DNA of 58,793 nucleotides from Halohasta litorea. Lineage in GTDB: Archaea; Halobacteriota; Halobacteria; Halobacteriales; Haloferacaceae. Of this stretch, positions 1-58,793 are shown piece by piece. Position 1 is the first letter of the stretch. The number at the start of each line of letters is the position of its first letter. Made by a program: the position numbers and the translations under genes. The stretch is from the NCBI RefSeq assembly GCF_024494645.1, contig NZ_JANHDJ010000009.1, forward strand, positions 1 to 58,793, read 5' to 3'. The notes under the pieces were generated by a model. The model was not told the origin of the DNA, made no database searches, and saw only the letters and a program-made list of their open reading frames with translations.

Positions 1-81
1 AAGCTCCTCGTTGAGAGTGTTGACGACAAAATTAAGCAGGTGCTCTTCTTCGATCTGATTGTCTGCTTGGTTTGGTTTCAC
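1..81 (-). CDS. ISH3-family transposase, N-terminal fragment (runs off left edge)
   Basis: Reading the minus strand from a GTG at 81 gives 27 codons with no stop to the window edge. The peptide (NQIEEEHLLNFVVNTLNEEL) resembles the N-terminus of ISH3-family transposases as I remember them (an EEHLLNFVVN-type start). The rest of the DDE transposase would lie to the left of base 1. The GTG start is the only candidate in frame and is tentative. Assignment rests on this short stretch, so it is a family-level guess. Confidence 0.5.
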   Translation of the reverse strand, partial: MKPNQADNQIEEEHLLNFVVNTLNEEL

Positions 82-300
82 ACTACGTCCAAGCAGACAC
101 TTCCTCTAACCCGATGTGATCGACTGAGGATAGGGGTAACGGCGGTTTGGACTGCCAGAAGTCCACCAGTCCGATACTGTGGGACTACCTGTGCCCGAAA
201 GGTCTGGTAGTCCGGTGACTGGACTGCCCACCTGCAACTCCCACCGCTCGGGATTCCTCCGCGTAAACGCGGAGGAGGATGTCAAAACATCTCTCCACCT
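82..300. mobile_element. Structured IS200/IS605 right-end relic
   Basis: There is no gene here. The arms cctccgcg (256-263) and cgcggagg (268-275) make a perfect hairpin followed by aggatgtcaa, which resembles right ends of haloarchaeal tnpB elements. Upstream, ggactacc and ggtagtcc can pair with a loop of about 18 bases, in a stretch rich in other complementary segments (about 150-235). This is reminiscent of the folded RNA encoded at tnpB 3' ends. No tnpB coding sequence was recognised beside it, so it is read as a solo end left after deletion or as the junction between two elements. Confidence 0.4.
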
Positions 301-323
301 GGATCCTTAGAGACGAAGCGAAG

Positions 324-1061
324 TTATTGCTGTATCTCTCGAATGTGGTTCACCGCATCCTTAGCTAGCCGCCTAAAATCTGCTCTGGCTGGTATAATGT
401 CGACAGAACCTCCATGTCTACGGACAGCACGCTCTGTCGGTGCCCCAATTGCACCAATAACCGTCTCCTCTAGCTCGGATTGCAGCGAGGAGAGAGCGTC
501 ACGTTCGGTAGCGATCTCAAAAAAATGCTCGACCGTCTTCGGTGACGTGAATAGTATGCCGTCTAACTCACCGTCTACGGCGAGTTTAACTGACTGGCCA
601 GCAGTATCCGGTCGTTTCAAGCGATATAGATGGGTTTCATGAACAGATGCACCCGCTTCTTTTAGTCCCCGAATCAGTACATCACTTCCGTGTGCACTGC
701 GAGCGATTTCCACCGTATTCCCTTCAACTTCGTCTGCCAACTCTTCGACGAGTCCCGTGGAAGTAAATGTCGAAGGAATCACGTCGACTGAATAGCCGCA
801 ATTTCGTAACGCAGTTGCTGTCTGGTGGCCTACCGCACATACTGTCGTTCCATCTTGATGCCATCCCTGCTTCTCAGCGAATTTAACCCCGGTCGGACTG
901 GTGAAGATGCAGTATTCTGCCTGCTGTGGAGCCTGCCCTGTTGGACAAATGGACAGCATTGGATCTGCGATTGGCGACACTTCCAGTGATTGAAGATAGC
1001 AGACAGCTTCGTCGATCCGAGTGTCGTCAGGGCGGAGGACAGCCACCTTCGGCTTAGGCAT
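324..1061 (-). CDS. hemD: Uroporphyrinogen-III synthase
   Basis: The 245-residue protein has the usual length and layout of HemD. It starts with KVAVLRPDD and has the CIFTSPTGVKFAE motif around residue 50, GILFTSPKTVEHFFE in the second half and GAIGAPTERAVRRHG near the end. HemD closes linear hydroxymethylbilane to uroporphyrinogen III, the branch point for heme, siroheme and cobamides, in the cytoplasm. hemC is not adjacent, so the gene stands apart from its usual partner. It is transcribed away from the deoxyhypusine synthase gene, sharing a short intergenic region. Confidence 0.9.
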   Translation of the reverse strand: MPKPKVAVLRPDDTRIDEAVCYLQSLEVSPIADPMLSICPTGQAPQQAEYCIFTSPTGVKFAEKQGWHQDGTTVCAVGHQTATALRNCGYSVDVIPSTFTSTGLVEELADEVEGNTVEIARSAHGSDVLIRGLKEAGASVHETHLYRLKRPDTAGQSVKLAVDGELDGILFTSPKTVEHFFEIATERDALSSLQSELEETVIGAIGAPTERAVRRHGGSVDIIPARADFRRLAKDAVNHIREIQQ

Positions 1062-1154
1062 AGTGAATAATCCAGTGTTGATGACCTTGGGTGTATCGAG
1101 AACCGATCGACAGATTCCGAGTTCTTCAAATCCCTTGTCGAGTTATCCACTCGT

Positions 1155-2129
1155 ATGGATAACGACGATTCTCACGATTACGTCGTACCCGAGAGTGAGG
1201 AAGACCTTGATACACCAGACGTACGTGGCTACGACTTTCGCGGCGAATTCGACTTCCACGAGATGCTTGACTCCTATGCGTCAACAGGATTCCAAGCAAC
1301 ACAGCTCGCAGAAGCCATCGATATCGCAGAACGTATGCAAGAAGCGGATGCAACAATCTATCTCACATTCACATCAAATATTATCTCGTCGGGGTTGCGC
1401 GAGGCCGTTGCCTACCTCGTCCGAGAAGGGTACGTGGATGTTCTCATTACGACATCCGGATCACTAACTGAGGACGTCATCAAGACAGCAAAACCGTTCA
1501 AGATGGGAGACTGGGACGCAGACGAGGCGGCACTTCGGGAACGAGGCATTAACCGACTTGGTAATCTCTTCGTTCCCTCTGATCGATACGTGTGGCTGGA
1601 GGAATATCTATATGATTTCTTCGATGACTTCTTCGCGGAGGAGAAAGTTCGGACACCGACGGCATTCGCACGTGAGTTAGGTGAGACGCTCGACGACGAG
1701 GATTCAGTGTTAAAGCAAGCGGCGGACAATGACGTTCCAGTGTACTGCCCGGCTTTGACCGATGCCGAAGTCGGGAACTTTCTCTACTACTATCGCCAGG
1801 GCTACGATTCAGACGTCGGAATCGAGATTCTGGATGACTACGACTCACTCATCGAAGACGGCTTGCTCGCAGACACGACAGGGCTCATCGCGGTTGGGGG
1901 TGGTGTACCGAAACACCATGCGATTATGACGAACCTCTTCCGCGGTGGGGCGGATTACGTTGTCTACATCTCGACGGGTATGGAGGGAGATGGATCGCTG
2001 TCAGGTGCACCGCCAAACGAGGCGGTCTCATGGGGTAAAATCAAGGAAGAGCGGGCGAACTATACACAGATCGAGGCAGAGGCCACACTCGTCTTTCCAT
2101 TACTTGTAGCTGGAGCTTTCAAACTGTAG
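1155..2129 (+). CDS. dys: Deoxyhypusine synthase
   Basis: This 324-residue protein matches deoxyhypusine synthase in length. It carries the signature GGGVPKHH with the presumed catalytic lysine at residue 253, and conserved segments such as TFTSNIISSGLREAVAYL and VPVYCPALTDAEVGNFL. The enzyme moves an aminobutyl group from spermidine, or in archaea acts on an agmatine-derived route, to a lysine of translation factor aIF5A. The N-terminal 20 residues are acidic and variable, as in other haloarchaea. Its stop lies only 12 bases from the end of the convergent trkA. A pyruvoyl arginine decarboxylase, source of agmatine, lies about 6 kb away in this window. Confidence 0.92.
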   Translation: MDNDDSHDYVVPESEEDLDTPDVRGYDFRGEFDFHEMLDSYASTGFQATQLAEAIDIAERMQEADATIYLTFTSNIISSGLREAVAYLVREGYVDVLITTSGSLTEDVIKTAKPFKMGDWDADEAALRERGINRLGNLFVPSDRYVWLEEYLYDFFDDFFAEEKVRTPTAFARELGETLDDEDSVLKQAADNDVPVYCPALTDAEVGNFLYYYRQGYDSDVGIEILDDYDSLIEDGLLADTTGLIAVGGGVPKHHAIMTNLFRGGADYVVYISTGMEGDGSLSGAPPNEAVSWGKIKEERANYTQIEAEATLVFPLLVAGAFKL

Positions 2130-2141
2130 CGAATGTTGTTT

Positions 2142-3476
2142 CTAAATCGCTTCAGTAACCTCGTCGAGTATATTAGCATCCACGAATAAAATGATATGAT
2201 CTTCTGATTTGATTATCGTTGAGCCTCGTGGAGCCACGAGTTCATCGTCGCGAGCGATCGCTCCAATAACAACTCCATCTGGAAGATCAGTTATCGAATT
2301 CGCAATCTTGCGGTCTGTGAGAATACTATCCTGAGCAACCTCAACTTCAATCATTTCCGCACGGTTATGTTCAAGCATAACGATATTCTCAGTAGGGTTC
2401 AGTCGAGTAAACCGTACGATCTCTTCAGCGGTTTCCTCACGTGGGTTGACAGTCACGTCGACACCGACTGTTTCGAATAATCCGGTATACTCTAGATTCT
2501 CGACGACAGTTACTGTTTCGTCAACACCAAGCTGACGTGCTACCAACGTTACGAGCAGATTTTGTTCATCATGTTCCAGTGCAGAGATCATCAGATCAGC
2601 TTCCCCCATCTTCTCTCGATTTAAGAAAGACATATCAGTTGGATCCCCATGAAGCACTGTCGTGTTTGGGAGGGCTTCGGCAACTTCACGGGTTTTATCA
2701 CTATTTTGTTCGACTAAACGAGGGTTATATCCATGTTCTTCGAATAGCTTAGCCGTTTGAATTCCGACCTTAGTTGCTCCAGCAATAATAATATCATCTG
2801 TCTGGCTCCGTAATGACCTCGAAATCACAGAGGCGAAATTTTCCACAGCCTGGGTACTTCCGATAACTACTATGCGGTCATCCGGTTGAATGACTGTCTC
2901 CCCGCGTGGGATTAGCAATTCCTCGTTGCGGAAGATCGCCGCAAACGTTAATGAATTATCACTGTCTATCTCGCGCACAGTTCGTTCGATAATAGGACTC
3001 TCTGACTCAATTTCGAACGTAGCCATTCGTACAAGGCCGTTAGCAAAGGTATCCACCTCTCGAGCCGATGGAAGCCCAGAGATGCGGAAAATTGCTTCAG
3101 ACGTCAGTAGGTTTGTGCATATCATATGATCAACACCGAAAGCATCTGGATGCCCATCCCACGTTTCATGCAGAGTGCGATGTCTGACCCGAGCGATAGT
3201 GAAAGCATCAGAAACCAGCTTTGCGGTGGCGCAGATAACAGTATTCACCTCGTTATCATCGGTACACGCAATAACCAGGTCTGCCTGTTCGATTTTGGCC
3301 TGCTGTAGTGTTTTGATCTCACGTCCGTCTCCGTGTACAGCAAGCACATCGTATGCATACGTAAGTTCCTCTACGATACGCTGATCACGTTCAATGATGA
3401 TTACTTTGTGAAGGTCCGAAAGAGTAGCAGCAATCGCTCTCCCGACCCCACCAGCACCAATTACCGTAATCCGCAT
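2142..3476 (-). CDS. trkA: Trk potassium uptake regulatory subunit TrkA
   Basis: The protein is 444 residues from the ATG at 3476. The open frame extends 20 codons further, to 3536, but the N-terminus MRITVIGAGGVGRAIA is the expected start of the first NAD-binding Rossmann fold. A second Rossmann motif (IIAGATKVGIQTAKLF) begins about halfway, and each half ends in an RCK_C-type domain (for example LIPRGETVIQPDDRIVVIG). TrkA is a peripheral cytoplasmic gating ring for a TrkH-type K+ channel, which fits a salt-in halophile. No trkH gene lies beside it, so its membrane partner must be encoded elsewhere. Confidence 0.9.
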   Translation of the reverse strand: MRITVIGAGGVGRAIAATLSDLHKVIIIERDQRIVEELTYAYDVLAVHGDGREIKTLQQAKIEQADLVIACTDDNEVNTVICATAKLVSDAFTIARVRHRTLHETWDGHPDAFGVDHMICTNLLTSEAIFRISGLPSAREVDTFANGLVRMATFEIESESPIIERTVREIDSDNSLTFAAIFRNEELLIPRGETVIQPDDRIVVIGSTQAVENFASVISRSLRSQTDDIIIAGATKVGIQTAKLFEEHGYNPRLVEQNSDKTREVAEALPNTTVLHGDPTDMSFLNREKMGEADLMISALEHDEQNLLVTLVARQLGVDETVTVVENLEYTGLFETVGVDVTVNPREETAEEIVRFTRLNPTENIVMLEHNRAEMIEVEVAQDSILTDRKIANSITDLPDGVVIGAIARDDELVAPRGSTIIKSEDHIILFVDANILDEVTEAI

Positions 3477-3639
3477 CGAATCCTTAGTTGAACTATCGTC
3501 AGCTATAGATCCGAACAAAGTTTCAGTATTCATCACTAATTTCTGAGACGATTTTGGGTTATGACCAACCTCTAACGAAGTGTCCTGAACCTACCGGTAT
3601 TAGTATCTAGAAATCATCGGGTATTATGAGTTCTGTTCC

Positions 3640-4185
3640 TTAATTCGTCGCCGCCTCGAGGACGAGTGTGTCGTCTTCGAGGTAGTGCTCGACGTGATGG
3701 GTGTGTTCCTCGATTGGTTCCAGCTGCTCACGAAGCATCTGTGCAGTCGCGTGGTCACCGAGTCCTTCCGCGAGTTCGATGTGTTCCCGGTAGCTCTCGA
3801 TGATGTCACCCATCATCTCCAGATCGTTCGAGAGCGACGTCCGGATGTCATAGACATCCTCATCCTCGGCTACGACGGTCGCGTTCTCTGCGAGTGTTGT
3901 CATACTGGCGTGCGGGACGCCGCCGAGCGCCTGAAGCCGCTCTGCGAGTTCGTCGGCCGCGTTCTCGACGTTCTCGTACACTTCCTGGAGGAACACGTGA
4001 ATATCTCGGAATTCCGCGCCTTCGACGTTCCAGTGGTGTTTGTGGAGCTGGTGATAGAGGACGTACGCGTCCGCGAGGTCGATGTTCAGTGCGTCGATTA
4101 TCTGTTCTGCTTTCTCCTTTTTGAGCCGGAGTGCGTTCTCTTCGACAGTGCCTGCGCTCTGTTGGGTCTTTCTCTGAGTGCGCAT
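3640..4185 (-). CDS. dpsA: DNA-protecting ferritin DpsA
   Basis: The 181-residue protein closely resembles haloarchaeal DpsA. It has the ferroxidase motif HKHHWNVEGAEFRDIHVFLQ, the segment LQALGGVPHAS, EDEDVYDIRTSLSNDLEMMGDIIE, and a C-terminal HHVEHYLEDDTLV. DpsA forms a dodecamer that oxidises and stores iron and limits oxidative damage. I chose the ATG at 4185 (MRTQRK); an ATG at 4206 would add seven residues. The gene stands alone, downstream of a small inverted repeat and an AT-rich box that may carry its promoter and operator. Confidence 0.92.
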   Translation of the reverse strand: MRTQRKTQQSAGTVEENALRLKKEKAEQIIDALNIDLADAYVLYHQLHKHHWNVEGAEFRDIHVFLQEVYENVENAADELAERLQALGGVPHASMTTLAENATVVAEDEDVYDIRTSLSNDLEMMGDIIESYREHIELAEGLGDHATAQMLREQLEPIEEHTHHVEHYLEDDTLVLEAATN

Positions 4186-4215
4186 CTCGTCTTCTCCTAC
4201 GTGCACCCCTCACTT

Positions 4216-4228
4216 ATTGGTTACCAAT
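4216..4228. promoter_or_regulatory. Inverted repeat upstream of dpsA, putative operator
   Basis: The sequence attggt-t-accaat is a perfect 6-bp inverted repeat with one central base. It lies just upstream of dpsA, next to the run aaataatttttt that could serve as a TATA-like element. Archaeal dps genes are commonly controlled by iron or redox regulators, so an operator role is plausible. The regulator is unknown. Confidence 0.35.
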
Positions 4229-4667
4229 TCGGAAATAATTTTTTGCGCTGGCGAAATTAGATTTTCAGGAATGAGATAATCATGTCAATGGGCGCTTCGT
4301 GATGCGACATCTTGACTTCGCTCCAATACGTCTTTCACCGCCAAACATCGATCTCATATCTGGTCGGACATTTTAATGACACAGACGATATTTGCTGGAT
4401 TGTTATCCTGTCTGTTCTTATCCAGTAGTAGCAACTGTCTACGGTGATTAGTCTGGATAGTTCTGCCCCATCAATCTTGACCCTTTCTGTAGTTGCTCTC
4501 CTGTCGCTGTCGAACGATTCCTCAGCTGGTCTTCCTCGAAAACGGGTGCTCTACTGATTGGTCTTCGGCAGTTACGCTGATCACTCAATGGTGACAGCGC
4601 CAAAGCTAGAATATATAATAATCCACTATACCCGAATCTTTATGTTTAGACATTCGAAAGACTAGGT
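4229..4667. other. Gene-free interval between dpsA and the IclR gene
   Basis: About 440 bases with no convincing reading frame on either strand. The right part (roughly 4600-4667) is AT-rich (atatataataatcc, then tttatgttt) and probably holds the promoter of the IclR-family gene starting at 4668. I recognise nothing else. Confidence 0.4.
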
Positions 4668-5468
4668 ATGGGTGATCAGACAGCCAAAACAACTGTTCGC
4701 TCGCTTTCCATAGTAGATACCATACAGCGATTGGATGGTGCGACGTTAGATGAATTAACAACCGAACTGGCAATGGCGAGAAGTACGGTACATGTGCACC
4801 TTCGCACGCTTATCGATCATGGCTATCTGACGAAGGAGAGTGAAATGTACCACGTTGGTTTGCGATTTCTCAACCACGGCGAATACGCGCGGTCACGGAA
4901 ACGGGCATACGTTCTTGCTGAAGAGACTGTATCCAATCTTTCTGAGCAGATTGATGAAGAGGTAGAATTTGTCGTTGAAAACAACGGTCGGGGTATTCTT
5001 GTTCACGAATCATTCCATCCGGATAGTCAGTTTGACTCAAAGGATTCTCACACGTCCAAATCGATTACAGCTGCTGGTATCTACTATTATCTTCACAGTG
5101 TCGCAACTGGAAAAGCGATGCTTGCTGAATACCCGAGGGATCGTGTTGAGGAGATAGTAGACCAGTGGGGGTTACAAGAACAGACTGAGAAAACAATTAC
5201 CGATCAAGACTCGCTCTATGAATCTCTGGATGCGATCAAGGAACAGGGAGTTGCGTTTGCTGACGAAGAATATGTTAATGGGTTACGAGAAGTCGGTCGG
5301 ATCGTAAAAAACCCGGATGAGAGTATTCTTGGCGCGATTGCAGTTATTGGTCCGACATACCGATTCCAGAATGACCGATTCAACAATGAAATTCCAAACA
5401 TTCTGGATGACTATGTCACATCACTTGAAGGCGAAATCGAAGAAGCCTATCGAGAGGAGCATTTTTAG
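4668..5468 (+). CDS. IclR-family transcriptional regulator
   Basis: The 266-residue protein has an N-terminal winged helix-turn-helix (residues about 10-70: DTIQRLDGATLDELTTEL, ARSTVHVHLRTLIDHGYL). The IclR effector domain follows, recognisable from YLHSVATGKAMLAEYP and the tail segment VGRIVKNPDESILGAIAVIGP. Family members bind small organic ligands and control adjacent catabolic genes, but no such operon is next to it. Transposon DNA begins within 20 bases of its stop. Its regulon cannot be inferred from context. Confidence 0.88.
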   Translation: MGDQTAKTTVRSLSIVDTIQRLDGATLDELTTELAMARSTVHVHLRTLIDHGYLTKESEMYHVGLRFLNHGEYARSRKRAYVLAEETVSNLSEQIDEEVEFVVENNGRGILVHESFHPDSQFDSKDSHTSKSITAAGIYYYLHSVATGKAMLAEYPRDRVEEIVDQWGLQEQTEKTITDQDSLYESLDAIKEQGVAFADEEYVNGLREVGRIVKNPDESILGAIAVIGPTYRFQNDRFNNEIPNILDDYVTSLEGEIEEAYREEHF

Positions 5469-5624
5469 CTGATTACAGGCGGTAAGCCCCCTTCCTCAAG
5501 GACCAATGCAGGCCGTAGGCCGAGTAGCGCAGTAGGGAGGGAATACACCGCCGTCATTATCTTCTATACACTATTCTACTCCTGGCCCCACGGGCCCACG
5601 TACCGATACACGTATGTTGAAACT

Positions 5625-5783
5625 ATGTCTAAACAGGCAGCGATGGATCGGCACGAAATCGAAGGCCACGAAGTCATCGAGGGCGAGGTCAAACCTACCG
5701 GCAACGGCGCACACGTCCTCGTCCCGAAACGGTGGCGTGGCGCGGACGTGAAAATCGTCAGAACCTCTGAGTCTGACGAGTAA
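5625..5783 (+). CDS. Small transposon-associated protein (DUF2080-like)
   Basis: This 52-residue protein begins MSKQAAMDRHEIEGHEVIEG and continues VKPTGNGAHVLVPKRWRGADV. Haloarchaeal tnpB elements often carry a short gene of this kind immediately before tnpB, annotated as DUF2080 family transposon-associated protein. The fold has an AbrB-like look (GAHVLVPKRWRG). Its stop is 3 bases before the tnpB start, so the two are translationally coupled. Its exact role is not established to my knowledge. A DNA- or RNA-binding regulator of tnpB would fit. Confidence 0.7.
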   Translation: MSKQAAMDRHEIEGHEVIEGEVKPTGNGAHVLVPKRWRGADVKIVRTSESDE

Positions 5784-5786
5784 CCG

Positions 5787-6269
5787 ATGAACTACAACTA
5801 CAGGTATCGACTCAAACCGACAAAACGCCAGCGTGAGACGCTGGACTATCACCGCGATACCTGTAGACAACTCTACAACCACGCCCTGTACCGTTTCAAC
5901 CAGATTCCCGAAGACGAGGGCACCGTCAAACAGCGTGTCCGGAAGATTCGTGACGAACTTCCCGACCTCAAAGACTGGTGGGATGCACTCACCGACGTGT
6001 ACTCGAAGGTACTCCAGCCCACCGTTATGCGGATTGCCAAAAACATCAACCGAATCGGCCAACTCAAAGAAAAGGGCCACAACGTTGGGGAGCTTCGATG
6101 GAAGTCACCCGGGGAGTTCCGCAGTTTCACGTACAACCAGTCTGGCTTCGAACTCGACAAGAAGAGTGGTCAGAACGTGTTGGCACTCTCGAAACTCGCG
6201 GATATTCCCATCGAATTTCATCGACAACTCCCCGATGACGCCACTGTCAAGGAAGTCACGCTCAAATAG
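5787..6269 (+). pseudogene. tnpB: tnpB, 5' part (RNA-guided nuclease family), interrupted
   Basis: The N-terminal 160 residues of a TnpB-like protein, starting MNYNYRYRLKPTKRQRETLDYH, the typical N-terminal OrfB helix-turn-helix entry. Frame analysis across the inserted IS1595 element (removing 6275-7258) shows the frame continues perfectly into the 3' part. However, an in-frame TAG lies at 6267-6269, overlapping the first two bases of the duplicated target. The split gene therefore has two lesions, a nonsense codon and an insertion. The rebuilt protein would be about 418 residues, normal for TnpB. Confidence 0.8.
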
Positions 6270-6274
6270 GAAAA

Positions 6275-7251
6275 TCGCTCTTGTGAAGCACGTTGTTGAT
6301 TTTCAGAGCGCGGCGTCGAGAGCGTGTTTGAGTGCTTCGTCACCTGATTTTCTGTAGAGTTCACGGCGGAGTTCGAAAGCTCTGAGATACGGCGTGAGCT
6401 TGTCTTTCGAGACTCCTCGGTGGGGCGAGAGCCACCGTCGCGTCAGCGACGCGTGGCTCTCGCAGTTGTTGACGTCGCCGTCGCCGTGGACGACGTATTC
6501 GCGGTCGAATGCGTCGTCGTCTTCGAGCGGCTCGTAGGCCCGAAATCCGTCTGTATAGACGGTCAATGACTCCTGTTCGTGGTCGGCGAGCAGGAGTCGA
6601 ACGGTCGATTCGTCGGCGGATTTCGCTGGCACGACGTACCGCTCGTCCGCGCCGCGATCGACCAGCGTGAACACCGGTGGTTTGTCGCTGTCGCACGATC
6701 CTCGTCCACGCGTGGAGAGGCCACGCGAGCGCGACGCCTGGTCGCGCTCGCGGCCTTTCAACCCCGCTGAGACGTACACTTCGTCAATTTCAACCGGTCC
6801 AGACAGCGTGATCGACGGCGCGTCGAGCGCGTTGGCGAAGCACTCGACGCGCCGTCTCACCGTTCGATACGACAAATCGAGTTCCGCCTCGATTTTCCGA
6901 ATGCTCGTGTTAAACCGCAAGAACACGTAGATCGTGAAGTACCACTCTTTGAGCTTTAGCTTCGAGTGAGCGATGATCGTGCCGGTCTTATCGTTGAACG
7001 TCCGACTGCAATTCTTACACAGATACCGCTGATACACCCGGTAGCTGCCGTTTCTGACCGTCAGGTCAGAACGGCAGCGAGGGCACTCGACGCCATCACG
7101 CCAGCGAACCTGTTGGAGCAGGTCCGCTGCAGCCGATTCCGACACGAACCGGCTTACTGGGAATATGTCGGGCACCGCTGACGCGGTGCCCTTGCTCTCT
7201 TCGACTTTCAGCCACAGCTCTCGCTATCAACAATCTACTTCGCAAGAGCGA
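6275..7251 (-). mobile_element. IS1595-family insertion sequence with inverted repeats and target duplication
   Basis: The ends are imperfect inverted repeats of about 25 bp: left tcgctcttgtgaagca and, on the opposite strand at the right, tcgctcttgcgaagta, both continuing to a shared ttgttga. Flanking direct repeats aggaaaa (6268-6274 and 7252-7258) are the target duplication. The 977-bp element contains one transposase gene. Removing the element and one repeat copy restores the tnpB frame. The clean target duplication means this is a fairly recent insertion. Confidence 0.88.
6303..7175 (-). CDS. IS1595-family transposase
   Basis: The 290-residue protein starts with a zinc ribbon (CPRCRSDLTVRNG, then CKNC, residues about 33-60), followed by the helical stretch LKLKEWYFTIYVFLRFNTS. 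The catalytic core shows EIDEVYVSAGLKGRE (first Asp), VYTDGFRAYEPL (second Asp) and NNCESHASLTRRWLSPHRG near the C-terminus. This order is typical of the ISH4-like IS1595 group in haloarchaea. The frame is intact, so the enzyme may be active. It fills nearly the whole element. Confidence 0.88.
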   Translation of the reverse strand: MPDIFPVSRFVSESAAADLLQQVRWRDGVECPRCRSDLTVRNGSYRVYQRYLCKNCSRTFNDKTGTIIAHSKLKLKEWYFTIYVFLRFNTSIRKIEAELDLSYRTVRRRVECFANALDAPSITLSGPVEIDEVYVSAGLKGRERDQASRSRGLSTRGRGSCDSDKPPVFTLVDRGADERYVVPAKSADESTVRLLLADHEQESLTVYTDGFRAYEPLEDDDAFDREYVVHGDGDVNNCESHASLTRRWLSPHRGVSKDKLTPYLRAFELRRELYRKSGDEALKHALDAAL

Positions 7252-7292
7252 AGGAAAATACCGGCGAGTGGCTCGCTATCTTCGGTATAGAG

Positions 7293-8024
7293 ATGGACAC
7301 AGAATCGCCAGCGAAGCCACCGCTGGGCGATATTGATCCCGAGGAAATGGTCGGCATCGACGTGGGGATCCTGAAGTATGCTCACGACACAGACGGCACG
7401 GCGGTCAAGTCACTCGACCTGTCCGACGAACGCGACAGACTTGAACGAGAGCAACGGAAACTCTCGCGCAAAGAGTACGAGTCGAACAATTGGGAAAAGC
7501 AACGCCAGACGGTCGCAGAGTGCCATCTTGACATCAAGCGCAAGCGGCGTGACTTCCTCCACAAACTCTCGAACTACTATGCTCGGGAGTACGAACTGGT
7601 GGCCGTCGAAAACCTCAACGTGAAGGGGATGATGGAATCGCCGCGCAACAGCCACAACACAGCGTCAGCGGCGTGGAACACCTTCACGAATATGCTCGAA
7701 TACAAGTGTGAACGTAAAGGCGCACACTTCGTGGAAGTTGACCCCAACGGCACCACTAAAGAATGCGCTCAGTGTAGTGTCGAAACCCCGCTGTGGGTGC
7801 GTGAACACGCCTGTCCCGCCTGTGATTTCAAGGGGGATAGAAACGCAAACGCGGCGTGGAACATTCTTTCTCGCGGACTCACCGAACTAGGAGTGGGTCA
7901 CTCCGAAGGAACGCCTGTGGAGACTGCGCTCCCTGCGGGAACCACTCCGGTTCCTGCAAAGTGCGTCGTGGAAGCAGGAAGTCCCGTCCTCAGCGAGCGC
8001 GGAAGCGCGAGCAGGGCGGGGTAG
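7293..8024 (+). pseudogene. tnpB: tnpB, 3' part with RuvC core and zinc finger
   Basis: This segment continues the frame of the 5' part and contains every catalytic element of TnpB. The RuvC aspartate is in VGIDVGILKYA, the glutamate in AVENLNVKGM and the final aspartate in GDRNANAAWN. A four-cysteine zinc finger (CAQC...CPAC) lies between the last two. An internal ATG at 7293 opens a 243-residue frame, but without the N-terminal RNA- and DNA-binding regions it should not be a functional nuclease. The last 150 bases form strong stems at the transposon end, where the guide RNA scaffold of TnpB systems is encoded. Confidence 0.82.
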
Positions 8025-8033
8025 TTCACAGCA

Positions 8034-8510
8034 TTACATAATAGGGGAAGAGCGCCCATAAATCGCCAGTACGACGGCAGTAGCGTAATTTTCAACATCA
8101 GGGTCAGCCTCAGCCACGACTTCATCTCCATCACTAAGAAATTCCCAGTCTCGATGGTCCTTCCCAGCAGTCAAACCAGTCTTGATGCGCTCACGGACGG
8201 TGTTCTCTGTATCGCCTGTTGACTCGTAGAAAATACCTCGTCCGGATTTACTGCGTGCCCATCCGATCCCAGCAGCGGCTGTCTCACCGGATTTAACCGT
8301 TTTCCGACTTTGAACAACAGTCAGACGATCGCCGACTGCTCCCAAGTCGGGAGCGGTTCCGGTAACCTCAAGAGCAGCATCGCTCGGAATGACTGAAGAG
8401 ACACTAACTAAATTGTAATTATGAACGTTCGCAGCTGCTAGCGCTGCATCATACGATGCCTTCTCGGTTGAAGCATTTCCGATTCCCCAGACGATTCTAA
8501 TTTGACCCAT
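8034..8510 (-). CDS. pdaD: Pyruvoyl-dependent arginine decarboxylase
   Basis: The 158-residue protein matches archaeal PvlArgDC. The self-cleavage site is the serine pair in LVSVSSVIPS (S38-S39), which yields a beta chain and an alpha chain with an N-terminal pyruvoyl group. The alpha chain shows RKTVKSGETAAAGIGWA and a C-terminal acidic segment. The enzyme converts arginine to agmatine, the precursor for archaeal polyamines, agmatinylated tRNA-Ile2 and hypusine. The tnpB element ends almost exactly at its stop codon, so the last few residues (GRSSPIM) could be altered by that insertion. The conserved core is intact. Confidence 0.88.
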   Translation of the reverse strand: MGQIRIVWGIGNASTEKASYDAALAAANVHNYNLVSVSSVIPSDAALEVTGTAPDLGAVGDRLTVVQSRKTVKSGETAAAGIGWARSKSGRGIFYESTGDTENTVRERIKTGLTAGKDHRDWEFLSDGDEVVAEADPDVENYATAVVLAIYGRSSPIM

Positions 8511-8734
8511 ATAGATTCAAATCAGACACCGAAATAAGGAGTTTCGATTCACTTGGAGCTTGCTTAGCCGCCAGAGCCAACACCTCACGCCGACAGGCTA
8601 ACCATCATCAGACTCAGAACAGAAAAGAAGCCTTTCGCTGTTCTCGGTACACAAACCCAATCACGAAGGTGACGATAGCTACGTTAGGGCACTGTACAGA
8701 TAAGGTGGAAAAGTGAGGCGGTCGTAGTTCGTTG

Positions 8735-9376
8735 GTGCCTATCCAAGAACCAGACCGCCTTACCGAGTATAGCAACTTTCCGGAATTAGAGTTTGTGGAG
8801 CGAGAGGCGACACCCGAGCGGTCGATAAAGTTGGGTATCCAACTTCATATGGCAGGATTGACACTGTCGGATATCGTCTCAGTCCTCGCTGGCCTGGGTG
8901 TCGAACGGTGTCGTTCTACCGCTCATACCTGGATTTAGAAGGCCGTTCTACAGCCGACAGAGGGGCAAAATCCGAATTACGTTGCGATCGACGAAACTGT
9001 AATTCGAGTGAATGGCCAACGCTACTGACCGTTTGCGGCGGTCGATCCCGACACAAGTCGCCTGTTACACGTGCGACTCTTCCCGACCAGAACCCAAGCA
9101 TTGACCGAGATGTTCCTCGCAGAACTCCGCGAGAAACATCTCGTCGACGATGCAATCTTTCTGGTCGATGGCGCACCCTGACTACAGGCGGCCTGCCATC
9201 GTCACTCGCTCCGATTCCAACATGTCACCCACGGAATCGGAATGCCGTCGAATGTGTATTCAAAGAGCTCAAACGCCGAACTCAAGCCTTCACTACCCAC
9301 TTCAGACACGCCCGTCCTGAAACCGCAGAAATAAGGCTGCAAGCGTTCGCCGTCTGCTTCAATCAGCTAATCTGAA
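8735..9376 (+). pseudogene. IS6-family transposase, decayed
   Basis: A continuous trace of an IS6-type transposase is visible but needs frame changes and crosses several stops. It begins near VPIQEPDRL, then LEFVEREATPERSIKLGIQL and the HTH region LTLSDIVSVLAGLGVERCRS. After a TAG at about 8936 it goes on as AIDETVIRVNGQRY (first Asp), FLVDGAP (second Asp) and, in another frame, NAVECVFKELKRRTQAF (Glu). Nonsense codons lie after GQRY and after VDGAP, and a small indel separates the last block. It cannot make an active enzyme. Similar IS6 elements are common in haloarchaea. Confidence 0.8.
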
Positions 9377-9439
9377 CAATGCCCGGCCCCAAATCATTAT
9401 ATCGCTAATGGTGGTTAGTTCAGGTAGCAGAATTCTCAA

Positions 9440-9570
9440 AGGTGGAGACTGTGACCGCTACGGACACGACTCAGTTTGAGTCTGTGTCTGCACGTCACGT
9501 CATCGAAACAGCAAGCTTGCCCTCGTGAGAGCAGGATTCCCCGCGCCACCGTGCGCGGGGTAACGTTCAA
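9440..9570 (+). mobile_element. Solo right end of a tnpB element (C-terminal relic plus hairpin)
   Basis: The frame before the hairpin reads TDTTQFESVSARHVIETASL, which parallels TnpB C-terminal tails (such as PVSAKRVVEAG in the relic at 24.4 kb). It is followed by a perfect hairpin ccccgcgc (9539-9546) / gcgcgggg (9553-9560). Nothing of the catalytic core remains. It is a leftover 3' end, directly upstream of the metal-transport gene pair. Confidence 0.6.
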
Positions 9571-9667
9571 TCTCATCAGTGACCTTCGAAGTCACGGCCT
9601 GAACCGAAACCAACAACACAGGACGGGTGGTATACTCTAATCTATGCTGGCTTTGCCAGCCGTGAGT

Positions 9668-10495
9668 ATGATTTCGGCAGTTCTAGTACAACTGAGTGAG
9701 ATCGGCATCGCGAGTGGCTATGGACTGGTGGTGTTTTTTCTGATTGGCCTCCTCGGCGGCGCACACTGTATTGGAATGTGCGGACCGCTCGTTGCAACCT
9801 ACGCCGAGCGTATGGAAACCGACGACCGCTGGTCTGGCGCACTCACTCTCCATGAAGTGCGGCAGCACGCGCTGTTCAACCTCGGCCGGACGATGAGCTA
9901 CGCCCTCATCGGGGCTGTCTTCGGGGCTGCTGGCGCGCTCCTCTACGGGACCATCGAGCTCGCCGGGATTCTCGGGCCAGTCCAAGGTGTCGTCGGCATC
10001 TGCATCGGCGTGGCAATCCTCGGGATGGGGATCACCCGATTGGCCGGCTACCAACAAGGAGCCGTCGAAGGTGTGATTGCCGATACTGGTATCGGATCAG
10101 TATTCGCGCGAACATACACAGTGATCTCGACACGGATCGACCGCTGGGTCAACGGCATCGGCATCGTCGGCCTCGGCGCCCTCCATGGATTGTTGCCGTG
10201 TATGCTGCTCTATCCCGCATTCCTGTATGCGTTCGCACAGGGCTCGCCTGTATATGGTCTCCTCTCGCTCGCCGCGCTTGGGCTCGGGACGATTCCTAGC
10301 GTGTTCCTCTACGGAACGGTGATCCAGTCAGTGAGCGCCCGCCAGCGACAGGTGGTCCACTATGGACTCGGTGTGTTGTTCATTGGGCTCGGATACGTCA
10401 TGTTAGCGATGGGGCTCATGCGGTTTGGCGTCGTGCTCCCGTTGCCCGACATCCCGTACTATCAACCAATCGCCGGCTCGGAGGCGGTTGCGTAA
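9668..10495 (+). CDS. DsbD/SafE-like sulfite-exporter-family membrane protein
   Basis: The protein has about 275 residues and six or more hydrophobic segments. It shows the signature GLLGGAHCIGMCGPLVATYA near the N-terminus and GALHGLLPCMLLYPAFLYAF in the second half, the two half-repeats of the DsbD_2/UreH-like TauE-SafE family. The cysteines in HCIGMC and LLPC are typical of proteins implicated in metal or redox transfer across the membrane. I start at 9668 because the AT-rich box (tatact, 9630) is too close to the ATG at 9644. It ends one base before the Cu ATPase start, an arrangement like ccoH/ccoI-type oxidase assembly modules. Confidence 0.8.
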   Translation: MISAVLVQLSEIGIASGYGLVVFFLIGLLGGAHCIGMCGPLVATYAERMETDDRWSGALTLHEVRQHALFNLGRTMSYALIGAVFGAAGALLYGTIELAGILGPVQGVVGICIGVAILGMGITRLAGYQQGAVEGVIADTGIGSVFARTYTVISTRIDRWVNGIGIVGLGALHGLLPCMLLYPAFLYAFAQGSPVYGLLSLAALGLGTIPSVFLYGTVIQSVSARQRQVVHYGLGVLFIGLGYVMLAMGLMRFGVVLPLPDIPYYQPIAGSEAVA

Positions 10496-10496
10496 C

Positions 10497-12932
10497 ATGT
10501 CCACCTGTACACTCTGTGACCTCCCCGCCGAAGACCCAATCATCGACGAGGCCATCGACGGCGAATTCTGCTGTCGGGGCTGTCTGGAGGTCGCACGCCT
10601 GGTTGACAACGGTGAGGACGCCGACCTCTCGATTGCGGCCGTCCGTGACCGCGTCGAGGCTGAGGATTCTCGACCAGATGTCCCCGAGGGCGCCGAAACG
10701 GCCTACCTCTCGATCGACGGTATGCACTGTCAGACCTGCGAAGGATTCATCGAACTCCTTGCCGAGGAAGAGGACGGTGTTCACGAGGCGCGTGCGAGCT
10801 ACGCGACCGAAATGGCGCAGGTGGTGTACGATCCGGCCCAGATCGATCGCAACGCGATCGCTGCGGCACTCAGTCGACTGGGCTATCAGGCCCGCGATCC
10901 CGACGAGGAAAACGACTCGCTGCGTTCGCGCGTCGAGTTCGGCAAATACCGTGCGGTGCTCGCGGCGGTACTGATGATGCCCGTGTTGATCCTCTACGTC
11001 CTGTTCATCTATCCGGTGTATCTCGGCATCTATCCCGAGAGCTTCCTCTACGGAAGTACCGTCGAGGCGATGGTGTTCGGGCCGCTCGCGGTCTGGAGCA
11101 CACTCATCGTTATCGGGCTCGGATACCCCATCTTCCGTGGGGCCTACGTGAGCCTGAAAGTCGGGCGCCCGAACATGGACGTGTTGATCGCCATCGCGGT
11201 GCTCGCAGCGTATCTCTACTCGCTGGCCACCTACCTCACGGGCGGGCGCGACCCATACTTCGACGTCGCAGTGATGGTCCTTGCAATCGTCACTATCGGC
11301 AACCATCTCGAGTCACGGGTCAAACGCGCTGCGCTCGGGAACCGCGCTGACCTCACGGATTCACGCGTCGATGACGCCCGCCGACTCGACGACGACAGCG
11401 AGGCCACCGAAACTATCGACATTGCAGCGTGTGAGCCTGGCGATCAGCTGTTAGTCAAACCTGGCGAACGGATCCCAGTCGACGGCCAGATCGTCGACGG
11501 GACTGCCGCGATCGACGAGGCACTCATCACAGGTGAATCTCTCCCGCAACGGAAATCCGTCGGGGACGACGTACTCGGCGGGTCGATCCTCACAGACAAT
11601 GCGGTTGTCGTCGAAGTTGGTCCAGAAAACACCAGTACGATGGATCGCCTCGTCGAACTCCTCTGGAACGTCAAGAGTTCTGCGACGGGTGTCCAGCATA
11701 TGGTCAACCGCTTTGCGGTACTGTTCGTTCCGTTCGTACTCGGGCTTGCCGTGCTAACTGCCATTGGCTGGTTCGTCCTCGGCAACGACCTAAACACAGC
11801 TATAATGGCCGGTGTCTCTGTGTTAGTGGTCTCGTGTCCGTGCTCGCTCGGGATCGCGACCCCGCTTGCTCTCGCGGCGGCCACCCGCGATGCCACCGAT
11901 AATCGCATACTCGTTCTCAACGAGACAGTGCTCGAGCGGATCGACGACTCCGCGGTCGTCGTGTTCGACAAGACTGGGACGCTCACCACGGGGGAGATGG
12001 AGCTTGTGGACGTCGCTGGCGACGATCCTGACGAAGTGCTTGCGATGGCGGCCGCCGTCGAACGCCGGTCAAGCCACCCCATCGCCGCTGCGATCGACGA
12101 TGCCGCCCCGCCGACCACGCGCTCGGTGTCGAGCTTCGAGAGCACCGACCGTACCGTGTCAGCGCTCGTCGACGATACCCGCGTAGTTATCGGCCATCCA
12201 GACTCCTTTGACGCCGACGAGTGGACGATACCTGCGGAGATCGAGACAGCCGTCACGGACGCCTACGAATCGGGCACTCATCCCACGGCGGTTGCCTGGG
12301 ACGGTGTCGTCCAGGGGATCGTCTCGGTCCGAGATACGCCGCGTGAGAACTGGGAACGCGTGGTTTCCGATCTCACGGATGCGGACCGGGAAATCGTCGT
12401 GCTGACCGGCGACGACGAACGGATGACCGAAACATTTGCAAACCATCCAGCGATCGATCACATATTTGCAGGCGTGCGCCCCGAGTCCAAGGAAGCGATC
12501 GTCCAGGGTTTCCGGGAGCGCGGGACGACGACAATGATCGGCGATGGAACGAACGACGCGCCCGCCCTCGCGAGCGCAGACCTCGGGATCGCGGTCTCGA
12601 GCGGCACCGATCTGGCGATCGAGGCGGCCGACGCGGTGGTACTGGACGACCGTCTCAACGCGGTTCCCGAGGTCTTCGAGCTGGCGAGTGAAACACGAGG
12701 CCGAATCAAACAGAACCTGCTCTGGGCGGCTGGCTACAACGCGATCGCGCTTCCACTGGCAATGACTGGCGTGATCACGCCGTTGATCGCCGCCGTTATG
12801 ATGGCGGTCAGTAGTCTCATCGTCGTCTTCAACTCGAAGCGCCGCCTGCTCTCGGCGAACGGAGATCAGGTGGCTGCGACCGACTCTAGCGAAGGCAACG
12901 ATCAACTTGGATCTCCCGCACACTCAGACTGA
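10497..12932 (+). CDS. Cu+-type P1B ATPase, CcoI/FixI-like
   Basis: The 811-residue protein starts one base after the previous stop (MSTCTLC). Domains in order: an N-terminal Cys domain (CTLC...FCCRGC, residues 4-33), an HMA domain (GMHCQTCEGF, C78 and C81), membrane helices, the actuator TGES (from residue 345), the metal site CPC (447-449), the phosphorylation site DKTGT (D491), SSHP and GDGTNDAP (about 682). CPC predicts Cu(I) transport. The N-terminal Cys domain and the SafE-like partner match CcoI/FixI ATPases that metallate respiratory oxidases rather than detoxification pumps. No oxidase gene is in the window, so this role is an inference. Cu/Ag efflux is the alternative. Confidence 0.88.
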   Translation: MSTCTLCDLPAEDPIIDEAIDGEFCCRGCLEVARLVDNGEDADLSIAAVRDRVEAEDSRPDVPEGAETAYLSIDGMHCQTCEGFIELLAEEEDGVHEARASYATEMAQVVYDPAQIDRNAIAAALSRLGYQARDPDEENDSLRSRVEFGKYRAVLAAVLMMPVLILYVLFIYPVYLGIYPESFLYGSTVEAMVFGPLAVWSTLIVIGLGYPIFRGAYVSLKVGRPNMDVLIAIAVLAAYLYSLATYLTGGRDPYFDVAVMVLAIVTIGNHLESRVKRAALGNRADLTDSRVDDARRLDDDSEATETIDIAACEPGDQLLVKPGERIPVDGQIVDGTAAIDEALITGESLPQRKSVGDDVLGGSILTDNAVVVEVGPENTSTMDRLVELLWNVKSSATGVQHMVNRFAVLFVPFVLGLAVLTAIGWFVLGNDLNTAIMAGVSVLVVSCPCSLGIATPLALAAATRDATDNRILVLNETVLERIDDSAVVVFDKTGTLTTGEMELVDVAGDDPDEVLAMAAAVERRSSHPIAAAIDDAAPPTTRSVSSFESTDRTVSALVDDTRVVIGHPDSFDADEWTIPAEIETAVTDAYESGTHPTAVAWDGVVQGIVSVRDTPRENWERVVSDLTDADREIVVLTGDDERMTETFANHPAIDHIFAGVRPESKEAIVQGFRERGTTTMIGDGTNDAPALASADLGIAVSSGTDLAIEAADAVVLDDRLNAVPEVFELASETRGRIKQNLLWAAGYNAIALPLAMTGVITPLIAAVMMAVSSLIVVFNSKRRLLSANGDQVAATDSSEGNDQLGSPAHSD

Positions 12933-13138
12933 ACGGTCAATCGCCAAGCATCAACTGTGATTTTGTGAATGTTTCCTCGGAGGCACGCTCGTAGTGTCGT
13001 TCGACGACCACCCAACTGGTTTCGAACAACAACCAACGAAAACTGCCCTTCAGTTAGCCGTCCACCGGATCTCCTCGACGAGTTCGAACAGTTGCACGAC
13101 GGACAGTACCATCTCTCGAGACCGGCTGCATCCGTCAC

Positions 13139-13660
13139 TCACCGCTGTGTCTGGCCACCATCGACAGGAAGCGCGTGCCCAGTGACGAACGAAGCGTCGT
13201 CCGAGCAGAGCCACATGATCACGCTCGCCACTTCGGCGGGATCGGCCGGTCGACCCATCGGCACGCCAGCGGTGACTTCATCCTGTTCCTCGGGAGACAT
13301 CGATCGGAGGGCAGGTGTGTTCACAATTGTTGGGCAGACCGCATTAACTCTAATACCGTCTGTGGCGAATTCGAGCGCGACCGATCGCGTGAGCCCAACA
13401 ACACCGTGTTTGCTCGCGCTGTAGGGCGTCCGACCTGGACTGCCCCGTATCCCGGCGTGTGAGGCAGTGTTGACGATAGCCCCACCACCGGAGTCCAGAA
13501 GAGCCGGTATCTCGTGTTTCAGCCCGAGCCACACGCCTTTCTGGGAGATGCTGGTGACACGATCCCAATCTTTCTCGGAGATGTCGGTTACCGGCGCGCG
13601 ATCGGCTCCAGCGGCGACGTTGTTCACTGCGAAATCGAGACTGCCGTACAGTAGCAAAAT
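13139..13660 (-). pseudogene. Short-chain dehydrogenase/reductase lacking its N-terminus
   Basis: The remaining piece has classical SDR blocks: LDFAVNNVAAGADRAP (altered NNAG region), GGGAIVNTASHAGIRG, the catalytic pair YSASKHG, ALEFATDGIRVNAVCPTIVNTP and the tail FVTGHALPVDGG. The first 75 or so residues with the TGxxxGIG cofactor motif are absent. Upstream codons (about 13660-13729) encode unrelated AT-rich sequence leading into the integrase gene. The gene was apparently cut when the neighbouring island inserted or rearranged. Without the dinucleotide-binding loop it cannot be a working enzyme. Confidence 0.8.
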
Positions 13661-13728
13661 CATAGCTAGTATAAAAATTTTGGACAGAGAGGTAGACGAG
13701 AGCTGTTCACAGACCGTTTTGGAGGACA

Positions 13729-14889
13729 TCAGGAATCGTCTCCCTCTCCAAGAGTTTCTGCTATAATCTTTCGACGGAGTTCGCGTTTCTCTTCTGTAGT
13801 TCGCTCATCATAGTGCTTTTCTATGATTTCTTCACTGACATCACAGCGGTCGCTGAGTACCTCTTTTGGTACACCCTCCCTCATCATGTGGGTCAAGTAA
13901 CCATGCTTGGTAGCGTGGGGAGCTTCGCTATCCGGACACTTTGATGCGTGATCTTTTGAGCTGGCAGCTTGGCAATCCTCTGGATCACGGTTGTCCGGGC
14001 ATGATTTTCCGATCTTACACGGACGCGTCCACTTGTAGAAGTATGTTCGAATCGTGCTCTTAGCAAGTCTTCCTTGAGATGTTGTCAGCAATGGTTTACG
14101 CCCATCAATCTCTTTTTCAATCCGTTGATTCTTGATATAATCTCCGATCAGCTCTGCAAGTTCTTTGCTGATATTGACCTGTTGCTCACTCTTTTCATTA
14201 TTTTTTAGGCGGGTATAACCATCGTCGTGATGTTTAAAATCGAGATACGGACTCGATTGATTTACATGGGCATCACATAGGTCAAGTGAGTGAACACCAC
14301 CGAGACGTCGTCCTGTTACTTCGAAAATCTTGATCGAAACATGTTCGCGCGAGGCATAGTGATATTGTGCCAGATAGGATGTGACATCTCGGAGATAATC
14401 AATCTCTAATTCGACATCCCGAACTCCTTCTCCATTTTTGAGAGTAGGTGGATTTACTTTGTCTGCAGTGTCCCGTTTTACACCATCAATTGATTCGAGA
14501 TAGTTGAGAAAATCCCTAAGAAGGTAGAGTTCATCGCGCATCGTTTTCTTAGCCAATTTATCGACCTTCTCTGAGGATTCATTTTTACGCCATTTTGAAT
14601 AACCCGCAATTTCTCTCCCTCCGAAATCATTTAGATTTTTTATATCTTCCTTTTTACAGTAAGTTTCTAAATTTTCTAATTTTCTTTTGTATTCTTTTTT
14701 AGTTTTTGTCGAAACATCTCCTTCACGCGACTGTATATATAAGCTTATGGCTTCTTCAGGTGTGATTGAATGGAGATCGCCAAATTCATTCAATAAGGCC
14801 TGTACGTCTTGTATTGACAGTTTCTCTGCGGTCTCCGTTGAGTTGCTTGAACTCACGTTCTGAGATTGTGCGCCATTAAATTCATTCAA
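13729..14889 (-). CDS. Tyrosine recombinase / integrase
   Basis: This 386-residue protein has an N-terminal SAM-like core-binding domain (TKTKKEYKRKLENLETYCKK) and a C-terminal catalytic domain. Candidate catalytic residues are R in EVTGRRLGGVHSLDL, the HATKHGYLTHMM box (an HxxRH-like motif with K in place of R) and the tyrosine in EEIIEKHYDE. A Cys-rich insertion (CKIGKSCPDNRDPEDCQ) precedes the second box, as in several haloarchaeal integrases. It is AT-richer than its surroundings and is probably the mobility gene of the 13.7-16.4 kb island. Its 3' end abuts the truncated SDR gene. Confidence 0.85.
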   Translation of the reverse strand: MNEFNGAQSQNVSSSNSTETAEKLSIQDVQALLNEFGDLHSITPEEAISLYIQSREGDVSTKTKKEYKRKLENLETYCKKEDIKNLNDFGGREIAGYSKWRKNESSEKVDKLAKKTMRDELYLLRDFLNYLESIDGVKRDTADKVNPPTLKNGEGVRDVELEIDYLRDVTSYLAQYHYASREHVSIKIFEVTGRRLGGVHSLDLCDAHVNQSSPYLDFKHHDDGYTRLKNNEKSEQQVNISKELAELIGDYIKNQRIEKEIDGRKPLLTTSQGRLAKSTIRTYFYKWTRPCKIGKSCPDNRDPEDCQAASSKDHASKCPDSEAPHATKHGYLTHMMREGVPKEVLSDRCDVSEEIIEKHYDERTTEEKRELRRKIIAETLGEGDDS

Positions 14890-14961
14890 ACTAAAAATAA
14901 ATTTAGAAAAGAAAAACTATGGAATTATTTTTGGGGAAAATTATAAATATGGGTTCCAAAT

Positions 14962-15357
14962 ATGAATCGAAGAAATTTCCTTACAACGGTCGCAGCAGCA
15001 AGTACAACAGTCTCTTTAGCAGGTTGTACTGGTGGGAGAGATTCCCCAGAGCAAGTCGTAGAAGACTATTATTCAGCACTTTTCGACGGTGATTACGAAG
15101 AAGCAACATCGTACGTTGAAGGAGATCTCGATGGCGAGCTGACCAGATCATTCATCATCGAACAGGGTTCGTTGGCAGAGCCAGGCAATGCAGAAACTGA
15201 AGGAGTAACACTTCTCGAAGAATCGAAGGATTACGTTGTCATTGAAGCAGTTGCTGGTTTCGATACTACGAATGGTCTCATGACGACAACATTCCGTTTC
15301 GAGCTAGAAACTATTGATGATGAGTGGAAAATCACAACTAGTGAATTAGTGGAATAG
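14962..15357 (+). CDS. Secreted lipoprotein, NTF2/DUF4878-like
   Basis: The 131-residue protein starts MNRRNFLTTVAAASTTVSLA followed by GCTGG, a twin-arginine-like signal (RRNF) ending in a lipobox (LAGC) at about residue 22. The mature part begins SPEQVVEDYYSALFDGDYEEA, the pattern of small NTF2-like lipoproteins (DUF4878 type), and ends DDEWKITTSELVE. It should be exported folded and lipid-anchored outside the cell. Function is unknown. It is divergent from the integrase and shares its AT-rich composition, so it is likely island cargo. Confidence 0.75.
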   Translation: MNRRNFLTTVAAASTTVSLAGCTGGRDSPEQVVEDYYSALFDGDYEEATSYVEGDLDGELTRSFIIEQGSLAEPGNAETEGVTLLEESKDYVVIEAVAGFDTTNGLMTTTFRFELETIDDEWKITTSELVE

Positions 15358-15383
15358 GAAATATCTATTTCATTCACTATGTC

Positions 15384-16406
15384 TCACCCTTCTGTAAAAT
15401 CTGCTTTTGTATTCCAACTTCGGAGGTTCAATTGTGATGGTCTGGGAACTCCTATAAATACATCTGGATATTCTGGAAGTTTTTCTTCATCTGGCATTAT
15501 TCCTTCCTCAATTAGATACTCCCTATGTAATTCTATTAATTCTCTTTGTATCCATCTAAATTCTGCTGGATTTTCTCTAAAGCTAAAGCTTAAAGCTGTA
15601 TTAAAGGAGTTATTTTTGGGGTGATTTATATGATATGCTATTTTCTTAGCTTTCTTTTGATTCCTATTTATGGCCTTTTTTACTTCAAGAAGTTTACTAA
15701 CTTTCGTATAAGGGATTGACAAATCATCCTGTATCGTGTCTAATGGAACTTCTTCTATGTCATTGACACCTCTCCCGAGATCTTGTTTTATTTTTTGGAT
15801 ATCTAACTCAAATACATTATTTTCTAGGTAGAAGCTAAGAAGAGAAGGTCTAGCTAAGCCTTCTTTAGACTCATGGGCAAGGATTCGAATTAATTGTTCT
15901 GTCTTATTTTTAGGAGGCGTGGCTAGAGAGATCGTTCTATTTGGGTATTGTAGTTTGTTTTTTGTTGCTTCATTTTCTATACGATGCTTTTTTCCATATT
16001 CCATTAGGCTAAAAAATTCGCCAACATCATTATTACGCCACCAAGTCACTGTGTTTTCTACTCCCTTGTTAATTCCTCTTTGAAAATTATTTTCAGAAAC
16101 AGAATTGAATAAGATTGAGGTCACATTTTTTATAAATGGGAAATCATATCTCTCATGCACCACTAGATCGTTCAAACCGTCTCTTGCTGCCTTTTCATCA
16201 TGATCTGTTAGTTTAGATCTCTCATCTATATCTGCATAGTTCATAATTGCAGATTGCACGATCTCTCTTGCTTCTTCAGGGGGTATTTCTCGAAGGAAGG
16301 GGAGGTCTGCAATGGATTTTCTAAATTTTTCACGTATTGGCTTCTTTTTGCCTTCGTCCTGATCATCCCAATTTTCAATTATTTTCTTTTGTCTATCGGT
16401 TAGCAT
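15384..16406 (-). CDS. Hypothetical island protein, 340 residues
   Basis: I do not recognise a family. The protein is rich in Lys, Glu, Asn and Ile and is less acidic than typical haloarchaeal proteins, in line with the AT-rich island DNA. No signal peptide or membrane helix is visible. Predicted helical stretches include ENNFQRGINKGVENTVTWW and EFRWIQRELIELHREYLIEE, and the end reads GVPRPSQLNLRSWN. It converges on the lipoprotein gene with 26 bases between the stops. The ATG at 16406 is the first in frame. Confidence 0.65.
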   Translation of the reverse strand: MLTDRQKKIIENWDDQDEGKKKPIREKFRKSIADLPFLREIPPEEAREIVQSAIMNYADIDERSKLTDHDEKAARDGLNDLVVHERYDFPFIKNVTSILFNSVSENNFQRGINKGVENTVTWWRNNDVGEFFSLMEYGKKHRIENEATKNKLQYPNRTISLATPPKNKTEQLIRILAHESKEGLARPSLLSFYLENNVFELDIQKIKQDLGRGVNDIEEVPLDTIQDDLSIPYTKVSKLLEVKKAINRNQKKAKKIAYHINHPKNNSFNTALSFSFRENPAEFRWIQRELIELHREYLIEEGIMPDEEKLPEYPDVFIGVPRPSQLNLRSWNTKADFTEG

Positions 16407-16472
16407 TACTTACAGATGATGATTCATGGTTAAAAATTCTACCAATAATAACTATCTGAGTAATAGATCTAA

Positions 16473-16925
16473 TTGGGTTATCGGTGGGTGTCGACACTAT
16501 CAAAACAGATCTTGAGATGGCCCATTCAACGTCCTAAATACATTGATCAACTCGAAGAGATGGATCTCCTTGCCCGACATGAGGATGATCGCCCGCCGCC
16601 GGTTACTGCCGAGCCAATTCGTTTATTTAGCGATACAGATGGCAATGGTCTCGTCGCATCTCCAGCATTGATTGATGCGATTGGTCGACAACTCGACACA
16701 GATGATATTCGAGTCTTCGTTGATCGACAAGGCGTGCCAAAACTCGCGGCAGCACTGCACTATGCTGTTCGAATCCGGAATGCAGAACTCACCCAACGGG
16801 CTGCAGCCTCAAAGCTCGATGTCCATTTAGTTGATGCGATGACCATCTTTTCCGCGCTTGAAAATGTACTTGATAATGCAATCACGTACGACCCATATCT
16901 TTCAGAAACTATCCAGCTTGATTGA
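16473..16925 (+). pseudogene. Decayed HTH regulator, paralog of the next gene
   Basis: From YIDQLEEMDLLARHEDDRPP onward the peptide aligns by eye with the downstream 205-residue HTH protein (YLHRLERAGLI onward) to the same C-terminal helices (LDVHLVDAMTIFSALENVL against LSHGTTYDLLEALYEI). The recognition helix is broken: a different frame encodes VDTIKTDLEMAHSTS then TAA, just before the in-frame RPKYIDQL. With no N-terminus beyond 16470 it is a truncated, frameshifted copy cut by the AT-rich island on its left. The nominal ATG at 16473 is therefore not meaningful. Confidence 0.6.
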
Positions 16926-16964
16926 TACGAACGTTTATTGTTTCGAGTTTCGTAACTCTACACA

Positions 16965-17582
16965 ATGAGTTACGATACCGAACACGTGCGCAATGCGGGC
17001 AACGGTCCCACGATGATTACTGGGCTTCCTACGTTCACAGACCTACTCACAAATACGAACCTCGCTGACCTGTACACCGTTATTCGCCAGTCGCCAGGTG
17101 TGACTGCTCCCGAACTCATCGATCAAGTAGCGGTCTCAAAAAAGACGGTCTACGAGTATCTACATAGGTTAGAACGTGCAGGGCTAATTAGTGAAACAGA
17201 AAATAGCGGCGGCACAAGTGCTTACGACGCAGAGGAGTTTGAACTGACACTCACGATTCGTGGGATAGAGATCACGATCACTCCCAAGCTCGTTGCAGTC
17301 ATTGCACAGTCTGATGAGTATCCGATCATCAAGCGTGTCTGTGATGAACACGGATTTGTGACATTTGCACTTGCTCACGATCTGATCAACGCACATAGCG
17401 ACGGCGATGTCACGATTCGACAAATTGCTACGCTGGCCGATCTCTCACACGGTACAACCTACGATCTCCTCGAAGCACTCTACGAGATTCACGATCTCGG
17501 TGGCGACGAGCCTAGTCCAACTACATATACTCCCGATGACGTGGTCGACGACGATTTGCAGTCAGAGTTGACCGACGAATAG
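16965..17582 (+). CDS. Winged-HTH protein (haloarchaeal DUF7437-like), possible antitoxin
   Basis: The 205-residue protein has a winged HTH at residues 25-70 (LADLYTVIRQSPGVTAPELI, then VSKKTVYEYLHRLERAGLI). A second conserved part runs from PKLVAVIAQSDEYPIIKRV to HGTTYDLLEALYEI. Its stop TAG directly precedes the ATG of a PIN-like gene with zero spacing, the arrangement expected for an antitoxin-toxin or regulator-effector pair. A decayed paralog lies upstream and another related protein lies near 42.5 kb. The family name is from memory and should be treated as tentative. The HTH is clear. Confidence 0.7.
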   Translation: MSYDTEHVRNAGNGPTMITGLPTFTDLLTNTNLADLYTVIRQSPGVTAPELIDQVAVSKKTVYEYLHRLERAGLISETENSGGTSAYDAEEFELTLTIRGIEITITPKLVAVIAQSDEYPIIKRVCDEHGFVTFALAHDLINAHSDGDVTIRQIATLADLSHGTTYDLLEALYEIHDLGGDEPSPTTYTPDDVVDDDLQSELTDE

Positions 17583-18158
17583 ATGACTCGGTCAGAGCAA
17601 CTGTACACGGCGAATATTGTGGATACAGTCATCTTTCGAAGTCTGGGTAAATCACCAAGCCCTCAGTTACGGTCGTTGAAACGAGCCATCGCTGGGGCAG
17701 GCACAGAACTCTGGGTTTCACCATCGATCTACCGTGAGTTGACGAACTACGGTGAGGACCCCCCAAGGAATCCGTATCTTGATACAGGCATTGAGGAAGG
17801 ATGGATTCGCGTGTCAACTTCGCTACCGAATAATCGGAACACCACATTTGAATCGGTTACAGACCCTATTGAACAGGCACAGCACCTCGCAGATGAGTAT
17901 TTGAACCAACAGAGCAAGTATCCAAATACGAATAACTGGCGAGACGCATCTGTGGTTGCGTTGGCTGTACGATTGTTTGAACAAAACACTCGAATCCGCA
18001 TTGTCACTCACACAGCAGATACGGCTCTGGCTCAGGCTTGCGCCCGTATTCCTCCTGAATTCGGGTACTACGATATTGAATCACGGTACTACAACCCACC
18101 ACAGAAAGCGAAAAAACAGTTCCCAACCGTCGAATCGCTTTCGTGGAGTACAAAATAG
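17583..18158 (+). CDS. PIN-like domain protein, possible toxin
   Basis: The 191-residue protein has the spacing of acidic residues expected in a PIN nuclease: Asp in NIVDTVIF (about 14), Glu in SPSIYRELTNYG (about 49), Asp in NWRDASVVALAVRLF (about 118) and Asp in IVTHTADTALAQAC (about 141). PIN proteins are Mg-dependent RNases, often toxins in VapBC-type modules. It starts immediately after the stop of the HTH gene. It is longer than a typical VapC (about 135 residues) and has a C-terminal extension. Divergence means PIN assignment is by pattern only. Confidence 0.6.
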   Translation: MTRSEQLYTANIVDTVIFRSLGKSPSPQLRSLKRAIAGAGTELWVSPSIYRELTNYGEDPPRNPYLDTGIEEGWIRVSTSLPNNRNTTFESVTDPIEQAQHLADEYLNQQSKYPNTNNWRDASVVALAVRLFEQNTRIRIVTHTADTALAQACARIPPEFGYYDIESRYYNPPQKAKKQFPTVESLSWSTK

Positions 18159-18343
18159 GAATGAGATCCCTGCAGCGCAAGATTCAGAATGGCCTAATCG
18201 GGGTGAGATTGGTTTTGGGAGATCGGTAGAGATGATGGAGCGATCTAATCAAGCTTTACAACACTTAGAGACTGTATTCAGCAAAGAGGGCATGACGAAT
18301 CGATATAGCCGGGTTCTGCCCGCTTCGTTCGAGCACCTACCGT

Positions 18344-19129
18344 TCACACTTCGAGTTCGATGTTCACCGTCTTGGTCTGTTGCTCCTCCGGACTGAGTAC
18401 GTCGGAGACAAACTGCGTGGCGAGCCACGCTTCGGCTCGTGTCAGGCGGTACTGGAGCGTCGAATTCGGCACATCGAGTTTCTCCGAGATCTCCTGAACT
18501 GTGTGCTTTCTCGGCTTTTGATAGTACCCGTATTCGACAGCTGCTTCCAGTGCTGCCTGCTGTTCAGGCGGAAGTCCATCTTCATTTATACCGATACCTG
18601 TGTTGACCCAGCACTCTGGGTCGCTGAGTCGCTGGACGCTGAGTGAGAGACCGTCCTGCAACCCGTCATTCAGCTCCTCGTAAATCGCACCGACAGTCTC
18701 CTCATCGTCAATAAGGAGTCGCCACTGATACTGATGCCCCCGGCGCTCGGCCTGCATGAGGAGACCATCACCGATGTGTTTCGCGGCTACATACGGTATC
18801 GACCGGACGCCGTCTCTCTCCTTACGGCAAGCGTAGACAATCCGGCTGTCAGGCGTCCTTGCAAGGATCTCGTGAGTACTCTCGATGGCTGGCGACCCGC
18901 ACATCCCGATTACTTCGTTACAGACGCTAGCGTGGTTGAGGCGCTCATCGAACTCCTCAAGCACGTCAGGTGGACCGGACATTCGGTCAAGCCGCCACAT
19001 GGATTCCGTTGTCGCATGGATAGCGATTGTCTGAGAATGGAGGTTCGAATTCTCGATGAAGTGGTCCATGAACTCGTCAACTCCTTTCTCGTATTCGACA
19101 GTGAAAGCGAACTCGCGCACAAGTACCAA
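18344..19129 (-). CDS. Bat-type HTH_10 transcriptional regulator
   Basis: The 261-residue protein ends in the HTH_10 domain of bacterio-opsin-activator-like regulators: LPPEQQAALEAAVEYGYYQ, then HTVQEISEKLDVPNSTLQYR and LTRAEAWLATQFV (residues about 190-245). The N-terminal half is an ACT/GAF-like sensory region without an obvious ligand motif. It lies about 120 bases downstream of the Old Yellow Enzyme gene on the same strand, so it may control that flavoenzyme. Such pairs occur often in haloarchaea. The ligand is unknown. Confidence 0.85.
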   Translation of the reverse strand: MVLVREFAFTVEYEKGVDEFMDHFIENSNLHSQTIAIHATTESMWRLDRMSGPPDVLEEFDERLNHASVCNEVIGMCGSPAIESTHEILARTPDSRIVYACRKERDGVRSIPYVAAKHIGDGLLMQAERRGHQYQWRLLIDDEETVGAIYEELNDGLQDGLSLSVQRLSDPECWVNTGIGINEDGLPPEQQAALEAAVEYGYYQKPRKHTVQEISEKLDVPNSTLQYRLTRAEAWLATQFVSDVLSPEEQQTKTVNIELEV

Positions 19130-19246
19130 TTATGGGCTACAACCCTTTAGCTTCTTTTGGAATATACCAACCGAGTCCCGTTATGTGAACGCGCCACGAT
19201 AGAGTACTACCAACAGGGTTGATGGCCGTGATGCGGTGGGATGCGC

Positions 19247-20350
19247 TTAGAACCCGAGCCCGCGACGGTATTGTGGCGGTCCCTGGATTTCTTCTGTCGC
19301 GTCGAGGGCTTGTGCAGCGTGAAGTGAGAAGTACGGGTCCCGGAGGTGTTCACGAGCAAGGATAGTGAGGTCAGCACGGTCGTTGCCGATGATTTCCTCG
19401 GCTTGCTCAGGGGTGGTGATCCCTCCAACTGTCCCGACTGCGATATCGGACCCAGTTTCCTCACGCACTTGTTCGGCAAGCGGCAATTGGGAAACCGATC
19501 CCACGTTCGGGAGCTGCTCATCGGGATGCAGCTCACCACTGGAGACATCGATCAGGTCTACACCGATTTCGGAGAGCTGGCTCGTCAGTTCGACCGATTC
19601 CTCAATCGTCCACGAGTCCCTATCAGGAAGCCAATCAGTCCCGGAAATCCGGACGAAGACGGGTTTGTCCTCGGGCCATACATCACGAACAGTCTCCGCA
19701 ACTTGTCGGACGAGACGGGTCCGGTTCGTGAAGCTCCCGCCGTAGTCGTCATCGCGTTTGTTCGTAACCGGCGAGAGAAATTCGTGGAGCAAGTACCCGT
19801 GAGCGGCATGGATTTCCACGATTTCGAACCCCGCATCAAGCGCATACTCGGCTCCTTGTCGATAGTTCTCGACGAACGCTTCGATGTCCGCTTGCGTCAT
19901 CTTCCGCAGTTCTGGTGACTCGCTCTCGTAGGGATAAGGCTCTTCGCTCGGAGCAAGCACTTCCCACCCGCCCTCATCAGGTTGGAGGGGAGCGCTTCCC
20001 TCCCACGGTCGGCTCTTGCTCGCCTTTCGGCCCGCATGAGCAAGTTGGATCGCAGGGATACTGCCCTGATTACTGATGAACTCAGTTGTTGAAGCGAGCG
20101 AATCAGCGTGTTCTTGACTCCAGATACCCAGATCATATGGTGTGATCCGTCCCCGTTTCTCAACAGCGGCTGCTTCAGCCATCACGATCCCGGCACCGCC
20201 GACGGCCCGGGACCCAAGGTGGACGTGATGCCAATCAGTTGCAATACCATCACGATCCTCAGCAGAGTACTGGCACATTGGCGAGACCATGATCCGATTC
20301 GGGATCGTCGTCCCACGGAGCTCTAATGGGGAGAACAGTGGCGAACTCAT
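19247..20350 (-). CDS. NADH:flavin oxidoreductase, Old Yellow Enzyme family (YqjM-like)
   Basis: The 367-residue protein is a full TIM-barrel OYE. It starts [32 protein letters not shown]-like (Cys in MCQYS, typical of the YqjM subgroup), has [10 protein letters not shown], the substrate-binding [14 protein letters not shown] (His-x-x-His), KRDDDYGGS and near the end [16 protein letters not shown] with LAREHLRDP. These enzymes reduce activated C=C bonds or nitro groups with NAD(P)H and FMN, in the cytoplasm. The Bat-type regulator just downstream suggests inducible control by an electrophilic compound. Confidence 0.9.
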   Translation of the reverse strand: [367 protein letters not shown]

Positions 20351-20945
20351 GGATACCCTGCCCGCTTCTCAATAGCACGTCGTTCAGATTCAAACATTCT
20401 CACACTCATTCCACTCTCAGAGAAGAGCGGATACTGGATATGAGTTCGTTTGGAATATCCCAACACTCAGTATCGACGATGACGTCTGCATTTAGCTCGC
20501 GTTCCAAATCGTGTATCGGGAAAGCGTCACCCTGATATCGTACAGCAAATCTCGCTATTGAATGCGGGCAATGTGCAAAATACGCGTTCGCAGTCTTGCA
20601 ACCTTCTCGTCACAGACCGCGCGAACGATGGGGTAGTTCTGCTTGTCGGAGAATACACCATCCTACGACCCGGAATGGATCGTACACGGATCACCGACTT
20701 GTTGTACAAGTCGTGAACGAATCCTACAGTCTGCCCCAGTTACGTAGGTGATTGTTGGCACTCCATGTTAGAAAATCTAACAGGACCAACATATAGACTG
20801 TAATCAGTGGAACACAGGGTGTTCTGGGCGACAGATTTCGGGTACAATATTAAATTGATAGCCCATTATGCAATTGAATTATAAATAACTGGTCCTTTTA
20901 ATATACCTTTATTACTAAAATTGGCTTATTAGCTAATTAGTGACA
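20351..20945. other. Gene-poor interval with a short coding-like relic
   Basis: No intact gene is seen. At about 20535-20718 on the plus strand an open frame reads NLLVTDRANDGVVLLVGEY and TILRPGMDRTRITDLLYKS, ending in a stop. This resembles at both DNA and peptide level a stretch at about 22105-22175 on the other side of the histidine kinase. The last 120 bases (AT-rich, ttttaatatacc) likely hold the kinase promoter. Confidence 0.3.
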
Positions 20946-21977
20946 ATGGATAAAATATCACCCCCCACTATTCTAAATACACTTGATATTGCTGTTACTA
21001 TCCATCATCCAAAGACTGGAGCTATTTTGGGCGTTAATACTGCCAAAGAACGACTGTACGGATACTCCGAAGACGAGTTCCTCGATATGACAGTCGGAGA
21101 CTATAGTGCAGATGATGCTAAATTCACACATGAACAAGCGACACAGCTAATAAACGCTGCTGCGAGCGGAACTCCACAATCGTTCGAATGGCACGTTAAA
21201 CGACCTAACGGGAAGTTGTTTTGGGCTCATGTTCAATTACACGCTTGTTCTATTGATGGTAGAGAGTGCGTCGTCGCCACTAGCCAAGAGATCACCACAT
21301 TCAAAGAAAAAGAACGCCGTCTCAGATTATTTTATCGAATATTCCGACACAACCTTCGGAACGACATGAACATCATTCTCGGATACTCCGAGCAGCTTGA
21401 GCAAGCGATCGAGGATGACGATCTCGAAATGCAGATTCAAACGATAAATAATACAGCAAAAAAAGTCGCATCCTTGAGTGATTCCGTAACTGAGATCGAG
21501 CAAATAACGAATCGAACACTCGCTGATCGATCACCAACCAAGGTTATGACTGTAATTGAAGATGTTGCATCAGAGTTCCGTGAATCCCATCCACAGATCA
21601 CAGTAACTACTAGCGGCGCTGAAGATGTATGGGTGAATGCTGATGATAATCTCCGTGTTGCATTCAGACAGATCCTCGATAATGCAGTTGAGCACAATGA
21701 TCGTGAGCAACCAACACTATCGGTAACAATCAATAAACTTGAAGAGCGTGAGCAGGCTCAAATTGAGATTGCTGACAATGGGCCGGGTATGCCAGATGTC
21801 GAGTCACAAATCTTTGAGAACGAAGATGAACTGACGAGCGTCTCGCACAGCTCTGGGATCGGATTATGGATTATCAAGTTTTGTGCTGAATCCCTGGGTG
21901 GCTATGTTAACGTTGAGGACAACGAACCACGGGGAAGCGTTGTCAAGTTCACGCTTCCACTACTATCTGAATATTAG
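20946..21977 (+). CDS. PAS-domain sensor histidine kinase
   Basis: The protein of 343 residues begins MDKISPPTILNTLDIAVTI. A GTG at 20940 would add two residues. Residues about 15-125 form a PAS domain (GILGVNTAKERLYGYSEDEF-like with GRECVVATSQEITTFKE at its end). The H-box is FRHNLRNDMNIILGYSEQL. The ATPase domain shows the N-box ILDNAVEHND, DNGPGMPDVE and SSGIGLWIIKF. No membrane helix is present, so it is a soluble kinase. There is no adjacent response regulator, and the signal and target are unknown. Confidence 0.88.
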   Translation: MDKISPPTILNTLDIAVTIHHPKTGAILGVNTAKERLYGYSEDEFLDMTVGDYSADDAKFTHEQATQLINAAASGTPQSFEWHVKRPNGKLFWAHVQLHACSIDGRECVVATSQEITTFKEKERRLRLFYRIFRHNLRNDMNIILGYSEQLEQAIEDDDLEMQIQTINNTAKKVASLSDSVTEIEQITNRTLADRSPTKVMTVIEDVASEFRESHPQITVTTSGAEDVWVNADDNLRVAFRQILDNAVEHNDREQPTLSVTINKLEEREQAQIEIADNGPGMPDVESQIFENEDELTSVSHSSGIGLWIIKFCAESLGGYVNVEDNEPRGSVVKFTLPLLSEY

Positions 21978-22065
21978 ACTGTTACCCCTATTCCTGTATT
22001 AGTTGACATTAGTCACCAAATCAGAGAGTCTGATTACCACCCGAAATAGAGCGAAATAACAGGTT

Positions 22066-22251
22066 TTGAGTCAGTATATCCCGGCAGTCGATGGGTTAGA
22101 TCTGGTTGTCGGAGAACTTCTCATTCTACGACAAGAGGGAAGTTACATACCAACGACTGATCTGCTGAACGAGTTGCTCTACTTAGAGCGCGTATCTCGC
22201 GACGGAAGTCACACCGCAGCCCGCACAGTCGGAGGAATTGATGAGAAGTAG
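22066..22251 (+). other. Short coding-like relic related to sequence at 20.6 kb
   Basis: A 61-codon open frame reads LDLVVGELLILRQEGSYI and PTTDLLNELLYLERVSRD. The core matches the relic near 20.65 kb in DNA (shared gtcggagaa and cat-ctacgac blocks) and peptide (VGEYTILRPGM, TDLLYKS). Both flank the histidine kinase gene. I cannot assign a family, and either copy may be a fragment of a longer lost gene. Confidence 0.25.
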
Positions 22252-22899
22252 TCACGACGGTACGAATAGCCGGAACGGACGAAAAAACCGGGCCAGAGCG
22301 CGCCGGGTGTTGTCCCTGACGAACGCCCACGCCCCGATTTTCGACTCGTCGAGATGCCACTGACTGCCCTCCCTGTAGGCGGTATTCGCCTGCTCGTGGT
22401 AGTCCAGTGCCCTGCGGACACGTGACTCGGTCATGTCACAGGCATCAGCAAGCTCCGGGACCGTCTTCGGGCCGTCCTTCAGTTCCTCGGCGACGAGGTG
22501 GCCGACCTGCATCGACAGAAATACATCACTGGAGTCGGCGTCAGCCATCCCGTCTTCGCCCGACCAGATGCCTTCCCGGAGGCTATAGAGTGCGTCCAAC
22601 ATAAGCCAGCTACCGCCGCCGACTCCGACCGCGGCGACTGTCGCGTCTCCTTGCGCCCAATAGGCAACCCCACCGGCAGCTACGGCAACGAGGCCGAGCA
22701 TGAGTCGGAAATGGCGTTCATCCAGTCCGGGCAGCGGACGTGCGAGTTCGGCGGATTCACCCACGAGCACGACAACTGTGACGACGATTGCCTGCGACCA
22801 AGTGAAACCGAACGCGATACCGAACAGCGCGATCAGCCCCACGGCGTAGGCGGCACGGCGAACGGGGCTGGTGCCCAGCAGAGAGTCAGTCAGGGACAT
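22252..22899 (-). CDS. Membrane protein with C-terminal winged HTH
   Basis: The 215-residue protein has four hydrophobic segments in its first half (AAYAVGLIALFGIAFGFTW, AIVVTVVVLVG, LMLGLVAVAAGGVAYWA, AAVGVGGGSWLMLDALY). A cytoplasmic winged HTH follows (VGHLVAEELKDGPKTVPELA then MTESRVRRALDYHEQANTAY, residues about 130-190). Membrane-anchored HTH proteins of this build are frequent in haloarchaea and presumably sense membrane or external signals. It stands alone on the minus strand between degraded regions. No target gene is evident. Confidence 0.65.
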   Translation of the reverse strand: MSLTDSLLGTSPVRRAAYAVGLIALFGIAFGFTWSQAIVVTVVVLVGESAELARPLPGLDERHFRLMLGLVAVAAGGVAYWAQGDATVAAVGVGGGSWLMLDALYSLREGIWSGEDGMADADSSDVFLSMQVGHLVAEELKDGPKTVPELADACDMTESRVRRALDYHEQANTAYREGSQWHLDESKIGAWAFVRDNTRRALARFFRPFRLFVPS

Positions 22900-23366
22900 T
22901 GTGTGTCAGGAAAGGACCCGATTCTTAAAACAGCCGGGACATGGTTTCATCCTCGGAATCACCAATGCGGATGTGTCGTTGCTGAATACAGAAACTGTCG
23001 AGAGCCGTTGGCACCTGATGATAGTCGCTCTAAATCTGGCACGCCACTACTGTCAGAATATGAATGGACTTCTGACCGATGTGTATTGCCACACTCTACA
23101 TCTAACGATTAGCTGTATCACCCCTACTCGCGATTGAGGAATCCAACAGAGCCACAGGACAATCTCTACTGGTCGGTTAGACGGACTCTTGAGCGTCTCC
23201 GGGTATTCTTCTGTAATGGTTACGACTCGCGAGTCTTGGCACAGCGTCTTTCGACGAATCGCACACCAGCACGTCGAGTGGCCTGCATATGACTCGACAC
23301 CGCTGTACGATTGCACTTCGATTGTCGGGTTAGAACCGGATGTTCGAGTCGTCTCGGGTGTCTGGT
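22900..23366. other. Gene-poor interval
   Basis: Only short, unconvincing frames are present on both strands. A plus-strand stretch near 23215-23425 stays open (VTTRESWHSVFRRIAHQHV) but has no recognised homology and no partner. It is probably decayed DNA between two fragments. Confidence 0.35.
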
Positions 23367-23582
23367 TTACCCATCCAGGAAGCGGCTCAAATAATCTTGA
23401 TCAAAGCGGATCAGTAGGTTGCTAACTGCCGGTGGGCCGTTTTCGTATGGCTCAACCGCGATCACCGGCCATAACAGGAACCCAATATCGGCGTCTCCCC
23501 AAAGAACCGGGAACACGTCGACGATCGGATGCGAGAGCGCTCCGATATCGAAGGCGCACTCCAGGTGAGTGAGGAGACACAA
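23367..23582 (-). pseudogene. Fragment of a DUF457-type membrane metal-dependent hydrolase
   Basis: The minus-strand peptide GALSHPIVDVFPVLWGDADI and FLLWPVIAVEPYENGPP resembles the C-terminal part of haloarchaeal DUF457 (YdjM-like) membrane-bound hydrolases, which contain a SHxxxDxxP motif before a transmembrane segment. The N-terminal half is missing, and the start overlaps the beginning of the HtrA-like fragment on the other strand. It is a relic created by a rearrangement joining the two gene pieces at about 23560. Confidence 0.4.
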
Positions 23583-23840
23583 GTCGTCGACAATACACTC
23601 GTTCCAGTCGGTGGCGACGTTATGACCGCAATCGATGGGACAGAACTCCTCACAGAGGAAGATCTCGGAAGTTACCTTGCACTACAGACTCATCCAAGAG
23701 ACACAGTGGAGTGGAATATACTGCGTGATGGGGCTGAACAAACAGTTGATCTTCAACTTGAGACACGACCAGAAGAAATCACGGAGTGGCTTTATTTTGT
23801 AATCGTGATTGTAGGTGGCCTGATTTCTGGTATTAATTAA
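23560..23840 (+). pseudogene. PDZ-domain C-terminal fragment of an HtrA-like serine protease
   Basis: The frame reads VPVGGDVMTAIDGTELLTEE, then DLGSYLALQTHPRDTVEWNI and LRDGAEQTVDLQLETRP, the typical last two-thirds of a PDZ domain from trypsin-like secreted proteases of the DegP/HtrA group. A hydrophobic tail follows (WLYFVIVIVGGLISGIN), unusual for this family and perhaps out of original context. The protease domain is absent. The ATG nearest the frame start (23529) lies in unrelated sequence. Confidence 0.5.
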
Positions 23841-24181
23841 TTCATATGAGTACTTTTCGAGAATTCGAAATATCTACTCTCTGATGGAATAGGAGTGTCT
23901 TAGATGGGTTAGTGATTGATTAAGGCATTACGGAAACCAATCTGACCCATCCAAAGATCCTGTCTGCATAGAGACGTAAAAAATTGATCCACGATAGACA
24001 ATATGACGTGTTTATTATATCAATTTAGCAAAAAGAGCTGTTGTTGATCTCCCAATACCCAGTAATCGAATTATTTTAAGCCCAATTATTTGACTCAATG
24101 ATATACTTAGAGTCTGTGATCAGCGCTGTGTGGATTTTCTATTCCGAGCTCATATTCTAATTAACGGTGACGTACGAAAGC
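23841..24181. other. AT-rich interval with no gene seen
   Basis: About 340 AT-rich bases hold many stops in all frames. I see no repeat or RNA gene. Confidence 0.4.
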
Positions 24182-24355
24182 TCACCGCTCGAAAGCGTCC
24201 CCCTCGAACCAGAGATATGCAACACCGATCAAAGCGTATGCCAAGCCAAGAAGGGCAAAGACAAGATTATTGTTGAGACTGCCAAGACCTGCTTGCAGGA
24301 GACCTATGGCGACCATTACAACCCCGAGGACTCGCCGCAGTTGTGGTTTCTCCAT
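24182..24355 (-). CDS. Small two-helix membrane protein
   Basis: From the ATG at 24355 the protein has 57 residues, MEKPQLRRVLGVVMVAIGLL and then VFALLGLAYALIGVAYLWFE, with two predicted membrane helices and a charged tail. An earlier ATG at 24403 adds 16 non-hydrophobic residues and seems less likely. Small proteins like this are common in haloarchaea, with unknown function. It ends divergently close to degraded DNA. Confidence 0.5.
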   Translation of the reverse strand: MEKPQLRRVLGVVMVAIGLLQAGLGSLNNNLVFALLGLAYALIGVAYLWFEGDAFER

Positions 24356-24439
24356 ATCGAGTATGGGACTTGTGGAAGTGTTGTTAAACACAACGTTCTG
24401 CACTTACTAATCCAACCTGTCCGGCATATGGTTCAAGGC

Positions 24440-24640
24440 CAACAGGGACGCGAACGCGGCATGGAACAACCATTCTCGCGGCATCAAGCAGTTAGGAGAG
24501 GGACACTCCGAAGGAACGCCTGTGGAGACTGCGCTCCCTGTGGATACACCCGTATCTGCAAAGCGCGTCGTGGAAGCAGGAAACCCCACCCTCAAGAAAG
24601 CGGCAGTAGCCGCTGAGTAGGGTGGGGTAGTTCACTAGCT
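24440..24640 (+). mobile_element. Solo right end of a tnpB element (C-terminal relic plus stem)
   Basis: The frame DANAAWNN, then EGHSEGTPVETALPVDTP and VSAKRVVEAGNPTLKK, is the C-terminal tail of a TnpB whose last RuvC Asp is in DANAA. It is nearly the same DNA as the end of the tnpB at 7.85-8.03 kb, including gtagttcac. The terminal stem ccccaccct (584-592) / agggtgggg (619-627) is perfect and differs in sequence from that of the 8-kb copy while keeping pairing. No upstream tnpB remains. This could still encode the guide RNA scaffold. Confidence 0.7.
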
Positions 24641-24734
24641 ATGTGACTTCAATGTAGATGGTCTGAGTAAATCTAGCTGTTCATGCGAGTTCAAAGGGTG
24701 AGCATTAAATCTCCAAGACTCGTTGGTTTTAGTG

Positions 24735-25127
24735 ATGTCAGATACTGACACTACTGATGAAAATGCACCGTCGACGTTAGGGAGAGTTCTCTTTGCATGT
24801 GGACTCACAATCCTTGCAGTTCGTAACCTCACAAACCTCGATGGACGGGTTGCCTATGCGGAGGCTAAAGGAGTCCCAGCTGCAGACAAACTTGTCCCAG
24901 TATCAAGTGGACTCCTCCTCGGCGGGAGTCTTGGGGTTGGGCTCTGGAAACTCCCGAAACTTGCAGCCGGGAGTGTTGCTGCATTCTTTATTGGAGTCAC
25001 ACCAGCCATGCACGACTTTTGGGCTGTCGACTCCGAATCACGTGGTGAGGAGCTTACGTCATTCCTCCAGAATCTCACGCTCCTTGGTGCTGCAATCGCA
25101 TTCTTCAAACAAGCCAGTCAAAACTAA
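24735..25127 (+). CDS. DoxX-like membrane protein
   Basis: The protein has 130 residues from the ATG at 24735. After an acidic N-terminus it shows the DoxX layout of four helices: LGRVLFACGLTILAVRNLTN, then VPAADKLVPVSSGLLLGGSL, GVGLWKLPKLAAGSVAAFFI and a final LTLLGAAIAFF. The PAMHDFWAVD segment between helices 3 and 4 is typical. DoxX-family proteins are small integral membrane proteins linked to quinone or redox functions in some organisms. The role here is unknown. Confidence 0.75.
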   Translation: MSDTDTTDENAPSTLGRVLFACGLTILAVRNLTNLDGRVAYAEAKGVPAADKLVPVSSGLLLGGSLGVGLWKLPKLAAGSVAAFFIGVTPAMHDFWAVDSESRGEELTSFLQNLTLLGAAIAFFKQASQN

Positions 25128-25229
25128 CAAAGGACGTCCAAGACTGCACCTCTATATCTTGCACGCTAACTGGTAGCAATTCACCAGACATTCTGTTGTT
25201 TCATTGGATCAGCCATGATAGAGTAATGA

Positions 25230-25246
25230 GGCTCTGTTGAAATCCT
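25230..25246 (+). repeat. Solo terminal repeat of the 43.7-kb IS5-type element
   Basis: The 17-base ggctctgttgaaatcct is identical to the inverted-repeat end at 43687-43703. A second, imperfect copy (ggctctgttgaaaccct) lies at 32245. No transposase is nearby, so this is an end left by a lost element. The 25247-25455 stretch that follows has no recognisable gene. Confidence 0.65.
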
Positions 25247-25455
25247 ATCGTTCCAACATTTGCCTCGCTGGAATAGCCATTAGGTAGGTGTGCGTGTTGA
25301 CCATGGCGTCTGCAACGCTGCCTAGAACGGAGCGTGGTTTGCGCTCCACAGTGCTTTATACAAGAGATGCGATTGGTACCGTAGAGATCAACCCACTCAT
25401 CTTCACGGTGGATAACAGAAGCTATAGACAAACTAGGTGAGTAGATAGCGTTGAA

Positions 25456-25779
25456 ATGTCGTGGTATATCCTGATACTCGCAAGCTTGTTCGAGATCTGC
25501 TGGGCAATCGGACTTGAATACTCGGACGGACTCTCGAAAACAGTGCCGGCCCTCGGCACCGGTATTGCCCTCATCATTAGTATGGTACTGCTGGCACAGG
25601 CTGTCAAAAACCTCCCCATAGGCACTGCATACGCTGTCTGGACAGGTATCGGAGCCGTTGGGACAGCCACACTTGGAATCATCCTCTTTGACGAACCAGC
25701 CTCCCTCACTCGAATTCTGTTCATCGGCGTAATCGTCGTCGGCATCGTCGGTCTCCACTTCGCTTCTGGTGGCCACTAA
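25456..25779 (+). CDS. Small multidrug resistance family exporter (SugE/Gdx-like)
   Basis: The 107-residue protein has four transmembrane helices and the essential Glu at residue 13 (LASLFEICWAIGLEYSDG). The GTAYAVWTGIGAVGTATLGI helix is typical of SMR proteins. The W-A-x-G-L motif after Glu and the lack of a paired partner gene favour the Gdx (guanidinium exporter) branch over EmrE-type drug pumps. It works as a dimeric proton antiporter in the cytoplasmic membrane. No riboswitch-like leader was recognised. Confidence 0.88.
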   Translation: MSWYILILASLFEICWAIGLEYSDGLSKTVPALGTGIALIISMVLLAQAVKNLPIGTAYAVWTGIGAVGTATLGIILFDEPASLTRILFIGVIVVGIVGLHFASGGH

Positions 25780-25826
25780 ATCGCCAGTATCGTTCCACGT
25801 CTCGATACATCTGAGCACAGGCATCG

Positions 25827-26732
25827 TTACATACGCACGCTCATTCTCCCAGACGATTCAAGAGAAAAGACACTGAAATTAATGGTACTCTGGGAGGATG
25901 CAACCTTAGTCTTCAACACGCAATTCCCCATCAAAATAATGTCAGAGCTAAGATATATATATCGATGACTCGCGTCATTACTATGAGCAGAATAGCCACA
26001 GTCTGTGCATTTCCAAACGTCGGCACCCATTTGTGTATATCCATGTCCAAGTTGGTTGCCATGGTCAACACCCCAAGTAAGTGAGCAGTTTGGACATTGG
26101 TCCGGTAGATACTTCGAGGTTGTACTGGCCTCCTTCTCGCTTGAGGGGCTATTCAAGAACTCTTTGTGTAGACTGAGGCTTTTGAGCAACTCTTGAGTGT
26201 CTTCGTGATTGATTGTTGAACCAATATGTTGGATTGGGATTCCCACTTTTTTGATGCGATCTTGGATTGTTTTCTTAAGCTCATCATCTGACTCCGAATC
26301 ACTTCGCTCAAGCGTAAACAACCGGGAATTCAATGCGTAGAACTCTTCGATAAGCGCGCTATAGATCCCGTATCGGAGGCGTTTTTCAATCATAGTTGTA
26401 AGCTCTTGTTTCGAAACGGGTCGAGTGACAGTTGCATCATACTCTTCTTCATAGAGCGCCTCGTCTACTGCCGACGTAGTAATTAATACAATCTGACAAG
26501 AAGGGTTGCGTGTCATAATATATCTCTGAATTTCGGAACCTTGATCGTTAAGTGCCGTCTGAGAGAGAATGACCAAGGCTACGCTTGAATCGAATTCCTG
26601 AAACACATCTTTTGGTTCTGTACCGAACTTTGTCGAGACAGTAGTTATCCACTGTGAAAATAAGTCTCGTTGTACGTCGTTTTCTTCGAGAAATAGAATA
26701 CTAACTTTGGAAAGTAGATCCGAATATTTCAT
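25827..26732 (-). CDS. HalX-like response-regulator-type protein with zinc ribbon
   Basis: The 301-residue protein has a receiver-like N-terminus (VSILFLEENDVQRDLFSQWI; acidic pair at the expected place) but the phospho-acceptor strand reads VALVILSQTAL, with Ser where Asp is expected. Residues about 115-170 resemble a HalX helical domain (TRPVSKQELTTMIEKRL, ALIEEFYALNSRLFTLE). Near the C-terminus is a zinc ribbon (CPNCSLTWG...CTDCGYSAH). It is probably a phosphorylation-independent pseudo-receiver regulator. The target is unknown. Confidence 0.65.
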   Translation of the reverse strand: MKYSDLLSKVSILFLEENDVQRDLFSQWITTVSTKFGTEPKDVFQEFDSSVALVILSQTALNDQGSEIQRYIMTRNPSCQIVLITTSAVDEALYEEEYDATVTRPVSKQELTTMIEKRLRYGIYSALIEEFYALNSRLFTLERSDSESDDELKKTIQDRIKKVGIPIQHIGSTINHEDTQELLKSLSLHKEFLNSPSSEKEASTTSKYLPDQCPNCSLTWGVDHGNQLGHGYTQMGADVWKCTDCGYSAHSNDASHRYIYLSSDIILMGNCVLKTKVASSQSTINFSVFSLESSGRMSVRM

Positions 26733-27087
26733 TTATACTGTTTATTTTGTTTGCTAAAACTAGTGTGTGGGGTATATCTCCCGGCTATTTCACAATATAT
26801 GTGGCATCAGAATTCCGGGCAACCAAGTAAGTCCCGAACAGTCTGGCTCTGCCCGAGAGTGTTTATCTTTGACGAAAGATACTCTATCCAATGAACACAA
26901 ATGACTTCCGCCCAAAATTTCAATATTGATAATGTACCTGGCGGCCAAGGAGACCACCGCGAATTAACTGCGAGATGATTCACTTCGAAGCGAACAGAAC
27001 GAAGGTATTTATCAATCGATCTGTTCTAAGGCTTCGGTAGCAACGTCACCGAGTTCTGCCTCTATTGTATTTAGACATTATTCGACT
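26733..27087. other. Gene-poor interval
   Basis: No intact gene is seen. The minus-strand frame near 27015-27075 ends NTIEAELGDVATEALEQID and looks like the last residues of a gene cut off by the IS5-type element that starts near 27088. A short plus-strand start (MNTNDFRPKFQY, about 26891) stops after 12 codons. Confidence 0.3.
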
Positions 27088-27664
27088 CTGGTGAATCGCT
27101 GTACTGCGGTAGGATAGGTCGTCAAATCAAAGGAAGTGAAGCGGGAAACCCGCGGTGGTTATGTCGAAGATCTCCCGCTTCACAAGCAAGGCGGTCACGT
27201 TGGCTAAAAATGTTGTTGGTGGACGAGGTGAAGTCGCCGCCCCCGAAGGGGGGTGGCGGCTTCGCCGACTACGCCCTCGTATCGCTGCACTGTCTGCGGT
27301 TTATCTCGACAAATCGTACCGCAACGCACTTGATCTCCTGAGTGAGATGCCGCATATTCTTGGGGAGATCGGCCTCGAAGAGGGCGATCTCCCAGATCAC
27401 TCGACGTTGGTAAAGGCGTTTGATAGGTTCGAGATGAAGATCTGGCGAGTGCTGCTGCGCCTGTCGGCGCAGCTGCACGACCTCTCAGGTCACGCCGCCA
27501 TCGACGCTACGTTCTTCGACCGCGAAAACGCCAGCAAGCACTACTGCCGCCGGACAAATTATCGCGTTCAAACACTCAAAGCGACCGCTCTTATCGATAC
27601 AGAATCACAAGCTGTCCTTGACGTTCACTGTACAGTCGACGTACTTCATCACAGTCTCAATTAG
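27088..27664 (+). pseudogene. IS5-family transposase, N-terminal fragment with left end
   Basis: The left end begins near gtgaatcgct (27091), an end sequence shared with remnants at 30861, 39441 and 40617. The frame from 27155 encodes MSKISRFTSKAVTLAKNVVG, LDLLSEMPHILGEIGLEEGD, DHSTLVKAFDRFEMKIWRVL and the first catalytic Asp region AAIDATFFDRENASKHY. Similarity is lost after LDVHCT (about 27640) and a stop follows at 27664. About 100 C-terminal residues with the second Asp and the Glu are missing, so it is inactive. Confidence 0.75.
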
Positions 27665-28165
27665 ACAAACGACAGTTAATCGTATGTGAGCAAAGGCGAC
27701 TCGCATCAGTGGGTCGAGCTGTGAAAGTTGTAATCAAGATTGGATTCAGAGTTTATACGAAGACACCAAAGTTTGGCTTGGCAGTTGAGACGTAAACAAT
27801 ATTACACGATAGAAGAGATCATTTCATAATAATTGAACCATGGAAAATCATATATCCTGTTAATCCTAATACGAAATGCCGAGAGAGCTGGGGGCACCTT
27901 CACGGGGGCAAAGTCTCTCTCGGCAATTCGATTACCGTACTATAGATTAAAAGTGTACCCCTAAAGGCGTATATTTCATTACACTATATATCATAGCTAC
28001 TATTTAATATATAGTCCAGATATCAAGGATACATATCGAAAGTATAGTCCCGAATTAATATCAAAGGCGGAAACAAAGGGTTTCAAGTAAAGAAACCGCT
28101 TCTCAGGGGGAAGTAGAGTAGTGGTGGTGATGGGGAATAATCAATATTACCCGGGCAAAGGTGTG
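27665..28165. other. Gene-free interval with a strong hairpin
   Basis: About 500 bases with no reading frame of note. A perfect 11-bp inverted repeat, tgccgagagag (27877-27887) and ctctctcggca (27915-27925), encloses a 27-base loop with gggggca twice. The remainder is AT-rich. The hairpin could be a terminator, a transposon end or a small RNA. Confidence 0.4.
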
Positions 28166-28609
28166 TTATTGATCGTCGGGCGTCGGAGTGAATGCGCTGA
28201 ACTGTCGGCCGGTAACTGCAGTTGGCCGTAAGCGGTAGAACTCCATTGTGAACTCGTCTGGTGGAGTGTCCGGGTAGACATTCAGGGTTGGGATCGAAGC
28301 GTTTTCTGCGATTGCTGTGGCGGCCTTTGGTTCGTTTCCCTCAGGGACAGACTCGACCGGACCTTGTACAAGGACGCTCTGAGCTGGCTGTTCGTCGTAG
28401 ACTGTGAACGATGCTGTATCTGTCGTTTCGAGCAATGCCATTTTCTTGCTACCTGATGTGAAGACAAACTGAAAGTATAGTGTCTCACCGTCGTAGCCGA
28501 AGGATTCGGGAATCGAATACGCCTCTGAGCCGTTAGTGAGCGCTAAAACCCCAACGCCCGATTCACAGAGCAATAAATCAATCTCCTCTCGCGATAACTC
28601 TGTAGCCAT
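28166..28609 (-). CDS. Pyridoxamine 5'-phosphate oxidase-like flavin-binding protein
   Basis: The 147-residue protein has the split-barrel pattern of the PNPOx-like superfamily: GVGVLALTNGSEAYSIPESF at the start, YFQFVFTSGSKKMALLETTD (the segment that holds the FMN phosphate), VLVQGPVESV and FYRLRPTAVTGRQFS at the end. Members bind FMN, F420 or heme and have varied redox roles. Haloarchaea encode several. It is a lone gene between degraded regions. Confidence 0.82.
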   Translation of the reverse strand: MATELSREEIDLLLCESGVGVLALTNGSEAYSIPESFGYDGETLYFQFVFTSGSKKMALLETTDTASFTVYDEQPAQSVLVQGPVESVPEGNEPKAATAIAENASIPTLNVYPDTPPDEFTMEFYRLRPTAVTGRQFSAFTPTPDDQ

Positions 28610-29134
28610 ATTAATATATGTATCTAGTACTCACAGATATGTTTTGGCCATCTATTCAACTCAGCGATAAGAATTCCGCCTATACTGACCGATCTCGATG
28701 GCCCGGTCAAACTCACCCGTAGAAGGTATGCGCTCGTAGTATAACAATGAACAGACTCACTCTTATGTAGAAACGCGGAAAGCCCGTATAATTATACTGA
28801 GTCGCCGGTAGTCACGGCGACTGCGTCTGTTCAGACCGCGCCGCACCCTTCAGGGCGTTCAAAAAACCGCTTTGTCGGTCAGCGGAGCTCGTGGCGTTTG
28901 TCCGCGAAGCCGACCGTGATGAGGTACTCGAGGAACTCGTCGAACCAGTCGACATCGCTGGGCGTATCGGTCGCAAGGTGACACGTAGCGAGCGGAAGCC
29001 CACCCTTTAGGGGCGGGTGTAAGCGACAGCATGGCTTGGCAATCCACGCGCTATTGCTCGTCTGGATGTTCCACCGCTTCCAACCCCGCTTGAAATTCTA
29101 TTGCCAGGGTTTCGTTTTATACTGGACGCCGAAC
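28610..29134. other. Gene-poor interval with a coding-like relic and a possible tnpB end
   Basis: At about 28880-29010 on the plus strand a frame reads SAELVAFVREADRDEVLEEL and VEPVDIAGRIGRKV, a plausible but unrecognised C-terminal fragment. It is followed by cccacccttt-aggggcgggt, resembling the terminal stem of tnpB elements. The rest is featureless. Confidence 0.3.
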
Positions 29135-30805
29135 CTATGACGCCTTGTTCGACGGTTTATGAATAGGCAGTTCGACGACGAAGACTGAACCAGTTGGGTC
29201 GTTGTCCTCGACCCACACGTCACCACCGAATTGGTCAGTCAGGAGATGGACGAGATATAGACCAATCCCCGATCCTGGACTGTCCAATCCTTTCTCCCCT
29301 TTCCCGAAGATTTGTTCTTTCTGGTGGTCAGGGATGCTAGGCCCATTATCTGCAATCCGGTACCGGACAGTCTCTGAATTCTCTTCACAGGAGACGGTGA
29401 TCTCAGGGGTCTCTTTGTCGTTGTGTCGGACCGCATTCTCGAGGATATTCCGGAAAACCGAAGAAAGCATCTCATTTGCCTGTACCGACACGTCGCAGAG
29501 TTCACCCGATACGTGAAACTGCGCGTTCGGGAACGAATCACGTACTGCAGCGAGCTCAGCGTCAAGAAGTGGCTGAAGCTGGATTTCTTCTAATTCAGCT
29601 GTTCCTTCTTTCGAGAGTGATTCAACGAACTCACGTGCGACCTCTGTGAACTGGATTACGTGCCGGGACTTCTGTAACACTCGGTCCAGGGCGTCTTCCC
29701 CATCTTCATCAATATGGTCTTTGAGGATCTCGGCCCATCCGAGAATCACGGTCATATCGTTCCGGACATCGTGCCGAACCACGCGATTTAGGGCCTCGAG
29801 TTGTTCGGTTTTCTCTTCGAGTCGCTGTCGATATGACTCGCGTTCAGTTACATCGGAAACCGTCACTAATTGGCCGGTCGTTACCTCACCTGCTAAGAAT
29901 GGCGTGCTCGACACGTCATAATACCATGTTTCACTATCCTGCGTAACTGCCAGGATATCTTGTTTGGTGAGATGGTCTGCGAGTGCAGTATTCACAGCCT
30001 CAAGCGGTTCGCCAAGGGAATCCTCAAGGGCTGGGAAAAGTTTGCGAGCCGCTTGATTATAATCTTGGATCCGGGTTTCTTGGTCGAGGAAGATTGCAGG
30101 TTTATCTGACTCCCCGGTTAATCGGATTGCCTCAAACCGCTGTCTGTAGAACAAGAGCGTTCCAACAGCGAAGAGGGCGACGCCAGGTGGCTCATACATT
30201 AATGGGAGCAGCCAGTCGACCTGACCGCCAATAATCGTTGCAACAGCTGGGAGGCCCGAGAGTCCAACGAGCACGACGAGCGGACGGCTGTCACTGCTAG
30301 TATGATGGAACCGCTCCATCAATACGAAGAATCCGACAGCGATAGCGGCATATGATAGCCCCAAGACGATCCAGTAGAGCAGTTCGTGATGGATCACGAG
30401 GTGCGGGAATGGTTCTGTGACCCATTCCGTCGTAAAGTAGAGATTGTGGAGTGGATTCGTGACTTTGAGGGCGGTGAAAAAGAGGAACGTCCCCAGTATG
30501 AGGTTTCGGAATGGGACGTGTCGAGGTGGCCGACCGGTATATGCAGCACAAAAGTAGAGCCAGGCCCCAACGGCGACGAACGCAAAGGTGAAGCCAAATA
30601 TATAGAAAGCGAGTTTCCCCGCACGTGTCGGTGCGAGAAGATAGCCAATGTACCCTCCAGACCATATAGCAACGGAACCGAGGAAGACGATCAGTCCTTC
30701 ACGTGTCTCCGGATGCTGTATCTTCCGTGCTTGTGGAATAGTCGCCACGCAGGCAATCGCAGATAGTGAGAAAATTATGACGTGACCTAGAAGGAGGGGA
30801 TTCAT
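29135..30805 (-). CDS. Sensor histidine kinase with N-terminal 7TM domain and PAS
   Basis: The 556-residue protein starts with about seven membrane helices (from MNPLLLGHVIIFSLSAIACV to PPGVALFAVGTLLFYRQRF, residues 1-220), the layout of the histidine kinase 7TM N-terminal region common in haloarchaea. A PAS domain follows (AIFLDQETRIQDYNQAARKL to TTGQLVTVSDVTERE), then the H-box VVRHDVRNDMTVILGWAEIL and an ATPase domain (ILENAVRHNDKE, IADNGPSIPDHQ, GSGIGLYLVHLL). It has no cognate response regulator nearby. The signal is probably detected in or at the membrane. Confidence 0.9.
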   Translation of the reverse strand: MNPLLLGHVIIFSLSAIACVATIPQARKIQHPETREGLIVFLGSVAIWSGGYIGYLLAPTRAGKLAFYIFGFTFAFVAVGAWLYFCAAYTGRPPRHVPFRNLILGTFLFFTALKVTNPLHNLYFTTEWVTEPFPHLVIHHELLYWIVLGLSYAAIAVGFFVLMERFHHTSSDSRPLVVLVGLSGLPAVATIIGGQVDWLLPLMYEPPGVALFAVGTLLFYRQRFEAIRLTGESDKPAIFLDQETRIQDYNQAARKLFPALEDSLGEPLEAVNTALADHLTKQDILAVTQDSETWYYDVSSTPFLAGEVTTGQLVTVSDVTERESYRQRLEEKTEQLEALNRVVRHDVRNDMTVILGWAEILKDHIDEDGEDALDRVLQKSRHVIQFTEVAREFVESLSKEGTAELEEIQLQPLLDAELAAVRDSFPNAQFHVSGELCDVSVQANEMLSSVFRNILENAVRHNDKETPEITVSCEENSETVRYRIADNGPSIPDHQKEQIFGKGEKGLDSPGSGIGLYLVHLLTDQFGGDVWVEDNDPTGSVFVVELPIHKPSNKAS

Positions 30806-30860
30806 TATTCAGATACAGGGTTGTTCTCGGAGGATTATATAATGGTTTGGAACAGATAGC

Positions 30861-30960
30861 CGTGGTGAATCGCCATACTGCGCTTGATTTAGCTAGTTGA
30901 CGGCATGCTTGATGTTGTAGACGGCACACTTGACCTCCTCCCGCACCTGAAGACGCAGGT
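30861..30960 (-). pseudogene. 3' end remnant of an IS5-family element
   Basis: The end gtggtgaatcgcc and the minus-strand peptide EVKCAVYNIKHAVN match the C-terminal end of the IS5-type transposases whose larger fragments lie at 40.6-40.9 kb (MCAVYNIKRAVKQ). Only about 25 codons remain. It lies between the 7TM kinase and the PadR gene. Confidence 0.55.
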
Positions 30961-30990
30961 ATGCGCTTGCACTATGTATCAGACGGGAGG

Positions 30991-31284
30991 TCAGTCGAAA
31001 TTGATTTCAGTCGCTTGCAGTTTGTCGTCTTCCCACTGTCGACGCTCTACAATGAGTTCCCTTCCCAGAGGGGTGAGCGTATACAGATTCGTTCGATCGT
31101 CTTTTTGGTCCTTTTTCACCAACCCTTCCTCGACGAGCTGATTCAGATTCGGGTAGAGACGTCCGTGGTTGACTTCAGTCGACGAGTATTCTTCGAGTTC
31201 ACGACCAATCTCTAATCCATATGGCTTATCGAGTGCGGCGATACAGTATATCATATCGCGCTGAAAACCTGTTAATTCGTGCAT
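30991..31284 (-). CDS. PadR-family transcriptional regulator
   Basis: The 97-residue protein is a compact PadR winged HTH: LTGFQRDMIYCIAALDKPYG, IGRELEEYSS, VNHGRLYPNLNQLVEEGLVK, then the wing DRTNLYTLTPLGREL. Short PadR proteins of this kind (no C-terminal dimer extension) are abundant in haloarchaea. It is divergent from the MarR-like gene, sharing about 145 bp of AT-rich upstream DNA that likely contains both promoters. Targets are unknown. Confidence 0.88.
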   Translation of the reverse strand: MHELTGFQRDMIYCIAALDKPYGLEIGRELEEYSSTEVNHGRLYPNLNQLVEEGLVKKDQKDDRTNLYTLTPLGRELIVERRQWEDDKLQATEINFD

Positions 31285-31429
31285 AATTGAGAGTTTTATT
31301 TTGATGAGTATAAGTATTTCTTACAAGTGTATGATCGATAGAGAGTACCTACCGGGTCAACAGGCACGTAGAAGTATCTGAAGTGAACAAATCAGTAGCA
31401 TTTTGAGAGTGAGACTGTTGTTTTCCAGT

Positions 31430-31696
31430 ATGTCGACCGCTAATGAGTCGGTCATCACAACGACCGCTGAGATGTGGGACGCTGTTAGTGACCTTCCACC
31501 CAGTGCAAAACTGATTGCTAAAGTTCTCGAATACAATGGAACGCTCACGCAATCAGAACTCGTAGAGAGGTCACGGCTCTCACCACGAACTACAAGACAG
31601 GGCACACAGAAGCTCGAAGACGCCGGTGTTGTCGAATCTGAAATCTCACTCGCTGATGCCCGACAAAAGCTCTACTCTCTCAAGATTGAGCCCTGA
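31430..31696 (+). CDS. MarR-like winged-HTH regulator
   Basis: The protein has 88 residues from the ATG at 31430. An in-frame upstream start at 31403 adds nine codons but lies in AT-rich promoter-like DNA. It reads LPPSAKLIAKVLEYNGTLTQ, SELVERSRLSPRTTRQGTQK and LEDAGVVESEISLADARQKL, a winged HTH of the MarR/TrmB type common among small haloarchaeal regulators. It contains no extra sensory domain. It converges on a TRAM-domain gene. Confidence 0.75.
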   Translation: MSTANESVITTTAEMWDAVSDLPPSAKLIAKVLEYNGTLTQSELVERSRLSPRTTRQGTQKLEDAGVVESEISLADARQKLYSLKIEP

Positions 31697-31730
31697 GCAG
31701 TCTGACTCTCACAGACCTAATCAAGAATCT

Positions 31731-32156
31731 CTAATACCGGTACCGTTGGACGACTTCTCCAAATGCAACGGTGTCATGAACGGTCTCTATGTGTATCTGA
31801 ACACGTTCTCCCACCTCTGTCTCTGGGACTATTACGACGAATCCACGCTCGACACGTGTGAGACCGTCACCCTGGTCACCCATCTCCGTTATTTCGACTA
31901 TTCGCTCTTCGCCCTCACTCACCGGTGGGTCCTGATGCTCACTTTCCTCGGTCGGGGAATTATGATTCGGTGATTCAGAAGGTGAACCATCGTTTACAGA
32001 CATCTTCTCAGTCGACAGCAGCGCGACCTGGTAGGCCGCGTCTCGATCGACAAAACCCTCGGTGACCTCTCTATACGGGACTTCGATGACGTACGATTCT
32101 GCGGTCTCCTCGACAGGTGCTGAAAACAAACTCGTGAGTTGCTCAGAAATTTCCAT
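31731..32156 (-). CDS. TRAM-domain protein
   Basis: The 141-residue protein ends with a TRAM domain (residues about 85-140: ERIVEITEMGDQGDGLTRVE, GFVVIVPETEVGERVQIHIE, then VAFGEVVQR), a small RNA-binding OB-like fold. Archaeal stand-alone TRAM proteins can act like cold-shock RNA chaperones. The N-terminus begins MEISEQLTSLFSAPVEETAE and a disordered acidic linker separates the two parts. Haloarchaea have several paralogs. Its promoter region lies in AT-rich DNA shared with transposon remnants. Confidence 0.85.
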   Translation of the reverse strand: MEISEQLTSLFSAPVEETAESYVIEVPYREVTEGFVDRDAAYQVALLSTEKMSVNDGSPSESPNHNSPTEESEHQDPPVSEGEERIVEITEMGDQGDGLTRVERGFVVIVPETEVGERVQIHIETVHDTVAFGEVVQRYRY

Positions 32157-32661
32157 TGATCTGCCTGTTTTTGATCAGGTGAGAGAGAAGGTATTCTCTT
32201 TCGATGTTCGGTTCTTTCAGGGAATACTAGTTTTATATTATTGTGGCTCTGTTGAAACCCTCAGAGACAGACAGATCAGCACATACACTTCGGATGTGGT
32301 GGGTGGGCACTGTAGTTATCAAAGGATATATAGATCGAACCTCTTACCCACCGTCGAGCAGAAAAAGTTCGAGCACGTATGAACTGCTGGTTTGAGGGGT
32401 ATATGGGCGGCGGGGACCCTTACCCCACAGACGGGTCAATAAAACCAATCGTAAATTATGCCAAACGGTGTGGCTATGACGAGTTGGCGAAGCGACTCTC
32501 AGAAGTATAGTATCAGGTGCATTTCCTGCGCCCACGTCCGTCTTCTACGCCCTTTGGTTTGCACGGCCGGGCTTGCGGGCCATGGTCACACAGGCTCCAC
32601 GCAGCACCTCTGCGCTCATATGTGAATACAGAGTGGAGACATATAGAACTTGCAATGACGA
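32157..32661. other. Interval with repeat elements and a coding relic
   Basis: It holds an imperfect terminal repeat (32245-32261, ggctctgttgaaaccct) and an 18-base segment, tacacttcggatgtggtg (32284-32301), also found at 34013. A plus-strand open tail reads GYMGGGDPYPTDGSIKPIVN and YAKRCGYDELAKRLSEV, ending at about 32511. That tail looks like the C-terminus of a lost gene of unknown family. Confidence 0.35.
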
Positions 32662-33078
32662 TTAGACGTCTTCGAGGTGTTTGTATCGGATCGTGTAACC
32701 CCCGGGCAGCGTTCGACCTTCGTAGTAGGCCTCTCGATTGAATAAGAGCTCCAGCTTGCCATGGGGCCAGTCGTACGCTTTCTGATTACGCCGAACATCG
32801 AAACCAGGTATACATTCCCAGCCATCCCGTCGACCAGCCATCCGGTGCATATACTGACGGCCAGTATCTGGTGTCTCTACAGAGCAATTATGCATTATTT
32901 CCTGCGCTGTCGTGATTTTTCTTGGATCTGAGGCACTGGTTCGTTCAACACACAGGGCAAAAACCTGCCTGACTATAGCCTCTGTCTCAGGCTTTGCACT
33001 ATCAGGGACACACCCCTCAATCCGGTCGAAGGCATTCCAGATTATTTCGTCTGTGAGGTTTTGTGTGTCCTCAGACAT
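32662..33078 (-). CDS. Hypothetical replicon-associated protein, 138 residues
   Basis: I do not recognise a family. The protein is mixed alpha/beta, with an N-terminal helical part (TDEIIWNAFDRIEGCVPDSA, PETEAIVRQVFALCVE) and a C-terminal part with WPHGKLELLFNREAYYEGRT. No membrane segment is visible. It sits beside the repeat-rich origin region and may belong to the plasmid backbone. The ATG at 33078 is the first in frame and has AT-rich DNA upstream. Confidence 0.5.
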   Translation of the reverse strand: MSEDTQNLTDEIIWNAFDRIEGCVPDSAKPETEAIVRQVFALCVERTSASDPRKITTAQEIMHNCSVETPDTGRQYMHRMAGRRDGWECIPGFDVRRNQKAYDWPHGKLELLFNREAYYEGRTLPGGYTIRYKHLEDV

Positions 33079-33343
33079 ATATTAACATTCACACGAAAGG
33101 CAAATAAACTTTCCTGGTAACAAGTTTCTTCTAGAAATCACACACCGGCGTCGGACTCAGCTATTTCTTTGTCTGAGATACATTTGCCCCGAAGCAGATC
33201 GGTTACTCATCGGTAGCATTCTCTCAGTGCTTCTCGGCACGATCTCGAAGTGAGGCTAGTACTCTCGAACCCGCTCCTCAGGGAGATCGAATTGTCTGAG
33301 GATCCACTGGATTGACATTGTAGGTTGAGCATGTAGTAGGTCA

Positions 33344-33613
33344 TCAGCACATCTTTGCGGGACTGTGCAACAGAGGGTAGTACACCCCGTTCACCGGTTT
33401 CTCCTCTCGGAAGTCGCCGACAGCAGTCTGCACATCGGCAAACAGCCGCGCCTTGTCGGGAGTATAGAAACTCTTGATTCGATCCATCAGACCCTCGTAG
33501 TGATAACGGTCCTCGTCACCGTCGACAGGGCTCGCGAACAATCTTACACCGTGGGCGTGCTCTTCGATAATCTCAGTCAGCATTTTCGCCATCTGTTTCG
33601 AGGCAGACGACAT
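33344..33613 (-). CDS. Hypothetical small protein, 89 residues
   Basis: The protein reads MSSASKQMAKMLTEIIEEHA, then GVRLFASPVDGDEDRYHYEG and KARLFADVQTAVGDFREE. No family is recognised. It overlaps the end of the upstream 67-residue gene by about 40 bases in another frame, so the two are probably co-transcribed. They lie next to the origin-like repeats. Confidence 0.45.
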   Translation of the reverse strand: MSSASKQMAKMLTEIIEEHAHGVRLFASPVDGDEDRYHYEGLMDRIKSFYTPDKARLFADVQTAVGDFREEKPVNGVYYPLLHSPAKMC

Positions 33614-33776
33614 CCTTCAGCTCTTCCAGGAGCTCAGAGTGATGCTCTTCGAGGATCTCGACATCCCTAGCTAGTTCTTCGTTGATTCGGTTCCGGACGC
33701 GCGAGATCGATAGATATCGCTTGTGTATATCAGGATCTTCGACACCAGCGACGTTATCGCAGTCGGTGTCGGTCAT
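33573..33776 (-). CDS. Hypothetical small acidic coiled-coil-like protein
   Basis: From the ATG at 33776 this 67-residue protein reads MTDTDCDNVAGVEDPDIHKR, YLSISRVRNRINEELARDVE and ILEEHHSELLEELKDVVCLE, largely helical with a heptad-like Leu/Ile pattern. An earlier ATG at 33797 adds seven residues. It overlaps the next gene, a sign of coupling. Function is unknown. A plasmid maintenance or antitoxin-like role is only a guess. Confidence 0.4.
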   Translation of the reverse strand: MTDTDCDNVAGVEDPDIHKRYLSISRVRNRINEELARDVEILEEHHSELLEELKDVVCLETDGENAD

Positions 33777-34259
33777 AATATAAGAAATACATACCACTAT
33801 TTTCGTTGCTAGAGTGATAGGTTCTTACAGCGATCTACTACACCACCACTTCCAATGTTTCCTATGCACCCATTCTTTTATAAGTAATCTACCCCACTGG
33901 TTCCAGTGCTCTCGCGATCACCTACACCATATTACTTCCAGTGTTTTTTCTCACAGATGGGACACCACTACTTCCGCTGTTCTCATTGAGCGGACCAAAA
34001 TATGTCAGCAGATACACTTCGGATGTGGTGTGTGGGCGCTGTGATTACCGAAATAAAATATCACATCTCACGCACGTACAATGAGAATTTGAGTTGGGAG
34101 AGAAGAGCACGTTTCCGCTGTTAGAGTGCTAATATTGGGTGCTATAATTGTCATACCACCTATTTAGCATCAGGGAACCCCACCCCACGTTTCCGTCGTC
34201 TGTTGAGCAAATCAGACCGACTACACACATTCTCGCCAGATCAAGGTATTTCGCCTCGT

Positions 34260-34607
34260 CTATCTCTCACTCTCGAATTCGCTCATTCTTTGAGAGTACT
34301 CTGATGGATTGTAGGCGTGATCATCCTTTTTTAGGACTGCGACCAACACCATTCGCTCACCAGAAACTTCGAAGATGAGGCGGAACTTATCACGACCAAC
34401 CCACTTCCGATAGAACGTGTATTTATCACTGCCACCAGCGAGCTTCGTGTAATCGTGATGAAAACGTGGATCTCGTGAACCTAAAACACAAGCAGTGTTG
34501 ATGTCCTGTATTTTCGATTTAATCCGGTCGACTTCGTGGGCTTGGAATCCTGCAAGATCCTGCGACACATCTTCATCAAGAACTTTGAACTCCGAGATGC
34601 CCATCAA
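34260..34607 (-). CDS. RelE/ParE-family toxin
   Basis: The 115-residue protein reads MMGISEFKVLDEDVSQDLAG, then AHEVDRIKSKIQDINTA, followed by RFHHDYTKLAGGSDKYTFYR, GRDKFRLIFEVSGERMVLVA and VLKKDDHAY. This is the RelE-like order: helix pair, K-L-x-G, YRxR-like strand (FRLIFEV) and V-V-x-L-x-x-K-x-D. RelE toxins cleave mRNA on the ribosome. A short acidic gene 60 bases upstream is the probable antitoxin. Location beside the replicon suggests plasmid maintenance. A second ATG at 34604 is equally possible. Confidence 0.75.
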   Translation of the reverse strand: MMGISEFKVLDEDVSQDLAGFQAHEVDRIKSKIQDINTACVLGSRDPRFHHDYTKLAGGSDKYTFYRKWVGRDKFRLIFEVSGERMVLVAVLKKDDHAYNPSEYSQRMSEFESER

Positions 34608-34666
34608 TTGCTGCTATCTTCTCGGTGAGGGTATAAAAAAGGTCAATTAGGACCGGCAAATAAATC

Positions 34667-34795
34667 TCAGATATCGTCGAGGAAGTCTTCGACGTCGACG
34701 AGATTATCTTCATCGTCGAGTTTCTCTGCACGCTCTTCGATGACACGATCTTCATCATCAAGTGGTTCGTCAGAGCGTGGTTTTTCTGTGGCCAT
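34667..34795 (-). CDS. Very short acidic antitoxin candidate
   Basis: This 42-residue reading frame gives MATEKPRSDEPLDDEDRVIE and ERAEKLDDEDNLVDVEDFL, ending DDI. It is strongly acidic and ends 60 bases before the RelE-type toxin start on the same strand, as expected for a cognate antitoxin. It lacks an obvious DNA-binding domain, so it would be a RelB-like neutralising segment only. It is easy to miss because of its length. Confidence 0.6.
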   Translation of the reverse strand: MATEKPRSDEPLDDEDRVIEERAEKLDDEDNLVDVEDFLDDI

Positions 34796-34929
34796 GCGTA
34801 TCTAAAACCACGTCTTTACCATGGATAAATGTAGTGGTGAGCACGGCTTGCCATAGATAAACATCTAACCAAGCGAGGAATATATCTTGAATCACGTGGG
34901 AAAATATCTATACGATCATAGAACATCTA

Positions 34930-35280
34930 CTATACAGCGTTTCTAACGCTCGTAATCAGCACATTTACATTCGATATGAGGGGTGTGTTGCCCATCTAGG
35001 AGGTCTTATCTCTCTTAGACTAATGAAACACATGCGAGCGCAGTCTTGCATACCCGCCATCAGGTTTTCCACCCTGTACGAGGAGTGTCTCCTCACCAAA
35101 GTTCCACCCTGCACGAGGGGTGTCTACACCAGTTATCGACAAATGAGATCACGCTGCTTGATCCCTAAGACTCGTCAATATAGATGTCTCCACCCTGCGC
35201 GAGGGGTGTCCCTACTGTATCAGCAGATGTGAATGGTTCCACCCTGCACGAGGGGTGTCAGTTGTACTAAGATATTAATT
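34930..35280. repeat. Cluster of four 23-bp partly palindromic repeats
   Basis: The core ccaccctgcacgaggggtg recurs at 35067, 35102, 35188 and 35237, with one to three substitutions (g/a in the aggag copy, gcgc for gcac). The outer bases caccc and ggggtg are complementary, giving an imperfect dyad. Start-to-start spacing is 35, 86 and 49 bp. No gene is in this stretch. The repeats point to a binding site cluster for a replication or partition protein rather than a CRISPR array. Confidence 0.6.
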
Positions 35281-35506
35281 TTGACATATATATCACACAC
35301 CACTACTTCCGGAGTAAAATACAGGTAAATGACTTCTCAAGCAGGAATTCCAGCGTATAGATAGAGCCACACACCACTACTTCCGCTGTTCTTGTTGAAC
35401 GAGCCAACGAAACTACGCTCAGTATAATTTACTGGCGAAAGAGCAGATACCAACCACTTCAGAACCTCTATTATCATTCTGGCAAAGAGGATGTATTGAA
35501 ACATAC

Positions 35507-38500
35507 TCAGTCAGATGGCATCAATGAAACTTCTCGGAGGTTCGATTGAGGAGTGTCGACTTCCAATCGACCTAAGCGGATCATACCTGTTGACGATGGA
35601 GAAACCTCCGAAGGACCAGTCTTCAGCTCACTCTCATCGGCATACGCTCCCCACAGGAACGCCCACCACCGAGATAACCGATCATGATGAGTGAATAACG
35701 CTTGGATGTCGTCATCTGGACTAATTGGGCATAAACCACTCATATACACCTCCTCTAACTCTGGAAGATCGTAATGTGTGATGTAGTGGCACAAAACTCG
35801 ACTCCCAATATCACGAGCGAACGTTGCGTCAATGATCGCTGTGTCCGGATCTGGGTCACCAAACGGTTCCTCGAGATGGCTTTGTGGGCTCCACCACGGC
35901 TCTAAGTGCCCTTCCCACCGCCGTCGACCTCCGGATTCGGTCGACTCGATGATGTCCCACGCCGCAAGTTCGTTGATGTACCGATCGTAGCTACTCCCAG
36001 AGATTCCAGCCTTCTCGATGATTGCTGATCGGCCCAGTGGATCCGGAGAATTGAGCAGTGTTTTCAGGAGTTTCGTCGCTGTCGGTGGGAGTTCGGGAAG
36101 CAACCGATCTGCTGGGAGCTGATACAGCCCATAAGAGATGTCTTTGATGCTGATGAAATCAAAGCTCCGAGTCGACCGAGCAATATGCAACATTGCTTCG
36201 GCAACATCCGAAGGACACGCTCGGTGAGGCCGATCAGCAGTCCCCAGGACCCGGAGAAAGAGCCGAGTCAGACGCTCTAGATCGTCGTCTCGTTCATGGA
36301 TATCGCCGCGATAAGACACCTCGTAGCCTTTCGAGGTCGCGAACTCCTCGATGAGCTCACGAGTTGCCGTGTAGGTGTTCGAGATCTGCACTGGAATCTC
36401 CATCACCGGTGCAGTCTCCGTTCCGTCAGCGATGGCTTCTCGAATCTCACTTGCTTCCCGTTCGATGGCCTCCTCTATGTCCGCTTTGAGATCCGTCATC
36501 GTCGGCCCCGAAAACACCCATGAGGCGGTCAGGTGCATCGTTGGATCGGCCTCATCAACATCATACGGCAGCCGCATTTTCAGTTTCTGCTCGCGATCTT
36601 CCAGGAGCATTCGGTATCCCGAGTGGATCCCGTAGACAGACTGTTTGGGAACCGTGTACCGAGCGAAATCGAGGAAGTCATTCAGGCGTTTGTCGTCTCG
36701 AACCAACATCCCAGTATCCGGAATTCGGACGTTGATCGTCACGTCGACGTCAATGGCGTAGTATAGCTGGGTTGCTGAAGCGATCAGTCCCTGGAGGTCT
36801 CGGAACAACTCAGTTCGAGCCTCAACATCGTCGCTGTTGGTGAGTTCTCCAACTTTCTCGAGGCAGAGGCTCCGAACAGTGCTGATGCGGTCTTTCCAGT
36901 CATCATACTGTTCTTCGTCCTCGCTGAACCACCCGATCTGATGGCCCCACCGGAGAATATCTCCTGCCTTTTCGTCGAGTTTGTCGACCACAGCATCATC
37001 GATCTCCTCGAACTCGTTACCGAGGGCAGACGGAGAGAGAATCTTACTCAGTGCTTTGTTGCTCAGTAAGGCTCCCGCGATACGTCCCAGTGTGGGGAGT
37101 GGTCCACCCCACTGAGAGATAACGAGCAGATCGTCGTCGAAACAACTGAGATAGGAAATTCGACCGTCATCGAACTTCGAGAGGTGGTCATCAGCGAGGT
37201 TAACTCCGGGGTTTCGGCGGCCAGCACGGTATCGCTGGTGCATTCCCCAGGCGTCGAGGACCTCTGAGGGGCCGTTGAGCCACTGGACGTAGCTGTCGCC
37301 GTTCGCTGGGGAGCCGGTTGTCGCGAGCCAGTCTTCGGCGGTTGCTGTCGGAGGTGACCCATCCCCCCCCTTCCGTGCTTGCCTGCGCCCTATACACTGT
37401 ACCTGCATCGGACTGAGGGGTCAGCGTAAGAGCCGTCTCCAAGGTCGATTGGGCAGGGTGAATCGTCCGGTAGTCCTCGGTCACAAACTCCTCGACAGCA
37501 AGCCGTCCAAGCGACGTGAGAGACGCACTGTTGTACTTCCCACAGCGGTCAATAGAGACAAGACCCAACTCTTCGAGATCAAGCACGTAACGTCCGACAG
37601 TCCCAGATTTGACGCCAATCTCGTCGTCCTGCTTGAGGTCGCGGTAGTCTCGGTAGCCGTCGACTGAGAGGTTTCCAAGTAGGCGTAGTCGTCCAGATCC
37701 TTCTGGGAGTTCTTGGAGTGCTTCCCACGCGTGTCGACGGGTCACCTCCGGTGATCGATCAGCCTCTGCTACAGTCTCCTGTACGGACCTATCAGGGGTC
37801 TCAGTAAGACCAAGATGTGCATCATACCACTTGGGATAGCGTCGACGGAGTTCGGTCTCTAAACCCGGTGAGATAACAAGTCGAATATCAAATGCCGATC
37901 CAAGCACAGTGATTGCAGCGAGAGCTCTCACACCCGTCGACCGATCATCGAGATTCGTCCAGGACTCTCCATCGAGTATGAGCGTGATTGGCTGGGCCGT
38001 CTCGTCGAGTTCCTGGTGAAGACGAACAGGACCCTTAGCGAGCGCTTCGAGGCCACCATTCATCGATCCCTTGCCAGTCCCGACAGTCGTCAGCAACTGT
38101 TCGAACTTTTCATATCGCTGCTGATGATACGTCGAGAGATCATCCTTTGACGACTCAGCGTATTTGATCGCGAACTCTACCAACGAGTTCAGGTAGTCGA
38201 CGGCTTCTACCTCACTGTCGCTCCAAACTTCTGTGGTGTCCTGCAATTTTTGCTGCTCAAACCCGAGGATCTTGTCTTGGAGAGCGGGCAACACCGACCC
38301 ATAGCGCTCGTGTGTGAAGATCTGTGGATCAATCTCGCAGATGAACTTCCGAATTGTGTGGAGACTAGACGGGAGTAGTTCGTCGAGCAGCTGCGGAATC
38401 CAGTCAGTGACTCTCGGCGAGACGTCGGTGATAACGAGACCCACATCTGTCAGAGATCCATTAGGACCTACCTTCCGAACATTTGAGCGCCTATTTTCGG

Positions 38501-38519
38501 ATTCGTGGGTTAATTTCAT
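35507..38519 (-). CDS. repH: RepH-like plasmid replication protein, split by a one-base frameshift
   Basis: Two open frames overlap: 38519 down to about 37370, then 37370 down to 35507. On the coding strand a run of eight G (37363-37370 region) lies at the junction. With seven G the frame continues as EGGDGSPPTATAEDW into the second frame, giving one protein of about 1003 residues. Size and neighbourhood (origin-type repeats, AT-rich leader) fit RepH-class initiators of haloarchaeal plasmids such as pNRC100. Visible parts include VGTGKGSMNGGLEALAKGPV and several winged-HTH-like segments (GSSYDRYINELAAWDII, KSGTVGRYVLDLEELGL). The family name is an inference. The frameshift may be a sequencing error. 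Confidence 0.5.
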
Positions 38520-39070
38520 ATTGCCCGCTATTTGGCGAAGCGGACACTGTGAAAGAGAATCTGCAATCAGAGAAGGCCGAAAAGGCTTTGAATCTGTGGG
38601 GTAACTTTCTCTGTAGGAGCATTCAGTCACACGCTCCTTGCAGGATCACTTCACTGATCCGCTTGAGGAATACTGCAGAACGACATCCGGGGCGAGGCTT
38701 AGGAACTTCACGCCCGGATTGTCGTTTGGAACTACACTCTTGAGTCATATGTATTGTGTTCAGTTTCTGTTAGTAGTGGTGTTTGTGTGGTCGACACTAA
38801 GCTTGCTCAGCGAGTTCATCCTTACCCGCTCTCTATGCTGAGAGACAGAGCAGAAGCTCTCTGAAGGCAAACGCTTATGTTCATCCAACAAAAAGCAGGA
38901 GATGTCCAACCGCCTGCTTTCTCGGTTTATTGTTTCCCTTAGCTGTTGGCTTAGTTTGTGAGATGGAATGACTTAAAGTATTGCCTAGTAGTTTGAGTTG
39001 CCAGCCTACAAACCCGCGAGACTGCCGACGATCCGGTTCATCATTAGCCCTACCCCAAGCTAAAGGAGAA
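38520..39070. other. Leader region of the RepH-like gene with three hairpins
   Basis: No gene is seen. Three inverted repeats lie just before the RepH-like gene: aggagc/gctcct (38615-38638), ggatca/tgatcc (38643-38660) and a longer imperfect one, aacgacatccggg (38679-38691) with cccggattgtcgtt (38713-38726). The stretch after 38740 is AT-rich. Such structure fits an origin or an antisense regulatory RNA, but neither is shown. Confidence 0.35.
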
Positions 39071-39270
39071 GGTCAGCTTCAAACCGACCGTCAGGGGAAT
39101 CACGATTGAATATGTCGACCACGGTATACGAGTATCATCTGCCGGAAATACGGCCAGAAACGGCTAAATCCCGTGACGGCATCGATTTTGAGTGTCGAAG
39201 ATGGGGTACGAGGACCACACCGATATGAACGCCGCAATCAATATTGCGAATATGTCTATATCGTAGGGTT
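39070..39270 (+). pseudogene. Decayed tnpB C-terminal region
   Basis: The frames read EKVSFKPTVRGITIEYVDHG, then after frame changes MGYEDHTDMNAAINIANM, the region around the TnpB zinc finger and last RuvC Asp. The cysteines expected in the finger are mostly lost and several stops interrupt the frame. It is an old relic of a different tnpB lineage from those at 8.0 and 24.5 kb (which read DANAAWN). Confidence 0.55.
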
Positions 39271-39440
39271 GATTCTTTAAATGATACTGCAGAAACAGCA
39301 CGAGAGCCCAGTAGAAGGTATACCATTCGGGATCTCCTATCACAACGGAGGAGTTAATCGAGGCTACGAGTGATCACTTTCGGTAGTTTTCACGCACTCG
39401 CATAGAGCTCGCCCACTCGAGAAGCAGTTCAGTTCAATAG

Positions 39441-39570
39441 GCCGTGGTGAATCGCTAGCCGTAGCGTGATTTCACGGGTTCAGAGATCTCTTGATGTTGT
39501 GAACCACACACATCAAGGCAAGCTCACGAAATTCACCGTAGACTGAGAGGCTGCGCTCGGTCCGACGACC
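39441..39570 (-). pseudogene. 3' end remnant of an IS5-family element
   Basis: The end gtggtgaatcgct and the minus-strand peptide RTERSLSVYGEFRELALMCV followed by VHNIKRSLNP are the last 30 residues of an IS5-type transposase. It lies directly before the quinone-oxidoreductase gene. A related remnant lies after that gene in the same orientation. Confidence 0.65.
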
Positions 39571-39606
39571 GGCGACTATTCCCCTCCAGCGGCCCGCCGT
39601 TACGAC

Positions 39607-40605
39607 ATGGCCACCGAGATGACCGCGTTCGTGATCGAATCGTACGGCGACCCCGACGTCTTCGAACGAACGACCCGCAAGGTCCCCGAGCCGGCTGCCG
39701 ACGAACTCCGGGTCGACGTCGCCGCCTCCAGCCTCAATCCCGTCGACTACAAGATCCGTCAGGGCGAGATCCCCGACTTCACGCCCGAGTTCCCCGCGAC
39801 GCTCCACTGCGACGTCTCCGGCGTCGTCGACGCCGTCGGTGAGGACGTCGAACAGTTCGAGCCGGGCGACGAGGTGTACGGGATGCCCGGCGGTGCGGGG
39901 CGGCAGGGCGCGCTTGCCGACTACGTCGTCGGGCACGCCGGCACGTTCGCTCGTGCGCCGGAGTCGATCCCGCTCGAGGACGCCGCGTCGCTCCCAGTCG
40001 TCGCACTCACCGCGTGGGAACTGCTCACCGACAAAGCGACGGTCAGCATCGACGACGACCTGCTCGTCTACGGCGCCAGCGGCGGCGTCGGCCACATCGG
40101 CGTCCAGCTCGGCAGATGGTTCGGCGCGGACGTGACGGCGACGGGCTCGACCGAGGAGAAGCGCGACTTCGCCGAGAAACTCGGTGCGGACCACACCGTC
40201 GACTACACGGCGACCGACGTCGAGGCGTACGTCGAAGAGTACGCCGACGGCGACGGCTTCGACGTGGTGTTCGACCCGGTCGGCGACGACCACCTTCAGA
40301 CGGCGTTCGAGGCGGTCCGACCGTTCGGCGCCGTCGTCACAACGGAGTCGAGTTCGATCCAGGACATCTCGGCGCTGCACGCCAACTCGCTCGAACTCGG
40401 CGTCGTGCTCGTCATCCTGCCGGTGCTGCTCGGCGATCGACAGGCGCGCATCGGTGAGGAACTCGCCGACATCGCGTCGCTCGTCGACGACGGCGTCGTC
40501 GAGCCCCACGTCGACGAGCGGTTCGCCTTCGAAGACGTCGCGGACGCACACCGACTTGGCGAAGCGGGCGACTTCCGCGGGAAGATCCTGCTCGTCAACG
40601 AATAA
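39607..40605 (+). CDS. NADP-dependent quinone oxidoreductase-like MDR protein
   Basis: The 332-residue protein is a zinc-free medium-chain dehydrogenase of the quinone oxidoreductase/crotonyl-CoA reductase-like group. It shows MTAFVIESYGDPDVFE, SSLNPVDYKIRQGEIPDF, GDEVYGMPGG, ASLPVVALTAWELL, the cofactor motif VYGASGGVGHIGVQLGRWFG and HRLGEAGDFRGKILLVNE at the end. It lacks the structural zinc cysteines. It is markedly GC-richer than its flanks and is bordered by two IS5 3' remnants in the same orientation, so it was probably brought in with them. The ATG at 39619 is an alternative start. Confidence 0.9.
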   Translation: MATEMTAFVIESYGDPDVFERTTRKVPEPAADELRVDVAASSLNPVDYKIRQGEIPDFTPEFPATLHCDVSGVVDAVGEDVEQFEPGDEVYGMPGGAGRQGALADYVVGHAGTFARAPESIPLEDAASLPVVALTAWELLTDKATVSIDDDLLVYGASGGVGHIGVQLGRWFGADVTATGSTEEKRDFAEKLGADHTVDYTATDVEAYVEEYADGDGFDVVFDPVGDDHLQTAFEAVRPFGAVVTTESSSIQDISALHANSLELGVVLVILPVLLGDRQARIGEELADIASLVDDGVVEPHVDERFAFEDVADAHRLGEAGDFRGKILLVNE

Positions 40606-40616
40606 GCGTCGTCGGC

Positions 40617-40910
40617 TCTGGTAAATCGCCAGACGGCGTTTGATTTCACTGTTTTACGGCTCGCTTGATGTTGTAGACCGCACACATCAAAACGATCTCA
40701 CGAAATTCGCGGTACCACGCTCGGGCACGCACCGCGTGGCCGAGCGTCCGCTGGATCGTCGAGAAGACGGTCTCAGATAGTACCCTTTGGCTGTATAGAG
40801 ATCCATCGATGCGCGCGTTATGCGCGCAGTCGATGGGTCGGAACTCACGATGATTAATCAACGGTTTCACACCCTCTTCGCGCAATTTATCGCGTGATTG
40901 CTGCCGTTCA
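40617..40910 (-). pseudogene. C-terminal third of an IS5-family transposase with its end
   Basis: The minus-strand peptide MREEGVKPLINHREFRPIDC, then SLYSQRVLSETVFSTIQRTL and YREFREIVLMCAVYNIKRAV, contains the late catalytic Glu (SETVFS). Everything before the second catalytic Asp is missing. The end carries gtaaatcgcc, related to gtgaatcgct of the other copies. It is the larger of the two remnants flanking the quinone-oxidoreductase gene. Confidence 0.75.
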
Positions 40911-41437
40911 ATATGGATAGAGTGCTCTCAGCGCAGCGAGTCCATTTTCGAATCTAATCACACCTAAGTGCCCGACGACTCGAGGAGACCCCCCATTCGA
41001 TATGGGCACTACGATATAATACCAAACGGGTGACCGATACTTTATCCGTTCGCTCCCTCCGGGGAGCCAGCTGGATCGCTTCGGCGAGCCGACCACTAAT
41101 GGCTTGGTACCATAAGCCCTCGGCTCGTGAGTGTTGGTTATCGCCGAACCCCTTGATCCCACACGTCGTGATCAGCGTGAACAGCACGATCGAAGCTATC
41201 GTGCCCACCTAGGGACCCCGTGACGAGACCACCGTCGACACCGGCCACCAATCTCCGAAAACAAATTGTCCTAGAGATGCCTTACAGATTGCTGGTTGAG
41301 GTGTGAAATCCTCATCCTACACACCCGGAGGGGGTGTTGGCCATCCAAATGCAATCTTGGCCAGCGTAGGGGGGGTGTTGTCTCTATTATAGACGCGGGT
41401 CGGTATATTCGGTAAAAGTGTGGAATTTCAGCACTGG
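40911..41437. other. Gene-poor interval with repeated G-rich motifs
   Basis: A minus-strand frame (41208-40954) begins MGTIASIVLFTLITTCGIKG and may be the start of a lost membrane or secreted protein; I give it low weight. At 41310-41390, acacccggagggggtgttg and gtagggggggtgttg recall the ggggtgt part of the 35-kb repeats. No intact gene is seen. Confidence 0.3.
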
Positions 41438-41464
41438 TTTACGCACATTTGAGTGGTGCGTAAA
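41438..41464. promoter_or_regulatory. Palindromic operator candidate upstream of the wHTH gene
   Basis: Perfect 9-bp arms tttacgcac (41438-41446) and gtgcgtaaa (41456-41464) are separated by nine bases. They sit about 45-70 bp before the ATG of the next gene, just upstream of an AT-rich box (ctatttttac, from about 41477) expected for a leaderless promoter. Autoregulation by the downstream wHTH protein is the simplest reading. Confidence 0.5.
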
Positions 41465-41506
41465 GAAGTGCGGAATCTATTTTTACGCGGCCATTACATA
41501 CTTATC

Positions 41507-41977
41507 ATGGTTGACGACTTCGCCTCTAGTGAGTATTTCAATGAGTTTGACATTGGTCAGTACCCAGACAAAACAGAAGAAATTCTGGTCGCACTGTGGC
41601 CAGAGGGTCCTCGCCGACATTGGCTGAAATTAAAAGAAATAGCAGATCAGACCAATCTATCAAAAGACCAAGTTCGATACCGAATGGATATGCTTGTAGA
41701 CGATGGCCATGTGGAGTACAACGAACATTTGGAGGATAATGGAGTACACTATCAACTGTCAAAGGGTAGCATTCCAGCAATGCGACCAATTGTATTGAGT
41801 GTAGATTTGACTGGCGAGGTGCCAGAAGAGCCGACAAAGAAGGACTTTATGAAAGTTATTAATCATATCGAAAATCTCGAATCAGAGCTCAATGACTTGC
41901 GTGAAGAAACGAATGCCAAACTCGCCGGTCTCAAAAAAGATATCCAAGCCATCGAATCCCTGAACGGTGATGATTAA
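41507..41977 (+). CDS. Winged-HTH protein with C-terminal coiled coil
   Basis: From the ATG at 41507 the 156-residue protein has a winged HTH (HWLKLKEIADQTNLSKDQVR, YRMDMLVDDGHVEYNEHLED, residues about 36-85). A C-terminal coiled coil follows (FMKVINHIENLESELNDLRE, NAKLAGLKKDIQAIESL). The combination resembles small plasmid-borne transcriptional or partition regulators. A 9-bp inverted repeat lies in its promoter. No partner gene is adjacent. Confidence 0.7.
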   Translation: MVDDFASSEYFNEFDIGQYPDKTEEILVALWPEGPRRHWLKLKEIADQTNLSKDQVRYRMDMLVDDGHVEYNEHLEDNGVHYQLSKGSIPAMRPIVLSVDLTGEVPEEPTKKDFMKVINHIENLESELNDLREETNAKLAGLKKDIQAIESLNGDD

Positions 41978-42158
41978 TTTTTGTAAGTATCTCAGGTGAA
42001 AAGCGGATCGAGGAATAGTTACTCTCCTCCGCGCGGTTTGCAGTGCTCTCCTTGGCGACCGTGCTCTCTCCGCTGCGGCGCACTCTCTCACACGAAATTC
42101 TATTGCGTCGATGGATTGCCTTATTTTTGTAGCTACATCTATCGGCGACAGAGATCAG

Positions 42159-42545
42159 TTACCCACGGCGAGCGAGATCGACCAACCGGTCGACGTAATC
42201 ATAGGCGGTCGATTTCGAGAGATCAAGATCGGCTATGACCTCTGGTGGCGACACTGGGCCCCAGTAACAGACGTAGACGCAGACGCGAGCGAGAGCCGGT
42301 TGGTTGAGGAGTTTCACGAGTGTTTCGAGGCCAGGTGCATTCTCGGCGAGGAACTCCGGCCTGAGCGTCTCCTCGTTCAAGAAGTCTCTCGGTGGCGTAT
42401 GGGGGAACGAAGTGCCCCCGTCTGGGCGAAGTGACGTGTCGGTTGATCGTCCATGCCTACTAGTCCGAATTTCACGTACTTTAGATCTACCTCGAGTGAG
42501 CTGATAGAACCTCCTCACGACATGAGAAATATGTCGATATAACAA
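42159..42545 (-). CDS. HTH protein, DUF7437-like, probably truncated
   Basis: The frame contains ETLRPEFLAENAPGLETLVK, LLNQPALARVCVYVCYWGPV and the HTH VSPPEVIADLDLSKSTAYDY, VDRLVDLA. The HTH half parallels the 16965 gene (LLTNTNLADLYTVIRQSPGV, VSKKTVYEYLHRLERAGLI). The frame stops right after the recognition region (LARRG), about 80 residues earlier than in that paralog, and there is no PIN-like partner after it. It is probably a truncated copy. Three direct repeats lie in the DNA upstream. The true start is uncertain. Confidence 0.5.
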   Translation of the reverse strand: MLYRHISHVVRRFYQLTRGRSKVREIRTSRHGRSTDTSLRPDGGTSFPHTPPRDFLNEETLRPEFLAENAPGLETLVKLLNQPALARVCVYVCYWGPVSPPEVIADLDLSKSTAYDYVDRLVDLARRG

Positions 42546-42627
42546 AACCGACCAATAGCTCTCTTACGTCCAATCTGACTCTAATCTTATTATTAATATT
42601 AAGATTAACTAGCTGTAACAGACAATT

Positions 42628-42764
42628 AATCCATTTTGCACGCACGCGGAACCGATCTTTTTCACCAAATCTGTTTTACCCCGGTATTGGAAGCTCTATC
42701 ACTGAATTCCATTTTGCATGCACACAGATCTCCAATCCATCTCATCCATTTTGCACGCACACAC
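42628..42764. repeat. Three direct repeats upstream of the truncated HTH gene
   Basis: The element tccattttgcacgcacac recurs with small changes at about 42628, 42706 and 42744. Each reads ccattttgca(c/t)gcac, and spacing is 78 and 38 bp. They lie between the end of vapC and the HTH gene on the minus strand. Their regular form suggests binding sites for a regulator, initiator or partition protein. Confidence 0.6.
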
Positions 42765-42783
42765 AGAGAGTTGTCCAAGTCAA

Positions 42784-43188
42784 TTACTTCGAATACAGAT
42801 CGTTAGGATAGAGAACATTGAGTCTGTCAACATTGTCGAAATCTCGATCCATCGCGACAAGGTCTGCACCACTATCTCGAGCAACACCCGCTATGAGGAC
42901 ATCAACTGCATTGATTTGTGTACCCTGATCGAATAGCCGAGCGCGAATCCGAGCACCTTCTTGGGCTGCACTTCGACTGAATCCGATCACATCGATCCAA
43001 TCGAGTGAGTCATCAATCGCTGCAATCGAATCTCCCTTCTTATCAGATCGTTCTGCCCCGGCATAGAGTTCCCACAATGCCAACGTTGGAACACCATACT
43101 CAGCATTTGGTCGCTCTTCGAGAAACGTCAGTGCGTGATCTCGACCCTGAAGGTAGTCAATGAGAAAGCTAGTGTCCAAACAAAGCAT
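42784..43188 (-). CDS. vapC: VapC-type PIN-domain toxin
   Basis: From the ATG at 43188 this 134-residue protein begins MLCLDTSFLIDYLQGRDHAL (first Asp). It continues GVPTLALWELYAGAERSDKK (Glu in LWELYAG), INAVDVLIAGVARDSGADLV (Asp) and AMDRDFDNVDRLNV (Asp pair). These are the PIN nuclease residues of VapC toxins, which cleave RNA. Its start overlaps the antitoxin gene by 20 bases. An upstream in-frame extension to 43422 has no PIN character and overlaps the antitoxin, so I do not use it. Confidence 0.88.
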   Translation of the reverse strand: MLCLDTSFLIDYLQGRDHALTFLEERPNAEYGVPTLALWELYAGAERSDKKGDSIAAIDDSLDWIDVIGFSRSAAQEGARIRARLFDQGTQINAVDVLIAGVARDSGADLVAMDRDFDNVDRLNVLYPNDLYSK

Positions 43189-43540
43189 CTTGTCGCTCCT
43201 CGACCCCCTGGTCGAACTCGTCACTTGCTTTCTCAACCTGCTCTTCGAGATCAGTTTCAGCGAATGATCCAAATCCGCTTTTGAAATCAGGAGTCTCATC
43301 GTCTTCGTCGACGATCCACCAGACGACTGATCGAGCACCAACGCTTTTTCGCTCGATGATTCTCCGTTCGTGAAGGTCGACGAGTCGCTTTCGAACAGCA
43401 CTCCGCCCAATTGGGAGCTCATCTGCGATCTCAGTGGCAGTCATCACCGGTGCCGATGCGCGTTCAAGAATTCCAAGAATGTCAGCATCTGTGACCGATG
43501 GTGAGTACCGTCCACCTCCATCCCGATCTGATTCAGACAT
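43169..43540 (-). CDS. Winged-HTH antitoxin of the VapC module
   Basis: The 123-residue protein carries a winged HTH (VTDADILGILERASAPVMTA, TEIADELPIGRSAVRKRLVD, residues about 16-62). An acidic C-terminal tail (ETDLEEQVEKASDEFDQGVE) would be the toxin-neutralising part. It overlaps the vapC start, so the two are translationally coupled. HTH-type rather than AbrB-type antitoxins with PIN toxins are common in haloarchaea. It probably represses its own operon. Confidence 0.82.
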   Translation of the reverse strand: MSESDRDGGGRYSPSVTDADILGILERASAPVMTATEIADELPIGRSAVRKRLVDLHERRIIERKSVGARSVVWWIVDEDDETPDFKSGFGSFAETDLEEQVEKASDEFDQGVEERQDALFGH

Positions 43541-43755
43541 ACATGGAAATTCTCACTGTACTGTCTTAACTATTACTCTCGTAAGCTATGGCCATATATA
43601 TCCAAGACACACGAAACGAACGGAGTGGTATTCTCCTACCCAAAGTCGTCGATTAGACCGGTGTTCGACAGAGGATAAACTTAACCGGCTCTGTTGAAAT
43701 CCTATTCTTCAGACATTTTCACACATGAAACAGCCGGTCGCTGAAGGGTGTGAAT

Positions 43756-44160
43756 CTATCCGTTCAAAAATAGACCACGACGAACCAGCAAGAATACGAT
43801 TGCTACCAGCGGTATTGCGATATAGACTACCGGGACTAACCCAAAAGTAAAACTGTCAAATGTCGCTCGAATTAGCGTAAATACCGCAACTACGAGCGTC
43901 CCATACCAACCGATACGCCTCTGCTGATATATTCGAACTGCTAAGAAAATGAATATAGCCCCTGCGACAACCCATTGTAAGCCGGCAAGTACCTGATAGC
44001 TGCTTCCCGCTTCAATGGCCGGCCCTGAGAATGGAACCAGAAAGGCTAACCAAAACGAAATGACTGCGAACACCACTAATCCAGCTACAAAGCTGAGAAT
44101 ATCTACTGGTGGATGATTCCTGTCCTCATTTTTAAAAAGATCAGCAATGTTCCAGCTCAT
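43756..44160 (-). CDS. Four-helix membrane protein, transposon passenger
   Basis: The 134-residue protein starts MSWNIADLFKNEDRNHPPVD and has four hydrophobic segments (ILSFVAGLVVFAVISFWLAF, LAGLQWVVAGAIFIFLAVRI, WYGTLVVAVFTLI, VVYIAIPLVAIVFLLVRRGL). No family is recognised. It lies between the transposase stop and the right end of the 43.7-45.1 kb element, on the transposase strand, with its own 58-bp upstream gap. It is either a passenger gene or a host gene trapped between two element ends. Confidence 0.6.
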   Translation of the reverse strand: MSWNIADLFKNEDRNHPPVDILSFVAGLVVFAVISFWLAFLVPFSGPAIEAGSSYQVLAGLQWVVAGAIFIFLAVRIYQQRRIGWYGTLVVAVFTLIRATFDSFTFGLVPVVYIAIPLVAIVFLLVRRGLFLNG

Positions 44161-44218
44161 CTGGGTGAGGGTAGCAGTACAATCTTAGCGAACCCACTTA
44201 ATTACCTGTATTGACCGT

Positions 44219-45040
44219 TCAGAGTGATCGGTCAATGTTGTGACTGAGACAAGCAATAGTGAGTTCACGGAACTGCTTCCACCATCGTCGGGAGCGAACA
44301 AACGCACCGTACTTCCGCTTGAGCGTTGAGTTGACCGCCTCGGATTGACTCCGCTGGCCGTAGAGATCAGCGTCTAAGCGCGCGTTCCATGCCTTGTGGA
44401 GCGATGTAAACTCACGATGCTTTATCAGTGGCCGAACCTCGTGTTGCCGGGCAAGTTGCCTGATCTTCTGGTCGTCGTAGCCCTTGTCACCGAGTAGAAT
44501 GCCAATATCCTTGGGGTTGCGCTTGATCAACGACGGCGCAATCTGGCTATCGTGTTTTCGTGTTGTCGTCACGTGGAGATCGAGGATTGCGTTCACTTTC
44601 GTATCGACCAGCAACGTCACTTTGAGCTGCTGAATCGTGAGTTCGGCTCGTTTCGTGTAGTGTTTTGAGGCGTGACTGCGGTCGAATCCTGACGCATCAA
44701 CTCCAACGACACCGCTCGTCGGAAGTAGCGTCGCTGAGAGAGTCAATATGGCACGCCAGACAGCCATATCAAGCCGGTTGAACGCCTTACAAAGCGTTGA
44801 TGGCGTAGGAAGTTCAGCTAATCCGAGGGCGTGACGAATGCGTGGCATCTCGATCAGTTCGTCAAGCAGGCCACGATAGGTCGTGTTCTTCCGAACTTTG
44901 AGACACAGCAAAACAACGTGCTGGGGAAGTGTATAGCGATGTTTGGAGAACTTTGAGGAGTATCGAGAAACCGCTCGGCGTGCCAAATGGATCGCCTTCT
45001 CAGTAAACCGGAGAATCTGCGACTTCGGGAGGGCCTTCAT
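44219..45040 (-). CDS. IS5-family transposase (intact)
   Basis: The 273-residue protein has all DDE residues in order: GVVGVDASGFDRSHASKHYT (first Asp), DIGILLGDKGYDDQKIRQLA (second Asp) and SEAVNSTLKRKYGAFVRSRR (Glu). The N-terminal part (TTYRGLLDELIEMPRIRHAL, PTPSTLCKAFNRLDMAVWRA) is the usual helical DNA-binding region. It is more divergent from the 27.1-kb and 40.7-kb fragments than those are from each other, so two IS5 subgroups are present. The frame is complete and may be active. Confidence 0.88.
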   Translation of the reverse strand: MKALPKSQILRFTEKAIHLARRAVSRYSSKFSKHRYTLPQHVVLLCLKVRKNTTYRGLLDELIEMPRIRHALGLAELPTPSTLCKAFNRLDMAVWRAILTLSATLLPTSGVVGVDASGFDRSHASKHYTKRAELTIQQLKVTLLVDTKVNAILDLHVTTTRKHDSQIAPSLIKRNPKDIGILLGDKGYDDQKIRQLARQHEVRPLIKHREFTSLHKAWNARLDADLYGQRSQSEAVNSTLKRKYGAFVRSRRWWKQFRELTIACLSHNIDRSL

Positions 45041-45133
45041 CTCGTCGAATTACACGGCGAACATGTAACTCTCTGAGGATTTCAACAGAGCCAAACAGCA
45101 CTATATCCAGCTTCGCTCAATTGGATAGTTTGA

Positions 45134-45259
45134 CTCGGATTTCACTACGACCGTCTGATCGGGCAAACGGTTCGGTGGACTCTGGTTGCTGCTGTGTCCC
45201 TCGTTCTCTGGGCACCGATGAGTGCGGCTTACGTTCCGCGGAGAAGTGCCGCGGCGTAG
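45134..45259 (+). pseudogene. C-terminal membrane-segment fragment beside the IS element
   Basis: The plus-strand frame reads FHYDRLIGQTVRWTLVAAVS, LVLWAPMSAAYVPRRSAAA and then stops. It looks like the last transmembrane helix and tail of an integral membrane protein. A stop at 45131 and the transposon end at 45093 show the rest was lost. The family cannot be told. It may have been part of the metal island that follows. Confidence 0.35.
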
Positions 45260-45327
45260 GAACAGGTCTTCGAAGGACTCCTGAGCGAGGGACCTCAGGC
45301 GTGTAGAAATGGCGACGACACCGCGCC

Positions 45328-46074
45328 TTACCGAGATGGGTCTTCACTCCCAGTCTCCAACCGTTCACGACGCTTCTGGAACTCTTCTTCGTCGATCTCG
45401 CCTCGTGCGTAACGACGTTGGAGGGTTTCCATAGCGGAATCGTCACTCTCTGGAGGTGCATCGCCTCGACCCATTGCCCAGTAGAGGAAGCCGCCGACCA
45501 GCCCCAGCATCCCGAGTGCCCCGCCGACGAACGGCAGCCCACCGAACCATCCACCGTTCCGGCCGTGCATCATCCCTGGACCCATCATTCCGCCATCGGT
45601 ACTCCCACTGCCGTCGACGTCCGAGCCGACGGCAACGGCGCCGTTCTGGACGATCGTTTCGCTGTCTGGGACCTCGCCGTCCGGGATCGGGCTGTCTTCA
45701 GCTGGACCGCCAGGGCTACCAACGACGATGCGACCGACCATGCCGACCGTCTTGTGAGGGATGCAGTAGTAGTCGTACGTTCCGGGCACCTCGAACGTGT
45801 GCTCGAAGCTCCCCTGCGAGATGGTCCCGCTGTCGAAGGCGGTGGCGTCGGCGGGAACGCGGTCCGGATAGGCCGTCGCCGAGTGAGCTCCGGCTGCTAT
45901 CTCGAAGCGGACGGTCGTGCCAGGTTCGACGTGGAGCCCGATCGGGTCGAAGTAGTTGTTGCCCATCTTCACGACGGGCGTCTCCTGTGCGGCGACTGGT
46001 TGGGTGAATCCCGCACTCGCGACTGTGCCAGCACCGAGCGCTCCCAGGAACTGGCGTCTACTGTAGTCTGTCAT
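45328..46074 (-). CDS. Halocyanin-like blue copper protein fused to a SHOCT tail
   Basis: The 248-residue protein starts MTDYSRRQFLGALGAGTVAS, a twin-arginine signal. Residues about 35-125 form a plastocyanin-type domain (VVKMGNNYFDPIGLHVEPGT, AGAHSATAYPD with the first His, and YDYYCIPHKTVGMVGRI with the Cys-His-Met ligands). A linker with MMGPGMMHG, a membrane helix (GGLPFVGGALGMLGLVGGFL) and a SHOCT motif (MET-LQRRYARGEIDEEEFQKRRE) follow. The order suggests an outside copper domain anchored by a C-terminal helix with SHOCT inside. Fusion of halocyanin with SHOCT is uncommon in my experience. It is the last gene of a minus-strand series of metal-handling genes. Confidence 0.82.
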   Translation of the reverse strand: MTDYSRRQFLGALGAGTVASAGFTQPVAAQETPVVKMGNNYFDPIGLHVEPGTTVRFEIAAGAHSATAYPDRVPADATAFDSGTISQGSFEHTFEVPGTYDYYCIPHKTVGMVGRIVVGSPGGPAEDSPIPDGEVPDSETIVQNGAVAVGSDVDGSGSTDGGMMGPGMMHGRNGGWFGGLPFVGGALGMLGLVGGFLYWAMGRGDAPPESDDSAMETLQRRYARGEIDEEEFQKRRERLETGSEDPSR

Positions 46075-46093
46075 TGTAGCTGGTTGGCTTCTG

Positions 46094-46402
46094 TTATCCA
46101 CGGATGATGCTGGCGAGCCGGTTCGTGAGTCCGGGCGATTGCTGGCCGGCGCTCTCGATGGCAGCCTCCAATTCGTCCCGGTCGACGATGCCGATGAACT
46201 CGGCCGTCTGTTCCCCGTTTGCATACACGAGCGTCGTTGGCGTCTTTCGGACACCGTACTCCTCGGCCGTCTCCAGATCGGTCTGGATGTCGACCTCCCG
46301 GAACTCGACATCCGGATACGCATCTTCGATACCCTCGTTTTTCTCTCGCTGCGTTGCGCACGCTCCACAAGTCTCCTGTGTGAACAGGATAACTTCCGTC
46401 AT
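46094..46402 (-). CDS. Thioredoxin-like protein
   Basis: The 102-residue protein starts MTEVILFTQETCGACATQRE with a redox CGAC motif at residues 12-15. It continues EFREVDIQTDLETAEEYGVR and KTPTTLVYANGEQTAEFIGI with the cis-Pro (KTPT). The compact domain resembles glutaredoxin-like thioredoxins. No signal peptide, so it acts in the cytoplasm. It lies 20 bases upstream of the halocyanin gene. A role in keeping metal-binding thiols reduced is a reasonable guess. Confidence 0.82.
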   Translation of the reverse strand: MTEVILFTQETCGACATQREKNEGIEDAYPDVEFREVDIQTDLETAEEYGVRKTPTTLVYANGEQTAEFIGIVDRDELEAAIESAGQQSPGLTNRLASIIRG

Positions 46403-46525
46403 AGTAGCTAGTATGGTCTTATGCTTTTAGCACACTTCTATTCACATCCGAAAGCTGTGAGGGTCACAGATTTCGGATTCCAAGGGGCCGGACGTGAGTA
46501 ACGCCGGAGGTTGGTGGTCGGGCCG

Positions 46526-46879
46526 TCACTCCGAGCGTTCGAGCTTGTTCCGACGCGCCTCGAACTCTTCCTCGGTGAGATCTCCGCGGGCGTATGCCAT
46601 ACGCAGCTCCTCCATTGCGGGATTCCGCGACGACTGCGATGCCGTCACGCGACGGAAGACGAGATATCCGCCACCGAGCAGGAGGAGGAGGAAGACCAGC
46701 TGGACGAGCATCCCGACGAGTGGCCACCAGCCGCTGGTCGTCCCGTATCCACCCATCATTCCACCGTATCCCATCATCCCGCCGAATCCCATCCCCATCG
46801 TGAGCAAGGGGAGGACGATGATCGCCCCGAGGATGAGGAGGACGATGGTTGTGGTGTCGAGTTGGTTTGATGATGTCAT
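46526..46879 (-). CDS. Gly/Met-rich membrane protein with SHOCT domain
   Basis: The 117-residue protein has a membrane helix (TTTIVLLILGAIIVLPLLTM), a Gly/Met-rich stretch (MGMGFGGMMGYGGMMGGYG), a second helix (WPLVGMLVQLVFLLLLLGGG) and a C-terminal SHOCT motif (MEELRMAYARGDLTEEEFEA). The Met-rich stretch would lie outside and could bind Cu(I) through thioether groups. It is the second of three SHOCT proteins in this run. The stop is at 46526 and the start is 3 bases after the DUF302 stop. Confidence 0.75.
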   Translation of the reverse strand: MTSSNQLDTTTIVLLILGAIIVLPLLTMGMGFGGMMGYGGMMGGYGTTSGWWPLVGMLVQLVFLLLLLGGGYLVFRRVTASQSSRNPAMEELRMAYARGDLTEEEFEARRNKLERSE

Positions 46880-46882
46880 GGT

Positions 46883-47299
46883 TCAGATCTCGGTCGATGA
46901 TTCGAGTTCGTCCGCGACGCTGGCGAGAACGCGTTCGAACCGGTCGTGGACCTCGTTCGCGATCGAGTCGAGTGCCTCGTTGTCGGCGATGCCGACGAGC
47001 TGTTGTGGGTCGACGGCACTCACCATGACCTCGCCGCCGTCGGTTTCGTAGACAATGACGTTACACGGGAGGAGTGCGCCGAGTTCGATCTCTTCGTTCA
47101 GGCCCTCGTGTGCCAGCCCCGGGTTGCACGCACCGAGGATGCAGTACTGTCGAAACTCCTCGCCGAGTTTCTCCTCGAGCGTCGCTTGGACGTCGATGTC
47201 ACAGAGGACGCCGAATCCTTCGTCTTTGAGCGCCGCAATCGTCGTGTCGACGACGTCGTCGAACTCACCGGTGACTGAAGTCTGTATTGTGTATTCCAT
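46883..47299 (-). CDS. DUF302-family protein
   Basis: The 138-residue protein begins MEYTIQTSVTGEFDDVVDTT, then ALKDEGFGVLCDIDVQATLE, YCILGACNPGLAHEGLNEEI and LLPCNVIVYETDGGEVMVSA. DUF302 proteins are small cytoplasmic or periplasmic proteins often found beside metal-resistance genes. The conserved Cys pair (ILGACNPG, LLPCNVIV) is present. The biochemical role is unknown. A 6-bp inverted repeat accccg/cggggt (47310-47325) lies 11 bases before its ATG and may be an operator. Confidence 0.8.
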   Translation of the reverse strand: MEYTIQTSVTGEFDDVVDTTIAALKDEGFGVLCDIDVQATLEEKLGEEFRQYCILGACNPGLAHEGLNEEIELGALLPCNVIVYETDGGEVMVSAVDPQQLVGIADNEALDSIANEVHDRFERVLASVADELESSTEI

Positions 47300-47394
47300 G
47301 AAGTATCATACCCCGTCTACGGGGTTAACGGTTGGGTGCCGCAACGGCGGCCGTTGGGAATATGATGTATCGGCTGGAACAGCAGCTGCTCCAG

Positions 47395-47748
47395 TCATCC
47401 GGTGCGTTCGAGCTGTTCTCGCCGCCGATCGAATTCGTCATCCGAGAGCTCTCCGCGGGCGTAGCGCTCACGGAGAACCGACAGCGACTGCTCTTCGTTC
47501 CCACCGGAGCCTCGATTGAGGAGCGCATAGACAATGTAGAGCGGAACGGCGATGAGGAGCCCCATCCAGAGGAACCCCCAGAGCCCCATCGCTCCACCGA
47601 AGAGGCCCCAGCCGCCCCCCATCATGCCGCCGCCGTAGCTCCCACTACCGTGGGCAACAGCCGGTCCAGTCGCCGCAACTAGCAGCGGGACGGCGAGGAT
47701 CGCGAGTCGCCGAGCAGTGCGTCCGATGTGAGTGGTGAGTTGCGTCAT
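47395..47748 (-). CDS. Gly/Met-rich membrane protein with SHOCT domain, with signal peptide
   Basis: The 117-residue protein starts MTQLTTHIGRTARRLAILAV, PLLVAATGPAVAHGSGS, a signal-peptide-like start. It is followed by a Gly/Met motif (GGGMMGGGWGLFGGAMGL), a helix (WGFLWMGLLIAVPLYIVYAL) and a C-terminal SHOCT motif (LSVLRERYARGELSDDEFDR). It is the third SHOCT protein in the run. The design matches the other two: short outside Met/Gly-rich loop, one anchor and SHOCT inside. Function is unknown. Confidence 0.72.
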   Translation of the reverse strand: MTQLTTHIGRTARRLAILAVPLLVAATGPAVAHGSGSYGGGMMGGGWGLFGGAMGLWGFLWMGLLIAVPLYIVYALLNRGSGGNEEQSLSVLRERYARGELSDDEFDRRREQLERTG

Positions 47749-47805
47749 TATCTTGCGTTGGTGAGTTGTGGTGTTCGATTGGAGCGATCGAAACGGCCAG
47801 AGCCG

Positions 47806-48126
47806 TCAGCAGTGGCCCTGCCCGTACATCCCGCCGTTGTAGCCGTCGTCAGCCCCGTCGTGGTATTCCCCGTCAGCCATGTCCTGGGCCATCTCGTCGA
47901 CGGTCACACCCATGTGCGACTCCATCCACTCGACGCTACCCGGGCCCATGTGTTCGGTCATCTGTGCCTCCATCCAAGTGGCCCATTCATCTGCGGTGGC
48001 ATTGTCCGTAGGCGCGTCGTCAGCGGTCGTTGCGTTGTCGTGTGCGCTGACTGCTGGTGCGGCGAACGCGAGTCCGACAATCGCGAGCGCCACGAGCAGC
48101 CACCGGCCGAGTTTGAAGTTGGTCAT
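47806..48126 (-). CDS. Secreted Met/His-rich small protein
   Basis: The 106-residue protein has a signal peptide (MTNFKLGRWLLVALAIVGLA followed by FAAPAVSA). The mature part is acidic and rich in Met and His: WATWMEAQMTEHMGPGSVEW, MESHMGVTVDEMAQDMADGE and a tail YHDGADDGYNGGMYGQGHC. The single C-terminal Cys is in GQGHC. The Met/His spacing fits a copper-binding sequestration protein. No named family. Upstream (about 48190-48215) a direct repeat agaacgt may be part of an operator. Confidence 0.68.
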   Translation of the reverse strand: MTNFKLGRWLLVALAIVGLAFAAPAVSAHDNATTADDAPTDNATADEWATWMEAQMTEHMGPGSVEWMESHMGVTVDEMAQDMADGEYHDGADDGYNGGMYGQGHC

Positions 48127-48294
48127 TGTCTCTCTCCTCGGTTACTCGTAGGCCTGCTCGGGAGTTATCGACATGGGTGTGAATCCATACAGGAGAACGT
48201 TCGAGAACGTCTATAACATCTTCTAACCGTTTTGCTCGAGGGAGACCGTTCATACCTACGGAATTCGAGAGGGAGAGCGCCCGATAGATAGCGA

Positions 48295-48894
48295 CTATTT
48301 TCCCGGTTGTTGCTGCCGAAGGTCATCACTCGGATACACACGATAGGTCCGACCCTGTCGTTCCCGATACAGCAGACCTCGCTCCTCGAGTGAACTCACG
48401 GTCTGGCTTACTTTACTCTTCGAGAACTCAGATCGATCCCGAAGTTCAATCTGCGTGATTCCGGGGGAGTTCAGGACGGGTTCGAGGACGCGTCGTTCAT
48501 CATCCGGTAAGAGATCGAGAACGCGTGCTTGGGGGTCCGATTCAGGATTGATAGACGTCGCCGGTGCAGCGTCATCATCCATCGACGTAGCTGTTGCCGC
48601 CGATGTCTGTGCAGGATCGACAGGCGCCGTTGTGTCGGCCACTTCTGGATCGGTGAGTTCTCCCCGGACCACGTAATAGACGCCACCGATAACGCCAGCA
48701 ACCAGCAGGGTTCCAACCACGTACCAGAGGGGGTCTGGGCCGTGCATCGTTCCCATAGATGAACCCATCATTGACCCCATCGATTGCTCGATAGCCCGAC
48801 GCTGTTGATAGGCCCGCCAACTGAGTACCCCGCCGGCCAGGAGAACGAACCCGAGAAGCACACCGACGACAGTATCTGCTCGACGGCGATTCAT
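48295..48894 (-). CDS. Membrane-anchored winged-HTH regulator with Met-rich loop
   Basis: The 199-residue protein has helix 1 (VVGVLLGFVLLAGGVLSWRA), then a loop of Met and Ser/Gly (SMGSMMGSSMGTMHG, residues about 39-53), helix 2 (LWYVVGTLLVAGVIGGVYYV), an acidic linker and a winged HTH (VLEPVLNSPGITQIELRDRS, FSKSKVSQTVSSLEERGLLY, residues about 135-185). The Met-rich loop should face outside and could bind Cu(I). The HTH is inside. The layout suggests a one-component sensor of external copper that acts on nearby genes. It lies next to the permease gene on the same strand. Confidence 0.75.
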   Translation of the reverse strand: MNRRRADTVVGVLLGFVLLAGGVLSWRAYQQRRAIEQSMGSMMGSSMGTMHGPDPLWYVVGTLLVAGVIGGVYYVVRGELTDPEVADTTAPVDPAQTSAATATSMDDDAAPATSINPESDPQARVLDLLPDDERRVLEPVLNSPGITQIELRDRSEFSKSKVSQTVSSLEERGLLYRERQGRTYRVYPSDDLRQQQPGK

Positions 48895-49019
48895 ATGACA
48901 GCCCCGAGTTGCGGGATTTGACTATTCATACCGTCTATTTGAGCGCAGTAGGTGTGACAATTGCGGATTGAAACTGTGATGATGAAGTGCTTCACAGCGG
49001 ATGAACCACAGTACATCTA

Positions 49020-50408
49020 TCAGTGATCGTGATCGTGGTTTGTTATCTGCGGGCTTTGATCAGCAAATTCCGTGGGCTCTTCCTCGAATGCCCGCTTACA
49101 GGTCTTCGAGCAAAAATAGTACGTCATCCCATCATTGGACGCACTCGGCCCCTCATCGTCGGTCCGCATGCCACACACCGGATCACGATACTGACCTGGT
49201 GCGCCGATTCCACGTCGGTAGACATACAGGAGGAACCCGGAGAGCGCGAAGGCGATAATATTGAGGTAGAACGTGTAGTTGAGCTCGAAGTACGTCTGTT
49301 CGGTCGCCGTCTCGCCACCGGCCAGATCTGGTACGATGCCGAGGGCGTCGAACAGCAACTCCATGAGGAAGCCAGTGAACGCCATCGTCACGAAGAAGAC
49401 GCCAAGGATGTACAGCATGATCTTCCAGCCGTAGTACTTCCGGTAGACGTTCAGCACGGGCACGGTGATGAGGTCGGCGTAGACGAACGCGATGATCCCG
49501 GCGAAGCTGACGCCACCGCCCCACAGCGCGACGGCGAACGGGACGTTGCCCATACTGCCGACGAAACTGAGGACGGCGATGATGACGCCCATGACGGCGT
49601 TCTCGGCAGTCACGAGCAGGCCGTCGCCCTGAATGAACAGCGTGTTCCACACCCACTGCGGGACGAAGACGATGACGAACCCAGAAATAAGGAAGCCGGC
49701 GACGATGTCTTTCCAGATCATCGACCACTCCTTGCGGTACTGATTCCCGACCTTGTACCAGCCACCCCACGACAGCAACTCGTCACGCCACCCGCCGCTA
49801 CTCGACGTCTCCTGGCGATAGGTCTCCATACAGCCCTCCGAGCAGAATTTGAGCGTCTCACCGCCGTCGGTCGTGAGCGTGTACTCGTCTTTCCCCTCCA
49901 TCCCGCAGGTGGGATCTTCCGTGACGCCCGCCTGGCGGTCGCGCTCGTTGAGCTTCTCGCGGACTTCGTTAAACAGGTTTTCGGGAAGCGTAAGGTGGAC
50001 GATGGCGGCCATGACGGCGATGAGAATCAGGCCGCCGAGCAGTTCCGCGACGAGGAACTCCCAGCCAAGCAGGATGAGAATCATCAGCCCTAGTTCGACG
50101 ATGAGGTTCGTCGACGCGAACATGAACGCGAGGAAGTTCACCGCGTGCGCCCCCTTCTTGAACAGGCCCTTCCCGATGGCGACGGCGCCGAAGCTACAGC
50201 CACTGCTTGCTGCTCCGAACACAGTCGCCTTGGTAAGTCCAGTTAGATCGCCCTCACCCAGCACCTGTGCCATCCGCTCCTTCGAGACGTAGACCTGGAC
50301 CAGACTCGTAATCGTGAGGCCCATGATGATCGCCCACGCCGCCGTCCAGAGAAATCCGACACCGATACGAAGGGATTCAAGAACTCCGTCGATTATCGTC
50401 GCCTGCAT
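49020..50408 (-). CDS. Permease (ArsP/DUF318-like) with two TRASH/YHS metal-binding domains
   Basis: The 462-residue protein has a first bundle of helices with the signature ATVFGAASSGCSFGAVAIGK. A cysteine domain (DPTCGMEGKDEY, LKFCSEGCMETYRQ, residues about 167-203) follows, then more helices including NVPFAVALWGGGVSFAGIIA and YADLITVPVL, and a second such domain (DPVCGMR, TYYFCSKTCKRAFEE) before a His-rich tail (NHDHDH). The permease family moves thiol-reactive ligands or metals (for example arsenicals). The TRASH/YHS domains bind soft metals. The family and metal context support a heavy-metal transporter. Substrate is not determined. Confidence 0.82.
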   Translation of the reverse strand: MQATIIDGVLESLRIGVGFLWTAAWAIIMGLTITSLVQVYVSKERMAQVLGEGDLTGLTKATVFGAASSGCSFGAVAIGKGLFKKGAHAVNFLAFMFASTNLIVELGLMILILLGWEFLVAELLGGLILIAVMAAIVHLTLPENLFNEVREKLNERDRQAGVTEDPTCGMEGKDEYTLTTDGGETLKFCSEGCMETYRQETSSSGGWRDELLSWGGWYKVGNQYRKEWSMIWKDIVAGFLISGFVIVFVPQWVWNTLFIQGDGLLVTAENAVMGVIIAVLSFVGSMGNVPFAVALWGGGVSFAGIIAFVYADLITVPVLNVYRKYYGWKIMLYILGVFFVTMAFTGFLMELLFDALGIVPDLAGGETATEQTYFELNYTFYLNIIAFALSGFLLYVYRRGIGAPGQYRDPVCGMRTDDEGPSASNDGMTYYFCSKTCKRAFEEEPTEFADQSPQITNHDHDH

Positions 50409-50736
50409 AGGTGTATCATTGTAGGGATCATCTATTGCGGTTTTGATTAGAATATACTGCCTATGAGGGTATCAGTACTATGGCATCGTAACCGTCGGCC
50501 ATAGATGATCTATCGTGAAGAGGGGAAAACATTGCAAACCTCCACAAGCTCCACGGAATCCGACTTCAGATTCAAAAGGGGAATCTGATTAAATCACGCC
50601 GACGTATTAGAGGCTAATGGGACCAGTAGAGACCGATGATATCCCAAATGAGGGGAACACCACCTGGAAGAACAGCCTTCGCCGGCCTGCTCGGTTGTCC
50701 AGTACGGTAACTGTCACATCCACTTCCTAATTTACG
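50409..50736. other. Promoter region between permease and amidohydrolase
   Basis: About 330 bases separate divergent genes. AT-rich stretches (gattagaatatactgcc near 50450) upstream of the permease could be promoter elements. I see no convincing repeat or small gene. Confidence 0.35.
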
Positions 50737-52203
50737 ATGGCTGTCGATCTGGCAATCCATGATGCACTCGTTCTCACAGCCGACGAGCGGAACCGCCTGT
50801 ACGAGCGCGGCACAGTATGCATCACCGATGGCTGTATCGAAGAAGTCCGACCATCACGTGCAGGAGACGGAGAATTAGAAGCGTCCACCGTTATCGACGG
50901 GAACGGGAAACTGGTGATGCCGGGGTTGGTTAACGCCCACACGCACTTGGAGATGACACCGCTCATCGGTGCGTTTAGCGAACTCGAGCTGACGGAGATG
51001 CTTGGGAGTGGGACGGCCTTGTTTAACAGATTAGGGAACGGCGAATTCGAGTACCTCGTCGAGGCAGGCGTCGAGCTCGCAGCGCTCAATTTCCTCTTGG
51101 GCGGTGTCACGACCGTGAACTCGATGGACGCACGGCCTGCCGCAGGTGCAGAGGCGTTCGGGGAAGCAGGGCTCCGCGGATTTTTCGGCCCGGCGATCTC
51201 GGACCTCTTCTGGGACCAACCAGTCGATCAGCAGTTCTCCCGTGCTCGCGAGTTCGTCGAAACGTACCACGACACGTACGAGGGCCGAATCAGGGCGACG
51301 ATCTGCCCGCACGACGACTGGTCGTGTACCAGGCAGCTGTGGGAACGGACCGCGTCCCTCGCCGCAGAGTACCCGGACCTGCTCGTCCACACGCACTTGC
51401 TCGAACTCGAGGAGAGTAACACGATGGCACGAGCGAACGGTGGCGAGGACTCGGTGGGATTGCTCGACGACGTTGGACTCCTGGACGACCGACTGGTCGC
51501 TGCTCACTTCCGCCTCGCCGACGAAGAGGACATCCAGCGAACCGCCGAGGCGGACGCGGCTGTTGCGCACTGCCCGTCCGTCTTCTGTTACTGGAATCCG
51601 GACGGGGAGACGCAGTGGACGCCCGTTCCCGAGCTTCGAGCCGCCGGCGTCGACGTCGGAGTAGGGATTGACGACCACTACTGGCACGACTCGTACAGCA
51701 TGTTCGGTGAAGCGCGGCAAGCTCGGCTGGCGGCAAATCTCAAGCGTTCAGCCGGGCAGTTCGACTCGATGGAACTGATACGAATGCTCACTATTGAAGG
51801 CGCACGCGCGCTGGGGATGGGCGACGAGATCGGCAGTATTGAAGCGGGAAAGCGCGCGGATATTATCCTCCTCGACGTCGACAAACCGAAGTTCACGCCA
51901 CGGACCAATATTCCTGCACAGGTCGTGAACAACGCGGTGCCGGCCGACGTCGAGACAGTGATCGTTGACGGCGACGTCGTCCTCCGGAATGGTGTGCCCG
52001 AGACAATGGACTCGGACGACGTGCGACAGCGAGTAAATCAGGCTGTCGAACGCTTCATGGACGAGACAGGCTGGGAGTTAGACATTGGTGGTAGTGAACC
52101 GCCGACCAGCATCGAGACTGTACGGGACCTCCCAAAGCGTGGCCCTGCGCGACTCCTGACTCGCCTCGCGATGCAATCCGCGCGTGATCGGTTCTCCTTC
52201 TAA
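50737..52203 (+). CDS. Metal-dependent amidohydrolase (TrzN/SAH-deaminase-like)
   Basis: The 488-residue protein has the subtype signature of amidohydrolases: MPGLVNAHTHLEMTPL (metal His-x-His at residues about 68-70), VHTHLLELEESN, LVAAHFRLADEEDIQRTAEA, VAHCPSVFCYWNPDGE and VGVGIDDHYWHDSYSMFGEA (metal Asp region). The tail reads GSIEAGKRADIILLDVDKPK. Members remove amine or halide groups from heteroaromatic compounds, including S-adenosylhomocysteine and melamine-type substrates. The substrate cannot be fixed from sequence. It lies between metal genes without obvious functional linkage. Confidence 0.85.
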   Translation: MAVDLAIHDALVLTADERNRLYERGTVCITDGCIEEVRPSRAGDGELEASTVIDGNGKLVMPGLVNAHTHLEMTPLIGAFSELELTEMLGSGTALFNRLGNGEFEYLVEAGVELAALNFLLGGVTTVNSMDARPAAGAEAFGEAGLRGFFGPAISDLFWDQPVDQQFSRAREFVETYHDTYEGRIRATICPHDDWSCTRQLWERTASLAAEYPDLLVHTHLLELEESNTMARANGGEDSVGLLDDVGLLDDRLVAAHFRLADEEDIQRTAEADAAVAHCPSVFCYWNPDGETQWTPVPELRAAGVDVGVGIDDHYWHDSYSMFGEARQARLAANLKRSAGQFDSMELIRMLTIEGARALGMGDEIGSIEAGKRADIILLDVDKPKFTPRTNIPAQVVNNAVPADVETVIVDGDVVLRNGVPETMDSDDVRQRVNQAVERFMDETGWELDIGGSEPPTSIETVRDLPKRGPARLLTRLAMQSARDRFSF

Positions 52204-52232
52204 GACCCTGCCAGCGTAGGGGTGGTTCCCCC

Positions 52233-52757
52233 TCAGGAATTTCTGTGGGCGCGAACGAACGCACGTCGCAGGACGGTCAGAAGAACGTACGTCTCGTACT
52301 TCTGGGTCTGGCAGTGCTCGCAGGGCTGCATATCCTCGACGATCTCCTCAATAGCGTCGTCGTACTCGTCGGTGAGCGTAGTGAGCGCGTCCGTGATCTG
52401 GGGCTGGGCAGCGTCGATCATCTCCTCGACGGCGGCGTCGGCCGAATCTGGTAGTGAGTACGAGAGGACGATCGTGTTCGCGTGGTAGTACTTCGTCGTC
52501 CCACCACGCCCCTCCTCGAAGCGAACGACGTCGACGAGGCCCGCATCCCGGAGCTCGTTGATGTGATGGCGGACCGTGTTCTCCGTCCGGTCGATGCCGC
52601 GATCGTCGAGGCGTTCGTGGACCTCGGTCGCAGTTAGGGCTTCCTCGGACAGAATGTCGAGGACCATCGCCCGCATCGGCTCGTCGATGGCGTCCGAAAT
52701 CCGAGTGTCTCGCACCGCGATGTCGTCGAGACGGTGGTCGGTATCGGAATCACTCAT
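52233..52757 (-). CDS. ArsR-like winged-HTH regulator with CxxC-type site
   Basis: From the ATG at 52757 the 174-residue protein has an ArsR-like winged HTH (SDAIDEPMRAMVLDILSEEA, ATEVHERLDDRGIDRTENTV, RHHINELRDAGLVDVVRF). A C-terminal helix with CEHCQTQKYETYVLLTVLRR carries two Cys and His that could bind a metal. It is divergent from the HMA chaperone and P-type ATPase genes. This fits a metal-responsive repressor of that operon. A longer in-frame extension to 52910 is not supported. Confidence 0.82.
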   Translation of the reverse strand: MSDSDTDHRLDDIAVRDTRISDAIDEPMRAMVLDILSEEALTATEVHERLDDRGIDRTENTVRHHINELRDAGLVDVVRFEEGRGGTTKYYHANTIVLSYSLPDSADAAVEEMIDAAQPQITDALTTLTDEYDDAIEEIVEDMQPCEHCQTQKYETYVLLTVLRRAFVRAHRNS

Positions 52758-52958
52758 ACGAGAACTGAGCGCGAGCACGCGGGAAAAGGTAGCGGGGCAG
52801 GAGTCGGGTAGGTGTCTGTCGAGGTATCCAGTACAGGATGGACCCGCGATAGCGAAAGCCCTAGACGACCCGTTTGACTGTTCCAACGACCCGTATCCGA
52901 ATTCAAACATATCATCTAAAAAATACTTATTGAGGTACGGGCACTATCTCAAACTGTA

Positions 52959-53174
52959 ATGAGCGACACAACCCAATTCCGCGTCCTCGACTTCGACTGC
53001 CCGACCTGCGCGAGTACCGTCGAACGCGCCCTGTCGAACGTCGACGGCGTCCAGCACGTCGAAGTCCACTACGCGACCGGCCGCGTCGAGATCGAGTACG
53101 ACGACAGCGTCACTGACCCCGACGCCTTCGCAGAGACCATCGAAAACCAGGGGTACACTCCCCAGCCCGCCTAA
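52959..53174 (+). CDS. HMA-domain metallochaperone (CopZ-like)
   Basis: The 71-residue protein is a single HMA ferredoxin-like fold: MSDTTQFRVLDFDCPTCAST with C14 and C17, then VERALSNVDGVQHVEVHYAT and the tail YTPQPA. Such proteins bind Cu(I) or other soft metals and hand them to P1B ATPases. The usual GMTC start is DFDC here, so metal choice is uncertain. It precedes the ATPase gene by 4 bases. The promoter has aaaaaatacttattg about 27-40 bases before the ATG. Confidence 0.88.
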   Translation: MSDTTQFRVLDFDCPTCASTVERALSNVDGVQHVEVHYATGRVEIEYDDSVTDPDAFAETIENQGYTPQPA

Positions 53175-53178
53175 CACT

Positions 53179-55098
53179 ATGAACAAACAATCGATCACGC
53201 AGTACTACCGGAACCACCGGAAGGCCATCGTCACGGCGACAAGCGGCCTGCTGTACGGCGGTGGCTGGAGTCTCGGCTACCTCACGAGTTTCGAGATGGC
53301 AAGCGCCGCCATCCTCGTCCTCGCGACGGTCGTGGGTGGCTACGACATCGCCAAGACCGCTTACCACGAGGTCACCAACCGGACGCTCGGCATCAAGACG
53401 CTGGTGACGCTGGCCGCCATCGGTGCTATCGTCATCGGGGAGTACTGGGAAGCCGCCGCCGTCGTCTTCCTGTTCAGCCTTGGCAGCTACCTCGAAGGCC
53501 GGACGATGCGGAAGACCCGGACGGCACTTCAGGAGCTACTGGAGATGACGCCCGACACGGCGACCGTCCGTCGCGACGGGACACTCCAAAAGGTCTCCGC
53601 CCGCGATGTCGAAGAGGGCGAAGTCGTCGTCGTAAAGCCGGGCGGGAAGATCCCGGTCGACGGAACCGTCGTCGACGGCGAGAGCGCAGTCAACCAGGCG
53701 CCGGTCACCGGCGAGAGCGCGCCCGTCCACAAGGCCGACAGCGACGAGGTGTACGCCGGGACGGTCAACCAGGAGGGCGCGCTAGAAATCCGGACGACGG
53801 GAGCGGGATCGGATACGACTCTCGAACGGATCATCCGTCGCGTCGAGGAGGCCCAGGAGGCTCAGTCGCCCACGGAGAGTCTCATCGACCGGTTCGCGAA
53901 GTACTACACGCCGGCCGTCATTGCCCTGGCTATCGGCGCGTACGCGGTCACGCAGAACGCGATCCTGTCGCTGACGCTGCTGGTCATCGGCTGTCCGGGC
54001 GCGCTGGTCATCGGGCCACCGGTCAGCATCGTCTCGGCCATCGGTAACGCCGCCCGGTCGGGCGTGCTGATGAAGGGCGGCGAACACCTCGAACGCGCCG
54101 GCAAGATCGATCTCGTCGCCTTCGACAAGACGGGGACGCTCACGAAGGGCGAGACCACCGTCTCCGGTATCGAGGGGTTCGGCGTCGCCGCCGCCGACGT
54201 CCTCTCGCTCGCAGCGACCGCCGAGAAGAAGAGCGAACACCACCTCGCGGACGCCATCGTCGACATGGCCCGCGAACGCCAGACGGCTGCGACGGACGGT
54301 GGAGCGACGGTCGCCCAAGCGGACGATACGGACGTGGGGCGCAGGTCGGTCCCCGATCCCGACGACTTCGACGTGGTCGCCGGCAAGGGCGTCATCGCCC
54401 ATGCCGATGGCCAGGAAGTCGTCGTCGGCAACCGCGCGCTGCTGGACGACCGCGACGTCGATGTCCCCGATCGGGTCGCCGACTACGTCCGCGAGCGTGA
54501 GGGGCGCGGCGAGACAGTCGTCCACGTCGTTCGGGACGGGGACATCATCGGCGCGATTGCGATGCGGGACGAGCTCCGGGAGGCCGCTCCTGGGGTCGTC
54601 GCGGCGCTCCAAGACGCTGGCATCGAGACGGTGATGCTCACCGGCGACAACGAGCGGACGGCCGCTGCCGTTGCCGAGGAGGTCGGTATCGACGAGTACC
54701 GTGCCGAACTCCTCCCCGAGGACAAGCAGTCCGTCATCGAGGGCTACCAGGCCGACGGCCACGTCGTCGCGATGGTCGGCGACGGCATCAACGACGCGCC
54801 ATCGCTGGCCACTGCCGATGTCGGCATCGCGATGGGTGCTGCGGGAACGGACACCGCTATCGAAACGGCTGACATGGCGTTGATGGCCGACGACCTCGAA
54901 CGCATCCCGTACGCGGTCAAACTCAGCAAGGCGACGCGCTGGAACGTCCTCGAGAACGTCGGGCTCGCGGTGCTGACCGTGACCGTCCTCCTCGCGGGCG
55001 TGCTCACCAGCTACGTCACCCTCGCGTCGGGAATGCTGGTCCACGAGGCCAGCGTCCTCCTCGTCATCCTCAACGGGATGCGACTGCTCCGCTACTGA
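53179..55098 (+). CDS. P1B-type ATPase with CPG motif
   Basis: The 639-residue pump lacks an N-terminal HMA domain, supplied by the separate chaperone gene 4 bases upstream. Visible motifs: TGES (about residue 176), IGCPGALVIGPP (C-P-G near 272, where Cu pumps have CPC), DKTGT (about 316), SEHHLADAI (about 351, where SEHPLA is usual) and GDGINDAP (about 535). The sixth-helix metal site with CPG and a His-His replacement of the HP motif suggest an unusual specificity, perhaps Zn/Cd/Pb-like or a divergent Cu subtype. Flanking copper-type genes favour Cu or Ag. Confidence 0.88.
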   Translation: MNKQSITQYYRNHRKAIVTATSGLLYGGGWSLGYLTSFEMASAAILVLATVVGGYDIAKTAYHEVTNRTLGIKTLVTLAAIGAIVIGEYWEAAAVVFLFSLGSYLEGRTMRKTRTALQELLEMTPDTATVRRDGTLQKVSARDVEEGEVVVVKPGGKIPVDGTVVDGESAVNQAPVTGESAPVHKADSDEVYAGTVNQEGALEIRTTGAGSDTTLERIIRRVEEAQEAQSPTESLIDRFAKYYTPAVIALAIGAYAVTQNAILSLTLLVIGCPGALVIGPPVSIVSAIGNAARSGVLMKGGEHLERAGKIDLVAFDKTGTLTKGETTVSGIEGFGVAAADVLSLAATAEKKSEHHLADAIVDMARERQTAATDGGATVAQADDTDVGRRSVPDPDDFDVVAGKGVIAHADGQEVVVGNRALLDDRDVDVPDRVADYVREREGRGETVVHVVRDGDIIGAIAMRDELREAAPGVVAALQDAGIETVMLTGDNERTAAAVAEEVGIDEYRAELLPEDKQSVIEGYQADGHVVAMVGDGINDAPSLATADVGIAMGAAGTDTAIETADMALMADDLERIPYAVKLSKATRWNVLENVGLAVLTVTVLLAGVLTSYVTLASGMLVHEASVLLVILNGMRLLRY

Positions 55099-55126
55099 CC
55101 ACGAGACACGATCACAACCACAACTC

Positions 55127-55780
55127 ATGACATCGAATTCGACTGCGACTGACACGACCCAGACGAGAACCAATTGGCAGGTCGACTACGACGCCGACCC
55201 GATCGAAATCCGCGACCCCGTCGCGGAGGCCCTCGGCGTCCTCGAACCGGGCGAGCCGTTCGTCGTCACCTACCGGGACGCGGTGAAAGAGGCAGGACAC
55301 TCCTGTCCGACTGCCTCGGGCGCCTACCGGATCGTCCAGCTCGGGCTCGACGCCCTGTATCCCGACGACTATCCAGTCCGGAGCGAAATCGAGGTCCAGA
55401 CGGCCGGCCCGCAGGAGGATGCTGCGTACGGCGTGATGAGCCGTATCATCTCGTACGTGACTGGCGCGACCGGCGATGACGGATTCAGCGGGCTCGCCGG
55501 CGGCTATGGCGGCCGCCGCGACCTCCTGTGCTTCGACGGGTTCGACCCGGACACGGCGGACCCGACGTTCCGGTTCCGGCGAACCGACACGGACGAGACC
55601 GTCGAAGTGGCCTACCACGTCAGCGACGTTCCTAGCGGTGGACCCGCAATCGGGAACCTCCAGAGGATTCTCGACGGATCGGCAAGCGACCAGCAACGGG
55701 AGGCCTTCGCTGACGCTTGGCACCGCCGCGTGCAGGCTGTTCTCAGAGACGCCACCCTATTCTCCGTCGAAGGGGTATGA
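55127..55780 (+). CDS. FmdE-like protein
   Basis: The 217-residue protein starts 28 bases after the ATPase stop. It shows FVVTYRDAVKEAGHSCPTAS followed by GAYRIVQLGLDALYPDD, the pattern of the FmdE family, and YGVMSRIISYVTGATGDDGF with GLAGGYGGRRDLLCFDGFDP. FmdE domains bind metal and occur in formylmethanofuran dehydrogenase operons and in stand-alone proteins. Here the conserved Cys and His sit in AGHSC and LLC. A role in metal delivery with the ATPase is plausible from position. The reaction is unknown. Confidence 0.75.
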   Translation: MTSNSTATDTTQTRTNWQVDYDADPIEIRDPVAEALGVLEPGEPFVVTYRDAVKEAGHSCPTASGAYRIVQLGLDALYPDDYPVRSEIEVQTAGPQEDAAYGVMSRIISYVTGATGDDGFSGLAGGYGGRRDLLCFDGFDPDTADPTFRFRRTDTDETVEVAYHVSDVPSGGPAIGNLQRILDGSASDQQREAFADAWHRRVQAVLRDATLFSVEGV

Positions 55781-56329
55781 ACGCGGCGGTGTACCCCTCA
55801 CACTCGTAATGAGAGTTACCGCGATATACTGTTGGGCTCCTTGGGTACCTTGGTAGCGCCATCACCTAACTCGCCGACATCGATATGAGAGTACCCCACG
55901 CAAACCATCCCCTCAGAGTTGTCCAAGTATCGAGCTACAACCGCCAACCCAAATACTCAAACAAGAATCTCGCCCATCCCGCGTCAACTGCCATATGGAG
56001 CAAGGTAATCGTGTTTCCAATGGTCGATATCGATCTCCACAGCCTCTGAAGTCGTTGGAGAACCGACCGTGACCCATCAGTCATAATCTGCGGCAACGTC
56101 TACGGACACATCTATGCCGTTGTATGAGTCGTCGGAGCGCCCTGTCGGTGCCGTCGATATTGACGGGGTACAAGAGGTCAACTATGATTTATTTCCAGTT
56201 CATTTCGAACTGATTCGAAGGCACGCATCAAATATATCCTCCGAGGTTGTGTGTTGTCTGTAGATGGTCGATATTGTCCCTGAACGAGTTAGCTACCGGG
56301 GCTCCGAAATCGTTCGGTACGGGACTTAG
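55781..56329. other. Gene-poor interval
   Basis: About 550 bases with no persuasive gene. A 21-codon plus-strand frame at 56263 (MVDIVPERVSYRGSEIVRYG) has an AT-rich box (caaatatatcc) at the right distance for a leaderless start, but stops at 56328. It may be the start of a lost gene. Confidence 0.3.
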
Positions 56330-56474
56330 TAGCCGATTTTATCGATCTTTCCAGCATCGCTTGCAGCCAACATGAGAAGCACTTCCAGTTTGGTTTCGCC
56401 CTGCGTGGTCACCCGGATTCTTCGTCCGTGATCACCCACCACCCGTCTTCTTCGGTAAGCGTAATCGTCGTCAT
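56330..56474 (-). pseudogene. HicB-like antitoxin, frameshifted
   Basis: From an ATG at 56474 the minus strand reads MTTITLTEEDGWWVITDEES, G, then TGA. In the next frame it continues VTTQGETKLEVLLMLAASDA. A missing G in tccgggtgacc would restore one frame. The pattern (short beta strands, VTTQGET-ALxML helix) is the HicB-type antitoxin fold common in haloarchaea. No HicA partner was found. It appears recently inactivated. Confidence 0.5.
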
Positions 56475-56586
56475 GGTGAAGAAGAAACACTTGACTGATT
56501 AGTAACATCGGATCATCTCCCGCAGAAACTATTTATCGGCCAACCTCCACATTCAACGCAGATGCTCGTGACAGCGTCGGTCGCAT

Positions 56587-56635
56587 TCTAACCGAGAACC
56601 CAGTCACACAGCGTGGCTGATGGTTCTCGGTTAGA
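56587..56635. promoter_or_regulatory. 14-bp inverted repeat directly before a start codon
   Basis: Arms tctaaccgagaacc (56587-56600) and ggttctcggttaga (56622-56635) are perfectly complementary, with a 21-base loop. The second arm ends five bases before the ATG at 56641, and the gene itself begins atgaccgagaat, repeating the accgagaa half-site. It may be an operator, an RNA hairpin that controls translation, or a transposon-like end. Confidence 0.5.
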
Positions 56636-56640
56636 TACCA

Positions 56641-57267
56641 ATGACCGAGAATACTGACGAGACCCAGCCCGAAACGCCCGATAGAGAGAGTAGTAACTTC
56701 GTCCCGCTCTTCGGAGACGACGAGCCCGTTCAGGACCGATCGCCGTTATACACGGTTCCTCGCCCACCGTGCGATGCGTGTGACTCTAATCACCACGACG
56801 GTCTCCATGACGTGTGCCTTGCTGACGACGAGTACGAGGTTTGCGAGGATTGCTTAGTGCTCCTGAAGGACGAAATTGACCGTTACTACTGGTGGGATCG
56901 ACTCAGCGAAGCACACTACGATCGCGCTGCTGAGTACCTCCGCTCGCTCGATGAGGTATGGTGCGTGAAAGACAACGCGTACGCTGGCGGGGAGATGTGG
57001 GTTCACACGCCGTTTTGCGATGCAGCTGTCGTCAATGACGTGTGTGAGCATTTCGGGTTCCGCATCCGCTGGTTCAGCGTTGTCTCTCCCGGTGATGACG
57101 GGTTCGACTGCGTTCACGACCACGGGTCGTGCATCGAGATTAATCTTGACTACACGAATCGAGTCAGAGATCCGATGCCGTTAGAATGCGACATCATCGA
57201 CGACGTAACGTACCATGATGTGGAGTGGCTGAAAGACCATCATAGGTTGTTCGGCCAGGGCGATTGA
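56641..57267 (+). CDS. Cys-rich hypothetical protein
   Basis: The 208-residue protein has two probable zinc sites: PPCDACDSNHHDGLHDVC with VCEDCLVLL (residues about 43-80), then FCDAAVVNDVCEHFGF and CVHDHGSCIEINLDY. The N-terminal 30 residues are acidic and disordered. I recognise no family. A strong inverted repeat precedes the ATG. It is followed by the HTH/nucleotidyltransferase pair on the same strand, but a 70-base gap with separate operators argues against one transcript. Confidence 0.55.
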   Translation: MTENTDETQPETPDRESSNFVPLFGDDEPVQDRSPLYTVPRPPCDACDSNHHDGLHDVCLADDEYEVCEDCLVLLKDEIDRYYWWDRLSEAHYDRAAEYLRSLDEVWCVKDNAYAGGEMWVHTPFCDAAVVNDVCEHFGFRIRWFSVVSPGDDGFDCVHDHGSCIEINLDYTNRVRDPMPLECDIIDDVTYHDVEWLKDHHRLFGQGD

Positions 57268-57280
57268 ACACTCTGGTCCG

Positions 57281-57340
57281 TAGTTTGTAAACTAAAATGT
57301 AGGAACGTTTTTATGTGTTCGGACAAAATAGTTTACAAAG
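57281..57340. promoter_or_regulatory. Promoter with repeated tagttt operator motifs
   Basis: The dyad tagttt-gt-aaacta (57281-57294) and a second partial copy tagtttacaaag (57329-57340) bracket an AT-rich box (gtttttatgtg, about 57307-57317). The second copy ends at the ATG of the next gene, so a leaderless transcript would start within or next to it. Autoregulation by the HTH product is likely. Confidence 0.55.
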
Positions 57341-58291
57341 ATGCTCTCGAAGGCTGGTCTTGAAATTCTTGATGTGTTGTGTTCTGGGCGTAAAGCGACC
57401 GCGCAGGAGCTTGCAGTAGAAACCGGGCACAGTCGGAAGCAAGTCTACCGCGTCGTTGACGATTTACTCGAAGCAGGTTTGATAGACGAGTCCCGGCGTC
57501 ATCATAACCAACGCGTCGTGCGTGCAACTGATGATCCGGTGGTCGAAGCGTACCGTTATCTTATATCGAAAATCGGCCACGTGGACTGGCCAGAACTCCT
57601 CTCACCCGCAACGATTCGCGTCTGCTGGTATCTCGATGAACCCCGCCGCATCACGACGATCGCTGACCGGTTAGGCATCACGCGACAGGCCGCTCACAAA
57701 GCCTTGTCACCACTAAAGAACCGGGCGATGTTAGCCCCGTCTGGTCCAGACTACGCACTTGCCGACGATCTACAGCCGCTACTCGCCTTCGTTCAAAAAG
57801 TCGTCACGCAGGAACACCGAACACGGGTTCGAAACATTGCTCCAAGTGCGACCATAGAGTGGTGCGACCCGAAACGCGCCCTTGTCCACGTGCAAGAACC
57901 CGGAGACACGGATGCACTCCAACACGCTCCCGACTGGGACGTGACCGGGTTGGCGAAGTTCCAAGCGTATGGCCTGCGATTCTTCCTCGCAGGCGAACCA
58001 GCGTTCTGGTATGCGCCAGATGACCCACTCACACCGGCGGACATCGTCTGCCACACGCTTGTACTTGAAGCGGACTCGCGGAACGTGAGTTACGCGATGC
58101 TTCTCATTGAACAAGAGCAGATCAACGAAGACGAGTTAATCGAGACTGCGGTGTGGTATGGGATAGAACCAATGATTGCTCGCCTGTACCGTCTCATCGA
58201 GGAGGATTCCGAGACCACCGATGACGCGGGAATCAGTCTGCCAAGTGCCCGGGAGTACGCGACGTTGAAAGAACAGTACGGAGTCGCCTAA
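57341..58291 (+). CDS. Two-HTH regulator, AbiEi-like, of a nucleotidyltransferase pair
   Basis: The 316-residue protein has a first winged HTH (MLSKAGLEILDVLCSGRKAT, AQELAVETGHSRKQVYRVVD, DLLEAGLIDE) and a second (LSPATIRVCWYLDEPRRITT, IADRLGITRQAAHKALSPLK). A longer C-terminal domain follows (WCDPKRALVHVQEPGDTDAL, FQAYGLRFFLAGEPAFWYAP). HTH proteins directly upstream of a nucleotidyltransferase gene form type IV toxin-antitoxin or abortive-infection modules (AbiEi/AbiEii). Its stop TAA is directly followed by the partner's ATG. The match is by architecture, not close sequence. Confidence 0.7.
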   Translation: MLSKAGLEILDVLCSGRKATAQELAVETGHSRKQVYRVVDDLLEAGLIDESRRHHNQRVVRATDDPVVEAYRYLISKIGHVDWPELLSPATIRVCWYLDEPRRITTIADRLGITRQAAHKALSPLKNRAMLAPSGPDYALADDLQPLLAFVQKVVTQEHRTRVRNIAPSATIEWCDPKRALVHVQEPGDTDALQHAPDWDVTGLAKFQAYGLRFFLAGEPAFWYAPDDPLTPADIVCHTLVLEADSRNVSYAMLLIEQEQINEDELIETAVWYGIEPMIARLYRLIEEDSETTDDAGISLPSAREYATLKEQYGVA

Positions 58292-58793
58292 ATGACTGTA
58301 TTCAGTGGCGGAGAGGCCATCAGGGGATTCCTCGCTGAGTTTGACGGATGGCTTTCAGAATCGGTTGACGTGTTCTTGTTAGGCGGGTCAGCAATGACGG
58401 TTCAAGGACTCAAAGACCAGACTGAAGACATCGATTTAGCCCTCGCCGTGACCACCGAATTCGAGCACGTCTACCAAGCGCTTCAACAGAAGGGATTCGA
58501 GGTGACAGGCGAACCCACTGAGTCATTCGATGGTGTCGGGAAAACAGTCGAACTGCGCCAGCCTGACCGAGGGTTCCGAATCGATCTGTTTGAACGGCAA
58601 ATCGTTGGGAAGGTGTGGATCACGACTCGGATGCATGACCGAGCAGACGAGTTCTGGACTGGCGAACACGTGACTGCATACGTACTCTCTGACGAGGACA
58701 TGTTCTTGCTGAAAGCTGTCTCGGGTGGAGACTTGGGAAGCGGAAGACGACGAGATATCGAAGACATGCGAGTGTACGCGCAACGCGGACTAA
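58292..58793 (+). CDS. Nucleotidyltransferase (AbiEii/DUF6036-like), truncated by window end
   Basis: The partial protein of at least 167 residues begins MTVFSGGEAIRGFLAEFDGW and has the nucleotidyltransferase site VDVFLLGGSAMTVQGLKDQT-EDIDLAL (G-G-S and D-x-D). It continues GFEVTGEPTESFDGVGKTVE, FRIDLFERQIVGK, AYVLSDEDMFLLKAVSGGDL and ends DIEDMRVYAQRGL at the window edge. These proteins transfer nucleotides to tRNA or other targets as toxins, or act in phage defence. Start spacing to the HTH gene is zero. Confidence 0.78.
   Translation, partial: MTVFSGGEAIRGFLAEFDGWLSESVDVFLLGGSAMTVQGLKDQTEDIDLALAVTTEFEHVYQALQQKGFEVTGEPTESFDGVGKTVELRQPDRGFRIDLFERQIVGKVWITTRMHDRADEFWTGEHVTAYVLSDEDMFLLKAVSGGDLGSGRRRDIEDMRVYAQRGL

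Follow-up and report, generated by a model that had tools for sequence, protein, structure and literature searches.

Can the right end of a transposon that has lost its nuclease gene still supply a guide RNA, or is it simply what is left of a broken element? The question is raised by a feature at 24.4 kb in the window, by which we mean the whole 58,793-nucleotide stretch analysed here (contig C34 of a 3.81-Mb haloarchaeal genome). A sequence-only reading of this DNA had proposed solo tnpB right ends at 24.4, 9.4 and about 0.25 kb, with a weak one at 29.0 kb, and suggested that they could be orphan guide RNAs recruited by TnpB proteins encoded elsewhere.

The solo right end at 24.4 kb

The 24-kb copy comprises the following features.

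24432..24617 (+): tnpB remnant, last 62 codons, followed by TAG at 24618 (tblastn, codon count)
24493..24635 (+): complete family-A reRNA scaffold and transposon right end (R1 covariance model, fold, alignment)
24584..24592 (+): 5' arm of the right-end stem, CCCCACCCT (sequence, fold)
24619..24627 (+): 3' arm of the right-end stem, AGGGTGGGG (sequence, fold)
24636..24655 (+): predicted guide segment adjoining the right end, TAGCTATGTGACTTCA... (position)

The 143 nt at this end match R1, the covariance model for family-A right ends that was made from 30 copies with tnpB, over its full length (154.7 bits, E 9.6e-45); the two intact copies of the same genome score 148.8 and 123.4 bits. None of 200 shuffled sequences was as stable as the predicted fold of the RNA (z -4.64), which overlaps the 3' end of tnpB and stops at the transposon right end, as judged by tblastn, alignment and R1. 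The terminus at 24,635 is TAGTTCAC, like that of most relatives. All that is left of the protein corresponds to residues 347-406 of a 412-residue query (tblastn; the intact C33 TnpB is 68% identical here), and the TAG that closes the remnant falls within the right-end hairpin. Between 22.4 and 24.43 kb, TnpB homology did not rise above a background of weak matches. No left end was detected near 24 kb, the left-end HMM matching only the left end at 5.5 kb across the window, and the copy therefore does not show the palindromes near both termini that characterize PATEs and non-autonomous IS605 elements. Rfam gave no matches in the window at gathering scores, and six related loci, searched with E values as high as 1, had none either. 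The solo end proposed at 24.4 kb is thus borne out by scaffold, fold and truncated coding sequence alike.

We consider it probable that a haloarchaeal element of IS1341/IS605 type, belonging to family A, lost its 5' part here and that this feature is its right end. The loss would have taken the left end and most of tnpB, leaving the full reRNA scaffold, the right-end hairpin with its TTCAC terminus and 62 tnpB codons. What sits less easily with a remnant is how well the scaffold is kept, whereas a purely inert relic would decay, as has the relative on contig C5 of the same genome (73.1 bits with R1, fold z -1.79).

The stem at 24 kb had been noted to differ from that of a second end at 8.0 kb while both keep pairing. 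Difference and pairing both hold, the 8.0-kb stem also pairing when folded. It is the 24-kb stem, however, that represents the family consensus (26 of the 30 tnpB-intact copies have A-U where the two stems differ), and the 8-kb copy is the variant. Because of this, compensatory change was rejected as evidence at 24 kb. The 8.0-kb end and the others in the window are placed as follows.

5462-5469 (flank): target motif TTTTTAGC beside the left end of a split element
5470..5562 (+): left end of the split element (left-end HMM, E 1e-18)
5784..6272 (+): N-terminal tnpB part, residues 1-158 (tblastn, NF040570)
6303..7175 (-): IS1595-family transposase gene inserted in tnpB (NCBIfam NF033547, E 7e-37)
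7242..8024 (+): C-terminal tnpB part with RuvC/TNB domains; residues 154-404 aligned at 7242-8009 (tblastn)
7888..8029 (+): family-A scaffold and right end of the split element (R1, 129.6 bits)
9416..9570 (+): divergent scaffold and right end without tnpB, of another subfamily (R1, 37.8 bits, E 8e-10)
125..285 (+): right end of a second TnpB family, ending ...GAGGATGTCAA, the window holding no tnpB of that family (nhmmer, E 4e-9)

The 8.0-kb end is therefore not gene-less; it belongs to a full element with its left end, whose tnpB is split by an IS1595-type transposase gene. The solo end at 9.4 kb stood up, though it is divergent; upstream of it TnpB matches are weak, the best lying inside the scaffold itself. 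The end at 0.25 kb was likewise confirmed, as that of the family of 430-441 aa TnpBs found on contigs C9, C11 and C33 (best match in 20 shuffled windows, E 1.9). At 29.0 kb the proposal failed: the hairpin has no TnpB homology, matches the minus-strand end of another element, and was rejected as a tnpB end. That these structures are chance palindromes without any relation to transposons has virtually no probability. Such an account applies, as regards TnpB, to the 29.0-kb hairpin only, and is refuted at 24.4 kb by the E value of the scaffold and also for the ends at 8.0, 9.4 and 0.25 kb.

Other mobile-element traces were seen in the window. The stretch 28940-29100 (-), shared with locus L117, holds the 3' end of a small ORF followed by the hairpin, and is the end of another mobile element. 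A decayed TnpB fragment with three stops lies at 39057-39245 (+). Three direct-repeat copies of 67 nt (30863-30929, 39445-39511 and 40619-40685, the latter two 67% and 82% like the first) are perhaps the ends of one insertion-sequence family.

Candidate partner nucleases, predicted guide and preservation

The TnpB TNB domain has 15 matches in the genome. Open family-A tnpB copies lie on contigs C30 (407 aa) and C33 (412 aa), their products being 87% identical. The C33 protein scores 277 bits against the RNA-guided TnpB model NF040570 (cut-off 100), and its residues 64-369 align with the ISDra2 TnpB structure 8bf8 (E 1.9e-32). Its alignment with ISDra2-type TnpB spans all three RuvC motifs, at what we take to be their positions. 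The family resembles the ISDra2 TnpB-reRNA system both in this structural match and in having its guide 3' of the right end; in ISDra2 the guide RNA is reportedly made by the same element that encodes the nuclease. Here, judging by sequence, the C30 and C33 TnpBs, both intact and of family A, could act in trans on the 24-kb RNA. If transcribed, that RNA could load onto either protein and would carry the flank from 24636 onwards as its guide. Its only natural target would then be the original empty insertion site, that is, the target motif followed by the flank. Since the genome seemingly lacks this site, the RNA is probably idle here.

Comparison of the bases past the 24-kb end with genomic sites, which the sequence-only reading had suggested as a check, yielded no exact site besides the element's own locus: the first 16 nt of the guide occur exactly once in the genome. 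With 3 mismatches there were 5 further sites, fewer than the 22 of a reversed-pattern control. The motif TTANC followed by the guide had no exact match in viral contigs. Left-end flanks of 50 full-length copies carried TTAGC in 20 cases, TTAAC in 13, TTAC in 12 and TTAAT in 2, the other 3 having none of the four. At 24 kb the motif was lost together with the left end, which would have pointed to the original target, and the absence of guide matches elsewhere is accordingly not decisive.

Is the scaffold nevertheless maintained? Its mean identity to intact copies is 0.865 (range among intact copies 0.845-0.929), and that of the 78 nt upstream is 0.758 (0.713-0.864). The combination of relaxed coding sequence and conserved scaffold was therefore not found. 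As both segments lie within the spread of intact copies, a relic and a maintained RNA are not separable at this locus, and recent truncation explains the preservation equally well as maintenance does. The 24-kb flanks had no match in 3 congeners, where synteny was absent, or in plasmids.

These data bear on the possibility that the solo end is expressed and kept for guiding a TnpB of family A, encoded at a different locus, to some useful target. Such a maintained guide would account for a scaffold equal to that of intact copies in a genome with two potential partner TnpBs, and it draws on the two-sided changes that preserve pairing in tnpB-less relatives (below). We nonetheless hold it to be quite improbable for this copy, whose guide lacks both a second genomic site and an exact match with target motif in viral contigs, whose coding remnant and scaffold diverge in the same proportion as in intact copies, and whose locus is not syntenic in the congeners. 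The earlier proposal of guides acting in trans thus stands in part: it fits the intact scaffold, the same-family TnpBs and the paired stems of relatives, but not a 24-kb guide without a second site. For solo ends in general a role in trans is plausible, with comparative support that comes from tnpB-less relatives and none that comes from the copy in the window.

Relatives without tnpB

R1 matched at E 1e-24 in at least 39 of 60 genomes of the family. Among 120 listed R1 matches, all of at least 122 bits, a family-A TnpB match (from those judged possible partners) was adjacent in 78 and absent in 42, the latter being 40 that were fetched, one unfetched at a contig edge, and the window. Leaving out the unfetched one, 16 of those fetched that lie at contig edges, and L124, which has a decayed TnpB, gave 24 solos including the window, whose status was verified by tblastn on the fetched DNA with about 2 kb of upstream sequence. 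TnpB homology begins only from residue 340 in 18 of the 24, amounting to roughly the scaffold alone, and at residues 232-301 in the other 6. A left end is close by, or apparently so, in 11 of the 18; in L114 this place is taken up by a run of N, and the left end of L123 is partial. Clustered truncation points were considered as proof of selection and set aside as weak: among the 13 solos without a left end, a uniform model gives P 0.023 for the 7 whose homology begins no earlier than residue 340, and the compact copies are related to one another.

Variants were also seen among the retrieved loci. In L039 and L040 an intact family-A copy is followed, about 500 bp downstream, by another scaffold that is solo (862-1014 (-) in each), and changes in the apical hairpin set the solo scaffolds of the two genomes apart. 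Family-A copies at L001 1274-1488 (-) and L053 2587-2799 (+) have an extra hairpin-rich insert of about 55 nt within the scaffold, ahead of the right-end stem.

Searching for the left-end and scaffold HMMs within 900 nt of each other gave 32 distinct compact elements of 270-913 bp, mostly 360-570 bp, among the loci retrieved up to that point. TnpB queries from the window's genome matched in 28 of the 32, each best match starting at residue 346 or later. TTAGC lies to the left of 28 of them, and their right flanks differ, as expected of insertions at different places. In having both ends, no transposase gene and a preferred target motif, they resemble PATEs and non-autonomous IS605 elements. 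Between left end and scaffold, 26 share a homologous body. Compact copies also occur on plasmids, on PL131 of Natronomonas pharaonis at 64,487-64,974 (scaffold 115 bits) and in Haladaptatus halobius (scaffold 117 bits, body 115 bits); the PLSDB gene tables, which are incomplete, list no feature at either place. Members of a second compact class (L227-L232 and L240-L246), from several haloarchaeal families, have a left end, a TTACTACCCC/GGGTAGTAAG hairpin, an octaloop hairpin and a variant scaffold of about 27-77 bits in R1.

In the scaffold of 21 aligned compact elements, 95.4% of cells are paired. Two-sided changes affect 10 pairs and 37 cells, counts that kinship among the elements inflates, compared with 5.4 and 10.4 in shuffles and at most 5 pairs and 5 cells in slid controls. 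Against the RNA reading, the right-end stem is broken in L125 and the core helix is missing from the four elements named below. The stems of relatives are not randomly substituted, random substitution being what the sequence-only reading had named as telling against its proposal; pairing is kept through two-sided changes. Covarying scaffold structure is present in tnpB-intact and tnpB-less copies. The mean minority fraction is 0.114 in the scaffold, 0.126 in the body and 0.256 in the spacer, so that scaffold and body are about twice as conserved.

It could be argued that this sequence serves solely as the single-stranded right end for a Y1 transposase, with the RNA scaffold as a by-product. 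The right-end part is the most conserved of the scaffold in the aligned tnpB-less elements (0.088, against 0.123 for the core), and the core helix is gone from 4 of the 21 (L174, L137, L148 and L178), which nevertheless retain both ends; PATEs are mobile without coding (PMC3119063). A requirement for the DNA end only is unlikely, as the core outside the right-end hairpin is itself twice as conserved as the spacer and covaries, 3 of the 4 pairs of helix 4 being changed on both sides. Compact relatives with both ends instead look like non-autonomous transposons that keep a guide scaffold.

How do these elements compare with known ones? Guide RNAs without an adjacent nuclease gene are reportedly found as standalone omegaRNAs of IscB and in omegaRNA-bearing PATEs of Geobacillus; nuclease or host is different there. 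PATEs, terminal-only IS605 remnants and HqIRS71, which has a partial C-terminal coding region, are described for Haloquadratum walsbyi in PMC3119063. The terminal-only remnants are a haloarchaeal precedent for the 24-kb end, and all of these, HqIRS71 in particular, share with our elements the absent transposase gene and the near-terminal palindromes of IS605-type elements (PMC3119063). That account predates reRNA and treats its elements as non-coding mobile repeats, whereas here a complete covarying guide scaffold is kept, with a second structured RNA region in compact elements, and the 24-kb copy, unlike PATEs, has no left end. In Halobacterium salinarum, omegaRNA/sotRNA with a right-end hairpin and a predicted guide is expressed, and low TnpB levels are cited (PMC12558985). 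The putative 24-kb RNA resembles these in lying over the tnpB 3' end, in having a hairpin at the right end and in its predicted guide. The ones described there are all from tnpB loci, and the text of PMC12558985 makes no mention of orphan, solo, truncated, pseudogene or MITE. Solo ends are thus a known kind of remnant, and the compact elements extend the known PATE-type elements and are not a new class, although no description of this tnpB-less family was found in the literature searched, outside which most subscription papers lie.

The compact body and a hairpin inside tnpB

The body of the compact elements was rejected as a protein gene: codon positions 1, 2 and 3 vary by 0.121, 0.147 and 0.112, and several members have in-frame stops. 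It covaries: two-sided changes are seen in 12 pairs and 23 cells, compared with 4.7 and 6.6 in shuffles. Under strict filters and with E 0.001 as threshold, a model of the body, R2, found matches in 19 of the 242 genomes that represent the class, and none in the window's own genome. The weaker matches of R2 come from additional compact elements, whose scaffold is a variant one, and extend over no more than a hairpin of some 39 nt. In the PL131 copy, a GACAAGAA hairpin was found by script and R2 had no match at E 0.01. Within the window R2 gave 23.5 bits on the tnpB half of the 8-kb element, which led to a hairpin within the gene.

6142..6173 (+): covarying hairpin inside the tnpB reading frame (covariation over tnpB contexts)

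This hairpin has an outer stem, a UUCRA bulge, a 4-bp inner stem (ACTC/GAGT) and the 8-nt loop GACAAGAA. Counted over 121 distinct tnpB contexts, A-T forms the first inner pair in 65, G-C in 48, G-T in 6 and C-G in 1, with 1 context unpaired at this place. In the 96 contexts where both changes are synonymous (third bases of Lys/Glu and of Ser AGY codons), it is A-T in 60, G-C in 29, G-T in 6 and A-C in 1; Fisher's test gives P 1.4e-17, which, the sequences being related, is no true probability. The pair has the highest Watson-Crick excess among 6328 third-position pairs of the 345-nt context. A loop-position control also correlates, less strongly (48, 29, 7, 6), which indicates that lineage contributes to the signal. 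A 4-bp stem encloses 56 of 76 GACAAGAA octamers, compared with 10 of 542 permuted octamers, although the share of L217-L246, retrieved by a model containing this hairpin, is not independent; for octamers inside tnpB it closes 18 of 19. The hairpin of the reading frame recurs in tnpB-less elements.

A wider proposal may be advanced tentatively, and we regard it as possible at most. Haloarchaeal family A would have two RNA modules, the 3' reRNA and the tnpB-embedded hairpin. Compact elements of several haloarchaeal families would have retained both modules along with both ends and would be guide-only satellites that borrow TnpB and transposase from full elements, their reRNAs cutting their own vacated sites and so favouring retention, and solo ends such as that at 24.4 kb would be broken copies still feeding guides.

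In conclusion, it is surprising that a covarying guide scaffold is kept across genera without tnpB, and that a covarying hairpin lies in the tnpB reading frame. Synonymous covariation of the hairpin inside tnpB points to an RNA function, of which we know no earlier description, in a gene family that has been widely studied. Should tnpB-less elements draw on nucleases encoded elsewhere, a single TnpB would serve many guides per cell, like a Cas nuclease with its spacers, and the evolution of guide sets could be uncoupled from that of the nuclease. Covariation among the tnpB-less elements makes the idea of a borrowed nuclease testable: the sequence shows which guides they carry, which motif they target (TTTAGC) and which TnpBs would be their partners.
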